NCBI GenBank assembly: GCA_009780185.1
Contig: WRAN01000002.1
Location: forward strand, 1-64,000
Direction of reading: 5' to 3'
Length of the DNA: 64,000 nt
DNA from: Defluviitaleaceae bacterium
GTDB taxonomy: Bacteria > Bacillota > Clostridia > Lachnospirales > WQUN01
The position numbers and the translations under genes are program-made. The notes under the pieces were generated by a model that was given only the letters and a program-made list of their open reading frames with translations, had not been told where the DNA came from and ran no database searches. How positions within the stretch are numbered: position 1 is the first letter of the stretch; each line of letters begins with the position of its first letter. This document shows, piece after piece, positions 1 to 64,000 of the stretch.

Positions 1-2102
1 CCTGGTGGATTACCAGGGACACTTTGTTCTGGCGCGAAAGTTCTGCCATCATGAATAAACCACATTATCTCTTGTATTGTCCTAATGTTATAGCCTTGCG
101 GAGAGTTTCTGGTTACAGAGTTTTCGGCGGGTGTTGTAGCTTCATCTGTGATAAATGTAAGTGTAACCATTGGAATCCACCGTGCGGTAAGTGTCTTATC
201 AGCCACAATTGGACGCGTGTCGCCTTCCATGGCGCGCAAATACCCCTCTGTGCAGTAGAAACCAGCAAAGATGTGTCCGGCTTTTTCTGGGGTGACAGTA
301 GCAGACCCCACTAGCGGCTGAGTTGTGTACCTATAGCCATAACTGCCGCTTGGCAAAGTAACGGTAAAGGTTGGAGAACCATTTGTAAATATACCGCCGT
401 TTGCGTCCAAAGTCACAGCAATAAGGGAATTGGATGTCCAGACGGGTTGTACAGTCATGTTGGACGCAACAGGGGTGTGCTGGGTAAACGCCTGTCCATA
501 CATAGATGCAGGTGCGGTAATGCGCCAGTATTGGAATTGCATACCGCTCCTTACTGGGTCTGGCCGCATGGGCCTGCTGATATTTCCCATAGTGTGGCCA
601 GCCTGGTATATGGTTAGCGCTTGGCCCAAGCTTGTAACCCATACGCGGTTGGGTATTTGGTTTACTGGTGTGCCGTCGCTTAGCCCTGCACCTGTTGCAG
701 CCCCCAGTCCAGCAATCTGAAAAGCCCATACAGCATACAACGTAATACTTTCCGTTAATATGTTTGCACCCAGCCCAATCCCAGCATGTGGCGGGGCTTC
801 TACTGTTTGGCCTGTGTTAAATGGTGAAACCATTACAGTCCTTGCTGCGTTGGCCCAGCCTACAAAGATCAACCCTGACCCAGGTGGTGCCTCAACTGTG
901 GGAAAGTTATTTGTTGTATTAGGGTTGGGTACATTAGCGGCCAAGAGGGCACTGTTTGTCTGGTTCACATTTAACCCGGCAACATGCCAGCGCACATTCC
1001 CATGGTCTGCCAAGAAGGCGGGGGTTATTTCCCCAAGGGTTGGGTCAAAGGTGACGGTAATAAGCGGTGCAAGTTCCCAGCGGGCAAAGAGATATACATT
1101 GTGCGTGATTACCGAGTAGGCTGTAAACGCCGTACCACCCAACAGTTCTACAGTGTCATACCAGCCTACAAATACCCACCCAATGCGGGTTGGGTCATTG
1201 GGCCATGCAATGCCGTCTGTATTGGCAACACTTCTTGCCATGGGGATAACACGCTCTATATAGCTTGTAGGATCGTTTTGGTCGGGTGGAAGCACCGCCA
1301 GGGAGACTCCGTTACCATGAAAGCGTATGCTGCGCCCCCACTGGGCATAAACCGTGATATTTCCCGTCATCACGGTATTGCCGGTAAAAGCTAGGCCACT
1401 GCCATCAGGTTCTGTATTCCACTGGCTAAAGGCAAAGCCGCCACGCGTGGGTATAAGAGGCATATCTTGGGGTGTTACAGTGTCTGTTACGGGGTCACTT
1501 CTGCGGGTAAAGTTACCAGGCCTGATTAAGCCGCCATTGGCGACAAAGGTGACCATAAAACTGTTGGCGGCATAACTGTAGGCGGATAGGTGATAGCGGT
1601 TCCAAAGGAATCTGATTTCTAATGTGCCCTGATAACCAAGGTAGTACGAATAATAACTGCCATAGCAATACGCTTCATGAGTGTATGGTTCATAATACGG
1701 CGCATATCCCACATAGTCATATGAATAATACCGCGGTGCATAATTAATATACCCACCGTATTCGTATCCGTCGTATCCTGGACTATACGCATAATCTTCT
1801 TGGCTTGCCCAAACAGCATACAATGTTACTTCGTCATAAATTTGCGCGTCAAAGTCAAATGCCTCACCATCTGGTGTGGCAGACCAGTGCACAAAGCGAT
1901 ATCCGGGGATTTGCGGTGTCTCGGGTATGTATTGTATTGCTTGGCCGTGTGGTATGGTAATTACTGCGTATAAGTCGTACATATTGGCATAGTCATAATC
2001 CCAGTCGTCATATGCGTTGCTTATAGCAAAAACTGCGCTACCCACAAGCACAATAGCAAATATAAAAGCAACTGCAAATCTTGCCCTATTAGAAAGCTTC
2101 AT
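1..2102 (-). CDS. Large secreted protein with InlB B-repeat / Listeria-Bacteroides repeats (Flg_new type); C-terminus runs off the window
   Basis: Manual reverse-strand translation from ATG at 2102: MKLSNRARFAVAFIFAIVLVGSAVFA... (signal peptide), then repeats such as VTFVANGG...PTRGGFAFSQWNTEPDGSGLAFTGNTVMTGNITVYAQWG. No in-frame stop found in the stretches translated by hand (parts of the ORF checked codon by codon, others read more quickly). Absent from the ORF track, presumably because it is edge-truncated. Confidence 0.85.
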   Translation of the reverse strand, partial: MKLSNRARFAVAFIFAIVLVGSAVFAISNAYDDWDYDYANMYDLYAVITIPHGQAIQYIPETPQIPGYRFVHWSATPDGEAFDFDAQIYDEVTLYAVWASQEDYAYSPGYDGYEYGGYINYAPRYYSYDYVGYAPYYEPYTHEAYCYGSYYSYYLGYQGTLEIRFLWNRYHLSAYSYAANSFMVTFVANGGLIRPGNFTRRSDPVTDTVTPQDMPLIPTRGGFAFSQWNTEPDGSGLAFTGNTVMTGNITVYAQWGRSIRFHGNGVSLAVLPPDQNDPTSYIERVIPMARSVANTDGIAWPNDPTRIGWVFVGWYDTVELLGGTAFTAYSVITHNVYLFARWELAPLITVTFDPTLGEITPAFLADHGNVRWHVAGLNVNQTNSALLAANVPNPNTTNNFPTVEAPPGSGLIFVGWANAARTVMVSPFNTGQTVEAPPHAGIGLGANILTESITLYAVWAFQIAGLGAATGAGLSDGTPVNQIPNRVWVTSLGQALTIYQAGHTMGNISRPMRPDPVRSGMQFQYWRITAPASMYGQAFTQHTPVASNMTVQPVWTSNSLIAVTLDANGGIFTNGSPTFTVTLPSGSYGYRYTTQPLVGSATVTPEKAGHIFAGFYCTEGYLRAMEGDTRPIVADKTLTARWIPMVTLTFITDEATTPAENSVTRNSPQGYNIRTIQEIMWFIHDGRTFAPEQSVPGNPP

Positions 2103-2428
2103 ACCCAATATATGTACCTCCCCTATTTACGTATTTGCCAAATTAATTGTTACACCAATATTACAAGGAGCCTAAACACCGGTAAATAAGCAAATATATC
2201 GCTCCAAAACACGAATAAACGCACCCCAAATAGCCATTTGGCGCAGCGGCAAATGGCTGTAAACACTGATTAAATACTGTATTTTTACATTAAGGCTATG
2301 CTTAATAAAAAGATAAATTTTATGAAGTGATATCGGTATTAACTCAAAAAGCACATGTTTTTTTGACTTTACGCCTTTTAATTGATATATTTTCTTCTGA
2401 CAATGGATAATGAACAAAGGAGAAGTTT

Positions 2429-3706
2429 ATGCAAACCCCACTCACTGCCTTACCAATAGGCCAAAAAATAAAACAGGTAAGAGTATCTAAAGGCCTCACC
2501 CAATCCAATGTGGCTAATGCCCTTAATAAAAGCGAGATGACCATAGTCCGTATAGAGCACGGGCAGACAATACCCAATGCCGAAACCTTGACAAAGATAA
2601 AAGACATATTGGATATCCAACATGCCCCGCTTTTAGACAATGAGCTGACCATTTACAAAAGGCGGCTGTGGGTATGGCGTGCGCTATTACTAACCAACCA
2701 GCTAGACAAAGCAATTGTCATGGAAGAAGAGTTATCCGTAATACAAAGCCTGCCATTCGAGCGGGATTTGATTATTATGTACCAGATGATTCAATCTACG
2801 CGGTTCTTAAGAGAGGGAAATATCATTGATGTCAAAGAAATGATAGATAATGCTAAAATTTCTTATAATGAAATGAGTGCAAATGCTAAATATCTTTACC
2901 ATTATGCATGTGGTGATATGGCATCCGATAAGTACTACAATAACACCACAAAATCATTAGAGCACTACTTAAAAGCCTTGGAATATAAAAGCGCAGATGC
3001 AGGCGAAGATGTATTCGTATTGCTAAAAATCGGACGTATTTATTCCAATAGAGGTAAGCCTTTTAAGGCCATTGAATATTTACAGCCTATACGGCGCTCT
3101 GGGGATCTTACCAATTTTTTTTATGCTTGGATAGATGGATTAATTGGGGGGTGCTATCTGCTACTTGGTGAATATGACAAAGCAAAACAATTGTTGGAAG
3201 ATGCGCTTCAGCAAGCCAGGGCACTTGTTGACAGTGTATATATCGCAATAACACTTTCCGATTTGGCCCTTGCAAATATGATGTTGAATAATATGGATGA
3301 AGCCCAAAGTCTGTGCGAGGAATCCATGGACATGCTCAAAGGCGCCATGCCGATGTATTTGATTAGCCTATCATGCATGGTAAGAATTTTGATGAAAAAG
3401 AAGCAATATAAAAAAGCGAAAGAGGCCGTCCTAGAAGGGAAATCCCTTGCCAAGGGGCAACCTGAAGTGTTTGCCGTAGTATTTGAATCCCTGGGCCATC
3501 TTATGAACCTGAACGACGATAAATCTACAGAATATTTAGAAACCGTTGCCATACCCTTCCTGCAAGGCACCTTGCAAAACTTTATAGCGTTAGAGATATG
3601 TGACACGCTGGAGGAGCACTATAAGAAGAAAAATACCAAAATTAAAATGTTGGCTATCGCCGCTGTTTCTCGGAATATTTATCGCGGGATGCTTGGAGAT
3701 TGGTGA
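2429..3706 (+). CDS. XRE-family HTH regulator with TPR-like repeats (Rgg/PlcR-like architecture)
   Basis: N-terminal IGQKIKQVRVSKGLTQSNVANALNKSEMTIVRIEHGQTIPNAETLTKI HTH; long helical repeat C-terminus. Confidence 0.8.
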   Translation: MQTPLTALPIGQKIKQVRVSKGLTQSNVANALNKSEMTIVRIEHGQTIPNAETLTKIKDILDIQHAPLLDNELTIYKRRLWVWRALLLTNQLDKAIVMEEELSVIQSLPFERDLIIMYQMIQSTRFLREGNIIDVKEMIDNAKISYNEMSANAKYLYHYACGDMASDKYYNNTTKSLEHYLKALEYKSADAGEDVFVLLKIGRIYSNRGKPFKAIEYLQPIRRSGDLTNFFYAWIDGLIGGCYLLLGEYDKAKQLLEDALQQARALVDSVYIAITLSDLALANMMLNNMDEAQSLCEESMDMLKGAMPMYLISLSCMVRILMKKKQYKKAKEAVLEGKSLAKGQPEVFAVVFESLGHLMNLNDDKSTEYLETVAIPFLQGTLQNFIALEICDTLEEHYKKKNTKIKMLAIAAVSRNIYRGMLGDW

Positions 3707-5000
3707 TTGCTTCGACAGCATTTTCGGCTCGGTCAAGCAAAAAAGACTGCGGATCATCCGCAGTCTCTTCTTTTTCCTCTTTTTGTTCTTCTTCCTTATC
3801 TTCTATCTCTGTATTCTCTATCTCCGCTTCTCCTTTAAACATCCACTGCTTAAACATTCTATCCATTATATCTTGCGGGGAGGCTTTGGCTACGTCCTCG
3901 GCCACCACTAGCTCGCTGCGCCCTACTTCTTGGCCTTCATGAGTATACACAACTTCTCCAGCGGTCTGTCCTACTGCTACCGGAGCATCTAGGGCATCCT
4001 TTATCCGTACCTCTGAATCAATAACAATATGCTTACCCTTTGGTACTAGTACATTGGTTTGTTGCTTTATCACAACAGGAACTTGCTCAACTTTTCCTTT
4101 AAATACCTTTATCTCGCCCATAGTGGTTCCACTTTCTTCTTTAGCTATAAGCGCAAAATTGGAGTATCCGTAATCCAATAGTTTCATTGCGGAATCGAAT
4201 CGGATAGTAGGGTCAGGTGCCCCCAGCACTACTGCTATAAGATGCATTCCTTCTTTTTCTGCTGTTGCTGAAATACAGTAAAGCGCCTCAGAGGTAGAGC
4301 CTGTTTTTAGCCCAGTGGTACCCGTGTAATTGCGTATTAGTTTATTAGTATTGGTAAGACCAAATTCTTCTTGACCACGTGCTGTAGTGTGAGTGATTTT
4401 ATCAAGACGGGTTGTAGAGAATTTAAATACATCCGGATAATTTAAAATCAAATCACGAGACATTAAAGCAATATCATATGCCGTTGTAAGATGCCCTGTG
4501 GCATCCAGCCCACAAGAGTTTACAAAATTAGTATTGTCCATCCCAAGGGCCTTGGCCTTTGTGTTCATCATAGATACAAAAGCTTCTTCGCTACCGGCAA
4601 TAAACTCTGCCATAGCTACGGCAGCGTCGTTGGCAGAGGCTATGACTATAGCCTTTGTAAGGTCGCGGACACTCTGCTGCTCTCCTTCTTCAAGGAAAAT
4701 CTGTGAGCCACCCATAGATGCGGCATGGGCACTGGTAGTAACCATATCATCCCATTTAATCCGCTCTTGATCCAGCGCTTCATATATAAGAAGCATGGTC
4801 ATAACTTTGGTAACACTGGCAGGAGCCAGTTTTTCATGAGGGTTATTCTCTACAAGTATTTTCCCTGTCTCCGCTTCCATAAGAAGGCTGGCTTTTGCGT
4901 CAACTACAAGACCTTGCGCCTTTGCTTGAGTAACAGCGCTGATGGAAATCGCAATGGCACACGCTGTTAAACATATTATTTTTACAAATCTTTTAAACAT
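3654..5000 (-). CDS. dacA: D-alanyl-D-alanine carboxypeptidase (peptidase S11, DacA/DacF type)
   Basis: SVTKVMTMLL (SxxK), SANDAAVAMAE (SxN), LKTGSTSEA (KTG). Start reassigned to MFKRFVK at 5000, with AGGGAGGA Shine-Dalgarno just upstream. Confidence 0.9.
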   Translation of the reverse strand: MFKRFVKIICLTACAIAISISAVTQAKAQGLVVDAKASLLMEAETGKILVENNPHEKLAPASVTKVMTMLLIYEALDQERIKWDDMVTTSAHAASMGGSQIFLEEGEQQSVRDLTKAIVIASANDAAVAMAEFIAGSEEAFVSMMNTKAKALGMDNTNFVNSCGLDATGHLTTAYDIALMSRDLILNYPDVFKFSTTRLDKITHTTARGQEEFGLTNTNKLIRNYTGTTGLKTGSTSEALYCISATAEKEGMHLIAVVLGAPDPTIRFDSAMKLLDYGYSNFALIAKEESGTTMGEIKVFKGKVEQVPVVIKQQTNVLVPKGKHIVIDSEVRIKDALDAPVAVGQTAGEVVYTHEGQEVGRSELVVAEDVAKASPQDIMDRMFKQWMFKGEAEIENTEIEDKEEEQKEEKEETADDPQSFLLDRAENAVEAITNLQASRDKYSEKQRR

Positions 5001-5098
5001 AAAAAAGTCCTCCCTAAGCATCTGATAGGCTTCAGAATGAGGCGCGTTGCGCCCCATCCTGAAGCTATCATTCATTAATGCTTAGGGTGGACTTTTTT
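5001..5098 (-). promoter_or_regulatory. 98-bp near-perfect inverted repeat between ftsZ and dacA that contains the dacA Shine-Dalgarno
   Basis: Minus strand: AAAAAAGTCCACCCTAAGCAT...TGATAGCTTCAGGATGGGGCGC-AAC-GCGCCTCATTCTGAAGCCTATCAGATGCTTAGGGAGGACTTTTTT immediately before ATG. Confidence 0.8.
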
Positions 5099-5119
5099 GT
5101 AAAAATTATACCTATAAAA

Positions 5120-6271
5120 TTAGTGTCTGGAAGGCCTTCTGCTTTTGTTTTGCAAAAACTCTGGTATCACAAAAGAATCAGCATCCATATCTCTTATTGG
5201 GCGGAGTGGATCTTTGGCTTCAGCTTCTGATGGTGCTTCTTCTGCATCAGAAGTTTTTGACTCTGTTTTTGTTTCAGCTTTTGAAGCCTTCTTTGGCTCC
5301 CTTATTGCCTGATCCAAATCATCTAATCCTGTGGCGATTACTGTAACTGTCACTTCATCTTTATAACTTTCATTGATTGTCGCACCAAACATAACATCAG
5401 CGTCTTTATCCACAGATTCCCGGATAATATTGGCAGCCTGAGTAATATCTTTAAGGCCGATGCTGGAGTCACCGGTAAAGCTTATTATTACAGCCCTTGC
5501 GCCATCTATAGTAGTCTCAAGCAGTGGGCTGTTAATGGCTTGAAGTGCAGCTTCAGCGGTTTTATTTTTCCCGGAAGCTCTACCAACACCCATATGTGCT
5601 ACACCTTGCTGGCTCATTACGGTTTTTACATCAGCAAAGTCAAGATTTATAAGGCCATCTATAAGGATAAGATCACTTATCCCTTGGATACCTTGTCTAA
5701 GTACATCATCAGCCATTTTAAATGATTCCAATAAGGACATATCATCGTCAACTATTTCAAGGAGACGCTCATTAGGAATAACTACCAAAGTGTCTACACT
5801 TTTGCGAAGTTCTGCAATCCCGGCCATTGCGTTGCGCATCCTTGGAGTGCCTTCAAATGCAAAAGGCTTCGTTACAACGCCTACAGTAAGTATACCCATT
5901 TCACGGGCGATACTGGCAATCACAGGCGCGGCACCTGTTCCTGTACCTCCGCCCATGCCAGCAGTAATAAACAGCATGTCCGTATTACTGATAGCATTGG
6001 CCACAAGATCACGAGACTCTTCGGCAGCTCTTCGCCCGGTTTCCGGCTTACCTCCAGCCCCTAGGCCACGGGTTAGCTTTTCACCCAATTGTATACGAAT
6101 AGGCGCTTTGGATTTACCAAGCGCACCATTATCTGTATTGGCAGAAATAAATTCAATACTGGTAATTTTATCCTCAACCATTCGATCGACGGCATTATTC
6201 CCGCCGCCTCCTACTCCTAAGACTTTTATACGAGCCTTGGTATCATGGGATGTGTCTATATTTATAACCAC
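5120..6271 (-). CDS. ftsZ: Cell division protein FtsZ
   Basis: [26 protein letters not shown] tubulin signature, [15 protein letters not shown]-terminal EFLQNKSRR tail. Confidence 0.98.
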
Positions 6272-6335
6272 GCTTGTCCCCTCCTAAAAAAAGCTACAGT
6301 TAATAATAAACATCTTTTGCCTTGAAAGCAAGTCC

Positions 6336-7058
6336 TTATGTGAGTATTTCAAAAAAAATCTCCGGCCTATTTTCCCGTAAATCGACAAAACCCCTGGCAA
6401 ACTCTGCCTCCGGCATCTCGCTAAGCATACCAGCAATGGTACGCACCTTTAATTCCGCGTCGTCAATGCCTCCAACATTAAATTCAATATATCCTACCAA
6501 AATCCTGGTGTTGGCTGTATCTGACACATTAATATGAGTCACGCGGCTCACAAGTCCATGGCGATATATAAGTTGTGCATACTGAGTCATGATATTGAAC
6601 GCAGTAGTATCTGGAACTTGTAATACCTCCCCAAGTGCAAAGTGGTTAAAATTTAACCCCTCAATCACAGGAAGGGGCTGAGTAGTAAATGAGCGAACCT
6701 CCAGCACCCGACCAAACTCATCAAGAAACAAAAACATCCCAGGCGTATGCTCCACATAAGCAGCGAGTCGTCTCTCCTGCACCTCAACATACAGTGTACC
6801 TGGTAAGCGCCTGGTAAACTCAACATTTGCAATATATAAATTCTCGGTTAAGCGGCGGCGAGCTGATCCTAGGTTAAAAAACAACAAGTTTGTGGTCCCA
6901 GTTATCTCAAGGCGTTCTTCTATTTCCTGGCGGCTCACTGTGTTGTACCCGCGAATAATTACTTCTTCCAAATAAAAAAAAGGCGAAAATAGAATAATCA
7001 CCCCAATAAAAGCCAAGGCACAGATTATCATCGCCACTTTAAATTTTCGTGATTGCAT
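6336..7058 (-). CDS. ftsQ: Cell division protein FtsQ/DivIB (POTRA domain)
   Basis: Single TM then FYLEEVIIRGYNTVSRQEIEERL POTRA; position upstream of ftsZ. Confidence 0.8.
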   Translation of the reverse strand: MQSRKFKVAMIICALAFIGVIILFSPFFYLEEVIIRGYNTVSRQEIEERLEITGTTNLLFFNLGSARRRLTENLYIANVEFTRRLPGTLYVEVQERRLAAYVEHTPGMFLFLDEFGRVLEVRSFTTQPLPVIEGLNFNHFALGEVLQVPDTTAFNIMTQYAQLIYRHGLVSRVTHINVSDTANTRILVGYIEFNVGGIDDAELKVRTIAGMLSEMPEAEFARGFVDLRENRPEIFFEILT

Positions 7059-7141
7059 GTATTACCCCCTGTGAATCTTATAGCGAATGCAGTTTTGAAG
7101 TGTGTTCGCTATAGCAGGATTGTATCACTAAAAATGAATAT

Positions 7142-7167
7142 AAAAAAGACCGCCTTCATGGCGGTCT
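7142..7167 (-). terminator. Rho-independent terminator of the NYN gene
   Basis: Minus strand AGACCGCC-ATGAA-GGCGGTCTTTTTT. Confidence 0.8.
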
Positions 7168-7256
7168 AATCTATAGCGAACGACTTTCGAAATCGTGATT
7201 GCACGTCGGGCAAAATCGCCCAAAACGCTTGTTTCGCGTTTCAAGTCACCGCTCTG

Positions 7257-8813
7257 TCAGACAGGTTTTAATTTGAAATCGGTATCAAGTGATTCAAGCC
7301 AGGCTATAAACCGCGCTCGGTGGGCACTTGCTACCCAGTCTTTATATACCAGATAGTGCTTTCCGTTATACATAAAGGTTTCTTTCCAATACTTCACCCG
7401 ACCTCTTACGCTTCTTTGCTCTAATAGATTACTCCGGGTTTCTATTTCCTTTAAAATAGGTATTTTTACACCAAATGTACTTTTAGAGTACTCAGGTGTC
7501 ACAAGAAGCCGCGCTTCTCCGGCGGATATTCCATCTGACTCAGCCAGCGCCATAAAGTGGCCTTTAATCCACTTCCTTAAGGAACCCTGGTCGGTGGTAT
7601 CTGTTTTTAATGGTTCTGACGGGGAGGACGCTGGGAGCTCAGCGGCTTCATCTACCGGCATTACTTCCTCCACTACTGGCGCTACTTCCTCTACTGGCTC
7701 TGGTATGGTCGGTGCCGGAGTGGTTACCTTTTTTGTCTCTGGTTTTTTACGCTTATGTTTTTTCTCAGACGCAGGGATATCAGATACTATAGTGTAAATA
7801 AAGGCCATTTCCTCTGGAACACTAAATATTGATCCAAAGCGGCTGCCATCTTCAGCCGTGACCACAAGGCCTTTTACATCATCCAAAACCGTCCCCTTTT
7901 CGGCAACGGCTCCGCGCCGGGCTATTTTGCATACGCTTTCATCGATTGTATATAAGCAGAATGGACTACCGGTAAGTACAAACTGCATAAACTCACCAAA
8001 TCGGGAGTAGCTATAGCGGTTGGGCTTAAAATCATTTACATAGTGGTCTACATAGGTCTTAAACACCGATATTTCTAAGTCACCTAGTCCTTCCACTTCT
8101 TCCACAAATATCGCTTCTACAATTTTGCGGATAGTATGAAGCCCTCCGGCTAAATCGTGTGTATCCCGCCAAATAGCAATATTGGCGGCGGATATCATCT
8201 CCGAGTACTTTGTCTTAGGAAATTTGATAGGCATTTTCTCTTTTTTTACAGGAGCCGGGGCGGTTTCTACAGTAACAGCCGCAGATTCAACTGTGCGGTT
8301 TTTTCTCCTAGAAGAAGTTGTAGCTACCAAAGCCTTATCTGCTTTTTCCAATGAAACATAGTAGTCACAGGAGTTGCGGAAGTTGACATTAGAGTTTCGA
8401 TCAAAGCCACAGCCTATGACTCGCTTACCATGTTCGTGTAATTTCTTTGAAAGGAAGGCGAAAATACCGTCACCTGATGCTATTACATAGTTTTCGATTT
8501 CAGGGCGTTTGCTTAAAAGCTCCACCGCGTCAATGATTAGACATACATCGGCGGCATTTTTTACTCTGTCATTTTGGTTGGTATTAAATATCTGTATAGG
8601 TTCGATTCCCACTTGTAGTACGGAGTCCTGCAGAGCGCGGTTTTGTTGTAGAGCCCAATCTGCATAGGCTCGCTGAATAGAAACCCCATGTACCCCTTCC
8701 ATCTCTAATACTCTGCGGTAAATTTCGTCCAGATTTAGGGTAGTGTTGGTTTTTCCACTAAAAATCCCTAGCAAATTTTCAATGTCATAGAAAATTGCTG
8801 TGTTGCTTATCAT
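7257..8813 (-). CDS. NYN-domain (DUF88/LabA-like) PIN-fold protein with C-terminal extension, possibly OST-HTH-like
   Basis: MISNTAIFYDIENLLG... VCLIIDAVELL... NYVIASGDGIFAFLSKKLHEHGKRVIGCG: NYN acidic motifs. Confidence 0.75.
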   Translation of the reverse strand: MISNTAIFYDIENLLGIFSGKTNTTLNLDEIYRRVLEMEGVHGVSIQRAYADWALQQNRALQDSVLQVGIEPIQIFNTNQNDRVKNAADVCLIIDAVELLSKRPEIENYVIASGDGIFAFLSKKLHEHGKRVIGCGFDRNSNVNFRNSCDYYVSLEKADKALVATTSSRRKNRTVESAAVTVETAPAPVKKEKMPIKFPKTKYSEMISAANIAIWRDTHDLAGGLHTIRKIVEAIFVEEVEGLGDLEISVFKTYVDHYVNDFKPNRYSYSRFGEFMQFVLTGSPFCLYTIDESVCKIARRGAVAEKGTVLDDVKGLVVTAEDGSRFGSIFSVPEEMAFIYTIVSDIPASEKKHKRKKPETKKVTTPAPTIPEPVEEVAPVVEEVMPVDEAAELPASSPSEPLKTDTTDQGSLRKWIKGHFMALAESDGISAGEARLLVTPEYSKSTFGVKIPILKEIETRSNLLEQRSVRGRVKYWKETFMYNGKHYLVYKDWVASAHRARFIAWLESLDTDFKLKPV

Positions 8814-8893
8814 AAAACACCTCATAAATTATTTGTAGTTCATTATATCATAAAACCTTTATAAGAAACCGCGCTTTTACGAGGTTCTTGGGT

Positions 8894-9595
8894 TTATAGG
8901 GCATATTCGGCTTTCATCCTGTAAAAGATTACTAACTTTTCGGCTGCATTTTCTCGCAAATAGACATTCCCTGAGCTGCTAAGTCCAAAGCGACCACGGG
9001 CTATTTTTTCATACCAGTTGTAGTAATTTGTACGCAAAATAGAATACGCATCGCCTTCGCATCCGTGGATATTAGTTAGCTCTTTTGCGGAAAGGTCACC
9101 ATAAGCTTCCAGCAGGCAAGCAATACGCACACAACGCTCTCGATATGCTGTATTTACGGTACCTTGGCTGCCTCCTGTCGTGTCGGAAATTCTTCCAGCT
9201 ACTTCTTTTCGCAAAGATTCGGACTTTTTATTGACTTTATCTGCTTTTCCTGATGGAAAAAGTATGATTTCTGCCAATTTTGCGGGGCTATCTAACGCCA
9301 CGGTCATAAGGCCTATCTCCAGCTTTGAAAGCAGCCGTTTTAGTTGCAAAAAAGTGCCGTCCCTGGCTTTTTTTGGCCTTGGGACGGCAACAAACACCCA
9401 ATCTGTAGCGGTTTTTCTCTCCATTGCTTGGAAAACAAGCTTTAGGTTAATAGAGAGTTTCATTTCCACAACCCATAACATATCGTCTTTAACCGCTGCA
9501 ATATCACAGCCTTTAACTTCGCCGCGGACGGTAAAACCCTGGTCTGCTAATAGGTTGCGGATAGGTTTGTACATATCTGCTTCTTTGTATTTCAC
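8894..9595 (-). CDS. DUF2161 family protein (predicted PD-(D/E)XK nuclease fold)
   Basis: KYKEADMYKPIRNLLADQGFTVRGEVKGCDIAAVKDDMLWVVEMKLSINLKLVFQAMER. Confidence 0.7.
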   Translation of the reverse strand: MKYKEADMYKPIRNLLADQGFTVRGEVKGCDIAAVKDDMLWVVEMKLSINLKLVFQAMERKTATDWVFVAVPRPKKARDGTFLQLKRLLSKLEIGLMTVALDSPAKLAEIILFPSGKADKVNKKSESLRKEVAGRISDTTGGSQGTVNTAYRERCVRIACLLEAYGDLSAKELTNIHGCEGDAYSILRTNYYNWYEKIARGRFGLSSSGNVYLRENAAEKLVIFYRMKAEYAL

Positions 9596-9596
9596 T

Positions 9597-10523
9597 TTAC
9601 TGCAACCCGTCCATTATTATGCCTAGATTATCTTGACCCCATACATGTGGAAGCCCTCCATCCCATGTGTCAAAGAACATCTGGCGAAGCATTACATCAC
9701 GCATTTCTTCAGGCATACCCTGCCACATAGTGCGCATAACCCGTAGTGCTTCCGCTTCCGCTTCGGCTTGAAGTACGATGGACTCCGCTTCGGCACGGGC
9801 TCTTACTACTACGGCTTCGGCTTCCAAGGTTTGTACTTCTAATTGCTGGTTGGCGATAATTAATGCCCGCTCACGTTCAAATTCCGCTTGCATCATGTCT
9901 TGTTCTGCTATCATGCGCTGCTCTACCGCAAGCTCAAAAGCGCGGCTAAAGTCTATGCTTTCTACGGATACCATAGTTACAGTTATATGAAATTGGTTGG
10001 TTACAGCCCTGAGCCTGTCGTGGATTTCGTGGCTGATAACAGCCCGCTGCTCTACAATTTCCATTGCGCTTTTTAGTGCAAAAACGTTTTGTATTTCTTG
10101 TAGAAGCACACCGTCCATTCGGCGTTCAAGCTGATCTACTGAGCCAAACTGCTCGGCGATTAGCATTGCGTCTTCTTGGTTAATGCGGTAAAGCACCGTT
10201 ACATATCCGCTGACATTTTGGGCATCTACACTGTATGCGGAGAATCTAAAAGCCTGCTCACGTACTTGCAGGTCGAAGTAATCTACCGTGTTGGGAATCC
10301 AAAATACAAAGTTTATCCCTGGTGGCAGGGTTCTATCAACAACACCCCAACGCCTTACTACTGCGGCTTCTTCTGTTCTTACAACTCTAAATGACGGTAA
10401 TACAATCACAAGTGCTAGGATAACTGCCGTGATAAACAATGCTATTCCAAATCCGGCCTTTTTCATCCCAGATGCCCCCTTTCCTTTTTTGAAATCAACT
10501 ACCACTGGTTCTTCCGGTCTCAT
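9597..10523 (-). CDS. SPFH/band-7 (prohibitin/HflC-like) membrane protein
   Basis: N-terminal TM then VVRTEEAAVVRRWGVVDRTLPPGINFVFWIP; Glu/Ala-rich coiled coil. Start set to MRPEE by SD GGGAGAG. Confidence 0.8.
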   Translation of the reverse strand: MRPEEPVVVDFKKGKGASGMKKAGFGIALFITAVILALVIVLPSFRVVRTEEAAVVRRWGVVDRTLPPGINFVFWIPNTVDYFDLQVREQAFRFSAYSVDAQNVSGYVTVLYRINQEDAMLIAEQFGSVDQLERRMDGVLLQEIQNVFALKSAMEIVEQRAVISHEIHDRLRAVTNQFHITVTMVSVESIDFSRAFELAVEQRMIAEQDMMQAEFERERALIIANQQLEVQTLEAEAVVVRARAEAESIVLQAEAEAEALRVMRTMWQGMPEEMRDVMLRQMFFDTWDGGLPHVWGQDNLGIIMDGLQ

Positions 10524-10603
10524 TATTCTCTCTCCCTTCATTCAAATGGGGCTCCGCCCCAAACCCCTCCGCCCCACTGGGGATGAACCCCAGCTACACT
10601 TTT

Positions 10604-10837
10604 TCAGCTTTGCTTGCGGGATGAACCGGGGATTATATACTCCCCACAATTTTTACATGTGTCTCTTGAAAAATGTGCATCTTTATCAGAAATAGCGAAT
10701 TTCCCTTTGCAATGTACGCATTTAAAGTGATTTCTGTCTGATTCTGTGAATTTATGCACTAGATATTGTACCGTCAGCACTGCTATAACAACAGCCGCAA
10801 ATATTACCACTACCAAAATGACTACTTTTGGATCCAT
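10604..10837 (-). CDS. Small TM + zinc-ribbon protein
   Basis: N-terminal TM helix; CVHCKGKF...CKNCGEYI double CxxC. Confidence 0.6.
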   Translation of the reverse strand: MDPKVVILVVVIFAAVVIAVLTVQYLVHKFTESDRNHFKCVHCKGKFAISDKDAHFSRDTCKNCGEYIIPGSSRKQS

Positions 10838-10838
10838 A

Positions 10839-11858
10839 TCAAACTCCTTTCTTTGCTCGAAGCTGCCCGCAGGCGGCGTTTACTTCCGCACCTATTGTAC
10901 GGCGTACAGTGGCCGGAATTCCGGCTTTTTGTAATATTTCTGCAAAAGCCATTGCTTCACGGCGTTTTGTTGGGGAAAGGCTTTGTCCTTCCACAGGGTT
11001 TACAGGAATTAAGTTCACATGACATAACATGCCTTTTAGCAAGGCAGCCAAGGCACGAGCTTGGGCAGGGCTGTCATTTACACCTGATGTTAGTGCATAT
11101 TCAAATGTAATACGCCTGTGTGTGATTTCAGTATACTCCCGGCAAGCGGCCATCAATTCCTTAATAGAATAACGCCTTGCAATGGGCATCAAAGCCTGAC
11201 GGGTAGCATCATCTGTGCCATGGAGAGATACCGCCAGATTTATCTGTAGGCGACGGCTCGCAAGCTCTCGCATCTTAGGCACCAAACCACAGGTCGAAAG
11301 AGTGATATGTCTCTGGCCGATCCCTACCCCCTTGGGATGAGTGATAAGTTCTACAAACCTTATTGTAGCATCAAAATTATCTAAAGGCTCCCCACAGCCC
11401 ATTAATACAATATTTCTCACCCCTCCGGCCAAATACACCTGCTGGCACATCTCTGAGGCAGTAAGATTGCGGATAAGACCACTTTGCCCAGTAGCGCAAA
11501 ATATGCACCCCATACGGCACCCGGCTTGGGTGGATATACATATGCTGCGACCATGGGCATATTCCATTAATACAGTTTCGATATGTACTTCCCCTAATCG
11601 AATCAGGCTTTTTATGGTTCCGTCCTTGGCTGTAAGTCTCTCGACTATATTAGCAGGTGTAATGTAGCAGCGACTTGTAAGTTCATTACGCAAGTTTTTT
11701 GGTAGATTATTCATTTCATTAAAAGAAAAAACTCCATCTGCGGCAGCGGGAAACCGTTGATGAAGCCATTCAAATATCTGGACAGCGCGATATGTGGGCT
11801 GGCCTATGTCTTTCATTAGTTGCTCTAGCTCAGTAATATTCATGGATAATATGTCCAT
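10839..11858 (-). CDS. rlmN: 23S rRNA (adenine-C2)-methyltransferase RlmN
   Basis: Radical SAM CRMGCIFCATGQSG; SLHGTDDATRQALMPIARRY; VNLIPVNPVEG. Confidence 0.95.
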   Translation of the reverse strand: MDILSMNITELEQLMKDIGQPTYRAVQIFEWLHQRFPAAADGVFSFNEMNNLPKNLRNELTSRCYITPANIVERLTAKDGTIKSLIRLGEVHIETVLMEYAHGRSICISTQAGCRMGCIFCATGQSGLIRNLTASEMCQQVYLAGGVRNIVLMGCGEPLDNFDATIRFVELITHPKGVGIGQRHITLSTCGLVPKMRELASRRLQINLAVSLHGTDDATRQALMPIARRYSIKELMAACREYTEITHRRITFEYALTSGVNDSPAQARALAALLKGMLCHVNLIPVNPVEGQSLSPTKRREAMAFAEILQKAGIPATVRRTIGAEVNAACGQLRAKKGV

Positions 11859-11861
11859 ACA

Positions 11862-12413
11862 TCACCTCGTGAACTGCCATATATACCGGGGTGGCACGGA
11901 TTCCGTTAGCCACACTCCATTATCAGACATAAAAAACTCATATCCATCTGCAAACATCTGCATTGCGTTAATAGTCAGTACTGCCACTAGGCCATGGCGT
12001 GCGCCTACGTTTTCGGCTGTTTCTTTATCTTTGGATAGATGTACATGATGACGTTTTTTAGATATTAGGCCATCTTTTTTTATATCCGCTAGGAACCGGG
12101 TTGCAGTGCCATGATATAGGATATCCGGTGGCTGAGCCGGGGCAAGAGCTAGATCAATATCCACGCTATGGCCTTGGCTTGCTCTTATCTGGCTAAAATC
12201 TTCATTGAATTTGTATCGCTGTTTCTCATCGACTTTTACTATAAATTTAAGGGTGTCTAGGTCTATTTTTTTGCCTTTATTGGTCATTCCATTAATTAGG
12301 TCTTGGGTGGATGCCCAGCCGTTTTTATCTAATGTGATGCCTATATCCTCAGGTGCATGCCTTAGCACCCGGCTTATAAACTTGGATATCTTAACTAGAT
12401 GCTTTGGTGTCAT
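11862..12413 (-). CDS. kptA: RNA 2'-phosphotransferase (KptA/Tpt1)
   Basis: ISKFISRVLRHAPEDIGITLDKNGWA; ASQGHSVDIDL; LYHGTATRFL; HHVHLSKDKETA. Confidence 0.93.
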   Translation of the reverse strand: MTPKHLVKISKFISRVLRHAPEDIGITLDKNGWASTQDLINGMTNKGKKIDLDTLKFIVKVDEKQRYKFNEDFSQIRASQGHSVDIDLALAPAQPPDILYHGTATRFLADIKKDGLISKKRHHVHLSKDKETAENVGARHGLVAVLTINAMQMFADGYEFFMSDNGVWLTESVPPRYIWQFTR

Positions 12414-12428
12414 GTTCCCCCAACTTTC

Positions 12429-13778
12429 TTAAATGTTAAACGCAATCCTGGCAATAGAAAAGAACACTATAAGCGCGGTACAATCTACTATGGTAGTGAT
12501 TATTGGCGCGGCCATGGTTGCAGGGTCAATATTTACTTTTTTTGCAAGGATTGGCAGTGTACAGCCTATGGATTTTGCCACAACCAGAGTAATCCCAAGG
12601 CTTAAGGATACAACCAGTGCCAATGTCGCATTTCGGTCATGCATAAGCCATATACGAGCATAGTTGGCAATGCCCAATACCACCCCGCATACCAGCGCTA
12701 TCCTAGTCTCCCGCCATACAACCCGCATTACATCCTTGATCACAATTTCACCAAGGGCCATACCGCGGATTACAACCGTTGTAGATTGTGCCCCGGCATT
12801 ACCTCCTGCGCCCATTAGCATTGGGATAAAGGCCACAAGCACTGGAAGCACAGCCAGGGAGTCTTCAAAGGTTGAGATTATCGCACCGGTTATTGCCGCC
12901 GTTAGCATTAATATCAGCAACCATGCAATACGGTTACGGGCGTGGCGCAGTACACCAGTCCGCATATATGGTTCGTCTGACAGGTTAATAATACCTGCCA
13001 TTTTTTCTACGTCTTCTGTAGTTTCTTCAGCTATTACACGAAGAATATCATCAACGGTAACTATCCCTACCAGTTGGCCGCCACGGTTTACTACGGGCAT
13101 GGCTATTAGGTCGTATTTTCTAAATTGGTTTGTCATTTCTTCTTGGTCGTCTGTAGCATTGGCTGATATTACATTGGTGTCCATTAGGTCTTTTATCGGC
13201 TGGTTAAGCCCTGCGCGTACGAGAGTGTCAGCTGTTACCGCACCTATTAGCTTGCGATCTTCATCTATCACATAACAAGTGTAAATCGTTTCTTTGTCTA
13301 CTCCTGAGGTACGAATGGTTTGCAAAGCGTCTTTTACTGTCATTTTTGCAGAAAGCTCTACTACCTCTGTAGTCATTACACTACCGGCAGAGTCTTCCGG
13401 GTAGTTTAGAAGATGGTCTACCAAAGTGCTTCTTTCGCTGCTTACTTGGTCTAGTACATATTTGCCTACATCTTCTGGTACATCTTCTATGAAATCTACC
13501 ATATCGTCTATAGGGAGTTCACTCATTATCCCTTCTACTTCGGCGTCGTTTAGACCTTCCACAAGCATCTGCTGCTTTTCTGGCGAAATATATGAAAACA
13601 CATCCGCAGCCAGCTCTTCATCCAATAGTCTAAATGCGGCAATTGACATATCATCCTCGGCCTGATCTAAAGCTTCTGCAATATCCGCGACATTCATCTG
13701 AGGAAACAACTCACTAAGAGCGTTCTCATCCAGAGGTCTTATTTTTAATAATTCTAGTATATTATTCACTGTGCTCAC
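12429..13778 (-). CDS. mgtE: Magnesium transporter MgtE (copy 1)
   Basis: N-terminal MgtE_N, CBS pair, C-terminal TM domain with MGAGGNAGAQSTTVVIRGMALGEI. Confidence 0.95.
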   Translation of the reverse strand: MSTVNNILELLKIRPLDENALSELFPQMNVADIAEALDQAEDDMSIAAFRLLDEELAADVFSYISPEKQQMLVEGLNDAEVEGIMSELPIDDMVDFIEDVPEDVGKYVLDQVSSERSTLVDHLLNYPEDSAGSVMTTEVVELSAKMTVKDALQTIRTSGVDKETIYTCYVIDEDRKLIGAVTADTLVRAGLNQPIKDLMDTNVISANATDDQEEMTNQFRKYDLIAMPVVNRGGQLVGIVTVDDILRVIAEETTEDVEKMAGIINLSDEPYMRTGVLRHARNRIAWLLILMLTAAITGAIISTFEDSLAVLPVLVAFIPMLMGAGGNAGAQSTTVVIRGMALGEIVIKDVMRVVWRETRIALVCGVVLGIANYARIWLMHDRNATLALVVSLSLGITLVVAKSIGCTLPILAKKVNIDPATMAAPIITTIVDCTALIVFFSIARIAFNI

Positions 13779-13782
13779 CGTC

Positions 13783-15132
13783 CTAGAGTCCCGGTAAAAT
13801 CAATCGGGCAATGGAAAAGTACATAAATAAAGAAACAACATCCAGCAGTGTTTTGATAATTGGTGCCGCCATTACAGCCGGGTCAATCCTGGTTTTCTTT
13901 GCCACCATGGGAAGCAAACACCCCATAGTCTTAGCCAATACAACCACCAGCATAAGAGTAAGAGAAACTGCCAAGGTCAAAAGTGCGTTTCTTGGGCCAA
14001 AAATCGCTACCCGTATGGCATTGGCAATGCTCAGCCCAAGGCCGCAAAGAACAGCGACGCGTATCTCAAGCCACCAGGTCTTTAAGACATCCTTAGAAGA
14101 AATTTCATCAAGTGCCATGCTTCGGATAATAAGTGATGAAGTCTGAACCCCAGCATTGCCCCCTGTATCCATCAACATAGGGATGAAGGGAATAAGAGCC
14201 GGAAGTGCCGCCATCGCGTCTTCAAAGTTAGTGAGAATAGCTTCTGCAAAAATTGCCGCAAACATTAGAATAAGCAGCCAGCCTATCCGCTGAATGGACT
14301 GCTTGAACACACCTTCTTTGAGATAAGGGACATCATCATCTATTGGCATAATACCTGCCATTTTTTCGAAGTCTTCTGTGGCTTCTTCTTCTACTATTTC
14401 CACTACATCATCTACGGTTATTATACCCACTAAGCGGTTTTCGCTATCCACAATAGGCAGTGAAAGCAAATCATATTTGCGGAATAATGCTGCCGCTTTT
14501 TCCTGGTCATCAAGGGTTTGGGCACTTATTACATTGCGGCGGGTTAGATCACCAATGCGCTCATGCTGTTTTGCCAGGAGCAAGGTTTTAAGGGTAATAT
14601 AACCAACCAGAATCTTATCACGGCGCACAACATAGCATGTATGAAGGCCGTGGACTTTGGTTTTACGCATACGGTCAAAGGCTTCCATTACTGTTAGGTC
14701 TTCCTGGAGAGCCATGTATTCTGTTGTCATTATTGTGCCTATGGAGTCATCGGGGTAATTGAGAAGGGTATTGATGGTGGTACGTCGCTCAGGGGTTACA
14801 TTGTCCAGAACCTTGGACACAACGTTTGCAGGCATTTCGTCAAGGAAGTCTACCGCATCGTCCATAAACAATGCATTAATGATATTGCCGGCCTCAGCAT
14901 CTGTAAGGGCTTCAACGATTATCTGTTGCTTATCTGTAATAATATGGGCGAATACATTAGCGGCAATATCTTTCGGCAACATTCGAAAGACCTGTATGGT
15001 CTGTTCTCGACTTAGTTCATCGAAGATATCACCAATATCTATGATATTCATGGATGAAAGAGCGTCCCGAATGGGGATAAGACGGATAGGTGTTTCATTA
15101 ATGAGGGTCATGATGTTTTCTTTCATAGTCAC
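13783..15132 (-). CDS. mgtE: Magnesium transporter MgtE (copy 2)
   Basis: Same architecture: MDTGGNAGVQTSSLIIRSMALDEI; 4 nt upstream of copy 1. Confidence 0.95.
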   Translation of the reverse strand: MTMKENIMTLINETPIRLIPIRDALSSMNIIDIGDIFDELSREQTIQVFRMLPKDIAANVFAHIITDKQQIIVEALTDAEAGNIINALFMDDAVDFLDEMPANVVSKVLDNVTPERRTTINTLLNYPDDSIGTIMTTEYMALQEDLTVMEAFDRMRKTKVHGLHTCYVVRRDKILVGYITLKTLLLAKQHERIGDLTRRNVISAQTLDDQEKAAALFRKYDLLSLPIVDSENRLVGIITVDDVVEIVEEEATEDFEKMAGIMPIDDDVPYLKEGVFKQSIQRIGWLLILMFAAIFAEAILTNFEDAMAALPALIPFIPMLMDTGGNAGVQTSSLIIRSMALDEISSKDVLKTWWLEIRVAVLCGLGLSIANAIRVAIFGPRNALLTLAVSLTLMLVVVLAKTMGCLLPMVAKKTRIDPAVMAAPIIKTLLDVVSLFMYFSIARLILPGL

Positions 15133-15237
15133 CTCCAGCTTTTGTATATTACATAAGCATTATGACAGAAAATATCGCTTTCGTCAGTATCATCAAAACA
15201 AGAAAAAACCTTTGTCGGTATCATCAAAACCGAAAAC

Positions 15238-16251
15238 CTACGCCTCCAGCTTCATATCCCCAAACTTAATCCAACCCTTTTTACGCATAAACTCAGAAAT
15301 CAGAAGGCATGTCACCGCTGGAATAATAAAATGCACAATAATAACCTGCGTAAGCACTACCCAAGTAAAACCCATGGCCGTAAAGGCCCCAAACTGCCCC
15401 ACAAGCCCGGATGTACCCATCCCGGCGCCTTCTGGCACATTTTCCATACCAAAAACCGCGGCAGATACAGCACCGGCTATTGCACTGGCAATAATGGGTG
15501 GAATCCAGATTCGGGGATTCTTAATGATATTGGGAAGCTGCAACATAGAAGTTCCAATCCCCTGAGACACCAGCCCACCAACTTTATTTTCACGATAACT
15601 TGAAACCGCAAAACCTACCATGTTGGCTGCACAGCCGGCTACCGCAGCCCCGGCCGCAATACCGGAAAGACCCAAGGTTATTGCAAGAGCGGCCGAAGAA
15701 ATAGGCCCAGTTAAAGCCATACCCATAACAACAGCAATAATTGCGCCCATAAGTGCAGGCATAAGTTCCGTAGCCCACATAATAAAATTACCTATTGTGG
15801 ACATAAGCCAATCAATGGCTGGGCCTATTGCCATGGCCACACCCATACCGGTCATTAGGGTTGTTGCCGGAGTGACAATAATATCGACTTTTGTTTCTTT
15901 AGAAACCAGCTTTCCAAGCTCTGCACCTATTATGGCCGCAAGTAGAGCTCCGGCGGGGCCGCCAAGATAGTTGCCAACAAAACCTGTGGCGGCTGAAGCA
16001 AAAATAACTAACGGAGGTGCTTTAAGCCCAAAAGCCACAGCAACACCAATTGCATATCCTGTGGCTCCCCTAGCCCAGCCTCCCATATCCACCATAAACC
16101 CTATGCCAACACGTGTTCCTATTTCTGATAAGATAAGCCCCATAATCAGAGACGCAAACAACCCAAGGGTCATAGCTCCCATGGCTTCAACGCCGTAGCG
16201 TTTTAGTGAAATTACAACATCTTTTTTTAGCAAAAACTCTTTTACTTTCAT
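15238..16251 (-). CDS. PTS EIIC-like (PTS_EIIC_2 / PF13303) membrane protein
   Basis: Polytopic, Gly/Ala-rich; GGPAGALLAAIIGAELGKLVSKETKVDIIVTPATTLMTG. Confidence 0.7.
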   Translation of the reverse strand: MKVKEFLLKKDVVISLKRYGVEAMGAMTLGLFASLIMGLILSEIGTRVGIGFMVDMGGWARGATGYAIGVAVAFGLKAPPLVIFASAATGFVGNYLGGPAGALLAAIIGAELGKLVSKETKVDIIVTPATTLMTGMGVAMAIGPAIDWLMSTIGNFIMWATELMPALMGAIIAVVMGMALTGPISSAALAITLGLSGIAAGAAVAGCAANMVGFAVSSYRENKVGGLVSQGIGTSMLQLPNIIKNPRIWIPPIIASAIAGAVSAAVFGMENVPEGAGMGTSGLVGQFGAFTAMGFTWVVLTQVIIVHFIIPAVTCLLISEFMRKKGWIKFGDMKLEA

Positions 16252-16404
16252 TTACATCACTCCCGCAAAATTTTTTGGCGATGCAACTATCTTTATTTTT
16301 TCTTGTCGTTGTATTATAGGTACATAAGCCTTGCCACAAGACCAGCAAATATAATATACTCCACATGAGAAAGCTGTAAACATAAATATAAAGAATAACA
16401 AAAA

Positions 16405-16450
16405 ATGAAATCTTTTTGCCTGACGGCGAAAAACATTCACATTGACTAGG
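16405..16450 (+). repeat. Dispersed hairpin repeat, copy 1 (upstream of asp23)
   Basis: atgaaatctttttgcctgacggcgaaaaacattcacattgactagg; related to copies at 41071 and 46912. Confidence 0.5.
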
Positions 16451-16458
16451 AGGAACCT

Positions 16459-16812
16459 ATGCACTCAAAAATATCAACAGACTTAGGCACCATTGGCATC
16501 GACAATGAGGTAATCGCCCGTATAGCCGGCACTGCAGCAACAGAATGTTATGGTATAGTAGGCATGGCTGCCCGCAGTATGCGTGACGGCCTTGTAGGTC
16601 TATTAAAAAAAGAAAGCCTTTCAAAAGGGGTACGCCTACAAACCCATGAAAACGGAGATTTAATCATAGACCTGCACATTATTGTAGAATATGGTACCAA
16701 TATTACCGCCATAGCCCAGACCCTGATGGATAATGTGCGCTACCAAGTAGAGCAAACCGTAGGGCTAACAGTACGGGAAGTAAATGTATTTATAGAAGGA
16801 GTACGGGTGTAA
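16459..16812 (+). CDS. Asp23/Gls24 family envelope stress protein
   Basis: Size and Asp23 motifs: IARIAGTAATECYGIVGMAA...VNVFIEGVRV; overlaps the downstream DAK2 gene by 1 nt. Confidence 0.9.
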   Translation: MHSKISTDLGTIGIDNEVIARIAGTAATECYGIVGMAARSMRDGLVGLLKKESLSKGVRLQTHENGDLIIDLHIIVEYGTNITAIAQTLMDNVRYQVEQTVGLTVREVNVFIEGVRV

Positions 16813-18455
16813 TGGGACTGATATCTATTGATGGCAATATTTTAAGAAAAATGATTATAGATGGCGCTAATGAAGTAACTAGAAATATGGCGAATCTTAA
16901 CGCGCTAAACGTATTTCCTGTACCAGATGGTGATACAGGAACAAACATGTCTCATACCGTAATGGCTGCCGCAAAAGAAGTTTATAAACTCAGTACTCCA
17001 AGTGTAAGCGATATATCCAAAGCTGCCAGCAGCGGTGCTTTGCGTGGCGCGAGAGGCAATTCTGGGGTAATCCTATCCCAGCTTTTTAGAGGCTTTGCAA
17101 AAGGTCTCGAAGGCAAATCTGTAGCCACAACAGAAGATTTAGCGGTCGCGCTGGCTCGCTCTACAGAAATGGCATACAAAGCAGTAATGAAGCCAAAGGA
17201 AGGCACAATGCTAACCATTGCCCGCTCATTTAGCGAAGCCGCCGGTGAAATAGCCTTCGATGAAGAAGATATAAACGTAGCCCTTAAATATGTAATAGAT
17301 AAAGGCAATGAAACCCTAGCCAAAACCCCAGATATGCTTCCTGTATTAAAGCAAGCCGGGGTTGTAGATTCAGGAGGCATGGGCCTGGTGTTATTACTAC
17401 AAGGTGCTCTTAACGCCATGAACACCCAAGGTGATATAGAAATATTAGAAAAACCATCCGAATCTGGTGAAGGTACAGCCGCAATGGCCTTTAACACAGA
17501 GGACATTAAATTCGCCTACTGTACGGAGTTCTTGGTAGAACTAGACAAAGAGCCAAAACCCGGACAGTCTGAAAGTGCCGAGAAAGTGCTACAAAGCTAT
17601 CTCCCCACCATCGGTGACTCCGTTGTAGTAATCGAAGACGAAGGCCTGGTTAAAGTCCATGTCCACACCAATAACCCCGGCAAGGCCCTGGAAAAGGCTC
17701 TACGCTTCGGGGGGCTCTTAAATATAAAAATTGATAATATGAAGGCCCAGCATACGGGTCTTTTAGACTTTTCGGCTACTTCTTCCGGGCCGCCTAAGCC
17801 CTTGGGCGTTGTAGCAGTTGTGGCCGGCTCCGGACTAAAAGAGCTGTTTACAGGCCTTGGTGCTGACATTGTAATAGATGGCGGCCAAAGCATGAACCCA
17901 AGTACTGAGGACATCGCAAACGCAATATCCAAAGTACATGCAGAGCATGTTATTGTGCTGCCTAACAATAAAAATATTATTCTAACAGCGCAGCAAGCCG
18001 CAGAGCTTATAACAGACAAAACTGTCCATGTACTACCTACCCTCTCCATCCCTCAAGGCGTGGCCTGCGTCATGTACAATTCCGATACTATTCCTATAGA
18101 AGAAAACCTGGAAACCCTTAAAGAAAGTATGGAGGCTGTACATTCCGGCCAGATTACCGAAGCGGTACGTGATACTGTGTTAGATGGCCATGAAATAAAA
18201 ACCGGGGATATCCTTTGCCTCTATGATGGCGACATCGCTTTAGTAAAACAAGGCGTTCAGGAAGCCGCGAAAGCCCTGGCAGATCATATGCTGGCAAACG
18301 GCGGCGATATAATGACCGTTTACGCCGGTGAAGGTGTAGGCATTAGTGAAGCCGAAGAGCTAGCGGCATATGTAAGAAATACTCATTCATCTTGTGAAGT
18401 GGAAGTATATGAGGGGAAACAACCCCTCTACAATTATATATTGTCAGTAGAGTAA
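16812..18455 (+). CDS. fakA: DAK2 domain fatty acid kinase catalytic subunit-like (FakA/YloV)
   Basis: NVFPVPDGDTGTNMSHTV, GARGNSGVILSQLFRGFA, DSGGMGL; 547 aa; linked to asp23. Confidence 0.9.
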   Translation: MGLISIDGNILRKMIIDGANEVTRNMANLNALNVFPVPDGDTGTNMSHTVMAAAKEVYKLSTPSVSDISKAASSGALRGARGNSGVILSQLFRGFAKGLEGKSVATTEDLAVALARSTEMAYKAVMKPKEGTMLTIARSFSEAAGEIAFDEEDINVALKYVIDKGNETLAKTPDMLPVLKQAGVVDSGGMGLVLLLQGALNAMNTQGDIEILEKPSESGEGTAAMAFNTEDIKFAYCTEFLVELDKEPKPGQSESAEKVLQSYLPTIGDSVVVIEDEGLVKVHVHTNNPGKALEKALRFGGLLNIKIDNMKAQHTGLLDFSATSSGPPKPLGVVAVVAGSGLKELFTGLGADIVIDGGQSMNPSTEDIANAISKVHAEHVIVLPNNKNIILTAQQAAELITDKTVHVLPTLSIPQGVACVMYNSDTIPIEENLETLKESMEAVHSGQITEAVRDTVLDGHEIKTGDILCLYDGDIALVKQGVQEAAKALADHMLANGGDIMTVYAGEGVGISEAEELAAYVRNTHSSCEVEVYEGKQPLYNYILSVE

Positions 18456-18475
18456 AAACTCAAGGGGGTAACTTA

Positions 18476-20098
18476 ATGAGCAGTGGAATTTTTACCGTAC
18501 CAAATCCGGTTAATGAGCCAGTATTATCTTACGCCAAAGGCACACAAGAACGCCAAACCCTGGAAGCTGAACTAGCCTATCAGTCAGCCCAAGTATTGGA
18601 CATCCCTCTTATAATCGGGGGCAAGGAAATCCGTACCGCAAAAAAGGCTAAGTGCTGTATGCCTCATGACCATAGTCATGTACTGGCAGAGTACTCAATG
18701 GCAGGGCCAGAGGAACTAGAGGCTGCCAAAGATGCAGCAATGGCAGCAAAAGCCAGCTGGTATGCACTTCCCTGGGAACATAGAGCCGCGATTTTTTTGA
18801 AAGCGGCAGACTTGCTGGCAGGGCCATGGCGTCAGCGTCTTAACGCCGCAACAATGTTAGGCCAGAGCAAAACCGCCCACCAGGCAGAAATAGATTCCGC
18901 TTGCGAAATGGCTGACTTCCTGCGCTTTAACGTACATTTTGCACAAGAAATCTTCCAAAATCAGCCCATTAGTTCCCCAGGCATGTGGAACCGCATGGAA
19001 TATCGTCCGCTAAGCGGCTTTGTTGCTGCCATCAGCCCCTTTAACTTTACGGCAATTGGCGGCAATCTGCCCACAGCCCCGGCTATTATGGGTAACACCG
19101 TAGTATGGAAACCTGCTGGAACTGCCGTTCTTTCCAATTATCTGTTCTATCAATTGATGAAAGAAGCCGGACTGCCCGATGGTGTAATCAACTTCGTGCC
19201 TTGCAGTGGCCCTGATATGAGCGCCTATGTACTTACAGACCCACGGATGGCCGGATTCCACTTTACCGGCTCTACTGGGGTGTTTAATAGCTGCTGGAAG
19301 CTGGTTGGAGATAATATCCACAAATATGAAAGCTATCCAAGGCTGGTTGGGGAAACCGGAGGCAAGGACTTTATCTTTGCCCATAATACTGCCCCGGTTA
19401 CACCCCTTGTGACTGCAATGGTACGCGGAGCCTTTGAATATCAAGGGCAAAAATGCTCTGCCGCGTCTCGCGCTTACATCCCAGAAAGCCTGTGGCCCGA
19501 AGTAAAGGAAGGACTTTTGGCCGAAGCTGCTAAGATTAAAGTAGGAGATGTAAGGGATTTCTCCAACTTTATGGGGGCAGTAATCGACGAACGGGCTTAT
19601 AAATCCATTGTTGAATATATAGACTATGCCAAAGCTTCCCCAGATGCTGAAATTCTTTGCGGAGAATGTAAGCCGGAACAGGGCTGGTTTATCACCCCTA
19701 CAGTGATACTTGCTAAAACCCCAGATTTTAAAACTATGGTAGAAGAAATCTTTGGGCCGGTGTTGACGATATATGTATATCCTGATGACAAGTTTGAAGA
19801 TACGCTGGAGAGTTGCTGCACTGTATCCCCATATGCTTTAACCGGGGCAATCTTCTCCCAAGATAGAAATATGCTGGCATATATGGAAACAAAGCTGGCT
19901 GATGCCGCTGGCAACTTTTACATTAATGATAAGCCCACCGGGGCAGTGGTAGGGCAGCAGCCCTTTGGCGGTAGCCGCGCCTCCGGTACCAACGATAAGG
20001 CCGGAAGCGTACTAAATCTACTACGTTGGACCAGCCCCCGCACTATAAAGGAAACCTTCATCCCGGCGGAGTCTGTGCCATATCCGTTTATGGATTAA
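18476..20098 (+). CDS. pruA: 1-pyrroline-5-carboxylate dehydrogenase
   Basis: ALDH fold: ISPFNFTAIGGNLPTAPAIMGNTVVWKPA, ETGGKDFIFAH, YQGQKCSAASRAYIP (catalytic C), QQPFGGSRASGTNDKAG. Confidence 0.92.
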   Translation: MSSGIFTVPNPVNEPVLSYAKGTQERQTLEAELAYQSAQVLDIPLIIGGKEIRTAKKAKCCMPHDHSHVLAEYSMAGPEELEAAKDAAMAAKASWYALPWEHRAAIFLKAADLLAGPWRQRLNAATMLGQSKTAHQAEIDSACEMADFLRFNVHFAQEIFQNQPISSPGMWNRMEYRPLSGFVAAISPFNFTAIGGNLPTAPAIMGNTVVWKPAGTAVLSNYLFYQLMKEAGLPDGVINFVPCSGPDMSAYVLTDPRMAGFHFTGSTGVFNSCWKLVGDNIHKYESYPRLVGETGGKDFIFAHNTAPVTPLVTAMVRGAFEYQGQKCSAASRAYIPESLWPEVKEGLLAEAAKIKVGDVRDFSNFMGAVIDERAYKSIVEYIDYAKASPDAEILCGECKPEQGWFITPTVILAKTPDFKTMVEEIFGPVLTIYVYPDDKFEDTLESCCTVSPYALTGAIFSQDRNMLAYMETKLADAAGNFYINDKPTGAVVGQQPFGGSRASGTNDKAGSVLNLLRWTSPRTIKETFIPAESVPYPFMD

Positions 20099-20125
20099 AT
20101 AAAGGCAACACCATTTTAGACCAAT

Positions 20126-20175
20126 AAAAACGCGCATATCATCCTATGTTTTCAATGGATGATATGCGCGTTTTT
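20126..20175. terminator. Bidirectional intrinsic terminator
   Basis: AAAAACGCGCATATCATCC-tatgttttcaat-GGATGATATGCGCGTTTTT. Confidence 0.9.
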
Positions 20176-20192
20176 GATTTCCGTTGGCCTTT

Positions 20193-21128
20193 TTAAATAT
20201 AAAAAACAATTCCTTTTTCTTGCTCTGCTTTGTTCATCCAACTTGTAATCCAATCAAGCTGTTTGTCTTCAAAATCATCTGGATTACAATCAATGCCGTA
20301 AATCTCAACTATTGTTGCTTGTAACTGGAAATGATAAATTACTTGAAAATAGTAAAACGCTTGGATTTCTTCTTCTGTAAGATTACGGTGTTTCATGTAA
20401 CCTTTCAGAAAATGTTGCAATGATAATTCTGATTCATGAAATTTCTCATCACTGTACGCAAAATAATCTGTTTCATTGCAAAACAAAGTAATATCATACA
20501 TCGGGAAGCCATTGCATGATGTGTCAAAATCTAACACATACAGTTTGCCATTATCAGATTTCATTATATTTCCACTATATAAATCACAATGACAAAACCC
20601 CTTAGGGAGATCTTTGACTTTTCCCCAAAGCATATTCCCCAACCGCTCGTACTCGCCTACTGTATGGTCATTTTTACTGCGAAGAATATCTACATACCTG
20701 TCTATGAAAAAATGTTTATCTCTGTTTTTTAATTCTTTCGGATATGATTCCATAATATTGTGAAGTTTAGCAATCAATTCGCCAACGTTTTCAATGTCAC
20801 CGTTACTAGGCTCTTTACCTTCGATATATTCATATAAAACGAGAAGATTTATTTTACCATCGGTTTTTCTTGTAATAAAAGACTGATCGTCTTTTGTAAA
20901 AACAATTGGGGGAACCGCGAAATTGCAAACTTGTAAGAATGTATGTATATCAATTGCCTGATAAGCAGTAGCCAACATTTCAGGCCTGATGACCCTTAGA
21001 AAATACTTATCTTCATTCGAAAAAACAATATATGATAAACTCCCTCCATCTCTATGAAAAGTCGCATCAGTAAAGATTTTTTCATAGTTATTGTTGAGGA
21101 TTTCAAGCAATTCTTGCTTTTCTATCAT
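20193..21128 (-). CDS. Aminoglycoside/homoserine-kinase-type phosphotransferase (APH superfamily)
   Basis: FCHCDLYSGNIM (Brenner motif) and YVLDFDTSCNGFPMYD. Start set to MIEKQELL. Confidence 0.8.
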   Translation of the reverse strand: MIEKQELLEILNNNYEKIFTDATFHRDGGSLSYIVFSNEDKYFLRVIRPEMLATAYQAIDIHTFLQVCNFAVPPIVFTKDDQSFITRKTDGKINLLVLYEYIEGKEPSNGDIENVGELIAKLHNIMESYPKELKNRDKHFFIDRYVDILRSKNDHTVGEYERLGNMLWGKVKDLPKGFCHCDLYSGNIMKSDNGKLYVLDFDTSCNGFPMYDITLFCNETDYFAYSDEKFHESELSLQHFLKGYMKHRNLTEEEIQAFYYFQVIYHFQLQATIVEIYGIDCNPDDFEDKQLDWITSWMNKAEQEKGIVFYI

Positions 21129-21236
21129 ATTAGCAATCTCCTGTACATGTATATATTTTCTAAATAAAGGGTACAGCAAACATTAACGCGGAGCAAATAA
21201 AAAATGGTTATATATATATGGTTACAAACTAAAAAC

Positions 21237-21281
21237 CATAACACAATTACGCAGATTTCGTGTTATGTTTATGGGTTTCTG
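21237..21281 (-). repeat. Cassette-associated palindromic element A
   Basis: CATAACAC-N15-GTGTTATG hairpin followed by GGGTTTCTG, 11 bp 3' of the DUF998 stop codon. Confidence 0.5.
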
Positions 21282-21291
21282 AAAAGGATGT

Positions 21292-21951
21292 TTATACCGT
21301 GATATTTTTATCGTCTTGCAACTTCCCTAGAAACAAGTACATTCCCAATATTGCAAGAAACCCATTTACGGATAAAAGATTGCTAAATCGTTGGAATATG
21401 CCAAAATATTCACTTGGGGCAACGCCTGTCCCTATCGCTCCTATAAACATAAGAACTAAAGATATCGTTGCACATACAGCAAGCGAAACGAACCTTTTTT
21501 TGCGGTATCCACCAATCATAATCAACACAAAGGATACAATCGAAAGGATGACAACCGGCGGCGTTACAACAAAATTGTGCATGATGTCTTGAAACGTTGC
21601 TCCAACGGCTCCGCTTTCCGAAAGGGGAAACATACCAAAACCGATATTTGATATCCACAACATAGTCGCAAACAGGTAAATTCCAAGCCGCAAAAGTTTA
21701 TTCAATTTGCCACGAATGGCAACACAAACCATCATAACGCAAACAGTTCCGGCGATTCCATACAAACCAGACAGTTGATGCCAAAGCGCAAGTGATGGTG
21801 CATTTGTCGTACTTAAATCGCTGACTGCTTGGCTCATCCAATCATAGCCTGGATAGGCAAGTGGAGCGAATATAACTGCCGCCGCATATGAAATGTAGCT
21901 TACTATACCTAGCAAGCCGAGCCAATGAATCAGTGTTTTTTTAGTTTCCAA
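21292..21951 (-). CDS. DUF998 family integral membrane protein
   Basis: Multiple TM; YPGYDWMSQAVSDLSTTNAPS motif. TTG start supported by GGAGGG SD. Confidence 0.7.
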   Translation of the reverse strand: METKKTLIHWLGLLGIVSYISYAAAVIFAPLAYPGYDWMSQAVSDLSTTNAPSLALWHQLSGLYGIAGTVCVMMVCVAIRGKLNKLLRLGIYLFATMLWISNIGFGMFPLSESGAVGATFQDIMHNFVVTPPVVILSIVSFVLIMIGGYRKKRFVSLAVCATISLVLMFIGAIGTGVAPSEYFGIFQRFSNLLSVNGFLAILGMYLFLGKLQDDKNITV

Positions 21952-22030
21952 TGTAATGCCCTCCTGAATACTCCTAATATAAATTCCTCGCAACTCCACG
22001 CAACAACAATAGCATATCTGCCTGCATTAT

Positions 22031-22080
22031 GTTTACACGATACATACAACTGATACACGTTTCTTAGATTCGTGTTTAAG
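22031..22080 (-). repeat. Cassette-associated palindromic element B
   Basis: gtttacacgatacatacaactgatacacgtttcttagattcgtgtttaag, 30 bp 3' of the VOC gene. Confidence 0.5.
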
Positions 22081-22109
22081 TACCACAATTCAGTATCATG
22101 CCTATACTG

Positions 22110-22601
22110 TTATATCTTTGGGCAAGCCAACCCTTCCTCTGCCCATCTAATGCATAAATCACAACCTGGAGTTTCATTTATCGGCACACAAGCCAAGCAA
22201 CCTTCGGGAGGAGCAAGCATGGGGAGGGAAATAAACCACTTAACTCCATATTTGTCCACTATATCAGCTGCACATGGACTCCAAGGTAATGGTCTGGGCA
22301 AGTCTATGATTTTGCCTCCGTCAGCCGTAAGCACATCAACAGCATGTCTTACCTTATCCTCAGTTGCCAATTCAACATTTGCGTATAGCCTGTGGCGTGA
22401 CTTAAATGTGGTCTGTGCCAACATGCCATGCTCGTCGGCTGATGTTTCAAAGATATTGTAGAAATGCTCGCCGTTAAGACTCAAAATCTCATATCCATGG
22501 TGTGGGATTGCTTTCATACCCAATGCGTTTATATAAAAATCAAACGCCTCTTTTACGTTTTCAACAAATAATGTTCCTTCAAGACTAGTGAATTTTGCCA
22601 C
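22110..22601 (-). CDS. VOC/glyoxalase superfamily protein (PhnB-like)
   Basis: LEGTLFVENVKEAFDFYINALGMKAIPHHGYEILSL; DKYGVKWFISLP. Confidence 0.7.
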   Translation of the reverse strand: MAKFTSLEGTLFVENVKEAFDFYINALGMKAIPHHGYEILSLNGEHFYNIFETSADEHGMLAQTTFKSRHRLYANVELATEDKVRHAVDVLTADGGKIIDLPRPLPWSPCAADIVDKYGVKWFISLPMLAPPEGCLACVPINETPGCDLCIRWAEEGLACPKI

Positions 22602-22884
22602 AATTAACCCCTCCTCATAAATTTTCTACGCATTATGATTGTAGTATGACCATATATAGTTTGCACCAAAAACACAAAAGGCGTTTGGAAAAGTGTAATT
22701 GTATCAACACTGCCATCCAAACGCCCGTCTTAACGTTGACTTTGATACAATTGTAGACAGCCTAAAAAGCCTTGTTTCTTGGCTTTTGACCTATGCCACG
22801 CCTATTTCATTTATAAATAGCACTCCCGTACGGCAATTTTTCATAGAATAACTATTTTACCAATGCACCCCTATATAAAACAAT

Positions 22885-22944
22885 AGCACGATACTCTCAG
22901 CGTAAACAACGTTTCTTAGTTTCGTGTTAAGGTTCTGATTTCTG
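22885..22944 (-). repeat. Cassette-associated palindromic element C
   Basis: gcacgatactctcagcgtaaacaacgtttcttagtttcgtgttaaggttctgatttctg, 14 bp 3' of the kinase gene. Confidence 0.55.
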
Positions 22945-22957
22945 GCGAAAATGCTCA

Positions 22958-23476
22958 TTATTGGGGATAGTAAATTATATTGTAAATAGTATCGACTACT
23001 TGTTCTGGCGTAACATCGTCAGTAACAATTTTCTTGTATCCGCTTTTATCCATGTTTTCAAAATTTGGTCTTGTTTGTAATGCGTGTTCCCATGCTACAT
23101 TTTTTCGCACACCACCATTTATATCTTTTTGAAGTCTTGCTATTAATGTGCTTTCAGAGCAGATAAGTGTGAATTTGTGCAAATTATATTGAGTATTCTT
23201 TAACATTGAAAGCACATTTTCTGTCATGCCCTCTCTATGCAAAACCCAACCAAAGATTACGTTTTCATATACAGAGCAATCTAAATAACTATTCAGCAGA
23301 TAACTCATATTTGTCATTGCCATCGTTTCTGTTTCTTTTGTTACTTGCCATGGATTAGCATACCAGCACCAATCGCCGTCCAGGAAAACAGCTTTAGGCA
23401 ATAACTCCAATAACATTTTACATGTAGTCGTTTTTCCACCACCCATTACACCATTTATAAATATTAAATTTTTCAC
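22958..23476 (-). CDS. P-loop nucleoside/shikimate-kinase-like AAA protein
   Basis: MKNLIFINGVMGGGKTTTCKMLLELLPKAVFLDGDWCWYANPW Walker A. Confidence 0.7.
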   Translation of the reverse strand: MKNLIFINGVMGGGKTTTCKMLLELLPKAVFLDGDWCWYANPWQVTKETETMAMTNMSYLLNSYLDCSVYENVIFGWVLHREGMTENVLSMLKNTQYNLHKFTLICSESTLIARLQKDINGGVRKNVAWEHALQTRPNFENMDKSGYKKIVTDDVTPEQVVDTIYNIIYYPQ

Positions 23477-23518
23477 TTTATAGCACCTCTGTTACTATAA
23501 ATTTTCACACAATTTACT

Positions 23519-23783
23519 CACCAAGCATATCGCACATCATACTTATGGATATTTTCATCGACAGTCAAAATTGTCATATCTTCAACTTTTGCAGTAGCAA
23601 CAAGTAGTCTGTCAAATGGATCTCTATGGATGAACGGTAATGTTTCAACAATTTCAATATGCCTTTGCATTACTGGAAGCTGGGAAACAGGCATTTGAAG
23701 GCGAAATACCTATTATATCGCAGATGTTATCAAATTGTTGCTTTGTTATTGCATCAATGCGAGTAGAAACTTGAATTGACATC
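23519..23783 (-). pseudogene. Toxin-antitoxin scar: RelB/DinJ-like antitoxin N-terminus abutting a PIN/VapC-like toxin C-terminus
   Basis: Manual translation: MSIQVSTRIDAITKQQFDNICDIIGISPSNA then, in another frame, ...QRHIEIVETLPFIHRDPFDRLLVATAKVEDMTILTVDENIHKYDVRYAW*. Both partners are truncated. Confidence 0.65.
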
Positions 23784-23854
23784 CAATTAGCTCCTTTTGG
23801 TTTCATTTGTTATTACGCTATCATTTTGTTAGCATATAGTCAATAAGTGGATGC

Positions 23855-23880
23855 AAAAAAGGGTGCAAATTCTGCACCCA
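23855..23880 (-). terminator. Intrinsic terminator (minus strand)
   Basis: GGGTGCA-gaatt-TGCACCC followed by TTTTTT on the minus strand. Confidence 0.6.
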
Positions 23881-24000
23881 AACATTATGCGGCGTTTACT
23901 AACGTGCTACTGTATCCACCTTAACGTCATAACCCCCGGTTAAACGTTAACATCGATACATTCGCAAAACATCTCGTTTTCATTTGCATCCTTTGTGCGA

Positions 24001-24065
24001 CTTTTACACGAAACTATAACTTTCACACGATTTGCTTAGGTTTTGTGTAAAGATTCTTATTTCTG
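24001..24065 (-). repeat. Cassette-associated palindromic element D
   Basis: cttttacacgaaactataactttcacacgatttgcttaggttttgtgtaaagattcttatttctg, 31 bp 3' of the second VOC gene. Confidence 0.55.
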
Positions 24066-24096
24066 AATAAAATGTTCATAATACGAAATTGTTACT

Positions 24097-24534
24097 TTAG
24101 CTGATCGCATTCTTATACGCAATAGATCCCAAACCGAGAATATTCCAGGTTACACCGAATTTATCTATAACTCTTCCATAGATATCTGCAAAGAATTCTT
24201 CGTGCAAATCCTCTAAAATTTCGCCTTCAACTTTTAGTTTATTAAAAATCCTCGTTGCTTCCTCTGCACCCTTAATTGCTAAATGCAATACGACATTATC
24301 AGAATGAACGAATGATGAATCAGATAACTTGTCACCAAAGTTTATCTTCAAATCACCAATCGTCATATTGCCCCAAGCGATTTTATCCTTACCTGATTCA
24401 CACAAGGGATTATTGGGGTCGGTCGGAATTTCGCCATAAGTCGTCATGCTAAACTTTAATTGGAATATTTCCGCATAAAATTCCATGGCTTTGCGGCTGC
24501 TACCATTGACAGTGAGCATTATTTGAGCTTTCAT
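24097..24534 (-). CDS. VOC/PhnB-like glyoxalase superfamily protein
   Basis: MKAQIMLTVNGSSRKAMEFYAEIFQLKFSMTTYGEIP...DKFGVTWNIL. Start set by GAGAGAGG SD. Confidence 0.75.
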   Translation of the reverse strand: MKAQIMLTVNGSSRKAMEFYAEIFQLKFSMTTYGEIPTDPNNPLCESGKDKIAWGNMTIGDLKINFGDKLSDSSFVHSDNVVLHLAIKGAEEATRIFNKLKVEGEILEDLHEEFFADIYGRVIDKFGVTWNILGLGSIAYKNAIS

Positions 24535-24652
24535 GAATATAATATCCTCTCTCTTCGTAATATGAATCATCTTCGTAACTCCATGCTACGACTATAGCAT
24601 ATCTACATATATTTATGCATCCAAAAATAAAATTGACGTTGGATACCGTGCA

Positions 24653-24717
24653 CTTAAACACGAAACCAGAACATCAACACGATTACATCGGTTCCGTGTT
24701 AAGATTCTGGTTTCTGA
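24653..24717 (-). repeat. Cassette-associated palindromic element E
   Basis: cttaaacacgaaaccagaacatcaacacgattacatcggttccgtgttaagattctggtttctg, 7 bp 3' of a 36-aa ORF. Confidence 0.55.
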
Positions 24718-24724
24718 AGAATAC

Positions 24725-24835
24725 TTATAGCAAGCTATCACCAATAATTTTCGTGGAGATATACTCAAAGGTCGTATCTTCGCACAAGTCCTCTCCTTCT
24801 ATGAGTAGCTGTACATCAAACTTAAATTCAATCAT
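24725..24835 (-). CDS. Hypothetical 36-aa protein
   Basis: MIEFKFDVQLLIEGEDLCEDTTFEYISTKIIGDSLL*, preceded by GAAGGAGAAAGACT (good SD). Confidence 0.4.
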   Translation of the reverse strand: MIEFKFDVQLLIEGEDLCEDTTFEYISTKIIGDSLL

Positions 24836-24878
24836 AGTCTTTCTCCTTCGTTTACCATATGTTTTATTCCGCTTGTTG

Positions 24879-25217
24879 CTAATTTGGCTGAAACACCAAA
24901 ATAACCTTTTCTAAAAGTTCGTTTATCATGTTAGCAGGCACGCTCTCTACAAACTCAAAATTTCTGGCGTTATAGTCTATCGTCACAACTTGGTCGAGCA
25001 ACACAGCCCCTGTTATTTTTGTGCCTCGTAGCTTGATATACAGCGGATAATTGCGCATAGTACTGCTTATTGGGGCAAATACGGCAATATTGGCTATGTC
25101 GCTTATAATCTTGTTGCTTAAACAGATATAAGGGCGGTAGCCTTGTTGTTCATGCCCCTGCTTTGGATTAAGATTGATTTTTATTATATCGCCTTGTACA
25201 GGAACACCGTTTACCAT
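24879..25217 (-). CDS. mazF: MazF/PemK-type toxin
   Basis: VPVQGDIIKINLNPKQGHEQQGYRPYICLSN; GAVLLDQVVTIDYNARN; overlaps the antitoxin gene. Confidence 0.85.
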   Translation of the reverse strand: MVNGVPVQGDIIKINLNPKQGHEQQGYRPYICLSNKIISDIANIAVFAPISSTMRNYPLYIKLRGTKITGAVLLDQVVTIDYNARNFEFVESVPANMINELLEKVILVFQPN

Positions 25218-25468
25218 TTTTCGTTCCCCACCGCTTCGCCCAAATCGTTTAATTCTGATTGAAATATGTCGCCGTTATAATCTTTGAAGAGATACTCCAA
25301 TGTTCCCTGCTTTGGTGTTGGAGTCCTTGTCAAAATAATCCTTCTATTTTCATCTACCTCAAAAAACAGCTTGTCGTTTAGGTTAATTTGAGCTTTTCTC
25401 AAAATCTCAACAGGCAAACGTATACCCTTGCTGTTGCCCCATTGCGATACAATCGTTGCTTCTTGCAT
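25211..25468 (-). CDS. mazE: MazE/AbrB-type antitoxin
   Basis: MQEATIVSQWGNSKGIRLPVEILRKAQINLNDKLFFEVDENRRIIL. Confidence 0.85.
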   Translation of the reverse strand: MQEATIVSQWGNSKGIRLPVEILRKAQINLNDKLFFEVDENRRIILTRTPTPKQGTLEYLFKDYNGDIFQSELNDLGEAVGNEKW

Positions 25469-25607
25469 ATTCTCAACTCCTTTTATCGTAGTATATCCAA
25501 TGCGTAGATACATCGTCAAATTAAATTATATGTCAGTATAGGCAATGTTTTTTCAACTCAATGCTGTACAATAAAATTACCGCGGGAAAGGAGGGCTTGA
25601 AGACATT

Positions 25608-26909
25608 ATGCAAAGACTCATTAAATCGTCCCTTGATTATATTGAGCATAATCTTAAAACCGATATAACAGCAGATGAACTTGCGGCAATGGCAAACTAT
25701 TCTGTAAGGCATTATTGTCGATTGTTTGCTCAAGCGATGGATACTACTGTTGCAAGCTACATTCTTAAAAGGCGTTTAGACCATGCTCTTGCCGAAATTT
25801 CATCAGGTCGAAAAGCTATAAATGTGGTTCTGGAATATGGTTTTGATACTTATTCGGGATTTTATAAATCATTTGTTAAAATGTATGGCTGCTCTCCAAA
25901 AAAGTATTTAAATATTTATTTAAACAAAAAATCGGAGGTGCTATTTATGTACAATATAAACGAAATCAAAAAAACACTTGCTAATTGGGAGATTTCGCCC
26001 GAACTGCAAATTACAGACATAACTCACAGCGATTGGCAAACAAAAGAAAAATCTGAGTGGAAAACATGGGATATTGGCGGTATTTACTATCTTAAAACAA
26101 ACGAGCGTTCTAAAATGATACGCAATATTACTATAGCTAAATCACTTTCCAAATATGATCTTGCCTCGGAATTTTCGCCCATTCTAACAAAGCGGGGCAA
26201 CGACTACCTTGATGGCGAGCATATTTTCCTGCTTACGAAAAAGTTAGGGGAACCCCTTAATCACCACCCATTGTCTGACGAAGAAATCGCACAAATGGCA
26301 AATAACGAACTGCGCGAAAAGTATAGTTTCGCCCTTGGGCAGGCCATAGCAAAGCTTCATAACGCCCTAAAAGCTGTGCAAGACGATATAAAACCATGGG
26401 AAAGCAATTTATACGAACAGGGCAAAAACGCTATCCCAAAACTGATAAAGCAAGATTTGGGATTGAGCGATGATTTTTTCAATGACTATGTAGAAAACTT
26501 TGGCAGATTGTATGATAAGCTGCCAAAGCAGTTAATTCACGGTAACCTTTGCGTAGAAACTGCCGTTTATAAAAATGACCAGGTCACAGGCTTTAAGGGC
26601 TTTGAAACCTTTGAGTTATCTTGTATAAGAATTTACGACATAACTTGGGCTGCCGGCGAAATAAATACTCAGCCGTCAATGGAGAAATATCTTAAGATGC
26701 TAGCTGAAATGCTTAAAGGCTACGACAGCATAAACCCGTTATCTAAGGAGGAAATACAATCCGCTTATTATGTATTATGCGCCACATACTTTAGAAACTG
26801 TGCATATTTTACCGAGGAAATGGACGGAGTCCACGACTTGTTAGCGCGCAGTAAAAGGGCAATGGTCTTCCTCGCGAATAATAAGGAGATGCTTTGTAAT
26901 TTGCTATAG
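25608..26909 (+). CDS. AraC-family HTH fused to a degenerate APH/choline-kinase-like domain
   Basis: N-terminal YIEHNLKTDITADELAAMANYSVRHYCRLF...CSPKKYL; C-terminal LGQAIAKLHNAL...QLIHGNLCVETAVYKNDQVTGFKGFE. Confidence 0.75.
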   Translation: MQRLIKSSLDYIEHNLKTDITADELAAMANYSVRHYCRLFAQAMDTTVASYILKRRLDHALAEISSGRKAINVVLEYGFDTYSGFYKSFVKMYGCSPKKYLNIYLNKKSEVLFMYNINEIKKTLANWEISPELQITDITHSDWQTKEKSEWKTWDIGGIYYLKTNERSKMIRNITIAKSLSKYDLASEFSPILTKRGNDYLDGEHIFLLTKKLGEPLNHHPLSDEEIAQMANNELREKYSFALGQAIAKLHNALKAVQDDIKPWESNLYEQGKNAIPKLIKQDLGLSDDFFNDYVENFGRLYDKLPKQLIHGNLCVETAVYKNDQVTGFKGFETFELSCIRIYDITWAAGEINTQPSMEKYLKMLAEMLKGYDSINPLSKEEIQSAYYVLCATYFRNCAYFTEEMDGVHDLLARSKRAMVFLANNKEMLCNLL

Positions 26910-26920
26910 TCCTCAATAGG

Positions 26921-26966
26921 ATGGTCTTCTTCCTTCACTATATGAGTCAGGAAGAAGACCATTTTC
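26921..26966 (+). terminator. Intrinsic terminator
   Basis: ATGGTCTTCTTCCT-N14-AGGAAGAAGACCAT followed by TTTT. Confidence 0.85.
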
Positions 26967-26984
26967 TTAAACAAGGATTACTAT

Positions 26985-29552
26985 TTATATCAGTGATGTA
27001 TCCCAGGTCAACTCAACTTCTTGCACTTCATTAGGGATGATTATAAGAAGCTCTTTCCCGTCAGTTCCTTGGGCATCTCCTGCCTTAAAATCACCATATC
27101 CGCTGGATGAAACCTTTAGACTAATATCTCCGTAAGCTCCACAGGGGTCAACTTTGAAAGTCAACCGCCCATTATCCCAGGCAAAGCCTCCGTTAAAGCG
27201 GCCTTTGTCTATTTGGATATGAATTCGTCCTTGAGGGGTTACTATATGGAAGCGACGCTGTACACCATCTTCGCATGTTACTGAATTGCCTTTTAGATTT
27301 CCGCCATAGGATATAAGACCGAACTCTGGGTCTTTGACTACGATGGTTGCGGCTCCGCGTAATCCGCCACAGAAACCTAGGTCAATTTCACAGGAGTAGT
27401 ACCATGGCCCACCGTTTAGGTCTTGGCCTAGCCAGGTTTTACTGGTAGCCATTGGCTCGAAGCCGCCACAGGCGGCTCCGTCGTGTTCTTCTCCTGGGAA
27501 CCAGTATCCGGTATTAAGTAGCGCCCATGAGCTTAGCAGTGAGCCATAGCCCAGACGTATTAGCCAGAATGGATCCTGAGCGTAATACAGAGCGTAATCC
27601 AGGATGGCGTATCCACCCATCTGGGACATATAGCTTAGGGTATACGAGGTGTTATTAGAGCGATAGTCGCTGCCGTACCAATAGTATGTGGGCTCTAGTA
27701 TACCGCGGGTAGCTATATTGCAGGCTAACTGATTTTCCATAAATCTTACTGCTTGTTCACGGGTAATGGGTGGACGGTACTGTTTTTCTTTTATTTCATT
27801 CTCTGCTAGTTCAAGGGCGTGACGTGCCAGTACATGGGTACTTTCGAAACCTGTAGTATCAAAGGGATATTCTGATCCGAAAAGGTCTGTACACTCTGTG
27901 GCGAAGTAGTGGCTTTTTCTATCCCAGTGGCGCTGTAGGCGGTCAAAGGGTAGACCTTCGGTTTTTAGGGCTTCTATTATATCTTCGTAGCAAAGCTCGT
28001 TGTATAGGCCTGTGTTACGTGCATCCCAGCGGATTAAATCCATTGGTATCGCAAACATGGCTATAGCTGTTTCTCTGGCGCGGATTAGGTAGGTTTTGGC
28101 ATCGTGGGTTAGAGGCATATCTGGATAATTTTTGGCTATACGGTACATATTGAAGTAGGTCAGAGCTATGTGAGGATAGTCGTATATCCGCCATATATGG
28201 AGTTTTCCACGGGTATCTTCATGCTCGCTATCGCGGTTTTGCTTCCAGTCGGGTATGCCGTAGATGCCGTATGGATAAGCTTCTTCCTCGGTACATTGTA
28301 GGCCACCCCATACGAATTTTTCGACATATAGGTCTAAGGCTGCTACTTCTTCTTTTACCGGGTATTCTGCCAGTTTTAAAGATAGGAAGGCAGGTTTTGA
28401 TAGGCCTGGGTCATCGCATGTTACTTCATAGATGCGCCAGCCTCCTATATCGTCGTAGTTGTCTGGGCCTAGTAGTGTACCTGTTCGGTTGTTATGCTCT
28501 GCCAGTAAGCCATGGTACCATTTTGAGGGGTCTGTGTGCTGTTTTGAAGCTATGAAGGCTCCTCGCTTGTTGATTATGGTTTTAAGGTCTTGGGTTACGA
28601 AGAATACTATATTCATCCAACGGCGACCTTGGTCGTAGCGGATTGTTAGGGTGTTTTCGCCTAGATTCTCTAGTTTAAATTCAATTAGATCGCCATTGCG
28701 GCTGATGATTGGCCAATCCATTTCCATGTCGTCCCAGATGCTTGTTACTTTCATCGTAATTAGGTTTCCGGCCGGAACTGTTAGGCCTGGTGCTACATCT
28801 ATGTCTATAAGTCCGCTTTCTATTATACGTTTGCGGGCTTGGTCATTATCTGTTGCCCACATATATTTGAAGGTGTGTACTAGCTTTTCTCCCGGTTGTA
28901 GTATATGGGAGGAACCTGGAGTTGGCATTTTGCTTTCTCCTACTTTTTTCACTGCTTCTGAGGATAGAGCATAGGCCCTGTATGCCCCTGGAGATTTTGC
29001 ATCCGAGTCCATTTCGAAATACTCAAGGGATGTCCCGTTTTGGGGCAGCACCATCAAAAATGGCCCCTGCCCGTCGCATCTTATGAACATTAGATGCGAG
29101 CCATGGCCGGATATGAAATGATGGCCGATTACTTTATCTCCGATAGATTTACCAAAGGCGAAGTCAGTATTGGCGTAAAATCGGTAGCTTACGTTAGTCA
29201 ATGTTACAGCCTCGTTTACGATATTGGTCATCTGGATAGTCTGAATCATTGATTCACCATCAAAGCAAAGTCCCATTTCTATCTTAATAGGCTCGCCTTC
29301 AATAAAGGCCTGGTAGCATCCTCCAAGGCCTTTTACTTCTGGGGGAGAGGATTTCCACTCACTATCTGAGCCAATTTTGCCCGTTTCTTCTCCTTTAACC
29401 CAGAGGACATCCACCGCCCCAAAAGGATGCCCGGAAAGCACATACTGTGTCTCCCTCAATCCAGCCTGAGCCGGCCCCGGCTGAATATTCAGTAACGCCC
29501 CACCACTTACCTGGGCACTTACATACCGGCTAGAAAAATAATATTTATCCAC
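26985..29552 (-). CDS. Putative glycoside hydrolase, DUF5695-like (beta-sandwich + (alpha/alpha)6 toroid)
   Basis: DRKSHYFATECTDLFGSEYPFDTTGFESTHVLARHAL; YYWYGSDYRSNNTSYTLSYMSQMGG; 855 aa, next to sugar ABC genes. Confidence 0.55.
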   Translation of the reverse strand: MDKYYFSSRYVSAQVSGGALLNIQPGPAQAGLRETQYVLSGHPFGAVDVLWVKGEETGKIGSDSEWKSSPPEVKGLGGCYQAFIEGEPIKIEMGLCFDGESMIQTIQMTNIVNEAVTLTNVSYRFYANTDFAFGKSIGDKVIGHHFISGHGSHLMFIRCDGQGPFLMVLPQNGTSLEYFEMDSDAKSPGAYRAYALSSEAVKKVGESKMPTPGSSHILQPGEKLVHTFKYMWATDNDQARKRIIESGLIDIDVAPGLTVPAGNLITMKVTSIWDDMEMDWPIISRNGDLIEFKLENLGENTLTIRYDQGRRWMNIVFFVTQDLKTIINKRGAFIASKQHTDPSKWYHGLLAEHNNRTGTLLGPDNYDDIGGWRIYEVTCDDPGLSKPAFLSLKLAEYPVKEEVAALDLYVEKFVWGGLQCTEEEAYPYGIYGIPDWKQNRDSEHEDTRGKLHIWRIYDYPHIALTYFNMYRIAKNYPDMPLTHDAKTYLIRARETAIAMFAIPMDLIRWDARNTGLYNELCYEDIIEALKTEGLPFDRLQRHWDRKSHYFATECTDLFGSEYPFDTTGFESTHVLARHALELAENEIKEKQYRPPITREQAVRFMENQLACNIATRGILEPTYYWYGSDYRSNNTSYTLSYMSQMGGYAILDYALYYAQDPFWLIRLGYGSLLSSWALLNTGYWFPGEEHDGAACGGFEPMATSKTWLGQDLNGGPWYYSCEIDLGFCGGLRGAATIVVKDPEFGLISYGGNLKGNSVTCEDGVQRRFHIVTPQGRIHIQIDKGRFNGGFAWDNGRLTFKVDPCGAYGDISLKVSSSGYGDFKAGDAQGTDGKELLIIIPNEVQEVELTWDTSLI

Positions 29553-29569
29553 GCATTTCCTCCCTAAAA

Positions 29570-29615
29570 AAATAGCCCCATGAAGTCATACGACGACACG
29601 GGGCTTGTTTAATCC
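29570..29615 (-). terminator. Hairpin between ABC permease and GH gene
   Basis: AGCCCC-N23-GGGGCT. Confidence 0.5.
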
Positions 29616-29619
29616 TAAA

Positions 29620-30573
29620 TTAACCCTTTACTGCACCAAGGGTAATACCACCAACAAAGTATTTTTGGAAAAACGGATAAACAAAGAGTATAGGCAAGGT
29701 TACTATCATAGTAGTAGCTGCTCGCACTGAAGCCGTTGTTAGATTACGCATGGCCTCTTGCTGCTGCTGATCCAGAAGAAGCTGAGACGCCGCCTCTCTT
29801 TCCAACAGTATCCTCCTAAGATGCACCTGTAATGTATCCCATTGACCGCTTGGGTTAAATACTATTACATCAAACCAAGAGTTCCAGTGACCAACCGCAG
29901 TCATAATACTAACTACCGCCAATACAGGTAAACATAGAGGCGCAATAATCTGGAAGAAAATCCTAAACTCACCAGCACCGTCAATCCGGGCAGACTCTGT
30001 TAATGAATCCGGTAGTCCATAAATATAAGAGGCTATAAGCAACATATTAAATGCCCCAAATAAACTTGGCAGCCAGTACATTGCAAAGGTATTGAGCAAG
30101 CCGAGGTTAATAATGAGCATATAAAAAGGTATAAGCCCCCCAGCAAAATACATAGAGGCAATAAACATAACCCTAACAAGCCGCCTACCCGAGAAGTTCT
30201 TGACCGTGGTTACATAGGCTAGAAGCCCAGATGCAACTACATGGGTAGCTGTACCCACTACCACACGAGCCACAGAAATTACCGCTCCACGCATCAAGTT
30301 ACTGCTGCTAAACACAAAGCGATAATTCTCCAATGTAAACACTCTTGGCCAAAAATACAACCCGCCCCGCTGGGTATCAAGTCCCTGATTAATTGAGATT
30401 ATAAACTGATTCCAGAAGGGGTAAATCATCAAAAACATAAACACAACCATGAATACAATGTTAAACACATCAAATGTCTTACCGGCAACGCCACTGCGAA
30501 GGTATGGCGCTAAACCGTTTTTCTTCCTGATTTTTAGCTTTTTTTCAGCTCCATCAGGTATAGATTTTGGCAT
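29620..30573 (-). CDS. Carbohydrate ABC transporter permease (LplC/YtcP-like)
   Basis: Binding-protein-dependent permease EAA region ESARIDGAGEFRIFFQIIAPLCLPVLAVV. Confidence 0.9.
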   Translation of the reverse strand: MPKSIPDGAEKKLKIRKKNGLAPYLRSGVAGKTFDVFNIVFMVVFMFLMIYPFWNQFIISINQGLDTQRGGLYFWPRVFTLENYRFVFSSSNLMRGAVISVARVVVGTATHVVASGLLAYVTTVKNFSGRRLVRVMFIASMYFAGGLIPFYMLIINLGLLNTFAMYWLPSLFGAFNMLLIASYIYGLPDSLTESARIDGAGEFRIFFQIIAPLCLPVLAVVSIMTAVGHWNSWFDVIVFNPSGQWDTLQVHLRRILLEREAASQLLLDQQQQEAMRNLTTASVRAATTMIVTLPILFVYPFFQKYFVGGITLGAVKG

Positions 30574-30585
30574 AGTAGCGCCTCC

Positions 30586-31530
30586 TTACATAATAGAAAT
30601 ATCGGTAACTTTCTTAGAAATCATATTGGTTGTGATTACCAATGTAAAGCCGATAATAGACCTGAGTAACCCTGCGGCGGCAGCGAATGAGAAGCGACCT
30701 AGCTGTACGCCGTAACGGAATACAAATGTATCCACAACCTCATGGACTTCCCTAGTTAAAGGTGTACCCAAAAGAAGCTGATACTCAAATCCCGTGTTAA
30801 GAATATTTCCGATACCCAAAATAAACAGCAAAATAATCGTGGGCAAAATGGCGGGCAAAGTGATATGCCATACCCTACCAAAGCGCCCTAGACCATCTAC
30901 AGCTCCTGCTTGGTGTAGCTCTTGATCTACACCGGCAATGGCACCAAGATAAATTATTGCAGACCATCCTACGCCCTTCCAGACATTGGCTGTTATCATT
31001 ATTGGCCAGAATAACTCACGGGAGTTTAGGAATGGGATAGCGTTTTCTATCCACCCCCATCTCAACAACACTTCATTAATAAGCCCGGTGCCTCCGAGTA
31101 GAGTTGTCATAATACTGGCAACTACTACCCAAGATACAAAGTGAGGCATGTAAGATATTGTTTGCACAATACGCTTAAATGGCTTATTAAACAGCTCGTT
31201 GAGAAGCAGCGCAAAAATAATAGGAGCCGCAAACCCGATGGTCATATTAAGCCCACTTATTACCAATGTGTTTCTTACAATACGCCCAAAGTCTGGGAGA
31301 TTAATAAATTGTATAAAAAATCTTAACCCAACAAACTCCAAGTCAGACCACGCACGCCCAGGGATAAAGTTGTAGAAGGCCATGACAATCCCGAACATAG
31401 GAATAAAGGCAAAGATAAACAGCCAAATAAGAGCGGCACCTGCTACTAACCAAAGAACTTTTTCCCGCTTAAAGCGTTTCCAAGCCCTTGAAGGCAAAGG
31501 TTCCTTTGGCTTAACGGCTACGGCTTCCAT
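30586..31530 (-). CDS. Carbohydrate ABC transporter permease (LplB-like)
   Basis: DQELHQAGAVDGLGRFGRVWHITLPAILPTI; 6 TM. Confidence 0.9.
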   Translation of the reverse strand: MEAVAVKPKEPLPSRAWKRFKREKVLWLVAGAALIWLFIFAFIPMFGIVMAFYNFIPGRAWSDLEFVGLRFFIQFINLPDFGRIVRNTLVISGLNMTIGFAAPIIFALLLNELFNKPFKRIVQTISYMPHFVSWVVVASIMTTLLGGTGLINEVLLRWGWIENAIPFLNSRELFWPIMITANVWKGVGWSAIIYLGAIAGVDQELHQAGAVDGLGRFGRVWHITLPAILPTIILLFILGIGNILNTGFEYQLLLGTPLTREVHEVVDTFVFRYGVQLGRFSFAAAAGLLRSIIGFTLVITTNMISKKVTDISIM

Positions 31531-31531
31531 A

Positions 31532-33277
31532 TTATTGTCCTAACAAAGCGCGGTTGGCTGCAAAGGATTCTTGATAGAACAATTCCAATTCAGCAATGCC
31601 TAAAGCCTCTGCTTCGGCGGCGGCTTGGTCAAAATGCCTCATAGCCTCTTCTTCTGTGGAAGCAGTCATGATAAGTGCCCACCAAGTTGGCTCATTATCA
31701 ATGATGGTTTGGCGGGTCCATGTCACTTGTTCTTCAGGGTCAAAGGTTACAACATAAAGAGTAGCGTCAAATGATTGAGCTGTGTAGTTACCCCAAGCGA
31801 TATTGATACCTTCATCTGCGAAGGAGCCATCATCTGGGTTAATTGGCCAATAGTCCCACATAGAAACACGAGTTACACGTGGATCAAGCATGTCAAAGTT
31901 AGAACGGCCATCTGTCCTTAGCCAGCCGCCCGCAGCTGAAATATTGTAAAGAAGTGCGCCATGGCGTGCGCGCATATCGTGGAAGTATAGGTTCTTTTGG
32001 GCGATATTCATAAGTTCGTCTCTGAGAATCCACTGACCGTCTATGATGTTCCAGGCATTATTTTCTGTTGGGGGACCCCATCCATTAATCATGTTGCCTA
32101 GTTCGCTTGATTGCCAATTGATGAAACGCATTATCTCAGAAACATTGTCGGCTCTATCTGTGATAACAGCGCGATGAGCTCCTATGAAGTTAGTTGTCAG
32201 CAAACGAGTTTCTTCCATAGAAATACTGGGCCACGCTACAGAAGCGTTCATAAAGCGCTGTGTATTATCCCAATCAGGATTTTCAACAGCCCATATTTCA
32301 TGACCGCCTACCCATGCATGCCACCAGGTACCTAAGTTACCAAGTATACGGCCATTGGATAGATGGGCTATATAATCGTCATAAGTTGTGCTTAGATAAT
32401 CTGGGTGAACCATACCATAACGCCACATACGGTTCATCAAACGAGCAACATCTCTGCCTTCCTCTGTCCTTAACCAATGAGAGAATGTTCCGTCAGCGTT
32501 GTGAAGGTATCTGTCACCGGTAAACCCATAAGCAGCAAGCATCGGTGTCAACAGACCTAATCCCTGGTTGGTAGCGTCAGCGCCAAGGGTACTTACTGCA
32601 AATGTACGCTCGCCAAATTCGTTGGTTGGGTTAGCTTCCAGTACTGCCAGTAGCGCGTAGAAGTATTCTTCTGGGGTGGTGAACATAGGAAGGTCTAGTT
32701 CTCTCCATAAATCGTAGCGGATACCAAAGTCCCAGCCGGCTACGTTGGGGTTATCGCCCCAGTTTACAGGTAGTTTATAAAGACCACCGTTTTCATGCCT
32801 GAGTAAGTCAAGATACTCTCCAACCCTGCGGGTAATGTTATAACCAAAGTCTTCCATGAAAGGCTCAAGATTTACAGCTCTATCCTGTGATTGGAAAATG
32901 TTTGCCATTGCGTCGGGTACGTTGGTTATAACCGCTGGATAGTCACCGGCTGCTAACATCATGTTTAATCTTTCGGTTACATCAACAGTATAGGTTCTAC
33001 GATTGATAACGACATTCATTTCCTCAAGAAGCCATGCAGATAAGAAAGCCCTGCCGCCTCTATCGTCTTCTAAATAGGTGGCATGGTCGCCCCACCCAGT
33101 GTAGAGATCAATTACAAGGGTTTCTTCTGGGACAATCCATCCCCACTGGTTGGGTTCGCCTGTTGGCGGGGTTGGAACATCGCCTCTGGCTACATCATTG
33201 TTTCCGCCTCTGTTACAAGCGGCAACAAACATAAGAGCCAGAGCCAACACTGCAAAAATCATTGCAAAGCGTTTCAT
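31532..33277 (-). CDS. Extracellular solute-binding lipoprotein (LplA-like, 581 aa)
   Basis: Lipobox LALMFVAACNRGG; adjacent to permease pair. Confidence 0.88.
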   Translation of the reverse strand: MKRFAMIFAVLALALMFVAACNRGGNNDVARGDVPTPPTGEPNQWGWIVPEETLVIDLYTGWGDHATYLEDDRGGRAFLSAWLLEEMNVVINRRTYTVDVTERLNMMLAAGDYPAVITNVPDAMANIFQSQDRAVNLEPFMEDFGYNITRRVGEYLDLLRHENGGLYKLPVNWGDNPNVAGWDFGIRYDLWRELDLPMFTTPEEYFYALLAVLEANPTNEFGERTFAVSTLGADATNQGLGLLTPMLAAYGFTGDRYLHNADGTFSHWLRTEEGRDVARLMNRMWRYGMVHPDYLSTTYDDYIAHLSNGRILGNLGTWWHAWVGGHEIWAVENPDWDNTQRFMNASVAWPSISMEETRLLTTNFIGAHRAVITDRADNVSEIMRFINWQSSELGNMINGWGPPTENNAWNIIDGQWILRDELMNIAQKNLYFHDMRARHGALLYNISAAGGWLRTDGRSNFDMLDPRVTRVSMWDYWPINPDDGSFADEGINIAWGNYTAQSFDATLYVVTFDPEEQVTWTRQTIIDNEPTWWALIMTASTEEEAMRHFDQAAAEAEALGIAELELFYQESFAANRALLGQ

Positions 33278-33355
33278 TTTAGTTCCTCCTTTTAATGAGG
33301 GTTTTACCCTTAAACTTCCCGCCTTGCGGCGGTTAATTCCTTTTACATGTACTAC

Positions 33356-35665
33356 TTACTTCTTTAATTTGAAGTAAGCATGATAATGACAATCATGAGC
33401 CAAGAAAAGTGGAATCAAGCGGTGTCCGCTAAAGGCAAATTCCAAATCTCCTTTTTTTTCTATTCCCTTTACGCTTTCATCAAGATCAAGAGTTATAAAC
33501 TCTTGGCCTTCACTTTCTATTACCAGCGCCAGCGGCCCGTAATAGAGGCAAGCAACTTTGGTATCATCCTTGGTACGCTCTAGTCTATAGCTAAATGGCA
33601 GAACTATTTCCAGCTTGTCGCCGCAGCTAAAAGGTCCAGGTACAACTGCGTATCCGTCTTTGATTTCATATGAAACATCGGCACCATTGAGCTTTAAGGA
33701 AGCATCTTTTTCTAGCCAGAATGGGATGCGGAATCGTAGTTCAATATCGGCATTGCCATCTATTTCAAACAGGGCGCTTTGTGTTTTCATAAAGTCCCTT
33801 GCTTGGGTCAGTTTTATACCTTTTTCCTTCCAATCAAGTGCAGAGGGCATGTACAGGTTAACATAAAGGATGTTTTCCTGTTTAAAGTAAATACTGTCTT
33901 GATACTTTACATGGCTTTCTAGACCAGTACCGTGACAACACGAGTTGGCATTGGTATCGTATCCTTTTTTGGCACCTGGATATAGTGGCATAAAGTAGGT
34001 AGAACCCCCTGTTGGGCCTGAAGGGTCGCCGTTACCTGCTATATGATTAAACAGAGTACGCTCATAATAGTCCATATACTCAGATTTAGCATTGTACTGG
34101 AACAATTGAGAGCTTAACTTAAGCATATTATAGCTGACACAACTTTCGGCGGTTTTATCTGTGAGATAGGAGGCTATATGATCTGGCTCCTTAAACATTT
34201 CCCCTTCCCCTATTCCGCCTAGATTATAGATATGGGACTGGGTTACAAAATGCCAGAAGTTATGAGAGATTTCATAGCTTGAGCCTTCCCCTGTTTGACG
34301 AAAGATTTCAAAGGCTCCTATTATTTGAGGTACATGCTGATTGCCATGCATATCGCATAGTGCGTTGATATTTTGTGATAGGGGCAGGAATAGCTTTTCG
34401 TTATCGAAGAGGCGCGCGGCGGCTAGAAAATCTGGGTTTGGGCTAAATTTATATAGCCTTGCCATTGCTTCGTTCATTCCACCGTATTCTCCTGCTATAT
34501 ACATAGCCCACATCTTATTTAACTGCTCTTTAGGAAGTCTGGATAGGCGTGCATACACCCAGATTCCTAGACGTTCTGCTATTTTCAGTGCTTTTTTTGA
34601 TTGGCCGAACTCGTAGCAGTCCAGTAGACCTGCGAAAATCTTATGCAAAGTATAGTATGGCGCCCATATTTTTGGATACACAACGTATTCTTCCAATTTA
34701 TCGAACTGCTCTTCAGAATAGGCACTTAAAAAGCCCGGTGCATAATTCCCGCTGGCTTCAAAGGCATCTTGACATTCTGCAAGAGATTCTACCATGTAAT
34801 CTACTTTTTTCTTAAAGGCATTTCCATTTTCTACGCTGCCGCCACAGGCAAGACCGATTCCGGAAAGATAATGGCCGGTGGTATGCCCTCTAAGCAAACC
34901 CTCCGGAGAATCCCAGCCTGTCATAGGCTCGGCGCCCTTTGTGGAGAGGCCGCAAGCAACACGGAAGTTATATAGCATTTGATCATCATCACAGTTTAGC
35001 AAATATTCTTCGAAACGCTTCCGATTATCGTCAAAATGGCCCGGCAGAAGCTTTACATCACCCAAACCAAATGGCCAGGCTTTTTGAGTGTATAGCGCCA
35101 CTGGTACCTTTGGGGCTTCTGTTAAAACGGTGATTTCAGCAGTTGGCACGAAATCCGGCACATGTACTAATGGCTCAGCCTGGATGGAGTATACACCTAT
35201 ATCCAGAGCGGTAAAGTCAGGTACATCCTTCCACGTTACAGGAAGTGTCCCAAAAACGCCGCCTTCTTTAGCCACAATAACAACCCCAGGCAGGTGATAG
35301 TCCTCACCTTTACCGATACTTGCTACAACAGGATTTACACCTGTGATAACAAGGCGACTTGGCCTTTCAAGCACAGTGGCTTCAAAATCCCGGCTCATTT
35401 CCTCCCCGTCTTTTGTAGCAGTGGCGGTTAGGGTAACAGTGCGGTTACCTGACCCGGTTCTTGGGCGGGTTACCTTGCCTTCCGGGGTGATAATATAAAT
35501 AAAACTGGATTTCCATGTAAATTCGGATCCATTTTTCCCTTGGGATGGTAAGGTCAAATCAGCCTCAACAGTAAATAAGTTACCAAGATAAATATCATCT
35601 AAATCTTTGCGAATCATATCGATATTCGTCAAATCTAATTCCTCCAACTCGGAACTGTATAGCAA
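33356..35665 (-). CDS. DUF1680 / GH127-GH146 clan beta-L-arabinofuranosidase-like enzyme with N-terminal Ig-like domain
   Basis: TTGHYLSGIGLACGGSVE; ETGEGSSYEISHNFWHFV; NSCCHGTGLESHVKYQDSIYF; SGHRLIPLFL. Confidence 0.75.
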   Translation of the reverse strand: MLYSSELEELDLTNIDMIRKDLDDIYLGNLFTVEADLTLPSQGKNGSEFTWKSSFIYIITPEGKVTRPRTGSGNRTVTLTATATKDGEEMSRDFEATVLERPSRLVITGVNPVVASIGKGEDYHLPGVVIVAKEGGVFGTLPVTWKDVPDFTALDIGVYSIQAEPLVHVPDFVPTAEITVLTEAPKVPVALYTQKAWPFGLGDVKLLPGHFDDNRKRFEEYLLNCDDDQMLYNFRVACGLSTKGAEPMTGWDSPEGLLRGHTTGHYLSGIGLACGGSVENGNAFKKKVDYMVESLAECQDAFEASGNYAPGFLSAYSEEQFDKLEEYVVYPKIWAPYYTLHKIFAGLLDCYEFGQSKKALKIAERLGIWVYARLSRLPKEQLNKMWAMYIAGEYGGMNEAMARLYKFSPNPDFLAAARLFDNEKLFLPLSQNINALCDMHGNQHVPQIIGAFEIFRQTGEGSSYEISHNFWHFVTQSHIYNLGGIGEGEMFKEPDHIASYLTDKTAESCVSYNMLKLSSQLFQYNAKSEYMDYYERTLFNHIAGNGDPSGPTGGSTYFMPLYPGAKKGYDTNANSCCHGTGLESHVKYQDSIYFKQENILYVNLYMPSALDWKEKGIKLTQARDFMKTQSALFEIDGNADIELRFRIPFWLEKDASLKLNGADVSYEIKDGYAVVPGPFSCGDKLEIVLPFSYRLERTKDDTKVACLYYGPLALVIESEGQEFITLDLDESVKGIEKKGDLEFAFSGHRLIPLFLAHDCHYHAYFKLKK

Positions 35666-35768
35666 TTTCGTTTGAAATTGAGCTTCAGACTACGCAGTTC
35701 TTATTATTTTTAAAAAGCTTGTGGGTTTTCACACATGTATCCTAGGGTGTGGGGAGAAGCCACACTGT

Positions 35769-36614
35769 CTACCCTTTTATTCCTGTAAGCGTAACACCCT
35801 CAATGAAATACCGCTGGAAAATAAAGAACACCAATATCATAGGCAAAGTAACAATGGCAGAGGCTGCCATAAGGAAATCCCATCTGCCTCCAAAAGGTCC
35901 TCTAAAGCTGGCAAGTGCCAAGCTTAGTGTAAAGAGATTTCTGTCTCTGAGGTAAATCAGCGGTGTAAGAAGGTCGTTCCAAGTACCCATAAATGTAAAA
36001 ATCGCTAAAACCGCAAGTACCGGTTTCAAAAGAGGCATGAGAATAACCCAAAATATCTTCCAATGACTGGCACCGTCTATAAGTGCCGCTTCATCAAGTT
36101 CCTTTGGAATAGTCATAAAGAACTGGCGAGATAGGAAAATACTAAAGGCTCCGCCCCCCATCCATGCGGGCAAAATCAGAGGCACATAGGTATTATGAAA
36201 CCCTAGTGCGCTCCAGATAAGGAAAGTAGGGATAAGGGTAATAAAGCCAGGAATCATCATCGTGCTAAGAAGACAGTAAAATACAATCTTCTTCCCGCGC
36301 CATTGCAATCTGGAAAATGAATACCCTGCCATAGATGCAGTTATAACTACCCCTATTACGTTCATGACAACTAGAAAAATAGTATTGCGAAAGAAAATTG
36401 CAAAAGGCTGGCTTCGTAGCGCATATGGTATGTTCTCCCAGACAATAGGGTTAGGGAAAATCTGTACGGGATATCGAAATAGCTGGGCATGATCCATAAG
36501 CGCACTTCTTACCATCCAAAAAAACGGTATAAAGAAGGTAAATGACAAAATAGCGACTAGAGTATAGCATATCACCAGCTTTACCCGCCTTCCAATTGTT
36601 CGGCTCATAATCAT
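35769..36614 (-). CDS. Carbohydrate ABC transporter permease (MalG-like)
   Basis: ELDEAALIDGASHWKIFWVILMPLLKPVLAV EAA loop. Confidence 0.92.
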   Translation of the reverse strand: MIMSRTIGRRVKLVICYTLVAILSFTFFIPFFWMVRSALMDHAQLFRYPVQIFPNPIVWENIPYALRSQPFAIFFRNTIFLVVMNVIGVVITASMAGYSFSRLQWRGKKIVFYCLLSTMMIPGFITLIPTFLIWSALGFHNTYVPLILPAWMGGGAFSIFLSRQFFMTIPKELDEAALIDGASHWKIFWVILMPLLKPVLAVLAIFTFMGTWNDLLTPLIYLRDRNLFTLSLALASFRGPFGGRWDFLMAASAIVTLPMILVFFIFQRYFIEGVTLTGIKG

Positions 36615-37525
36615 CTGTCATCCCCTCCTTCGTAGTACACCCAATGCTTACTTGTGGCAAAAATAATAGCTGTAAAAGCAAGAACTACAATAAACATAAT
36701 CCAACTAAGCGCGGCCGCGTAACCCATATTATTATTTACAAAAGCCGTGCGGTATAGGTGGAAGCCGTAGAATAAGCTGGCGTTATTGGGGCCACCTTCT
36801 GTAATCAGAAGAGCCGGCATAAATACCTGCAAAGTTCCTATGATACCCATGATAACCGTGAAGAAAATGGTAGGAGTCATCATTGGGAGAGTAGCGTATC
36901 GGAATTTTGAAAAAATGCTGCCCCCATCCACCTCAATAGCATCGTACAAACTACGAGGAACTCCTTGTAAGCCAGCAAGGAATATTACCATATTACCGCC
37001 AATCCCCCATATACCCATAAAGGCAAGGGAGGGAAGTACTAGATTCTGATCAAAAAGCCAATTTTGCCCAGGTATGCCTATAGTTTCTAGCAAATGATTC
37101 AAAAGCCCTCTGGGGTTAAATATCCATCTCCATAAAAATGCGCTGGCAACACCAGGCACAATGGAAGGTACATAGGCAATGGTACGGAAATATTTTACAC
37201 CCTTTAACCCTTCTGTGTTTAAGAGCAGCGCAACAAAAAAAGCAGTGGATATAGTCAAAGGTACAGATATGGCCACAAATGTAAATGTTACCCGAATAGA
37301 TATCCAAATAAGGGGGTCTGCTGTAAATGCCCGCCTGTAATGCTCTAAGCCAATAAAGTTGCCTCCAAAGCCTAGAGTAGAATCCGTCATACTAAGGAAG
37401 ATACTGGTTATCATTGGGCCAATAGTAAAAGCCAGAAATCCAAATATAGCAGGGCCGGCGAATAACCAGCCGTAAATTTCGTTGCGTCTAAAGTGCTTTC
37501 TTGAGCGCGAGACTTTGGCACCCAT
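36611..37525 (-). CDS. Carbohydrate ABC transporter permease (MalF-like)
   Basis: PRSLYDAIEVDGGSIFSKFRYATLPMMTPTIFF. Start MGAKVS by SD. Confidence 0.92.
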   Translation of the reverse strand: MGAKVSRSRKHFRRNEIYGWLFAGPAIFGFLAFTIGPMITSIFLSMTDSTLGFGGNFIGLEHYRRAFTADPLIWISIRVTFTFVAISVPLTISTAFFVALLLNTEGLKGVKYFRTIAYVPSIVPGVASAFLWRWIFNPRGLLNHLLETIGIPGQNWLFDQNLVLPSLAFMGIWGIGGNMVIFLAGLQGVPRSLYDAIEVDGGSIFSKFRYATLPMMTPTIFFTVIMGIIGTLQVFMPALLITEGGPNNASLFYGFHLYRTAFVNNNMGYAAALSWIMFIVVLAFTAIIFATSKHWVYYEGGDDR

Positions 37526-37559
37526 AAATAGCAAACCACCCTTCATAGTTTCTAAAAAA

Positions 37560-37600
37560 CCCCGGCAAAGAAACTATTATCTTTACCGGGGCAATTGCTA
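37560..37600 (-). terminator. Hairpin between solute-binding protein and permease (attenuator-like)
   Basis: CCCCGG-N21-CCGGGG. Confidence 0.55.
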
Positions 37601-37616
37601 TGTCTAAGATAAATGT

Positions 37617-39005
37617 TTATCTGCGTGGTAGTAAGTTTGCTGAATTATAGATGCCGTGGAAAGCTTCATTTTCAGTGATCGTCTGTTGTAGTTCTCTCAT
37701 AACTTCAGCTACTTCGTCACGGGTCATTTCTGTACCCATTATATTTTGGAAGGCTGGGGTAACAAACTGTGTAATTTCGCCAACTCTTCTTACATAAGAA
37801 GAAGAAAGAGGAACAACTTGTGATGGCCTTAGTGCCATATCAAGAAAAGCACCTCGGAATGATGGAGGATGAGCGTCATTGTCAGTCCATACTGCAAGTG
37901 ATGCAGGGTCTGTATACCAAGGATCATGTACGATTGGCTGCCATAAGCCGCCGGCGTAAAGCTCTGTAGCTCCGTTTTCTACGTCCATTTTAAATTCCCA
38001 GAATTCCCATGCAAGCTCTGGATGGTCTGTACCCGCGAAGATGGAGGTAACGCCTGGAGGGCTCATAGTAAAAGGCCCATGGCCAAGGTCAGGCATAACA
38101 GCACAGCCAAGTTCGAAGTCAAGAGTCGCAAGCCACATCATTGCCCATCTGCCGTCAATAGTCATAGCGAAGGCGCCATTCATCAAAGCATTTTCTGGGA
38201 AACCTTCTACTTCGGCAGGCGATGGTGTAACACGATAATAATGGACTAATCTGTTGAGTCTATACAAAGTATCTATCCATTCGGGGCTATCAAAATCGGT
38301 ATCCGTGCCGGCAGCGTTTACAAGGCGTGCGCCATTGGAATAAGCAAATAACGAGAAGTTGTTAAGACCAGCAGGGCCTGGATGGAATCCAAATGTAGCA
38401 ATTTGATTAGGATTAAAATCTGGACTTAGGGCGTTGTTGCCTGCTCTGTCAACGGTAACGCGCTGTGCTAAGTTTACAAATTCATCCCAGCTAAGAGCAT
38501 CACTGAAATTGTGGGGAGGACGCTCAACGCCATAACGGTTGAAGATATCCGCATTGTAGAATACACCAAGGTTAACTTGAGCTGTTGATAACCCATAAAT
38601 TCTGCCATCATATCTCCAGACAGCATCGTGAACAACGGTACTAAGGAAACCGGGGTCCATTAGGTCATCAACTGCGTGAAAATGGCCTTCAGAAGCCATT
38701 GTGTAGAAGTTACCCGCACTGGTGTATGCTATGTCTGGCGGGTCACCGGCGGCGAGCCTTGTGTTCATTACAGCAACGAAGTCTGCTGGTACATGTCCGG
38801 AAACTACATATACTCTGCCTTCGTTTTGTGCGTTGAAATCGTCGATTACAGCGTTCATCGCGTTCATTTCATCCAATCCGCCCCAGAACATCATTTCTAT
38901 TGTGGCAGCACCTTCTGCTGCACCGGCGGCTGGATCTCGTCCGCAAGCTGCAAGGCCTATGGCCAGTGCGGCAATTGCGAGTAACAATACTAAAACCTTA
39001 CGCAT
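37617..39005 (-). CDS. Extracellular solute-binding lipoprotein (462 aa)
   Basis: Lipobox AIGLAACGRDP; FWGGLDEMNAMNAVIDDFNAQNEG. Confidence 0.9.
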   Translation of the reverse strand: MRKVLVLLLAIAALAIGLAACGRDPAAGAAEGAATIEMMFWGGLDEMNAMNAVIDDFNAQNEGRVYVVSGHVPADFVAVMNTRLAAGDPPDIAYTSAGNFYTMASEGHFHAVDDLMDPGFLSTVVHDAVWRYDGRIYGLSTAQVNLGVFYNADIFNRYGVERPPHNFSDALSWDEFVNLAQRVTVDRAGNNALSPDFNPNQIATFGFHPGPAGLNNFSLFAYSNGARLVNAAGTDTDFDSPEWIDTLYRLNRLVHYYRVTPSPAEVEGFPENALMNGAFAMTIDGRWAMMWLATLDFELGCAVMPDLGHGPFTMSPPGVTSIFAGTDHPELAWEFWEFKMDVENGATELYAGGLWQPIVHDPWYTDPASLAVWTDNDAHPPSFRGAFLDMALRPSQVVPLSSSYVRRVGEITQFVTPAFQNIMGTEMTRDEVAEVMRELQQTITENEAFHGIYNSANLLPRR

Positions 39006-39071
39006 TGTAATGCCTCCTTATATATAACACATAACAGCTACGCGATTTTTCGCACTGCTGTTTACTTATGT

Positions 39072-40982
39072 TTACTCATGTATCCACACTCGCATACCGC
39101 CGCTTTCACGGTTACCCCAGGAGTAATATGGCACAGCGCGAAGAATGGCAGGTTTGCTTTGTGGCGGCGTGTCGCTATATAGGTCGGAAGAGGATTCTAT
39201 TCGAAGGCCTTCAGCTTCAATTAGCACCACATCACCTAGGCCTTTCAGATTCGTTTTTTTGGGTAAAAGCTTGGCATCTCGTGGCAGATGTAAAGCCGCT
39301 AGGTTTGGCCCATTGTCTACTTCCTCTAGGCAATATACTATGGGGCCTCTTTGAAGAGCTACGGTTCCTATATCTGCACGTACTGCTGTATTGGCGTACA
39401 TACGCTTTGGCTCCATGGGTAGATTGAGCTCGACTATGTCACCTGTTTCCCATTCCCTTGTAATATAGGCGTAGCCGTCTTTTACCTCGGCTTTCACTGG
39501 CTGACCGTTTAGGGATAGAGTCCAGTCCTTACACCAACCAGGTATTCTTATTGCGAAGGTATAACTTGGGTTGTTTTTCTGGGTAAAGGCTATCTTTACC
39601 TTGCCATCCCATGGGTAGTTGGTTTCTACATTTATATCGGCCAGATTTAGCTCTGCCAGCCCTCCAACATATAGGTGGCAATATACAGTATCATCGCTTT
39701 GGGCCCAGGCATATTGCCCTAGAGAAGTAATAAGCCTTGCAAGGTTTGGTGGGCAACAGGCACAACCATACCACTCTGGTCTTTTGGGTAATACATGTTT
39801 ATGCCCAAAAAGCTTTCCAGATACCCCAGGGACTACTTCCAGCGGATTTACATAGAAGAAGCGTCGTCCATCTTGTTGCATACCACTAAGTGCGCCGTTA
39901 TATAGCATCTTTTCCATTATGTCGGCATACTCGCCTTTTGGCTCTATTTCCAGCATATATCTGGCAAAAAACACCATTGCTACTGATGCGCAAGTCTCCG
40001 CGTAAACTGTGTCATTGGGCAGGTCGTAGTCTATGGAGAAGGCTTCTCCGGCTACGGTTGAGCCGATGCCTCCGGTGATGTACATACGTTTATTTACAAT
40101 ATTACCCCAAAGAGTACGGCAGGCTTTTAGCCACTCCTCATCCTTTGTTTCTGCGGCTAGAGCCGCCATTGCGGCGTACATATAAACCGCCCTTACGCTA
40201 TGGCCTACGGCTTCGGTTTGCTCTTTGGCGGGGAGGTGATTTTGGGCATATTCCCGGTTTTCGGGCTTCATGCCAAAGTGATGCCAGTCCAGTTTTGCTG
40301 CTTCTTCTGCGAAGAAATTTGGCTCCCGGCCTCTTTCGTCTAAGAAGTATTGAGCGGTTTCTAGGTAGGATTTTTCTCCTGTAATGTAATACAGACGCAT
40401 TAGTGCAAGCTCAATTTCTTGGTGACCTGGTATGCCGCGAAGTTTTCCGGTTTCAGGAGGGCCGAAACGGCTGCAAATTAGGTCTGCGTTGCGGCGCATT
40501 ATTTTAAGCAGTTCATCCTTACCGGTGGCTTCATAGTACGCTACAGCGGCTTCTATCATATGCCCAGAGCAGTATAGCTCATGACATTCTTGCAGGTTAA
40601 GCCATTTATGTTCTGGTTGTTTTACGGTAAAGAAGGTGTTTAGATAGCCGTCTTCCTCTTGGGCGCGGCCTATTAACGCGATTATTTCATCGGCTCTTTT
40701 TTCTAAGTCTGGGTTAGACTTTACAGTTAGTGCGTAGGCTACAGCTTCCAACCATTTTGCTACATCGCTGTCTTGGAATACCATACCATGGAACTCGCCT
40801 TCAGCTTCACCGGCGGCAATGCGGAAATTCTGCACTGCATGGCTTTTAACCTCTATGTCGGCCTTGTCTTCCAAGATATCTGCCTGGTACGGAAGCATAA
40901 AATCCATAACCAAATCTTGAATGGGCGACCAGAAGCTGTCTTTGATTTTTACATCTTTTACTGTTACAGCCTTTTGACTCAT
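39072..40982 (-). CDS. GH127 beta-L-arabinofuranosidase (HypBA1-like)
   Basis: SHAVQNFRIAAGEAEGEFHGMVFQDSDVAKWLEA; DYDLPNDTVYAETCASVA; WYGCACCPPNLARLI (Cys/Glu zinc site); PYYSWGNRESGGMRVW. Confidence 0.93.
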   Translation of the reverse strand: MSQKAVTVKDVKIKDSFWSPIQDLVMDFMLPYQADILEDKADIEVKSHAVQNFRIAAGEAEGEFHGMVFQDSDVAKWLEAVAYALTVKSNPDLEKRADEIIALIGRAQEEDGYLNTFFTVKQPEHKWLNLQECHELYCSGHMIEAAVAYYEATGKDELLKIMRRNADLICSRFGPPETGKLRGIPGHQEIELALMRLYYITGEKSYLETAQYFLDERGREPNFFAEEAAKLDWHHFGMKPENREYAQNHLPAKEQTEAVGHSVRAVYMYAAMAALAAETKDEEWLKACRTLWGNIVNKRMYITGGIGSTVAGEAFSIDYDLPNDTVYAETCASVAMVFFARYMLEIEPKGEYADIMEKMLYNGALSGMQQDGRRFFYVNPLEVVPGVSGKLFGHKHVLPKRPEWYGCACCPPNLARLITSLGQYAWAQSDDTVYCHLYVGGLAELNLADINVETNYPWDGKVKIAFTQKNNPSYTFAIRIPGWCKDWTLSLNGQPVKAEVKDGYAYITREWETGDIVELNLPMEPKRMYANTAVRADIGTVALQRGPIVYCLEEVDNGPNLAALHLPRDAKLLPKKTNLKGLGDVVLIEAEGLRIESSSDLYSDTPPQSKPAILRAVPYYSWGNRESGGMRVWIHE

Positions 40983-41070
40983 AAAACCCTCCTTGATACA
41001 ATTCTATAGTATAATGGATATAGGAGAATGAAAAAACGCACTAGAAGCATTGCGATTTTTGTTCGTAATA

Positions 41071-41147
41071 ATGTAATCTTTTTGCCTTCGGCAAAAACCA
41101 TGAACAAAAACTTATTAAAAGCGTTGCGATTTTTGTTCATTGATTAG
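41071..41147 (+). repeat. Dispersed hairpin repeat, copy 2 (GH127/AraC divergent intergenic)
   Basis: atgtaatctttttgccttcggcaaaaaccatgaacaaaaa...gcgttgcgatttttgttcattgatta. An extra half unit aaaaaacgc...gcgatttttgttc lies at about 41030-41063. Confidence 0.6.
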
Positions 41148-41245
41148 GCAGTTATGACAAAATTTCCGTGCAATTTTCACAAGTATACATTTGCTGTAAC
41201 GCATTTGTAATTGTTAATATCATAGGAAAGGTGGAAAAATCACAG

Positions 41246-42133
41246 ATGTTACATCTACTTTCACCATGCACCTCTCCCTTGCGGCTCATCAGCGCCGGGA
41301 AATTGATAAATAGCCAAGGATTTATCCATGAAAGGCGAAATCTTGATACTTTTGTACTAATAGTTGGGGATTTAGGCACCCTTTATATCAAGCAGGGAGT
41401 CAACGAATTTGAAATAAGCACTAACCAGTATGTACTACTGTTTCCTGGGTTTGACCATATGGGGTACAAGCCTTCTGGGGAATACTTGTCATATTACTGG
41501 TGTCATTTTAATATTCATCAGGATAATTATCGTATTGTCGGTAAGGATGATTTAAATCAGCAGCTATATTTTTCCAGGAACAATAAAATGATTTCCAATA
41601 ACCATTACATCGTCCCAGAAACCGGAGAACTTCAAAACAGAGAACGCCAGGTGCTTATCTACAGGCAATTACTGGATGCATACCAGCGTAATTCCTATTC
41701 CGAATACTTGGGGCACTATGCCCTTAGCCTGCTTGCGATGGAGATAACCGCCGATTTTGTAAGTGGTTATGATACCGGCCTTGCCTCCTCTACTTATAAA
41801 CATATAACGGAAATTATGGAGTGGATTCGGGTTAATTCTACACAAAATCTAAGCGTTACTAAGGTAGCGGAGGCTTTTAACTACAATCCTAATTATCTTT
41901 CCAATGCCTTCAAAAAGCATACGGGAGTCTCTCTTTTGGATTATATTATCCGCACAAAAATCGACCTTGCGAAGAGCCTACTGCTTTCGTCACGTGATTC
42001 TGTTAAGAAAATCGCAAACCATATAGGCTTCGAAGATGAAAAATACTTTATGAAAGTATTTAAAAAGCTGGAGGAAGTAACCCCCAGCCAGTATAGAAAC
42101 GCGTTTTATCGAAAACATATGAATGACAGGTAG
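41246..42133 (+). CDS. AraC-family transcriptional regulator (cupin + HTH)
   Basis: C-terminal HTH NLSVTKVAEAFNYNPNYLSNAFKKHTGVSLLDYIIRTKIDLAKSLLLSS...IGFEDEKYFMKVFKKLEEVTPSQYR; start by AGGAAAGGTGG SD. Confidence 0.88.
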   Translation: MLHLLSPCTSPLRLISAGKLINSQGFIHERRNLDTFVLIVGDLGTLYIKQGVNEFEISTNQYVLLFPGFDHMGYKPSGEYLSYYWCHFNIHQDNYRIVGKDDLNQQLYFSRNNKMISNNHYIVPETGELQNRERQVLIYRQLLDAYQRNSYSEYLGHYALSLLAMEITADFVSGYDTGLASSTYKHITEIMEWIRVNSTQNLSVTKVAEAFNYNPNYLSNAFKKHTGVSLLDYIIRTKIDLAKSLLLSSRDSVKKIANHIGFEDEKYFMKVFKKLEEVTPSQYRNAFYRKHMNDR

Positions 42134-42332
42134 GCACTAATCCTATGTCGAAAACCGTGACGACGAGTGTAAAAATGCAGGCTTTAATGCATTTTCACGC
42201 AACAGAGGAACGGATTTGAGACTTAGATTCGTGCATAAGTGCTGTAAAAACTCCACCTTTTATGCGTTTAAAACGGTTGATGCATACAATAATGATATTT
42301 ATTCTTAAAAAAATACATAAGGGGATGTTGCT

Positions 42333-43865
42333 ATGCAAAACTTTAGGGTTCTGGATAAGGATATTGCAGAATTGGGGCAAAAGCTTAACGGCTTTATCCC
42401 AACTAAGGAGAATAGACAGATCGCCCAAGGAGAAATCGATGCCCTCGCCCGCCGAGTTAAAGCACTGGATTGTAATAATCCTGTGCTTGACGTGCTGGCC
42501 GGGCATTTTTTGGATTTCTTGGAATCTAAGCAGCAAGCACTTAGTAATTACTATGAAAATCCCGGTGTCGCACTGCAGTATCTTGGTTGGCGGCTTTACA
42601 GCCTTTGCCACACAGATTATCGCCCCCATGAGCAGCGCATACCGGAAATTGAGGCTAAGATAAAGTCACTGCCCCAGCTATGGAACGATGCCATACTGCC
42701 CATTTTGCCTGAGAAAGCCCAAAGCGTAATCACCGGCTTAAAACAGGCTATAAACACTGCCAAATACACGAAGCACGACCTAGATGAATACCGTCAAAGC
42801 CTAGAATCCTATTTGGCTTGTGCAAGCAATTTCGCAGACGAACAAAAATCCACCACTCGCGGCGATGATGAAGTAATCCCAGTAACCCCAGACGAATATA
42901 GAGCCGCCTTAAAAAATAATATCGGGGTAGACCTAGACCAGCTATTAAGTTGGTATGAATATGAAAACGCAAAAACCCGAGCAGAGTCCTTAGAGCTTGC
43001 CAATAAGATTAAAGGCCCTATTCGCTCCACCGCAGAGGTAAGTGACCTTCTGTTTAAATATGCCGGGCCATGTGATTCTGCGGAGGAAATGTTTAGCCGA
43101 GCAAACGAATATCTAAAACGCGCCCGCGCCGCCGCCCATCAATATATCTGGCTGCCCCATGACGAACAGTGCGAGTGTATCCCAATCCCTCCTCAACTAA
43201 AAGACTCATACCCATGGGGAGGCTACAACAGCGATTATCCATCCCGCTATCCTCTTTACAACACAATGTTCCTGAATAATTTTAACTACACTGCCATAAC
43301 CGATGGCTGGATTAAAATCAATGCCCTACATGAAGCGTATCCAGGGCATCACGCCCAATTTATCCGCGCAGCTATTGACCCCATTCCCGAAACTATGAAA
43401 CGGGGAGCCAAGTCCATCCCTCTATCCGAAGGTACATGTATACGTACAGAGCGGGTATTTGAGTTTGTATTCGCCGAAGACCCGTATTATCCACTAATGG
43501 TAGCCCATCGCCGCCATCACACTTCCACTCGTATAAAAATAGACTTGATGCTACATTATTTTGGCAAAACAATCGGCGAAGCTTGCGACCTATACCAACA
43601 GGAAATGGGCTTTGATAGAAAAACCGCCCGCGCCCAAGTCCAAGCCCATGAAAATGGAATGGGATACTTCACCAGCTATTACTACGGAATGAAGAAAATT
43701 TACGACTGGGAAAAGGAATACTACTGGGATAAACGAGACTATACAGATCTGTTGTTCTCAGTAGGCCGGGTAAGCCTGGAAACCTTTGAGAAAATTCTAA
43801 AATTAACCTCAAAAGAACGCCACAGCCTAACCCATGACTTTGCTAGCCTAATCCAGTTCAGATGA
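42333..43865 (+). CDS. DUF885 family zinc metallopeptidase-like protein
   Basis: LHEAYPGHHAQF (HExxxHH), PLSEGTCIRTERVF, QEMGFDRKTARAQVQAHENGMGYFTSYYYG. Confidence 0.85.
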   Translation: MQNFRVLDKDIAELGQKLNGFIPTKENRQIAQGEIDALARRVKALDCNNPVLDVLAGHFLDFLESKQQALSNYYENPGVALQYLGWRLYSLCHTDYRPHEQRIPEIEAKIKSLPQLWNDAILPILPEKAQSVITGLKQAINTAKYTKHDLDEYRQSLESYLACASNFADEQKSTTRGDDEVIPVTPDEYRAALKNNIGVDLDQLLSWYEYENAKTRAESLELANKIKGPIRSTAEVSDLLFKYAGPCDSAEEMFSRANEYLKRARAAAHQYIWLPHDEQCECIPIPPQLKDSYPWGGYNSDYPSRYPLYNTMFLNNFNYTAITDGWIKINALHEAYPGHHAQFIRAAIDPIPETMKRGAKSIPLSEGTCIRTERVFEFVFAEDPYYPLMVAHRRHHTSTRIKIDLMLHYFGKTIGEACDLYQQEMGFDRKTARAQVQAHENGMGYFTSYYYGMKKIYDWEKEYYWDKRDYTDLLFSVGRVSLETFEKILKLTSKERHSLTHDFASLIQFR

Positions 43866-44578
43866 GGGTGCAAATAGCCAATATCCAGCGCTATGCCATC
43901 CACGACGGCGGGGGTATAAGAACCACAATCTTTTTCCAAGGATGTCCGTTATCCTGCAATTGGTGTCATAACCCAGAGACTATGGGGGCTATTTTTTCCG
44001 ATAAAGGCTTAACCTACTCCCCACAAGAACTAGCCAAGAGGGTTTTACGGGATCAGGTGTTCTTTGGGGATAATGGAGGGGTTACCATATCCGGTGGCGA
44101 GCCTTTGGCTCAAGATATGGGCTTTATAGTCAAGTTTTTGCAGTTGCTCAAAGAAAAAGGCATCCACATAGCCTGCGACACGTGCGGGGATGTACCTTGG
44201 GAAAACGTTGAGGCGGTACTGCCCTATGTAGACATTTTTTTATACGACTTAAAAATCGCTACCCCTGAACTTCATAAGAAGCATACGGGCCAAGATAACA
44301 CACGCATTATCTCTAACTTGAAAAAGCTGTCTAATGTATGGCTAAGAATACCCGTTATAGGCGGGGTCAATGATGGGGAGGAAATGAATAACATAATCGC
44401 CTTAGCAAAATCCGCCGCCCCCACAAGCAAAGTCTCCCTACTCCCGTATCACAACATGGCAGAGGGCAAATGGGAAAAGCTAGGAAAGAAAATGTCTACG
44501 TTCTATACCCCAGCAAATATGGAAGAAATAAAAAATAAATGGATTAAAGCAGGATTTAACGCCGAAATCGGAGGATGA
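43862..44578 (+). CDS. hypE: Glycyl-radical enzyme activating enzyme (short form, no ferredoxin insert)
   Basis: GCPLSCNWCHNPE (CxxxCxxC), GGVTISGGEPLAQ; ATGA overlap with the upstream gene and 4 nt before the GRE. Confidence 0.85.
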   Translation: MRVQIANIQRYAIHDGGGIRTTIFFQGCPLSCNWCHNPETMGAIFSDKGLTYSPQELAKRVLRDQVFFGDNGGVTISGGEPLAQDMGFIVKFLQLLKEKGIHIACDTCGDVPWENVEAVLPYVDIFLYDLKIATPELHKKHTGQDNTRIISNLKKLSNVWLRIPVIGGVNDGEEMNNIIALAKSAAPTSKVSLLPYHNMAEGKWEKLGKKMSTFYTPANMEEIKNKWIKAGFNAEIGG

Positions 44579-44582
44579 TAAT

Positions 44583-46913
44583 ATGACCCAAAGAGTAGCC
44601 CGTCTACGCAACCAATCCGAAACCACCCCACCTCGCCTAAGCCTAGAAAGAGCAAAACTGGTAACAGATACCTATGAAAAATACGAAGGTCAAGTATCCA
44701 TACCGGAACTACGCGCCTATGCCCTTCTTAACATCATGGAAAATAAAAAACTATGTATAAACCCTGGCGAGCTAATAGTAGGAGAAAAAGGCGATGCTCC
44801 CCAAACCGCCCCCACATTCCCAGAGCTAATATGCCACAGCACCGAGGATATGAAGGTAATGGATGCTAGGGAGCTGATTTCCTTTAAAGTAACCCCAGAA
44901 GACTTTAAAATCCAAGAAGAGCGGATACAGCCCTTCTGGGAAAAACGCTGCATGAGAAGAAAAATCATGGAAGCGGTAAGCCCCGAATGGAAAGATTGCT
45001 ATTCTGCCGGAATCTTTACCGAGTTTATGGAGCAGCGAGGCCCAGGCCATACCGTGGGGTCAGATATTTTTTATAAGAATGGATTTATTGATTTTAAGAA
45101 TAAAATTGCAAAAACTCTGGCAGAACTAGACTACGAGGCTGACATGGAAGCTCAAAAAAGAGCAGAGCAGCTTCGCGCGATGGATATAGCCTGTGACGCA
45201 ATAATCACCCTGGGCAAGCGCTATGCTGACCTGGCAGAATCCATGGCACAATCGGAGTCAGATACGAAAAGAGCCGCGGAGCTTCGCCAGATTGCAGATA
45301 ACTGCCGTGTAGTCCCGGCCCACAAGCCCCAAACCTACTGGCAAGCCATACAAATGTACTGGTTTGTACATCTATGCGTAACCACAGAGCTAAACCCCTG
45401 GGATGCCTACAGCCCAGGCCGCTTAGACCAGCATCTGATGCCTTTTTATAAAGAAGAAGATCATGACTTCGCCTTAGAATTACTTCAATGCCTATGGGTA
45501 AAATTTAATAATCAACCCGCCCCGCCTAAGGTCGGAATAACCCTAAAGGAATCCAGCACCTATACGGATTTCGCCAATATCAATACCGGAGGAATAAAAC
45601 CGGACGGTTCTGATGGGGTAAATCCGGTGAGCATGTTAATTCTTGAATGTATGGACAGCATGAGACTGCTACAACCCAGCTCCAATGTACAAATTTCAAA
45701 GAAAACCCCACGCTATTTCTTAAGGCGTGCCCTTGAAGTATCCCGAAAAGGATGGGGGCAACCCGCCTTTTATAATACCGACGCAATTGTACAAGAGCTG
45801 ATAAACGCAGGTAAAACTATAGATGACGCAAGGAAAGGCGGAGCCAGTGGCTGTGTAGAAACTGGAGCCTTTGGCAATGAGGCATATATCCTTACAGGGT
45901 ATTTTAATCTGCCAAAAATCCTGGAGCTAACCCTCAATAATGGATTCGACAAGGTTTCATGTAAGCAGCTGGGATTAACGCTGGGAAACAATTTTTCCAC
46001 ATATGAAGAGCTAATGACCGCGTTTAAACAGCAAATTAACCATTTTGCTAGGATCAAGATTTCCGGCTCTAATATTATAGAATCACTATACGCCCGGTAT
46101 ATGCCAGTGCCATTTCTTTCTGTCATTACCAATGACTGTATAGCAACCGGCCAGGATTACAATGCCGGGGGTGCTAGGTACAACACCAGCTATGTCCAAG
46201 GTGTGGGCATAGGCACCGTTACAGATTCACTTGCGGCAATAAAGCAGCATGTCTACGACGAGAAAACTTTTTCATTGGATGACCTAGCCGCCGCACTGGA
46301 TGCAGACTTCGAAGGCAATGCACATATACATGAAAAATTATTATCCGCTCCCAAATACGGCAATGACGATGATTATGCCGATGCCATAATGCACGAGGTA
46401 TTTATGGCCTACTATGACTGTGTTTCAGGTAAGCCCAATACAAGAGGCGGCCAATACCGTATAAATATGCTGCCCACCACCTGTCATGTATATTTTGGAG
46501 AGGTATGCACAGCTAGCGCTAACGGAAGAAAGGCCCATAAACCCCTATCCGAAGGCATTTCCCCGACACAGGGCGCTGATATTAACGGCCCAACCGCCGC
46601 ACTGCTATCCGCGGCCAAAATGGATCACCTCCGCACCGGAGGCACCTTGCTTAATATAAAATTTACGCCGTCTACAGTGGCCGGAGAAAAAGGCCTGGAC
46701 GCAATGGCAGACCTGGTAAAAGCCTACTTCACAATGGATGGACATCATATTCAGTTTAATGTGGTAGATAGGGCAACCCTAATCGCCGCCCAGCAAAACC
46801 CAGAAGAATATAAAGACCTAATAGTTCGGGTAGCCGGATACTCAGACCATTTCCGCAATCTAAGCAAGGCATTACAAGATGAAATTATAGAACGTACAGA
46901 ACAAAATATATAA
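44583..46913 (+). CDS. hypD: Glycyl radical enzyme, trans-4-hydroxy-L-proline dehydratase (HypD)
   Basis: Active-site GGASGCVETGAFGNEAYILTGY; glycyl loop RVAGYSDHFRNLSKALQDEIIERTEQ; FTEFMEQRGPGHTV; TTELNPWDAYSPGRLDQH; PAPPKVGITLKESSTYTDFANINTGGI. Near-identical blocks to recalled C. difficile HypD; I could not run an alignment. Confidence 0.85.
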   Translation: MTQRVARLRNQSETTPPRLSLERAKLVTDTYEKYEGQVSIPELRAYALLNIMENKKLCINPGELIVGEKGDAPQTAPTFPELICHSTEDMKVMDARELISFKVTPEDFKIQEERIQPFWEKRCMRRKIMEAVSPEWKDCYSAGIFTEFMEQRGPGHTVGSDIFYKNGFIDFKNKIAKTLAELDYEADMEAQKRAEQLRAMDIACDAIITLGKRYADLAESMAQSESDTKRAAELRQIADNCRVVPAHKPQTYWQAIQMYWFVHLCVTTELNPWDAYSPGRLDQHLMPFYKEEDHDFALELLQCLWVKFNNQPAPPKVGITLKESSTYTDFANINTGGIKPDGSDGVNPVSMLILECMDSMRLLQPSSNVQISKKTPRYFLRRALEVSRKGWGQPAFYNTDAIVQELINAGKTIDDARKGGASGCVETGAFGNEAYILTGYFNLPKILELTLNNGFDKVSCKQLGLTLGNNFSTYEELMTAFKQQINHFARIKISGSNIIESLYARYMPVPFLSVITNDCIATGQDYNAGGARYNTSYVQGVGIGTVTDSLAAIKQHVYDEKTFSLDDLAAALDADFEGNAHIHEKLLSAPKYGNDDDYADAIMHEVFMAYYDCVSGKPNTRGGQYRINMLPTTCHVYFGEVCTASANGRKAHKPLSEGISPTQGADINGPTAALLSAAKMDHLRTGGTLLNIKFTPSTVAGEKGLDAMADLVKAYFTMDGHHIQFNVVDRATLIAAQQNPEEYKDLIVRVAGYSDHFRNLSKALQDEIIERTEQNI

Positions 46914-46988
46914 TGAAATCTTTTTGCCTTCGGCAAAAAACATTCGCAAAAACGCGTAGAGGCACCGCGATTTTTGCTCATTGATTAA
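46912..46988 (+). repeat. Dispersed hairpin repeat, copy 3 (hypD-pepP intergenic)
   Basis: TTTTTGCC-TTC-GGCAAAAA hairpin then GCAAAAACGCG...CGCGATTTTTGC inverted repeat, ending at the pepP SD. Confidence 0.65.
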
Positions 46989-46998
46989 GAGGTGACAA

Positions 46999-48231
46999 AT
47001 GGACAAATCATTTTACACAAGCAACAGGCAAGCCCTACAAGCAAGACTGGAAAACGACGCAATCGCTATAGTATGCAGCGGTTCCGCCCCAAGAAGAACC
47101 AACGACGAATACTATCACTACTTCGCTGACAGAAATTTTCTATATCTAACCGGAGTTGACCAATGCGACGCAATTTATTTTAGCACCCCTACCGATGAAG
47201 CCCTATACGTCCCCCCAGAAGATGCCATGTGGGAGCGCTGGAATGGCGAACGGGTTAAGGCAGATGCCGCATCAGAAATCTCCGGCATTACCAATGTAAG
47301 GCCTTCTGGGGAGTTTGACCGCAGGCTGGATTATACCCTTGGCTTAGGCAAATACAGCACCGTATACATCCCACTATTCAAATATACCCGGGAAGAACCG
47401 GACGGAAAAGAATACCAACTGGCAAAATACATCCGCGACCGCTTCCCACATATCATTATCAAGGATCTAATGCCCCATATGAAAGCCCTGCGCCTAATAA
47501 AAAAACCCTGCGAAATAGAAGCAATACGTAAGGCTACCGAATTTACCCGTGAGGGCATACTGGCGATGATGCGAGCCGCAAAGCCCGGTATTACAGAATT
47601 GGAGCTTAGGGCAGAATTCTTATATGCAATTATGAAAGCCGGAGCCTCCGGCCCAGCCGCCCCGCCAATTATATCTGCCGGAAAGAACAACTTCTGCATA
47701 CACTACCACGACCATAAAGGCGTAGCCCATGACGGTGATTTTATTCTCAACGATGTAGGCACACCTTATAACAATATAGTCACCGATGTATCCCGCGGAT
47801 GGCCTGTAAATGGCCGCTTTAACGAGCGCCAGCGCTTGCTGTACCAATGTGCATACGATACGTCTGAGTATATGTTCCGGATAATAAAACCGGGGATGCC
47901 CATGAAAGACGTAGATGGCATAATCAAAAAGTATAACTACGAACGCCTCAAAGAAATAGGACTGTGTAAATCATGGGACGACATAGGCACATATATGTGG
48001 CATGGCGGAGCGCATCATGTGGGTTTTGATGTGCATGATGTAGTGGAAGTAACTCCAGATACCCCGCTGGCACCAGGGATGATTTTCTGCGTAGATATAG
48101 GAATTTATGTAGAGGAATGGGGAATAGGCTTCCGCCTTGAAGACAACTGCCTAGTAACTAAAACAGGCTGCGAAAACCTTTCCGCGTCCATTCCACGAAG
48201 CATTGAAGAAATAGAAGCTGTAATGAATTAA
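46999..48231 (+). CDS. pepP: M24B aminopeptidase P / Xaa-Pro peptidase
   Basis: AMP_N region; NDVGTPYNNIVTDVSRGWPVNG (metal DxxxxxxxxxxD), HGGAHHVGFDVHDV, EWGIGFRLEDN. Confidence 0.92.
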   Translation: MDKSFYTSNRQALQARLENDAIAIVCSGSAPRRTNDEYYHYFADRNFLYLTGVDQCDAIYFSTPTDEALYVPPEDAMWERWNGERVKADAASEISGITNVRPSGEFDRRLDYTLGLGKYSTVYIPLFKYTREEPDGKEYQLAKYIRDRFPHIIIKDLMPHMKALRLIKKPCEIEAIRKATEFTREGILAMMRAAKPGITELELRAEFLYAIMKAGASGPAAPPIISAGKNNFCIHYHDHKGVAHDGDFILNDVGTPYNNIVTDVSRGWPVNGRFNERQRLLYQCAYDTSEYMFRIIKPGMPMKDVDGIIKKYNYERLKEIGLCKSWDDIGTYMWHGGAHHVGFDVHDVVEVTPDTPLAPGMIFCVDIGIYVEEWGIGFRLEDNCLVTKTGCENLSASIPRSIEEIEAVMN

Positions 48232-48234
48232 TTT

Positions 48235-48263
48235 AAAGCGGGCGGATTTCTCCGCCCGCTTTT
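48235..48263. terminator. Bidirectional intrinsic terminator
   Basis: AAAGCGGGCGGA-tttc-TCCGCCCGCTTTT. Confidence 0.9.
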
Positions 48264-48528
48264 ATTGGAATAATTCGGAAATATTCTCCTCTGTAAGCAA
48301 ATTCATCACTGTATCAAAATACTCGGGCATATGTGGTAGATGGCAATCCGAACACAGCTTAATTTTTATGTTCTCGTGTATAGCCCAAGTAAAAATCCCA
48401 CCACATTTATCCCCAAGAGGGTACAGCGGGCAATAGCAAAACAAGCAGTTAAAATCCTTTTCAAGCTTGTCATGACAGGGGAAAAACATGCAGTCTTTAT
48501 TAGTAAAAAATTTATGACTATGCTTCAT
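48262..48528 (-). CDS. Cysteine-rich small domain protein (88 aa)
   Basis: HKFFTNKDCMFFPCHDKLEKDFNCLFCYCPLYPLGDKCGG...KLCSDCHLPH. Confidence 0.65.
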   Translation of the reverse strand: MKHSHKFFTNKDCMFFPCHDKLEKDFNCLFCYCPLYPLGDKCGGIFTWAIHENIKIKLCSDCHLPHMPEYFDTVMNLLTEENISELFQ

Positions 48529-48602
48529 ATTCCACCTCGAAATATTTTATAATAAGTAAATTATAATGCCAAAAATCGGTCATGACCAGTAGGGAGCCGT
48601 GT

Positions 48603-49016
48603 ATGAACGGAAAGACTTTAGTAATGGGCGTAATAGGTGCGGATGTACATGCAGTAGGTATAAAAATCCTATCCCACGCCTTCGGACTAGCAGGTTTTAA
48701 TGTAATTAACCTAGGAGTAATGGTATCCCAAGAAGAATTTATCGAGGCAGCAATAGAAACCGCCGCCGACGCCATAGTAGTATCATCCCTCTATGGCCAC
48801 GGGGAAATGGACTGCCGAGGTTTAAGAGAAAAATGCGACGAAGCAGGCCTTACAGGCATCCCTATGTACGTAGGTGGAAACCTGGTAGTAGGAAAACGCA
48901 ATTTCGAAGAAGTAGAAAAAACCTTTCTGGAAATGGGTTTCACACGTGCATACCCACCAGGTACCACGCCGGAGAAAGGTATTGAAGATATATCTAAAGA
49001 TTTAGGTATTACATGA
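48603..49016 (+). CDS. glmS: Glutamate mutase (methylaspartate mutase) S subunit, B12-binding
   Basis: [15 protein letters not shown] (DxHxxG), [25 protein letters not shown]. Confidence 0.95.
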
Positions 49017-50335
49017 GCATCCTAACGGTGGATTTCGGCTCTACCTTTACGAAGGTAACCGCCATTTCATCTGAAAAAATATTAGGCACAGCCAAAGCCT
49101 TTACAACAATTGAAACCGATATCCAAGAGGGTCTGGACGCGGCACTCACCTCGCTTAACAGTGAAATCGGCCCCAGGGAGTATACCCATAAACTAGCGGC
49201 ATCAAGTGCCGGCGGCGGACTAAAAATGGTAGCGGTAGGCCTGGTTCCGGCTCTCACAGCAAAGGCCGCAAGGGAAGCCGCCTGTAGTGCCGGTGCCAAA
49301 GTGGTAAAAACATACGCATACGAATTAACCCCTGCCGACGAACAAGAAATTTATGATATAAACCCCGATCTTATACTCCTATCGGGAGGCACAGACGGGG
49401 GCAATAAAGAAATAATCCTTCACAATGCAAAGCGCCTGGCGGCCATGGACCGAGGCTTTGCGGTAATAATTGCCGGGAATAAATCCGCAGCAACAGATTG
49501 CGCCGATTTTTTGGCCAAAACCGGAAAAGTAACGGTCACATGTGAAAATGTAATGCCTGCCTTCAACCAACTAAATATTATGCCCGCAAAAAACGCCATT
49601 CGAGCCCTATTTATGGAAAAGATAATCGAAGCCAAAGGTCTCGGAGAAGCAGCAAAAATAATGTCTGCCCCAATAATCCCCACCCCCCTTGCAGTGTTTG
49701 AAGGAGCGCATATCCTTTCAGATAGCCTTGGGGCACTCATGGCAGTAGATGTAGGAGGCGCAACAACAGATGTATATTCCATGGCATCAGGCTACCCTAC
49801 CCTTGCCAATGTAACCCAAAAAGGTCTGCCGGAACCTTTCGCAAAACGAAGCGTGGAAGGAGATTTAGGGATGCGCTACAGCCTGGACGCACTAGTGGAC
49901 GCGGCAAATATCGATTCAGAAGAATTGGCAAGTTTCCAAGTGCGCTGCGCCGCAGACCCATCATATATCCCCATAAAAAACACTCCCGATAAATACCTAG
50001 ATGAGATGCTATGCGGCAAGGCAGTAGATATAGCAACCCAGCGCCACGCAGGTTATCTTGAGCGGATATTCACCCCCTTTGGAGAAACCTACTACCAATT
50101 AGGCAAAGACCTAAGCCAAGTAAAATATGTAGTTGGCTTAGGCGGCCCAATTATCTACAGCGATAACCCGAAAGCCATACTGCAAAACACTATCCAATCA
50201 GGGGAATCCCTAAAACCCAAGACCCCCAAATTCCTCATTGACAAAAGATATATTTTCGCCGCAATGGGGCTGTTATCCCGTGTTAATAAAGAATTAGCAT
50301 TAAAAATATTGCAAAACGAACTTACGGAGGTATGA
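49013..50335 (+). CDS. glmL: Glutamate mutase accessory protein GlmL/MutL (actin-like ATPase)
   Basis: [38 protein letters not shown]; 4-nt overlaps on both sides. Confidence 0.95.
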
Positions 50336-51789
50336 CAGTGTCACTTCAAAACAAAAAGCTTTCAGCAGATGAGTTCGCAAGTATCCAAAAAGAAGTTTTA
50401 ACCCAATGGCCCACCGGCAAGGATGTAAACTTCGACGATGCAATTGCCTTCCACAAAGCCTATCCCGCAAAGAAGATCTTTGCCAACAAGCTTGATGCCG
50501 CGGACCGTGACGGCATAACCCTAATCCAGCCCCGTGCCGGGGTAGCCCTTCCTGATATGCTAATTGAGCTTCTGAGCTATCTTGAAAGTGAAGGTGAGGC
50601 CGACCTACTACCCACCACAATAGACAGCTACACCCGCCACAACCGCTACAACGAAGCCGATACCGGCATAGAAGAATCCAAGCGCTTAAACCGCTCTATG
50701 TTAAACGGATTCCCAGTAGTCAATTTCGGCGTGGAAATCTGCCGCAATATCAATCTGGCCCTAAAAGCCCCGGTGCAGGTACGCCATGGCACCCCAGACG
50801 CACGCCTTCTTACAGAGATATCCCTAGCAGGTGGCTTCACCTCCTATGAAGGCGGCGGAATTTCCTATAACATCCCCTACTCCAAGAACTATCCACTGGA
50901 TAAAAGCATAATAGACTGGCAGTACGCAGACAGATTACTTGGCATGTACGCCGAAGCCGGAGTCACGATAAACAAAGAACCCTTCGGCCCACTAACCGGT
51001 ACTTTAGTCCCCCCATGCATATCCCACGCGGTAGCGGTAATAGAAAGCCTACTGGCCGCAGAGCAAGGCGTAACAGATATAACCGTAGGTTATGGCCAAT
51101 GCGGAAATCTAATACAAGATGTAGCCGCAATCAAAAGCCTACGGGCGATAACAGAAGAATACCTAGAAAAATACGGCTACGGCCATGTAAAGGTAACCAC
51201 AGTGCTACATCAGTGGATGGGCGGCTTCCCACAAGATGAGTCCAAAGCCTTTGGTGTAATCTCCTGGGGCGCGGCAGTGGCTGCACTTTCCAATGCCACA
51301 AAAGTAATAGTAAAAACTCCTCATGAAGCCATGGGCATCCCCACAAAGGAAGCCAACGCGTCAGGACTTAAAGCCACAAAGCAGCTGGTACAAATGCTAA
51401 AAGACCAATCCATGTTAGACGACCCACATGTAATAACCGAAAGCGATATGATACTGCAAGAAACCCGCTGCCTGTTAGATAAAACGTATGAGCTTGGAAG
51501 CGGTGATTTTGCAATAGGCACAGTACGAGCCTTTGAAGCTGGAGTGTTGGACATTCCCTTTGCCCCAAGCCGCAATAATCTAGGAAAACTACTACCCGCC
51601 AGAGATAACACCGGAGCCGTGCGCCTACTTGATAGCGGCAACCTACCCTTTAGCGACGAAGTAAAAGACTTCCACCGTAAGCGTATGGAAGAACGGGGCA
51701 AGTATGAAAAACGCCCCGTGTCATTCCAGATGTGTGTTGACGATATTTACGCCATTGGCAAAGGCCATCTAGTAGGGCGGCCCAAATAA
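50332..51789 (+). CDS. glmE: Glutamate mutase (methylaspartate mutase) E subunit
   Basis: [61 protein letters not shown]. Confidence 0.96.
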
Positions 51790-51843
51790 TTACAAATTGC
51801 ACCGATGATTTTGAAAAAAGCTGACACAACCTAGGAGATACCT

Positions 51844-53064
51844 ATGAAAATCACAAATATAATTTGCGCCCCTGGGCGCACCGGCTTCTTCTTTGACGAC
51901 CAGAAAGCCATAAAAACCACGGCAAAGGCCGACGGCAACGCCTATATAGGAGAGCCGGTAACCCCAGGCTTTACCAGAATACGCCAAGCAGGGGAATCTA
52001 TTTCAGTATTGTTTATACTGGAAGATGGTCAAATCGCCCATGGAGATTGTGCCGCGGTACAGTATTCCGGCACCGGAGGCCGTGATCCGCTGTTTCTGGC
52101 TCAAGATTTTATCCCGGTAATAATGAAGGAAGTAGCACCCCTTTATATAGGAAAAGACATCACTACCTTCCGAGAAATGGCCCATACGGTTGATTCTGCC
52201 CCATTCCATACCGCCATTCGCTACGGAGTAACCCAGGCTTGTCTGGACGCTGTGGCTAAGAAGAATAAAAAACTAATGGCGCAAGTAGTAGCTAAGGAGT
52301 ATGACCTTGAGCTTTCTGATAAATTAATCCCGATATTTTCACAATCCGGGGACGACAGATACGCAAATGTAGATAAAATGATCCTCAAAGGCTCGGATAT
52401 ACTGCCGCACGGGCTTGTAAACAACATTACAAAGCTAGGCCATAAAGGAGAAAATCTACTGGAATACGCCGCTTGGCTTAGCGGCCGCATACAGCAATTC
52501 GCCCCATGGGAAGGCTACAGCCCCGTACTTCACATCGATGTATACGGTGTGCTGGGCATAGCCTTAGATCATGACTTCGAAAAAATCGTGGACTTTATCG
52601 CAAAATGCGAAGCCGCTGCCGCTCCTTTTAATATAAGAATTGAAGGCCCCGTAGACATGGGAGGCCGAGAGGCTCAAGTAGAAGCCCTAGCAAAGCTAAC
52701 CTCCATGATGAAAACCCGGGGTATAAACGTAGAAATAGTAGCCGATGAGTGGTGCAACACCTACGAAGATGTAAGAATTTTTACAGACAATAAAGCAGGC
52801 CATATGGCTCAAATCAAAACCCCAGACCTAGGGGGTATTAACAACACAATAGAGGCGGTACTCTACTGCAAAGAAAAAGGTATGGGAGCCTATCTAGGCG
52901 GCACCTGCAACGAAACAGACCGCTCAGCTCAAGTATGTACCCATATATCAATGGCTACAAAACCTGACCAAATGCTGGCAAAGCCAGGCATGGGCGTGGA
53001 TGAAGGATATATGATTGTGTATAACGAAATGAATCGGATTCTTGCTCTAAAGGATGTGTTATAG
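51844..53064 (+). CDS. mal: Methylaspartate ammonia-lyase (enolase superfamily)
   Basis: ALDHDFEKIVDFIAKCEAAAAPFNIRIEGPVDMGGREAQVEALAKL; VADEWCNTYEDVRIFTDNKAGHMAQIKTPDLGGINNTIEAVLYCK. Confidence 0.96.
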   Translation: MKITNIICAPGRTGFFFDDQKAIKTTAKADGNAYIGEPVTPGFTRIRQAGESISVLFILEDGQIAHGDCAAVQYSGTGGRDPLFLAQDFIPVIMKEVAPLYIGKDITTFREMAHTVDSAPFHTAIRYGVTQACLDAVAKKNKKLMAQVVAKEYDLELSDKLIPIFSQSGDDRYANVDKMILKGSDILPHGLVNNITKLGHKGENLLEYAAWLSGRIQQFAPWEGYSPVLHIDVYGVLGIALDHDFEKIVDFIAKCEAAAAPFNIRIEGPVDMGGREAQVEALAKLTSMMKTRGINVEIVADEWCNTYEDVRIFTDNKAGHMAQIKTPDLGGINNTIEAVLYCKEKGMGAYLGGTCNETDRSAQVCTHISMATKPDQMLAKPGMGVDEGYMIVYNEMNRILALKDVL

Positions 53065-54489
53065 ATGCGTGAGTTTAAAATCCTATCCCCAACCGCAATA
53101 CTAGGATATGGTTTCCCCATGACCTCATGGGAAGAAGGTATGAAGCGTAAACCTGATGTAATAGCGGTAGACGCAGGCTCCACCGACCCAGGGCCATACT
53201 ACCTGGGAGCGGGTATCTCGTTCACAGACCGGGAAGCGGTAAAACGAGACCTTGCCATCATGATTCCCGCCGCCATAAAGGAAGGCATCCCGGTAATAAT
53301 AGGCTCAGCAGGAGGAAGCGGCGCAGCCCCTCACTTACAGTGGAATCGGGAAATCATTGAAGAAATCGCCGCTGAGCAGAACTTATCCTTCTCATTTGCG
53401 ATAATCCCCAGTGATATCCCCAAAGACGTGATTTCAGAAGCCTTAAAAAAAGGAGATATCACCCCCCTAAAACCAGCCCCTCAGCTAAAGCAAGAAGATA
53501 TCAATGACGCATCTCACATAGTGGCCCAACTGGGTCCGGAACCTATAATCAAAGCCTTGATACAAGGCGCACAAGTAATCCTTACAGGCCGAGCCTACGA
53601 TCCAGTAGTATTCGCCGCACTGGCAATCCATAAAGGCTATGACATCGGCTTAGCCACGCATCTGGGCAAAATCCTAGAGTGTGCGGCAATAGCCGCTACC
53701 CCAGGCAGCGGAAGCGACTGCATGTTTGGGTATATCGGTCAAGATTATTTCCGGGTAGAGCCATTATCGCCACAACGAAAATGCACCACTCAGTCAGTAG
53801 CCGCCCACACCCTCTACGAGAAAACCAACCCATATATACTGCCAGGCCCCGGCGGCATACTAGACCTACACAAAACCGTATTCACCCAAGAAACCGACTC
53901 CTGTGTACGTGTATCCGGAAGCCGCTTCATACCTTCTGAAACTTACACGATCAAACTTGAAGGTGTAAAAAAGGTAGGTTGCCGTACGGTATCCTTCGCC
54001 GCGACAGCTGATCCGGTTATGATTGAACAAATAGATGAAATAACCTTGGCCGTAAAAGCTAGGGTCAAAGATAATTTTTCTAACCTACAGGATTATTTCC
54101 TGGATTTTAAAATCTATGGCAGACAAAATAAAACTGGAGTTATGGGAATTTTCGAAAGCAAGCGGGATAGTTCCATGCAAAAGACCGTGCGTCACGATAA
54201 CAGCTCTCCAGCTTCTGATACCTCTGCCGAGCTTGCTATTATTATTGACGCTGTGGCTCCTACTCAAGAGCTGGCCAATACTATTTGCTCCTTTGCACGG
54301 TCTACATTGCTGCATTATGGGTACCCTGGGCGTATTTCCACGGCGGGCAATTTGGCCTTCCCATTTTCTCCATCGGATATAAAAATGGGCAATGTATACG
54401 AATTCTGCATTTACCATATCATGACCATTGACGATCCCTGTGCTCATTTTCCTGTTGAAATCGTTAATCTTAAGGGAGGCGTGTTATGA
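53065..54489 (+). CDS. DUF1446 / AtuA-family protein
   Basis: GSTDPGPYYLGAG, PVIIGSAGGSGAAPHL, LTGRAYDPVVFAALAI; immediately follows mal. Confidence 0.85.
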   Translation: MREFKILSPTAILGYGFPMTSWEEGMKRKPDVIAVDAGSTDPGPYYLGAGISFTDREAVKRDLAIMIPAAIKEGIPVIIGSAGGSGAAPHLQWNREIIEEIAAEQNLSFSFAIIPSDIPKDVISEALKKGDITPLKPAPQLKQEDINDASHIVAQLGPEPIIKALIQGAQVILTGRAYDPVVFAALAIHKGYDIGLATHLGKILECAAIAATPGSGSDCMFGYIGQDYFRVEPLSPQRKCTTQSVAAHTLYEKTNPYILPGPGGILDLHKTVFTQETDSCVRVSGSRFIPSETYTIKLEGVKKVGCRTVSFAATADPVMIEQIDEITLAVKARVKDNFSNLQDYFLDFKIYGRQNKTGVMGIFESKRDSSMQKTVRHDNSSPASDTSAELAIIIDAVAPTQELANTICSFARSTLLHYGYPGRISTAGNLAFPFSPSDIKMGNVYEFCIYHIMTIDDPCAHFPVEIVNLKGGVL

Positions 54490-54797
54490 AACTAAGAGAA
54501 TTGGCAGATGTAATCCGCTCAAAAAACGCCGGCCCATACGAACTCACATTTGATATCATGTTCAAAACCCAGGAAATTTACGAAAAAGTAGCCGCCTCCG
54601 GCTCCATCAGCGCGGCTTCCTTTGCCGCACTTTACAACATCCATGAAGAAGATGTAATGGAAATAATCCACTTCCACCCGGCCAAGGCCATAAAAGTAAC
54701 CATAGTAAGGCCTGTATCCTCCGGTGACCTGCGAGAAACAGACGTATACGGCGCGCAGCAGCATGCCCCACTAATGGACTTTGAGGTAAATATATGA
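54486..54797 (+). CDS. DUF4387 family protein
   Basis: RELADVIRSKNAGPYELTFDIMFKTQEIYEKV; ~100 aa; overlaps both neighbours by 4 nt. Confidence 0.85.
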   Translation: MKLRELADVIRSKNAGPYELTFDIMFKTQEIYEKVAASGSISAASFAALYNIHEEDVMEIIHFHPAKAIKVTIVRPVSSGDLRETDVYGAQQHAPLMDFEVNI

Positions 54798-55735
54798 GTA
54801 AATTCTTCATGCAGGAATTCCTACTATATTCAGTATACCTAGCGCCCCGCGGCAATGATCGCCTGATGATTCTGGGGGAGCAGATATCCCATCGTCATTT
54901 AAGCATCAACGACAGACTAATCGGCATAGTAGGCGACGCGGGAAGCGGAAAATCATCCCTGATAAAAGGCATGTTTCCGGGTCTTGAGCTATCTAACCAC
55001 GACCACGGTATGAACCCAGCCAAGATCATGCAAATCAAAGACCCATTAGGCAGTATGGAAGACGCGGCAACCTTCCATATGGATATGCGCTTCCAAACCG
55101 CGTTTACACAAATGCACGAAATCGTTACCTTTGTGCGCACGGCTCTGGTAAAACGCCGCCGCTTAATAATCGAGCATTTTGACCTGCTATACCCCTACCT
55201 AGATATGAACGCGGAAATCCTGGTAGGAATCGGTGAGGAAATCATAATAGCCCGCCCCACGGTATTTGGCCCAACGCCAAAAGATATCTACGACATTGTA
55301 TATCCCTCAGCCAAGTACCGGAAGATGGCTCATACAGCCGAGGACATAACCACCCTAGTAATAATGAAAGAATACGGTATGCCCAAAACCTGGGAAAACA
55401 CAGATGTCCGCAAGGGATTTGTAATGACCTTCAAAAATCCTCCCAATGTAAGCCCAGCAGAGCTTCATGCACTAGAAAACCGAGTAAAAGAAATAATTGC
55501 CTCAGACCTCCCTGTAAGCTACCTAAACGACGAATACATTAAAATCGGAGACGACAATATAAAATGCGCCGGCCCGCGCATACATGTGCGTTCAACAGGC
55601 GAAGTGGAAAATTTTCACCTGATGAAAGAGATATATCATGACCCAATGAGCGGCGAGTACCTACTAGTAGGCACCGTAGGCGGCCAAAGTGACGAACTTA
55701 GGGTCAATGACTTAAATAATCTAAATGGATTCTAA
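54794..55735 (+). CDS. P-loop protein, possibly with an alanyl-tRNA-synthetase 'second additional domain'-like region
   Basis: Walker A GIVGDAGSGKSSLIKGMF; KYRKMAHTAEDITTLV resembles SAD His motif; translationally coupled to DUF4387. Confidence 0.5.
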   Translation: MSKFFMQEFLLYSVYLAPRGNDRLMILGEQISHRHLSINDRLIGIVGDAGSGKSSLIKGMFPGLELSNHDHGMNPAKIMQIKDPLGSMEDAATFHMDMRFQTAFTQMHEIVTFVRTALVKRRRLIIEHFDLLYPYLDMNAEILVGIGEEIIIARPTVFGPTPKDIYDIVYPSAKYRKMAHTAEDITTLVIMKEYGMPKTWENTDVRKGFVMTFKNPPNVSPAELHALENRVKEIIASDLPVSYLNDEYIKIGDDNIKCAGPRIHVRSTGEVENFHLMKEIYHDPMSGEYLLVGTVGGQSDELRVNDLNNLNGF

Positions 55736-55756
55736 GCACAAAAGACAGTAGAAAGC

Positions 55757-56638
55757 CTATAGACCCTGAATTGCCTCGTATTCAAACGTTATATTGCTAC
55801 CAATGAAGGTCAATGACGTTTCCGCATAACCTTTAAACGGCTCCATATGGACATCATCCAGGGCAATGTTCAGTAACTGCAGCTTCCCATCTACATTGAT
55901 AATACCCTTAATACGATACACATCCCCATAATGGCGTCGGCGCTGTTTTTCTATAATTTCCATGACATCAGACGCGGTAAGAGGGGGTATCTGGATAGTC
56001 CTGGTCTGGAATTTATGGATATGCTTATCTGGGAAAGTAGGGGTATTATCGGCTGAGTAAGATGTAATTTCGTCAAAGACTTCCGCATTTATTTCCTGGG
56101 CAATAATTTTGGCAGTAGGATTTATATTTCCTAAATCGCATATTATCTCGTCAAGAGGCTGGGTCATACGTCCAATCTTAGATATTATCAAGATTTGGGC
56201 GTTTTTTATTTGGTTGTACATAAAACTGCCGTATTTGGCCTTAGCAGTGCTGAAATTGACCCCATCTACGATGGTGATTACATTTCCCAATCGGCTGCGC
56301 CCTCTGAGTGGCTCGGCCTTTACCATTTCAATAAAATTGTCAAAGATAAATATCCCCGAAGGCTCAAACACAATTACATCCGGAGAAAAGGTATCCATGA
56401 CCTCCTGGATTGCACTGGCCACATCATCTTTAAGATTGCAGCAGATGCAGCCTCCTGGCATCTCTACCGCGGTAAACCCCGCCGCCTCAATCGTCTTCCT
56501 ATCAAGCACTTCCTGCCCAAACTCATTGACGATATACGCGGGCTTTACACCCTTGGCCATATAGTATCCCAGAATCTTGTTGGCAAAAGTAGTCTTCCCA
56601 GCTCCCAGAAAGCCAGACAAAACTATTAATTCAGTCAT
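55757..56638 (-). CDS. CobW/COG0523 family GTPase metallochaperone
   Basis: VLSGFLGAGKTTFANKIL, GGCICCNLKDD (CxCC), VIFEPSGI; start at MTELIVLSG. Confidence 0.88.
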   Translation of the reverse strand: MTELIVLSGFLGAGKTTFANKILGYYMAKGVKPAYIVNEFGQEVLDRKTIEAAGFTAVEMPGGCICCNLKDDVASAIQEVMDTFSPDVIVFEPSGIFIFDNFIEMVKAEPLRGRSRLGNVITIVDGVNFSTAKAKYGSFMYNQIKNAQILIISKIGRMTQPLDEIICDLGNINPTAKIIAQEINAEVFDEITSYSADNTPTFPDKHIHKFQTRTIQIPPLTASDVMEIIEKQRRRHYGDVYRIKGIINVDGKLQLLNIALDDVHMEPFKGYAETSLTFIGSNITFEYEAIQGL

Positions 56639-56763
56639 ATAATTTCTCCCTACAGGAATATTTTTTTGGCGGAAGCAAAAGATAATATAGTAATTTATAC
56701 GGATTCCAAATAAATTCATCAGCTTTTTATACCGATTCCAATTTTACTTCAAAGGAGAATACC

Positions 56764-57468
56764 ATGACCAAGCCAATCCACACAACCGCAGAAGAATCTC
56801 AAGAAGAATCTCAAAATCAAACCCCTCCGCCACCTCAGCCAGAGCTTTTGACCCCGCCACCCCAAAAAGGCAATCCAAGAGGCGTAATCCAATTTCTAAC
56901 CATAATAGGCCAGATAGAAGGCCATATACTGCTCCCTCCCACCAATAAGGCCACAAAATACGAACATGTAATCCCACAACTGGTAATGTGCGCAGAAAAC
57001 CACGAAACCGATGGCCTTCTGATACTGTTAAACACGATGGGCGGCGACGTAGAAGCCGGTCTAGCCCTTGCAGAGCTTATTACCCATTTAGGCAAACCAA
57101 CAGTTTCTTTGGTACTAGGTGGAGGTCACTCTATTGGCGTACCACTGGCAGTATCTGCCAGCTACAGCTTTATTGCCCCTTCAGCCACAATGACTATTCA
57201 CCCAGTGAGAATGAACGGAACCATAGTAGGTGCCCCTCAATCCTACGAATATTTCAACAAAACCCAAGATAGAGTAGAAGATTTTATAGTAGAAAACTCC
57301 AATATAACCCATGAGCGCCTTTCAGCCCTTATGATGGACACAAAAACCCTAGCACAAGATGTAGGTACGATACTGATAGGAGAAGAGGCAGTTAAAGAGG
57401 GCATAATAGACGAAGTAGGCGGCCTTTATTCCGCAATGGAAAAATTATATAGTCTAATAGGAAAATAG
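56764..57468 (+). CDS. ClpP-family serine protease (TepA-like)
   Basis: LNTMGGDVEAGLALAELI, GGGHSIGVPLA (Ser), MTIHPVRM (His), TKTLAQDVGT (Asp). Confidence 0.88.
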   Translation: MTKPIHTTAEESQEESQNQTPPPPQPELLTPPPQKGNPRGVIQFLTIIGQIEGHILLPPTNKATKYEHVIPQLVMCAENHETDGLLILLNTMGGDVEAGLALAELITHLGKPTVSLVLGGGHSIGVPLAVSASYSFIAPSATMTIHPVRMNGTIVGAPQSYEYFNKTQDRVEDFIVENSNITHERLSALMMDTKTLAQDVGTILIGEEAVKEGIIDEVGGLYSAMEKLYSLIGK

Positions 57469-57533
57469 ACTTCTTGCGCAAAGCCTCCAGGAAGTGCATA
57501 ATAAAAATAAAACCATTTTCCCGGAGGCACGAA

Positions 57534-58085
57534 ATGTCAGATGCAAAAGAATACAAAAATGCAGAAAACAAGCTACTGCTGCTGTATCTTATAAACCGAA
57601 TGGAGTTCCCAATGTCCCGCGCACAAGTCACTGACTTTGTACAAGACGTTGACTTCATGGATTACTACACACTACAGCAAACATTGGCGGTATTGGTAGA
57701 AGACGGCCATCTGGATGCGACAGAAGAAAATGCATTAGACAACAGCACAACCAGATATGTAGTTACTGGTGAAGGACAAACAGCCTTAGAATACTTTGAA
57801 AAACACATCCCATGGTCCCGCCGCCAAGCTATCGACAGCTACATAAAAGAAAACCGAGGCAAAATAAGAAAAGACTACGAAAACACCGCCACCTACTTCC
57901 CCAATATGGAAAATGACGAATTCCTAGTCAAGTGTGGCGTATATGAGGATAAGCGTGCATTGCTGGAGCTTGTGGTATCCGTTGACACAAGAGAGCAGGC
58001 AAAGTTAATACAGTCCAATTGGCGTGCCAATGCCAGTGGGCTTTATCAGCAGATTATTGAGGCTTTAACAATCATCACGAATTAA
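57534..58085 (+). CDS. DUF4364 family protein
   Basis: ENKLLLLYLINRMEFPMSRAQVTDFVQDVDFMDYYTLQQTLAVLVEDGHL; start corrected to MSDAKE. Confidence 0.8.
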   Translation: MSDAKEYKNAENKLLLLYLINRMEFPMSRAQVTDFVQDVDFMDYYTLQQTLAVLVEDGHLDATEENALDNSTTRYVVTGEGQTALEYFEKHIPWSRRQAIDSYIKENRGKIRKDYENTATYFPNMENDEFLVKCGVYEDKRALLELVVSVDTREQAKLIQSNWRANASGLYQQIIEALTIITN

Positions 58086-58115
58086 TCTATTAAAATAAAT
58101 CATTGGAGTGTAAAA

Positions 58116-60020
58116 ATGAACAACAATTTAAAAATATCAATCTCCGCTACTAAAACAGAACATGGCTATAACCCACTTACATTAATTAATGGCAAAACCA
58201 TTGCAGGTGCGCCGGGAAAGCCTGATATCCGCTTAGAAATTTCACAGTCAGATAACGATGCTAGGCATCTGTATGATGATATATTCTATGATAGCTACAA
58301 GATACAAGGAAACCAACATGTTTTCACAAAAAAATTGGAAGCGCCAAGCTTTATTGCTTACATTACTGTAGAAACAGTATATGAAATTATTAACAGCAGC
58401 CTAATCCGTAAAACAGTTTCCCTTACACAGAGAAATGCCCCGCAGATTTACTATAATCTAATAAATGATCTGTTTCCAGCAATGCCAATAACCCGCAAAT
58501 TTGCTTTTGACGAATGGGAAGTTACTGCATCTACCGATATGAAGTATCAGCGCTTCCCTGCCCTAGGCTTTGCCTATGATAATCTTCATTTAGGCATGAT
58601 TTCAGAAAATGGATTCTATAATAAGTACCCTCGCAATAACAGGAAGCGCAAAGTTGCAAAAAATTATAACTATGACGCATTTGAACCAGTAAAAAACTGC
58701 GCTGATCCGGATTTTATGGGCTTTGCCCAAGTGCAAGACGCAGACTGCGCTTCATTTAATATAGGCGCTTATATCGATAACAATGGAGAAAGAAAGCATT
58801 ACAATATTATGCACTTAGGCCGCACAGAAACAAAGACCTTTTACATTTTCGCGTGTGAAGCCCGTAACATCCGAGATATAAAGTTAGAAGTACAGGAATC
58901 TTATGCAGATGGCCGAGGTTTTGTAGGCACTCAAGCAGAAAAAGTACTTTACGCCTGTGCCATGATTAATTTAACTATTGCAGAAATAGGTGATTTCTCC
59001 CCTCACTCAGTACCTGCTCCCATTGGATACTCCCCTGACATGTATAATAGGGATACCTTTTGGACAATTAACGCATTAGATGACAAGTATCTAAACGAAA
59101 CCCTCTGTCGTCGTTTTTGGGACACCCAAGACGAAACCGGATGCATTGGCACCATCATTACGCCTGTTACAGGTAGCATTGAGGTGAAGGATAATGACTC
59201 CACTATTCTTATGTTCCTGTGGCATTACAGGAATCAAAAGCGGTTTGGGTCAGATAATATCCCAAAAGAAATGGTAGACCGAGCCTATGAATACTGCCTT
59301 AATGCCTTAGATAAAAACCGTGAAGGCCGCTGTACAGCACATTTTGCCCTTTCTCAGCAGGATATTTCCTATTACCCTGATGGCACACAGCTTTCTGTAA
59401 ACCAAGGAATGTTCGCGGTATTTTTGCGCTGTGCAATGCTAATGGGGTACCCTATTTCTGAAGAGTATCTTTCCCTGGCAGAAGAGGCGTATCGTGAGTA
59501 CTACGATGAAGCTGACCGCTGTTTACGTTTATTCGATGGAGATGATTATACAAATTCATTTGATAATCTTGTGCCAGAATTCCTTTCGATTTGGCTCTTT
59601 GGCCATAAAATCCTTACAGATAATCAAGTGAGTGATATGATCGAGTCATATCCCGCATCCAATATTACTCACGCGAAAGCACTGTTTGTAAAGCGCAATG
59701 GAGATAACCTAACCATTGACGAATGGCCATTTAAGAAGAATGAGTACAATCAACCCGGAACATACTACAATGGAGGGTCGTGGCTGCGTGGAGAGGTTAT
59801 GGCATATGCCGCTGCATATTATCACGGTTATAAAGAAGCGCGGGAAATGATCAAGAATCGTCTGCAGGCGGAGCTTGACCGCTACCCGGATGACCCAGTA
59901 AGCCATGAGTTTTTGCCTACAGATATTTCCTATCCTTATGATAGTTGGATTCGTAATAATTCCGTATTCTCTTGGAATATTTTTGCCTTAGAGGCTGAGA
60001 AGTTAGTGGGGCTTAGGTAG
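58116..60020 (+). CDS. Uncharacterised protein, predicted six-hairpin glycosidase-like toroid
   Basis: GYSPDMYNRDTFWTINALDDKYLNETLCRRFWDTQDETGCIGTIITP; DWxxRDxFW-like motif and alternating helices; next to GH2. Confidence 0.5.
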   Translation: MNNNLKISISATKTEHGYNPLTLINGKTIAGAPGKPDIRLEISQSDNDARHLYDDIFYDSYKIQGNQHVFTKKLEAPSFIAYITVETVYEIINSSLIRKTVSLTQRNAPQIYYNLINDLFPAMPITRKFAFDEWEVTASTDMKYQRFPALGFAYDNLHLGMISENGFYNKYPRNNRKRKVAKNYNYDAFEPVKNCADPDFMGFAQVQDADCASFNIGAYIDNNGERKHYNIMHLGRTETKTFYIFACEARNIRDIKLEVQESYADGRGFVGTQAEKVLYACAMINLTIAEIGDFSPHSVPAPIGYSPDMYNRDTFWTINALDDKYLNETLCRRFWDTQDETGCIGTIITPVTGSIEVKDNDSTILMFLWHYRNQKRFGSDNIPKEMVDRAYEYCLNALDKNREGRCTAHFALSQQDISYYPDGTQLSVNQGMFAVFLRCAMLMGYPISEEYLSLAEEAYREYYDEADRCLRLFDGDDYTNSFDNLVPEFLSIWLFGHKILTDNQVSDMIESYPASNITHAKALFVKRNGDNLTIDEWPFKKNEYNQPGTYYNGGSWLRGEVMAYAAAYYHGYKEAREMIKNRLQAELDRYPDDPVSHEFLPTDISYPYDSWIRNNSVFSWNIFALEAEKLVGLR

Positions 60021-60051
60021 CCCTTTAGGATTACAATCTTAATATAATTGC

Positions 60052-60331
60052 AAAAGGGGCTGTCACGTTAAGAAAACCTTGGGACTCCGTCCCAAACCCT
60101 GTAAACTTTTGAAAAAGTTTAATCAAAACTTTAACATAAAATCGCGCATACGCGCGATTTTGGTTTTTCGATAAAGTTTTTGGTTAAGCTTTTTACAAAA
60201 AGCTTGCGGGGTGCGGGGTATACTCCAGCGAAGCTGGTGCCGCGAAAGCGGCAGGCCACCCGGCCAGTAAGCGAAGCTTACGAGAGGGCGGAGCCCTGCG
60301 GTTTCATGATTTTGACGTGACAGCCCCTTTT
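60052..60331. mobile_element. MITE-like element with 17-bp perfect terminal inverted repeats
   Basis: AAAAGGGGCTGTCACGT at 60052-60068; ACGTGACAGCCCCTTTT at 60315-60331; non-coding interior with several short hairpins. Confidence 0.55.
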
Positions 60332-60335
60332 TACT

Positions 60336-62741
60336 TTAATGGATATCGTATACACTCCTAACCGCTAGACTCTTAGGCTCACCACGGATTATTTTTACGC
60401 GATAATCCCCAGCGTTCATGTCAAAATAGTTGTCTGAAAGCACTACGTCTGTGTCGAGGCTAGTAATCTCAACAGCGCGGGCATATGCAGCGGCAGTTAC
60501 TATAATATTATCCCTTTCTCTTGTTACAGTAAGCTTAGGGTCTGTAAATTTGAAATGCTTAGGCATACAAAACAACACTGTCCCGCTGGATACATGGGCA
60601 CCATCTTTATCCACTAGCTCATAACTTACATAGTTTTCATGCAATATTGCATCATCAAAGGCCATATTCGCAAGCCACAGTGCCGATAGAGGCTCTACAC
60701 TAACGTCTGCACTGCCTTCTTTTATTATCTCTGAGCTTGGTGTACGCAGCGCCCATTTTACTTGTCCTTTAAATGCATACAATGTCTCGTTGGAAACAGA
60801 CAGCTTTACGGATTTTATTATACCCCGATCCTCGGCGTTTACATTGGTGTTTTGGGTGATAACCCCTTCCTCTTGTACAGATAGCAGAACCGGGGCAAAA
60901 AACCGCTTTGCATAGTAGTGCAGTGCCTTCCAGCGACTATAGTAATCAATTGAAGCCCATGATGCCACCGGCCAACAGTCGTTTAACTGCCAATAGATTG
61001 CACCCATACAGCGTCCGCGGTTACGCCGCCAGTGTTCTACCCCATATCTTATAGCCTCGGCTTGCAATAGCTGGGAGGCATATACAAGGGTTTCGAAGCT
61101 GCTAGGATACAGGAATGTCTGAGATAGGTAGTTCATAATCTTGCCGTTGGCTGAACCGTTGCGCTGATGGCGCTCCATTATATATGAAAACAGATTGCGA
61201 TCCTCAGGTAGAGTAAAGGACTCAATGGTCTTTAGCTCTGGCAGGCTTTGGAATCCAAACTCACTGGCAAAGCGGAAAAAGTAATTCCTATAATCAGAAA
61301 ATGGCTTGTTCCCATGCCATACATCCCAGTAATGCACATCTCCGCGGTTAGGGTCATTGGGCTCGTCAAAGCCACCGCCGGAGGATGGGGAGGCCGGCCA
61401 GTAAAATATCTTAGGAGAAAGACGCCTGCATATCTCTGGGAAAATATGCTCGTACATACGAAAATAAGCAGAAAACTGACCAGGAGAGTATTTATATACC
61501 CGGTCTTTTAGCTGCCATTCCATTTCATTATTGCCGCACCATAAGCCTAGGCTTGCGTGATGGCGTAGACGGCGGACATTGTCTTCAATTTCTGCTTTTA
61601 TATTTTTTTCGAAGTTCTCGCCCAGTTCGTACATAGAACAGCAAAACATAAAGTCCTGCCATACCACAAGGCCCAGCTCGTCACATATGTCAAAGAAATA
61701 ATTGTCTGGATAGAACCCTCCACCCCATACCCGTATTGAGTTCATGTTTGCCAGTACGCAGTCCTCCAACAGCCTACGGGTTCTGGCCGGGCTCATTCTA
61801 GGAAGGATATTATCCTCAGGGATATAGTCTGCCCCCATGGCAAAGATTTTCTCTCCGTTTACTACGTAGCAGAACTCTTCTCCATATTTATCTGTTTCTC
61901 TAGAGATAGAAAAACTACGAAGGCCTATTTTCCGTGTCCATGTATCCACTACTTCTCCTTTATAAAGAAGTCTCGCGTCTACCGTATAAAGGGGTTGGGA
62001 ACCATAACCATTTGGCCACCACAGCTGCGGACAATCAATAACAACAGGGTTTCCAGTAAAGACAGTACCATCCGGGGCTATTACTTCGTACTCGACATTA
62101 CATTTACCTATATCACCGTCGATTTCCGGGTCAAATGACAGAACAACCTGATCGTCCTCATGCTCTTGGGCAATAAGTACACTATTAATTTTTGCCCCAG
62201 TATCAGCCACAATAGAAATATCCCGCCATATCCCCATGTCTGGTAAACGAGGCCCCCAATCCCACCCAAACATACAATGAGCCTTGCGCAAATGAGGATA
62301 CCCTTTCATAGCATCTGTAGAGCCGTCTATGAAAACCTCACCTAGGCGTTTACGGATATATTCTACAGGGCAATCAAATTTTATTGATATAGTGTTTTCT
62401 CCTTGATTAAGATCGCAAAGAGAAAATTCCCACGTACGGTGCATATTATCGGTACATCCTATAATATTGCCATTGACAGTAATCTCAGCTAAGGTGTCCA
62501 GTCCTTCACAACGTAGTGCTATTCTTTTGGCTCTATACATTTCCATAGGGAGAGTGAAAGCACGGGTATATGTCGCTCCCTTTGTTGTAATTGATAGAAA
62601 CTTATCTTCATTATCTCGCCAGAAAGGGTCTTCTATGAGGTTATTTTGCAAAAGGTCATGGTACAGACTACCCGGAACCATTGCGGGTATTTCCTTGCCG
62701 TCATATGTTAATGTCCAATTACCAGTTAACGAAAATTTCAT
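60336..62741 (-). CDS. GH2 family beta-mannosidase-like enzyme
   Basis: FSLTGNWTLTYDGKEIPAMVPGSLYHDLL; NSIRVWGGGFYPDNYFFDICDELGLVVWQDFMF; LWCGNNEMEWQ; SEFGFQSLPELKTIESF. Confidence 0.92.
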   Translation of the reverse strand: MKFSLTGNWTLTYDGKEIPAMVPGSLYHDLLQNNLIEDPFWRDNEDKFLSITTKGATYTRAFTLPMEMYRAKRIALRCEGLDTLAEITVNGNIIGCTDNMHRTWEFSLCDLNQGENTISIKFDCPVEYIRKRLGEVFIDGSTDAMKGYPHLRKAHCMFGWDWGPRLPDMGIWRDISIVADTGAKINSVLIAQEHEDDQVVLSFDPEIDGDIGKCNVEYEVIAPDGTVFTGNPVVIDCPQLWWPNGYGSQPLYTVDARLLYKGEVVDTWTRKIGLRSFSISRETDKYGEEFCYVVNGEKIFAMGADYIPEDNILPRMSPARTRRLLEDCVLANMNSIRVWGGGFYPDNYFFDICDELGLVVWQDFMFCCSMYELGENFEKNIKAEIEDNVRRLRHHASLGLWCGNNEMEWQLKDRVYKYSPGQFSAYFRMYEHIFPEICRRLSPKIFYWPASPSSGGGFDEPNDPNRGDVHYWDVWHGNKPFSDYRNYFFRFASEFGFQSLPELKTIESFTLPEDRNLFSYIMERHQRNGSANGKIMNYLSQTFLYPSSFETLVYASQLLQAEAIRYGVEHWRRNRGRCMGAIYWQLNDCWPVASWASIDYYSRWKALHYYAKRFFAPVLLSVQEEGVITQNTNVNAEDRGIIKSVKLSVSNETLYAFKGQVKWALRTPSSEIIKEGSADVSVEPLSALWLANMAFDDAILHENYVSYELVDKDGAHVSSGTVLFCMPKHFKFTDPKLTVTRERDNIIVTAAAYARAVEITSLDTDVVLSDNYFDMNAGDYRVKIIRGEPKSLAVRSVYDIH

Positions 62742-62884
62742 ATACTATACTCCTTTGTATTTGGGTTTTGTAGGAATTGTAGAATCTTTTTCCAATGCAG
62801 TCAAACATGACTTTGTAACTTTACAAAATGCCTGTTGTTATGATATAAAAGTTACAAATTTAGCCACCAAAGGAGCATACTCTG

Positions 62885-63841
62885 ATGACCTTTGCCCAGA
62901 AAAAGAAAGACTTTGACCAAAAAAACATCGTATCAGAAAGTTACATTGTTAACTTTATAGGAGTAGAGGGCTTTGATGTGTACAATTGCTCTATTCCTTT
63001 TTATTGGAATGGAAAAAGATATATATATGGCCGAGTAGAGCGCCGTGAGGAGTGGGCAAGGTCATGGGTGCGCCTGTTTGAGGAAACTGAGCAGGATCAA
63101 TTTACAGTGGTTAAGGGCAGTATGATTTATCAACTGGAGGATCCTTATATAAGCCAGATAGGCAAAGAGCTAGTACTGGGAGGCACCCATGTACAGTATT
63201 CTAGAGGAGAAATGGCCAACCTATGTGCCTATTTTTATAAGGGTACAGATTTAAATGATATGTACTACTTCACCACAGGGCCAGACAAAATGAAAGATAT
63301 CCGCCTAGTAGAACTTACAAAAGGCATAGGTGTATTCTCCCGCCCACGAGGCGAGGAAATAGAAAAAGAACATGGTTCAGGCTCTATTGTAGGCTATGCG
63401 GTTATAGATAATATTTTAGACTTAGATGCAAATATTATTTCTAAGGCTAGAAAAATAGAAGGCATGTTTGGCCCGGGAGAATGGGGCGGCTGTAACCAGT
63501 GTTACCGTCTTGACTCAGGACTAATTGGTATAATTGGCCATAAAAGTTACAACGACTCTACTCCAGATGGGACGAAGATAGAGGTATATGTAAATGTATC
63601 CTTCGTTTTTGATCCGGTTACCCATAAGCTACTGGATGAAAAAATACTAGCCACCCGCAAAAGTTACCCACCCGGCCCGGCTAAAAAATCGCACCTGCCA
63701 GATTGCGTTTTTACCGCAGGAATAGTTATGCGAGATGATGGCCGTGCCGATCTCTATAGCGGCTTGGGAGACACAATGGTAGGCCGTGCGGTAATAGAAA
63801 ACCCCTTCAAAGGCTTTGGTAATCTGGTTGTACCCCTATGA
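62885..63841 (+). CDS. DUF1861 family protein (predicted beta-propeller)
   Basis: GVEGFDVYNCSIPFYWNGKRYIYGRVERREEWARSWVRLF; GGTHVQ; LPDCVFTAGIVMRDDGRADLYSGLGD. Confidence 0.8.
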   Translation: MTFAQKKKDFDQKNIVSESYIVNFIGVEGFDVYNCSIPFYWNGKRYIYGRVERREEWARSWVRLFEETEQDQFTVVKGSMIYQLEDPYISQIGKELVLGGTHVQYSRGEMANLCAYFYKGTDLNDMYYFTTGPDKMKDIRLVELTKGIGVFSRPRGEEIEKEHGSGSIVGYAVIDNILDLDANIISKARKIEGMFGPGEWGGCNQCYRLDSGLIGIIGHKSYNDSTPDGTKIEVYVNVSFVFDPVTHKLLDEKILATRKSYPPGPAKKSHLPDCVFTAGIVMRDDGRADLYSGLGDTMVGRAVIENPFKGFGNLVVPL

Positions 63842-64000
63842 AAAAGAAAACCACGATGCAAGATATTGCAGATAAGCTTGGCATTACCAAGGTATCTGTA
63901 TCCAAAGCCCTAGGTGATAAGCCGGGAGTAAGCGACTCCCTACGCAGAGAGATAATACAAACCGCTGGGGAAATGGGTTATGTGGTAAGCCAGCCCACCG
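63838..64000 (+). CDS. LacI-family transcriptional regulator (5' part only)
   Basis: Manual translation MKKKTTMQDIADKLGITKVSVSKALGDKPGVSDSLRREIIQTAGEMGYVVSQPT; ATGA overlap with DUF1861. Confidence 0.9.
   Translation, partial: MKKKTTMQDIADKLGITKVSVSKALGDKPGVSDSLRREIIQTAGEMGYVVSQPT

Follow-up and report, generated by a model that had tools for sequence, protein, structure and literature searches.

The window analyzed here, a stretch of 64,000 nucleotides from a Defluviitaleaceae bacterium (contig WRAN01000002.1, positions 1 to 64,000), contains a run of small minus-strand genes, each followed by a copy of a palindromic element that we call P1 (copies c1 to c5). A MazE/MazF-like pair lies at the upstream end of this run and is the likely cargo of the window's first unit; no RH, the half-site found at the left end of a unit (see below), was found ahead of it. 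The genes and P1 copies are as follows, with E values from a profile trained on other genomes.

24879-25519, minus strand: MazE/MazF-like pair (Pfam PF02452, PF04014), upstream of the 36-aa ORF and c1
24835-24725, minus strand: 36-aa ORF, upstream of c1
24646-24735, minus strand: c1, P1 hairpin after the 36-aa ORF (R1 90.8 bits; E=3.5e-21)
24097-24570, minus strand: VOC / 3-dmu-9_3-mt-like cassette gene (Pfam PF06983, PF00903)
23993-24084, minus strand: c2, P1 after the VOC gene, then a shortened 3' module (R1 86.9 bits; E=1.9e-23)
22958-23476, minus strand: P-loop kinase-like (AAA_18) cassette gene (Pfam PF13238)
22880-22963, minus strand: c3, P1 after the P-loop gene (R1 59.5 bits; E=7.6e-17)
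22110-22601, minus strand: VOC (glyoxalase/bleomycin-resistance-like) cassette gene (Pfam PF00903)
22022-22110, minus strand: c4, degenerate P1 (R1 53.8 bits; E=4.7e-5)
21292-21999, minus strand: DUF998 membrane-protein cassette gene (Pfam PF06197)
21210-21300, minus strand: c5, P1 after the DUF998 gene (R1 70.4 bits; E=1.6e-7)

The first-pass annotation had described five related elements behind five minus-strand ORFs, the 36-aa ORF among them, and all are present where it had placed them. A profile trained on 14 copies from other genomes recovers 5/5 of the window elements, and its remaining matches are only the same palindromes on the opposite strand. The CAGAAA-type start of P1 follows the stop codon after gaps of about 9, 31, 13, 29, and 10 nt in the five window elements, and the proposed tie to gene 3' ends is borne out more widely, with 26 of 34 copies at a stop codon where 5% would be expected. 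Only some copies of P1 make a good hairpin: c1 folds better than shuffled sequences (z=-3.5), and c2, c3, and c4 do not. Base-pair covariation in P1 shows no excess over shuffles in the first six copies, RNAalifold supports P1 as the sole helix with no further common RNA fold, and Rfam returns no match in the window, nor, even at E values as high as 1, in three loci with single units.

P1 could be an ordinary 3'-UTR repeat, that is, a terminator or mRNA-stabilizing hairpin of vertically inherited genes that do not move. Its position at stop codons, its standing as the only helix with RNAalifold support, and the frequent terminator fold formed by RH and the next bases are all in agreement with such a role. 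The idea that the elements are only terminators, which the first-pass annotation had raised against its own proposal, does not fit, as P1 has no T-run and the block common to the copies runs about 150 nt past it. As described below, copies also switch flank exactly at a GGG, cassettes found in two contexts contradict vertical inheritance without movement, and cassette identity between genera exceeds host-gene identity within a genus. We regard this explanation as highly improbable.

From 5' to 3', a unit consists of RH, a promoter-like leader, a single gene or a pair of genes, P1, about 150 nt more, and the left half-site (LH), with P1 and LH standing 3' of the gene in most units. The left end is the right half-site (RH), (G/C)GTTTGGATGGTGGGGTTGATACAAYNRCACG, which is often followed by the leader; an alignment of 26 leaders suggests that a conserved, promoter-like version is present in about half of the 26 units. 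At the right end stands a 3' module, which extends from P1 at the stop codon to an LH ending TTGTATCAAAGTYAACGTYAAYAC. This module is non-coding, nearly constant in length (228-244 nt), and continues well beyond the hairpin first noticed. At the level of sequence comparison, the units are shown to have shared ends and to be joined head-to-tail with one GG(G) common to both neighbors, so that LH-GGG-RH makes up a nearly symmetric site some 52 bp long, TTGTATCAA..AACGTCAATAC-GGG-(G/C)GTTTGGATGG..TTGATACAA. LH and RH, read from their outer ends, are similar inverted repeats, and the site folds with an inner stem set off by spacers from the other stem, with little base-pair covariation. This second palindrome, separate from P1, is the true cassette joint; P1 itself, which the first-pass annotation had called a folded recombination-like site, is not. 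The junctions and modules in the window are listed here.

23899-23966, minus strand: junction LH-GGGG-RH, linking the c2 unit to the one after it (R2 70.1 bits, E=2e-13; training copy)
22721-22963, minus strand: complete 3' module of the c3 unit (P1, middle part, LH; profile matches 22781-22960, LH 22721-22789)
22688-22755, minus strand: junction LH-GGG-RH, linking the c3 unit to the VOC unit, TTGTATCAAAGTCAACGTTAAGACGGGCGTTTGGATGGCAGTGTTGATACAA (R2 77.4 bits, E=3.1e-15; training copy; alignment A5)
22602-22723, minus strand: 5' module of the VOC unit, with RH, terminator-like tail, and promoter-like leader (RH profile 30.8 bits; alignment of 26 leaders)

The window array is partly decayed. 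The only complete 3' module begins with c3, and its total length is the same as in other genomes. Behind c1 nothing is left of the remaining 3' module, of LH, or of RH, and c1 is fused directly to the 5' leader of the next unit (24650-24559), which matches the leaders of three other loci (L064, L051, and L050). Likewise, c4 is joined directly to the leader of the next unit, and c5, which has no LH after it, is the last recognizable element of the array. Across units the cargo consists of accessory genes only, namely resistance-like enzymes, toxin-antitoxin pairs, and defense genes; it is integron-like and includes Cass2-type domains.

Where the same cassette occurs in two contexts, the switch of flank falls precisely on GGG, as L050/L129 show for the left side and L055/L061 for the right. 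Among 26 left ends, every core contains GG and 23 contain GGG, with CCC in none, and 16 of the 26 units lie directly behind the LH of another unit in the same orientation. At array starts GGG links host sequence to RH, and at array right ends it often links LH to the ascending stem arm of an intrinsic terminator belonging to the host. Of the right ends, 8/15 begin a perfect stem (8 bp or longer) at the GGGG, compared with 15/821 control GGGG sites (p=5e-10), and 7/15 have no simple hairpin. The flanks of L140 and of L061, when rejoined, give perfect terminators, and single units are also found inserted in host terminators. Neither a cassette circle nor an exactly empty orthologous site with joined flanks was seen, and congeners do not conserve the terminator of L140. 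As the homology of some shared cassettes stops near the gene and not at GGG, ordinary recombination reshuffles cassettes as well.

These boundaries invite comparison with mobile insertion cassettes and passenger-carrying MITEs, non-autonomous transposons in which a passenger gene replaces the transposase between related inverted ends. Here LH and RH would be terminal inverted repeats of about 24 bp, a DDE transposase would act in trans with a 3-bp GGG target duplication, and arrays would be adjacent repeated insertions. The inverted similarity of LH and RH and the GGG on both sides of each unit, like a duplication, are what such elements would leave. A DDE transposase, however, is expected to insert both ways round in a non-palindromic target, whereas the polarity of GGG relative to the unit is constant and the absence of CCC gives no sign of orientation-independent insertion. 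The same-orientation stacking of 16/26 units, head-to-tail arrays with one common GGG, and a 3' module of about 240 nt also set the units apart, and we consider a transposon origin unlikely.

Matches come from termite-gut bacteria and are confined to one family, the Defluviitaleaceae, in a comparison in which all genomes are draft MAGs. Cassettes are 86-96% identical across genera, while the host gene flanking the window array has 79% and 75% identity to two congeners, both of which lack an array beside it; the array is accordingly not syntenic in these relatives. No similar DNA was found in phages and plasmids, and one scan of IMG/VR gave no match.

The first-pass annotation had suggested looking for a tyrosine recombinase near other copies. 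No recombinase was found near the arrays except one serine recombinase, whose own element interrupts an array in G000:C8. Carriers have no dedicated recombinase subgroup in common, nor a common serine recombinase subgroup, and recombinase loci genome-wide have no convincing site nearby, with one weak RH-like match (L160, E=0.011). The enzyme that moves the cassettes was not found among the recombinases examined. We also considered transposition of the IS110/IS1111 type, in which the conserved non-coding block would encode a guide RNA. The block is long, conserved, non-coding, and of constant length, and the units have subterminal inverted repeats and a fixed core, in keeping with this idea, but the DEDD transposase (PF01548) is absent from the seven main carriers (G000, G001, G002, G015, G025, G028, G030), there is no common RNA fold apart from P1, and no covariation with the target flank is visible by eye. 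The chance that this explains the arrays is minimal.

The first-pass annotation had also proposed a divergent integron, and the units resemble integron cassettes and CALIN in several ways: accessory genes occur singly and all point the same way, each gene has an imperfect palindromic site that folds with stem, spacers, and inner stem, the arrays have no linked integrase, the cargo, which includes Cass2-type domains, is comparable, and there is exchange between lineages. A true, very divergent integron would need its integrase to lie outside the assembled part. Across 61 genomes from the family and the order, no IntI match (TIGR02249) exceeds the curated cut-off, the outer boxes are TTGTATCAA / TTGATACAA in 15 aligned sites with no RYYYAAC/GTTRRRY arrangement, as the annotation itself had noted for the canonical core, and crossover is mid-site, at the central GGG, and not at G^TT of the R' box; because of these three points we conclude that the arrays are not integrons. 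Integron cassettes are mostly promoterless, with expression from Pc at attI. Many units here have a promoter-like leader of their own, units have a separate 3' hairpin (P1), and they use host terminators for insertion, also singly. An integron in the strict sense is very unlikely. A published survey reports one complete integron in Firmicutes (PMC9024848).

Two further systems share single features. Group IIC introns land on the stem-loop of intrinsic terminators or on attC sites (PMC7923331); the terminator landing place is similar, but units here lack intron RNA and reverse transcriptase, carry arbitrary genes, and insert at the stem's 5' base, whereas the introns insert downstream of it. 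The ~52-bp double inverted repeat around GGG differs from the 11-6-11 dif-like site of pdif modules, and the junction sequence does not look like a dif site; no host dif was recognized in the Xer neighborhood, which was taken as a candidate. In pdif modules, which depend on XerCD, accessory or toxin-antitoxin genes likewise lie between recombination sites served by a trans-acting host recombinase. A Xer-like protein is conserved.

The cassette logic first proposed holds in that single accessory genes, one orientation, common ends, exchange between genera, and fixed junctions are all present. We conclude, with a probability of about three in four, that this array belongs, as a partly decayed fragment, to a family of mobile single-gene cassettes whose members work like integron cassettes but do not form an integron. 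Conservative recombination at the GG core by a trans-acting recombinase is the likely mechanism, and because the GG core is constant and unrelated flanks are tolerated, a short-core enzyme is suggested, serine-recombinase-like, with a tyrosine recombinase less likely. We hypothesize that this enzyme would cut within the GG core and excise cassettes as circles carrying LH-GGG-RH, which could then re-insert at another cassette junction, so that the array grows, or alternatively at a terminator's GGGG. Orientation would be set by the asymmetry of the core, and RH with the next bases could restore a terminator for the upstream gene.

More tentatively, at somewhat less than even odds, the family may represent an integron-independent cassette system with a new recombinase and site type, which captures, stacks, and expresses single genes, uses terminators as landing sites, and rebuilds the upstream terminator. 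The exact site sequence makes a search for the enzyme directly testable. Integrons are the best-known system for stockpiling single-gene cassettes. Complete integrons are nearly absent from Firmicutes (PMC9024848), and the family, if the proposal is true, would provide a Gram-positive site of gene shuffling, where terminator targeting would explain insertion without gene disruption. It would also add another cassette system, unrelated to integrons yet with cargo comparable to theirs, meaning that the same logic evolved more than once.

The palindromic element that the first-pass annotation had placed behind five genes of the window is present at each of them, after a gap of about 9–31 nt. The relatedness of the five copies is not due to chance, as a profile built from 14 copies of other genomes recovers 5/5 in the 64-kb window (E = 1.9e-23 to 4.7e-5), its remaining matches there being only the opposite-strand reading of the same palindromes. 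Further copies lie on contigs C8, C13 and C21 of the same genome, a draft of 2.55 Mb in 31 contigs (84.5% complete). The element is tied to the 3' ends of genes: it starts at -25 to +60 nt from a same-strand stop codon in 26 of the 34 matches outside the window, compared with 5% of random positions, and several of the rest are at contig ends. While the palindrome (P1) is a real element, it is just the first ~70 nt of a longer 3' module, which starts at the gene's stop codon (its TAATAA is often that codon), is mostly 228–244 nt long and ends in TTGTATCAAAGTYAACGTYAAYAC (the left half-site, LH).

The next unit starts with (G/C)GTTTGGATGGTGGGGTTGATACAAYNRCACG (the right half-site, RH). Among 26 aligned copies, about half then show a terminator-like tail and a leader similar to TTGGAT-N16-TATGCT..GGAGTTGCGAAGAAAATTTAT. 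LH and RH share one GG(G), forming a near-symmetric ~52-bp junction with two pairs of inverted boxes. Two homologous cassette pairs in differing contexts fix the position of the joint. In a VOC cassette found at loci L050 and L129 (93%), the match begins exactly at GGG; upstream of it, one copy has host sequence (AAATAAAAGGGG) and the other the LH of a different unit (..AATACGGGC). L055 and L061, from different genera, have 3' modules (86%) that match up to exactly GGG, beyond which an RH follows at one locus and a host terminator at the other. At 26 scored left ends, 16 of them fused directly to another unit's LH, the core contains GG in 26/26, is GGG in 23 and CCC in 0, a tally partly conditioned on the G run contained in the RH profile.

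Because the polarity of this GG core is fixed, the units are co-oriented, the arms are near-symmetric and unrelated flanks are tolerated, we propose that a trans-acting enzyme would carry out conservative site-specific recombination through an LH-GGG-RH circle. With a DDE transposase that leaves a GGG duplication, the flanks would look identical, yet the core polarity would not be fixed. As for the enzyme of the proposed site-specific recombination, a search for IntI gave nothing above the cut-off, IS110 transposases are absent from the main carriers, and the carriers' serine recombinases have no subgroup in common; a conserved Xer-like protein is the only tyrosine recombinase common to several carriers. 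At L047:78-1664 (contig C8 of the window's genome), a gene for a large serine recombinase of 529 aa sits where a cassette 3' module breaks off, and seems to mark another integrative element inserted into an array. New genes would seem to join cassettes via joints at or inside P1, since gene-to-module joints vary.

At array ends, the sequence past LH is often the rising arm of an intrinsic terminator. Of the LH ends, 8/15 begin a perfect stem of 8 bp or more, versus 15/821 control GGGG sites at the same loci (p=5e-10), and a further LH end (L052) has a 17-bp arm pair with one mismatch and a long loop. Both host flanks are known for L140 and L061; joining them gives GATGAAGCATAAAAAAAGGGGTTGTCTTGC..GCAAGACAACCCCTTAT and AACACTAAGGGGCTGTTGTCAACTGC..GCAGTTGGCAACAGCCCC, each a perfect terminator with z of about -8.4, and cassette-free examples of the same terminator type occur elsewhere in the genomes G028 and G025. 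After insertion, RH and the next bases are able to form a new terminator at L061 (z=-5.4) and L064 (z=-3.75); those at L140 do not (z=-1.2).

The window's own array, on the minus strand, is partly decayed:

24646-24735, minus: P1 copy c1, fused straight to the following unit's leader
23993-24084, minus: c2, followed by a module with an internal deletion ahead of LH
22880-22963, minus: c3, start of the only complete 3' module in the window
22022-22110, minus: c4, fused as c1
21210-21300, minus: c5, rest of the 3' module lost

The window therefore holds five P1 copies and two junction sites. Between c2 and the P-loop gene, at 23515-23785, are short, frame-broken remains resembling an antitoxin/PIN-type pair; an intact RelB/PIN pair lies in a cassette on contig C13 (L048:7260-7966). 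A perfect 19-bp inverted repeat at 20126-20175 (AAAAACGCGCATATCATCC..GGATGATATGCGCGTTTTT), between convergent genes 18476-20098(+) and 20193-21179(-), is likely a bidirectional terminator. Two other repeat families were observed. A ~150-bp palindromic repeat of genome G002 (L049, L052; arms GGGGCTGTCTCRTTAAG..CTTAAYGAGACAGCCCC, REP-like CCCGGG cores), behind or interrupting cassette junctions, seems to be a MITE or REP family of its own. One in genus g12 (L060 and L138 in G025, L135 in G030) has an LH-like end (TTGTATCAAAATCAACGTCAAATAGGGG), a body different from the cassettes' and copies 81–90% identical to one another, and is possibly a related mobile element.

Judged by sequence identity, nearly identical cassettes are present across different genera.

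Cassette identity between loci of different genera
L051 (g1) and L057 (g8): 96.3%
L126 (g1) and L136 (g2): 92.6%
L059 (g12) and L127 (g1): 86%

Within the genus, the host gene adjoining the window's array shows only 79% and 75% identity; neither of the two congeners has a homologue of the array beside it. Arrays are frequently near contig ends, as expected because repeats break assemblies. The P1 profile matched 8/392 genomes of the order, 8/8 of these in the window's family; the junction profile matched 12/38 family genomes and, in a class-wide sample of 392, none except the window's own. All named records that carry the RH pattern are MAGs of Defluviitaleaceae with the sample names Emb289 and Lab288, which we take to be termite-gut metagenomes. 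The phages and plasmids searched held no such element.

The array works like an integron cassette array, as the first-pass annotation had suggested; however, it is not a member of that class, differing in integrase, box consensus and crossover position, all tested here. One survey found a single complete integron in Firmicutes (PMC9024848). Mobile insertion cassettes likewise carry a passenger gene between inverted repeats, and group IIC introns likewise target terminators (PMC7923331), but each differs in a tested feature. A literature search of open-licence papers returned no published description of this element.

The cargo comprises enzymes (VOC, GNAT, chloramphenicol phosphotransferase-like, APH, NUDIX, methyltransferases), toxin-antitoxin pairs (RelB/YafQ, RelB/PIN, MazEF), AraC/Cass2-type regulators, ASCH, cupin, CHAP, HD, Imm51 and bSEFIR proteins, and many proteins without a family. 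As the gene in one unit (L125:1757-2959, G001:C33) is an anti-phage defence gene of the bSEFIR type (PADLOC E=3e-49), the cassettes also bear defence cargo.
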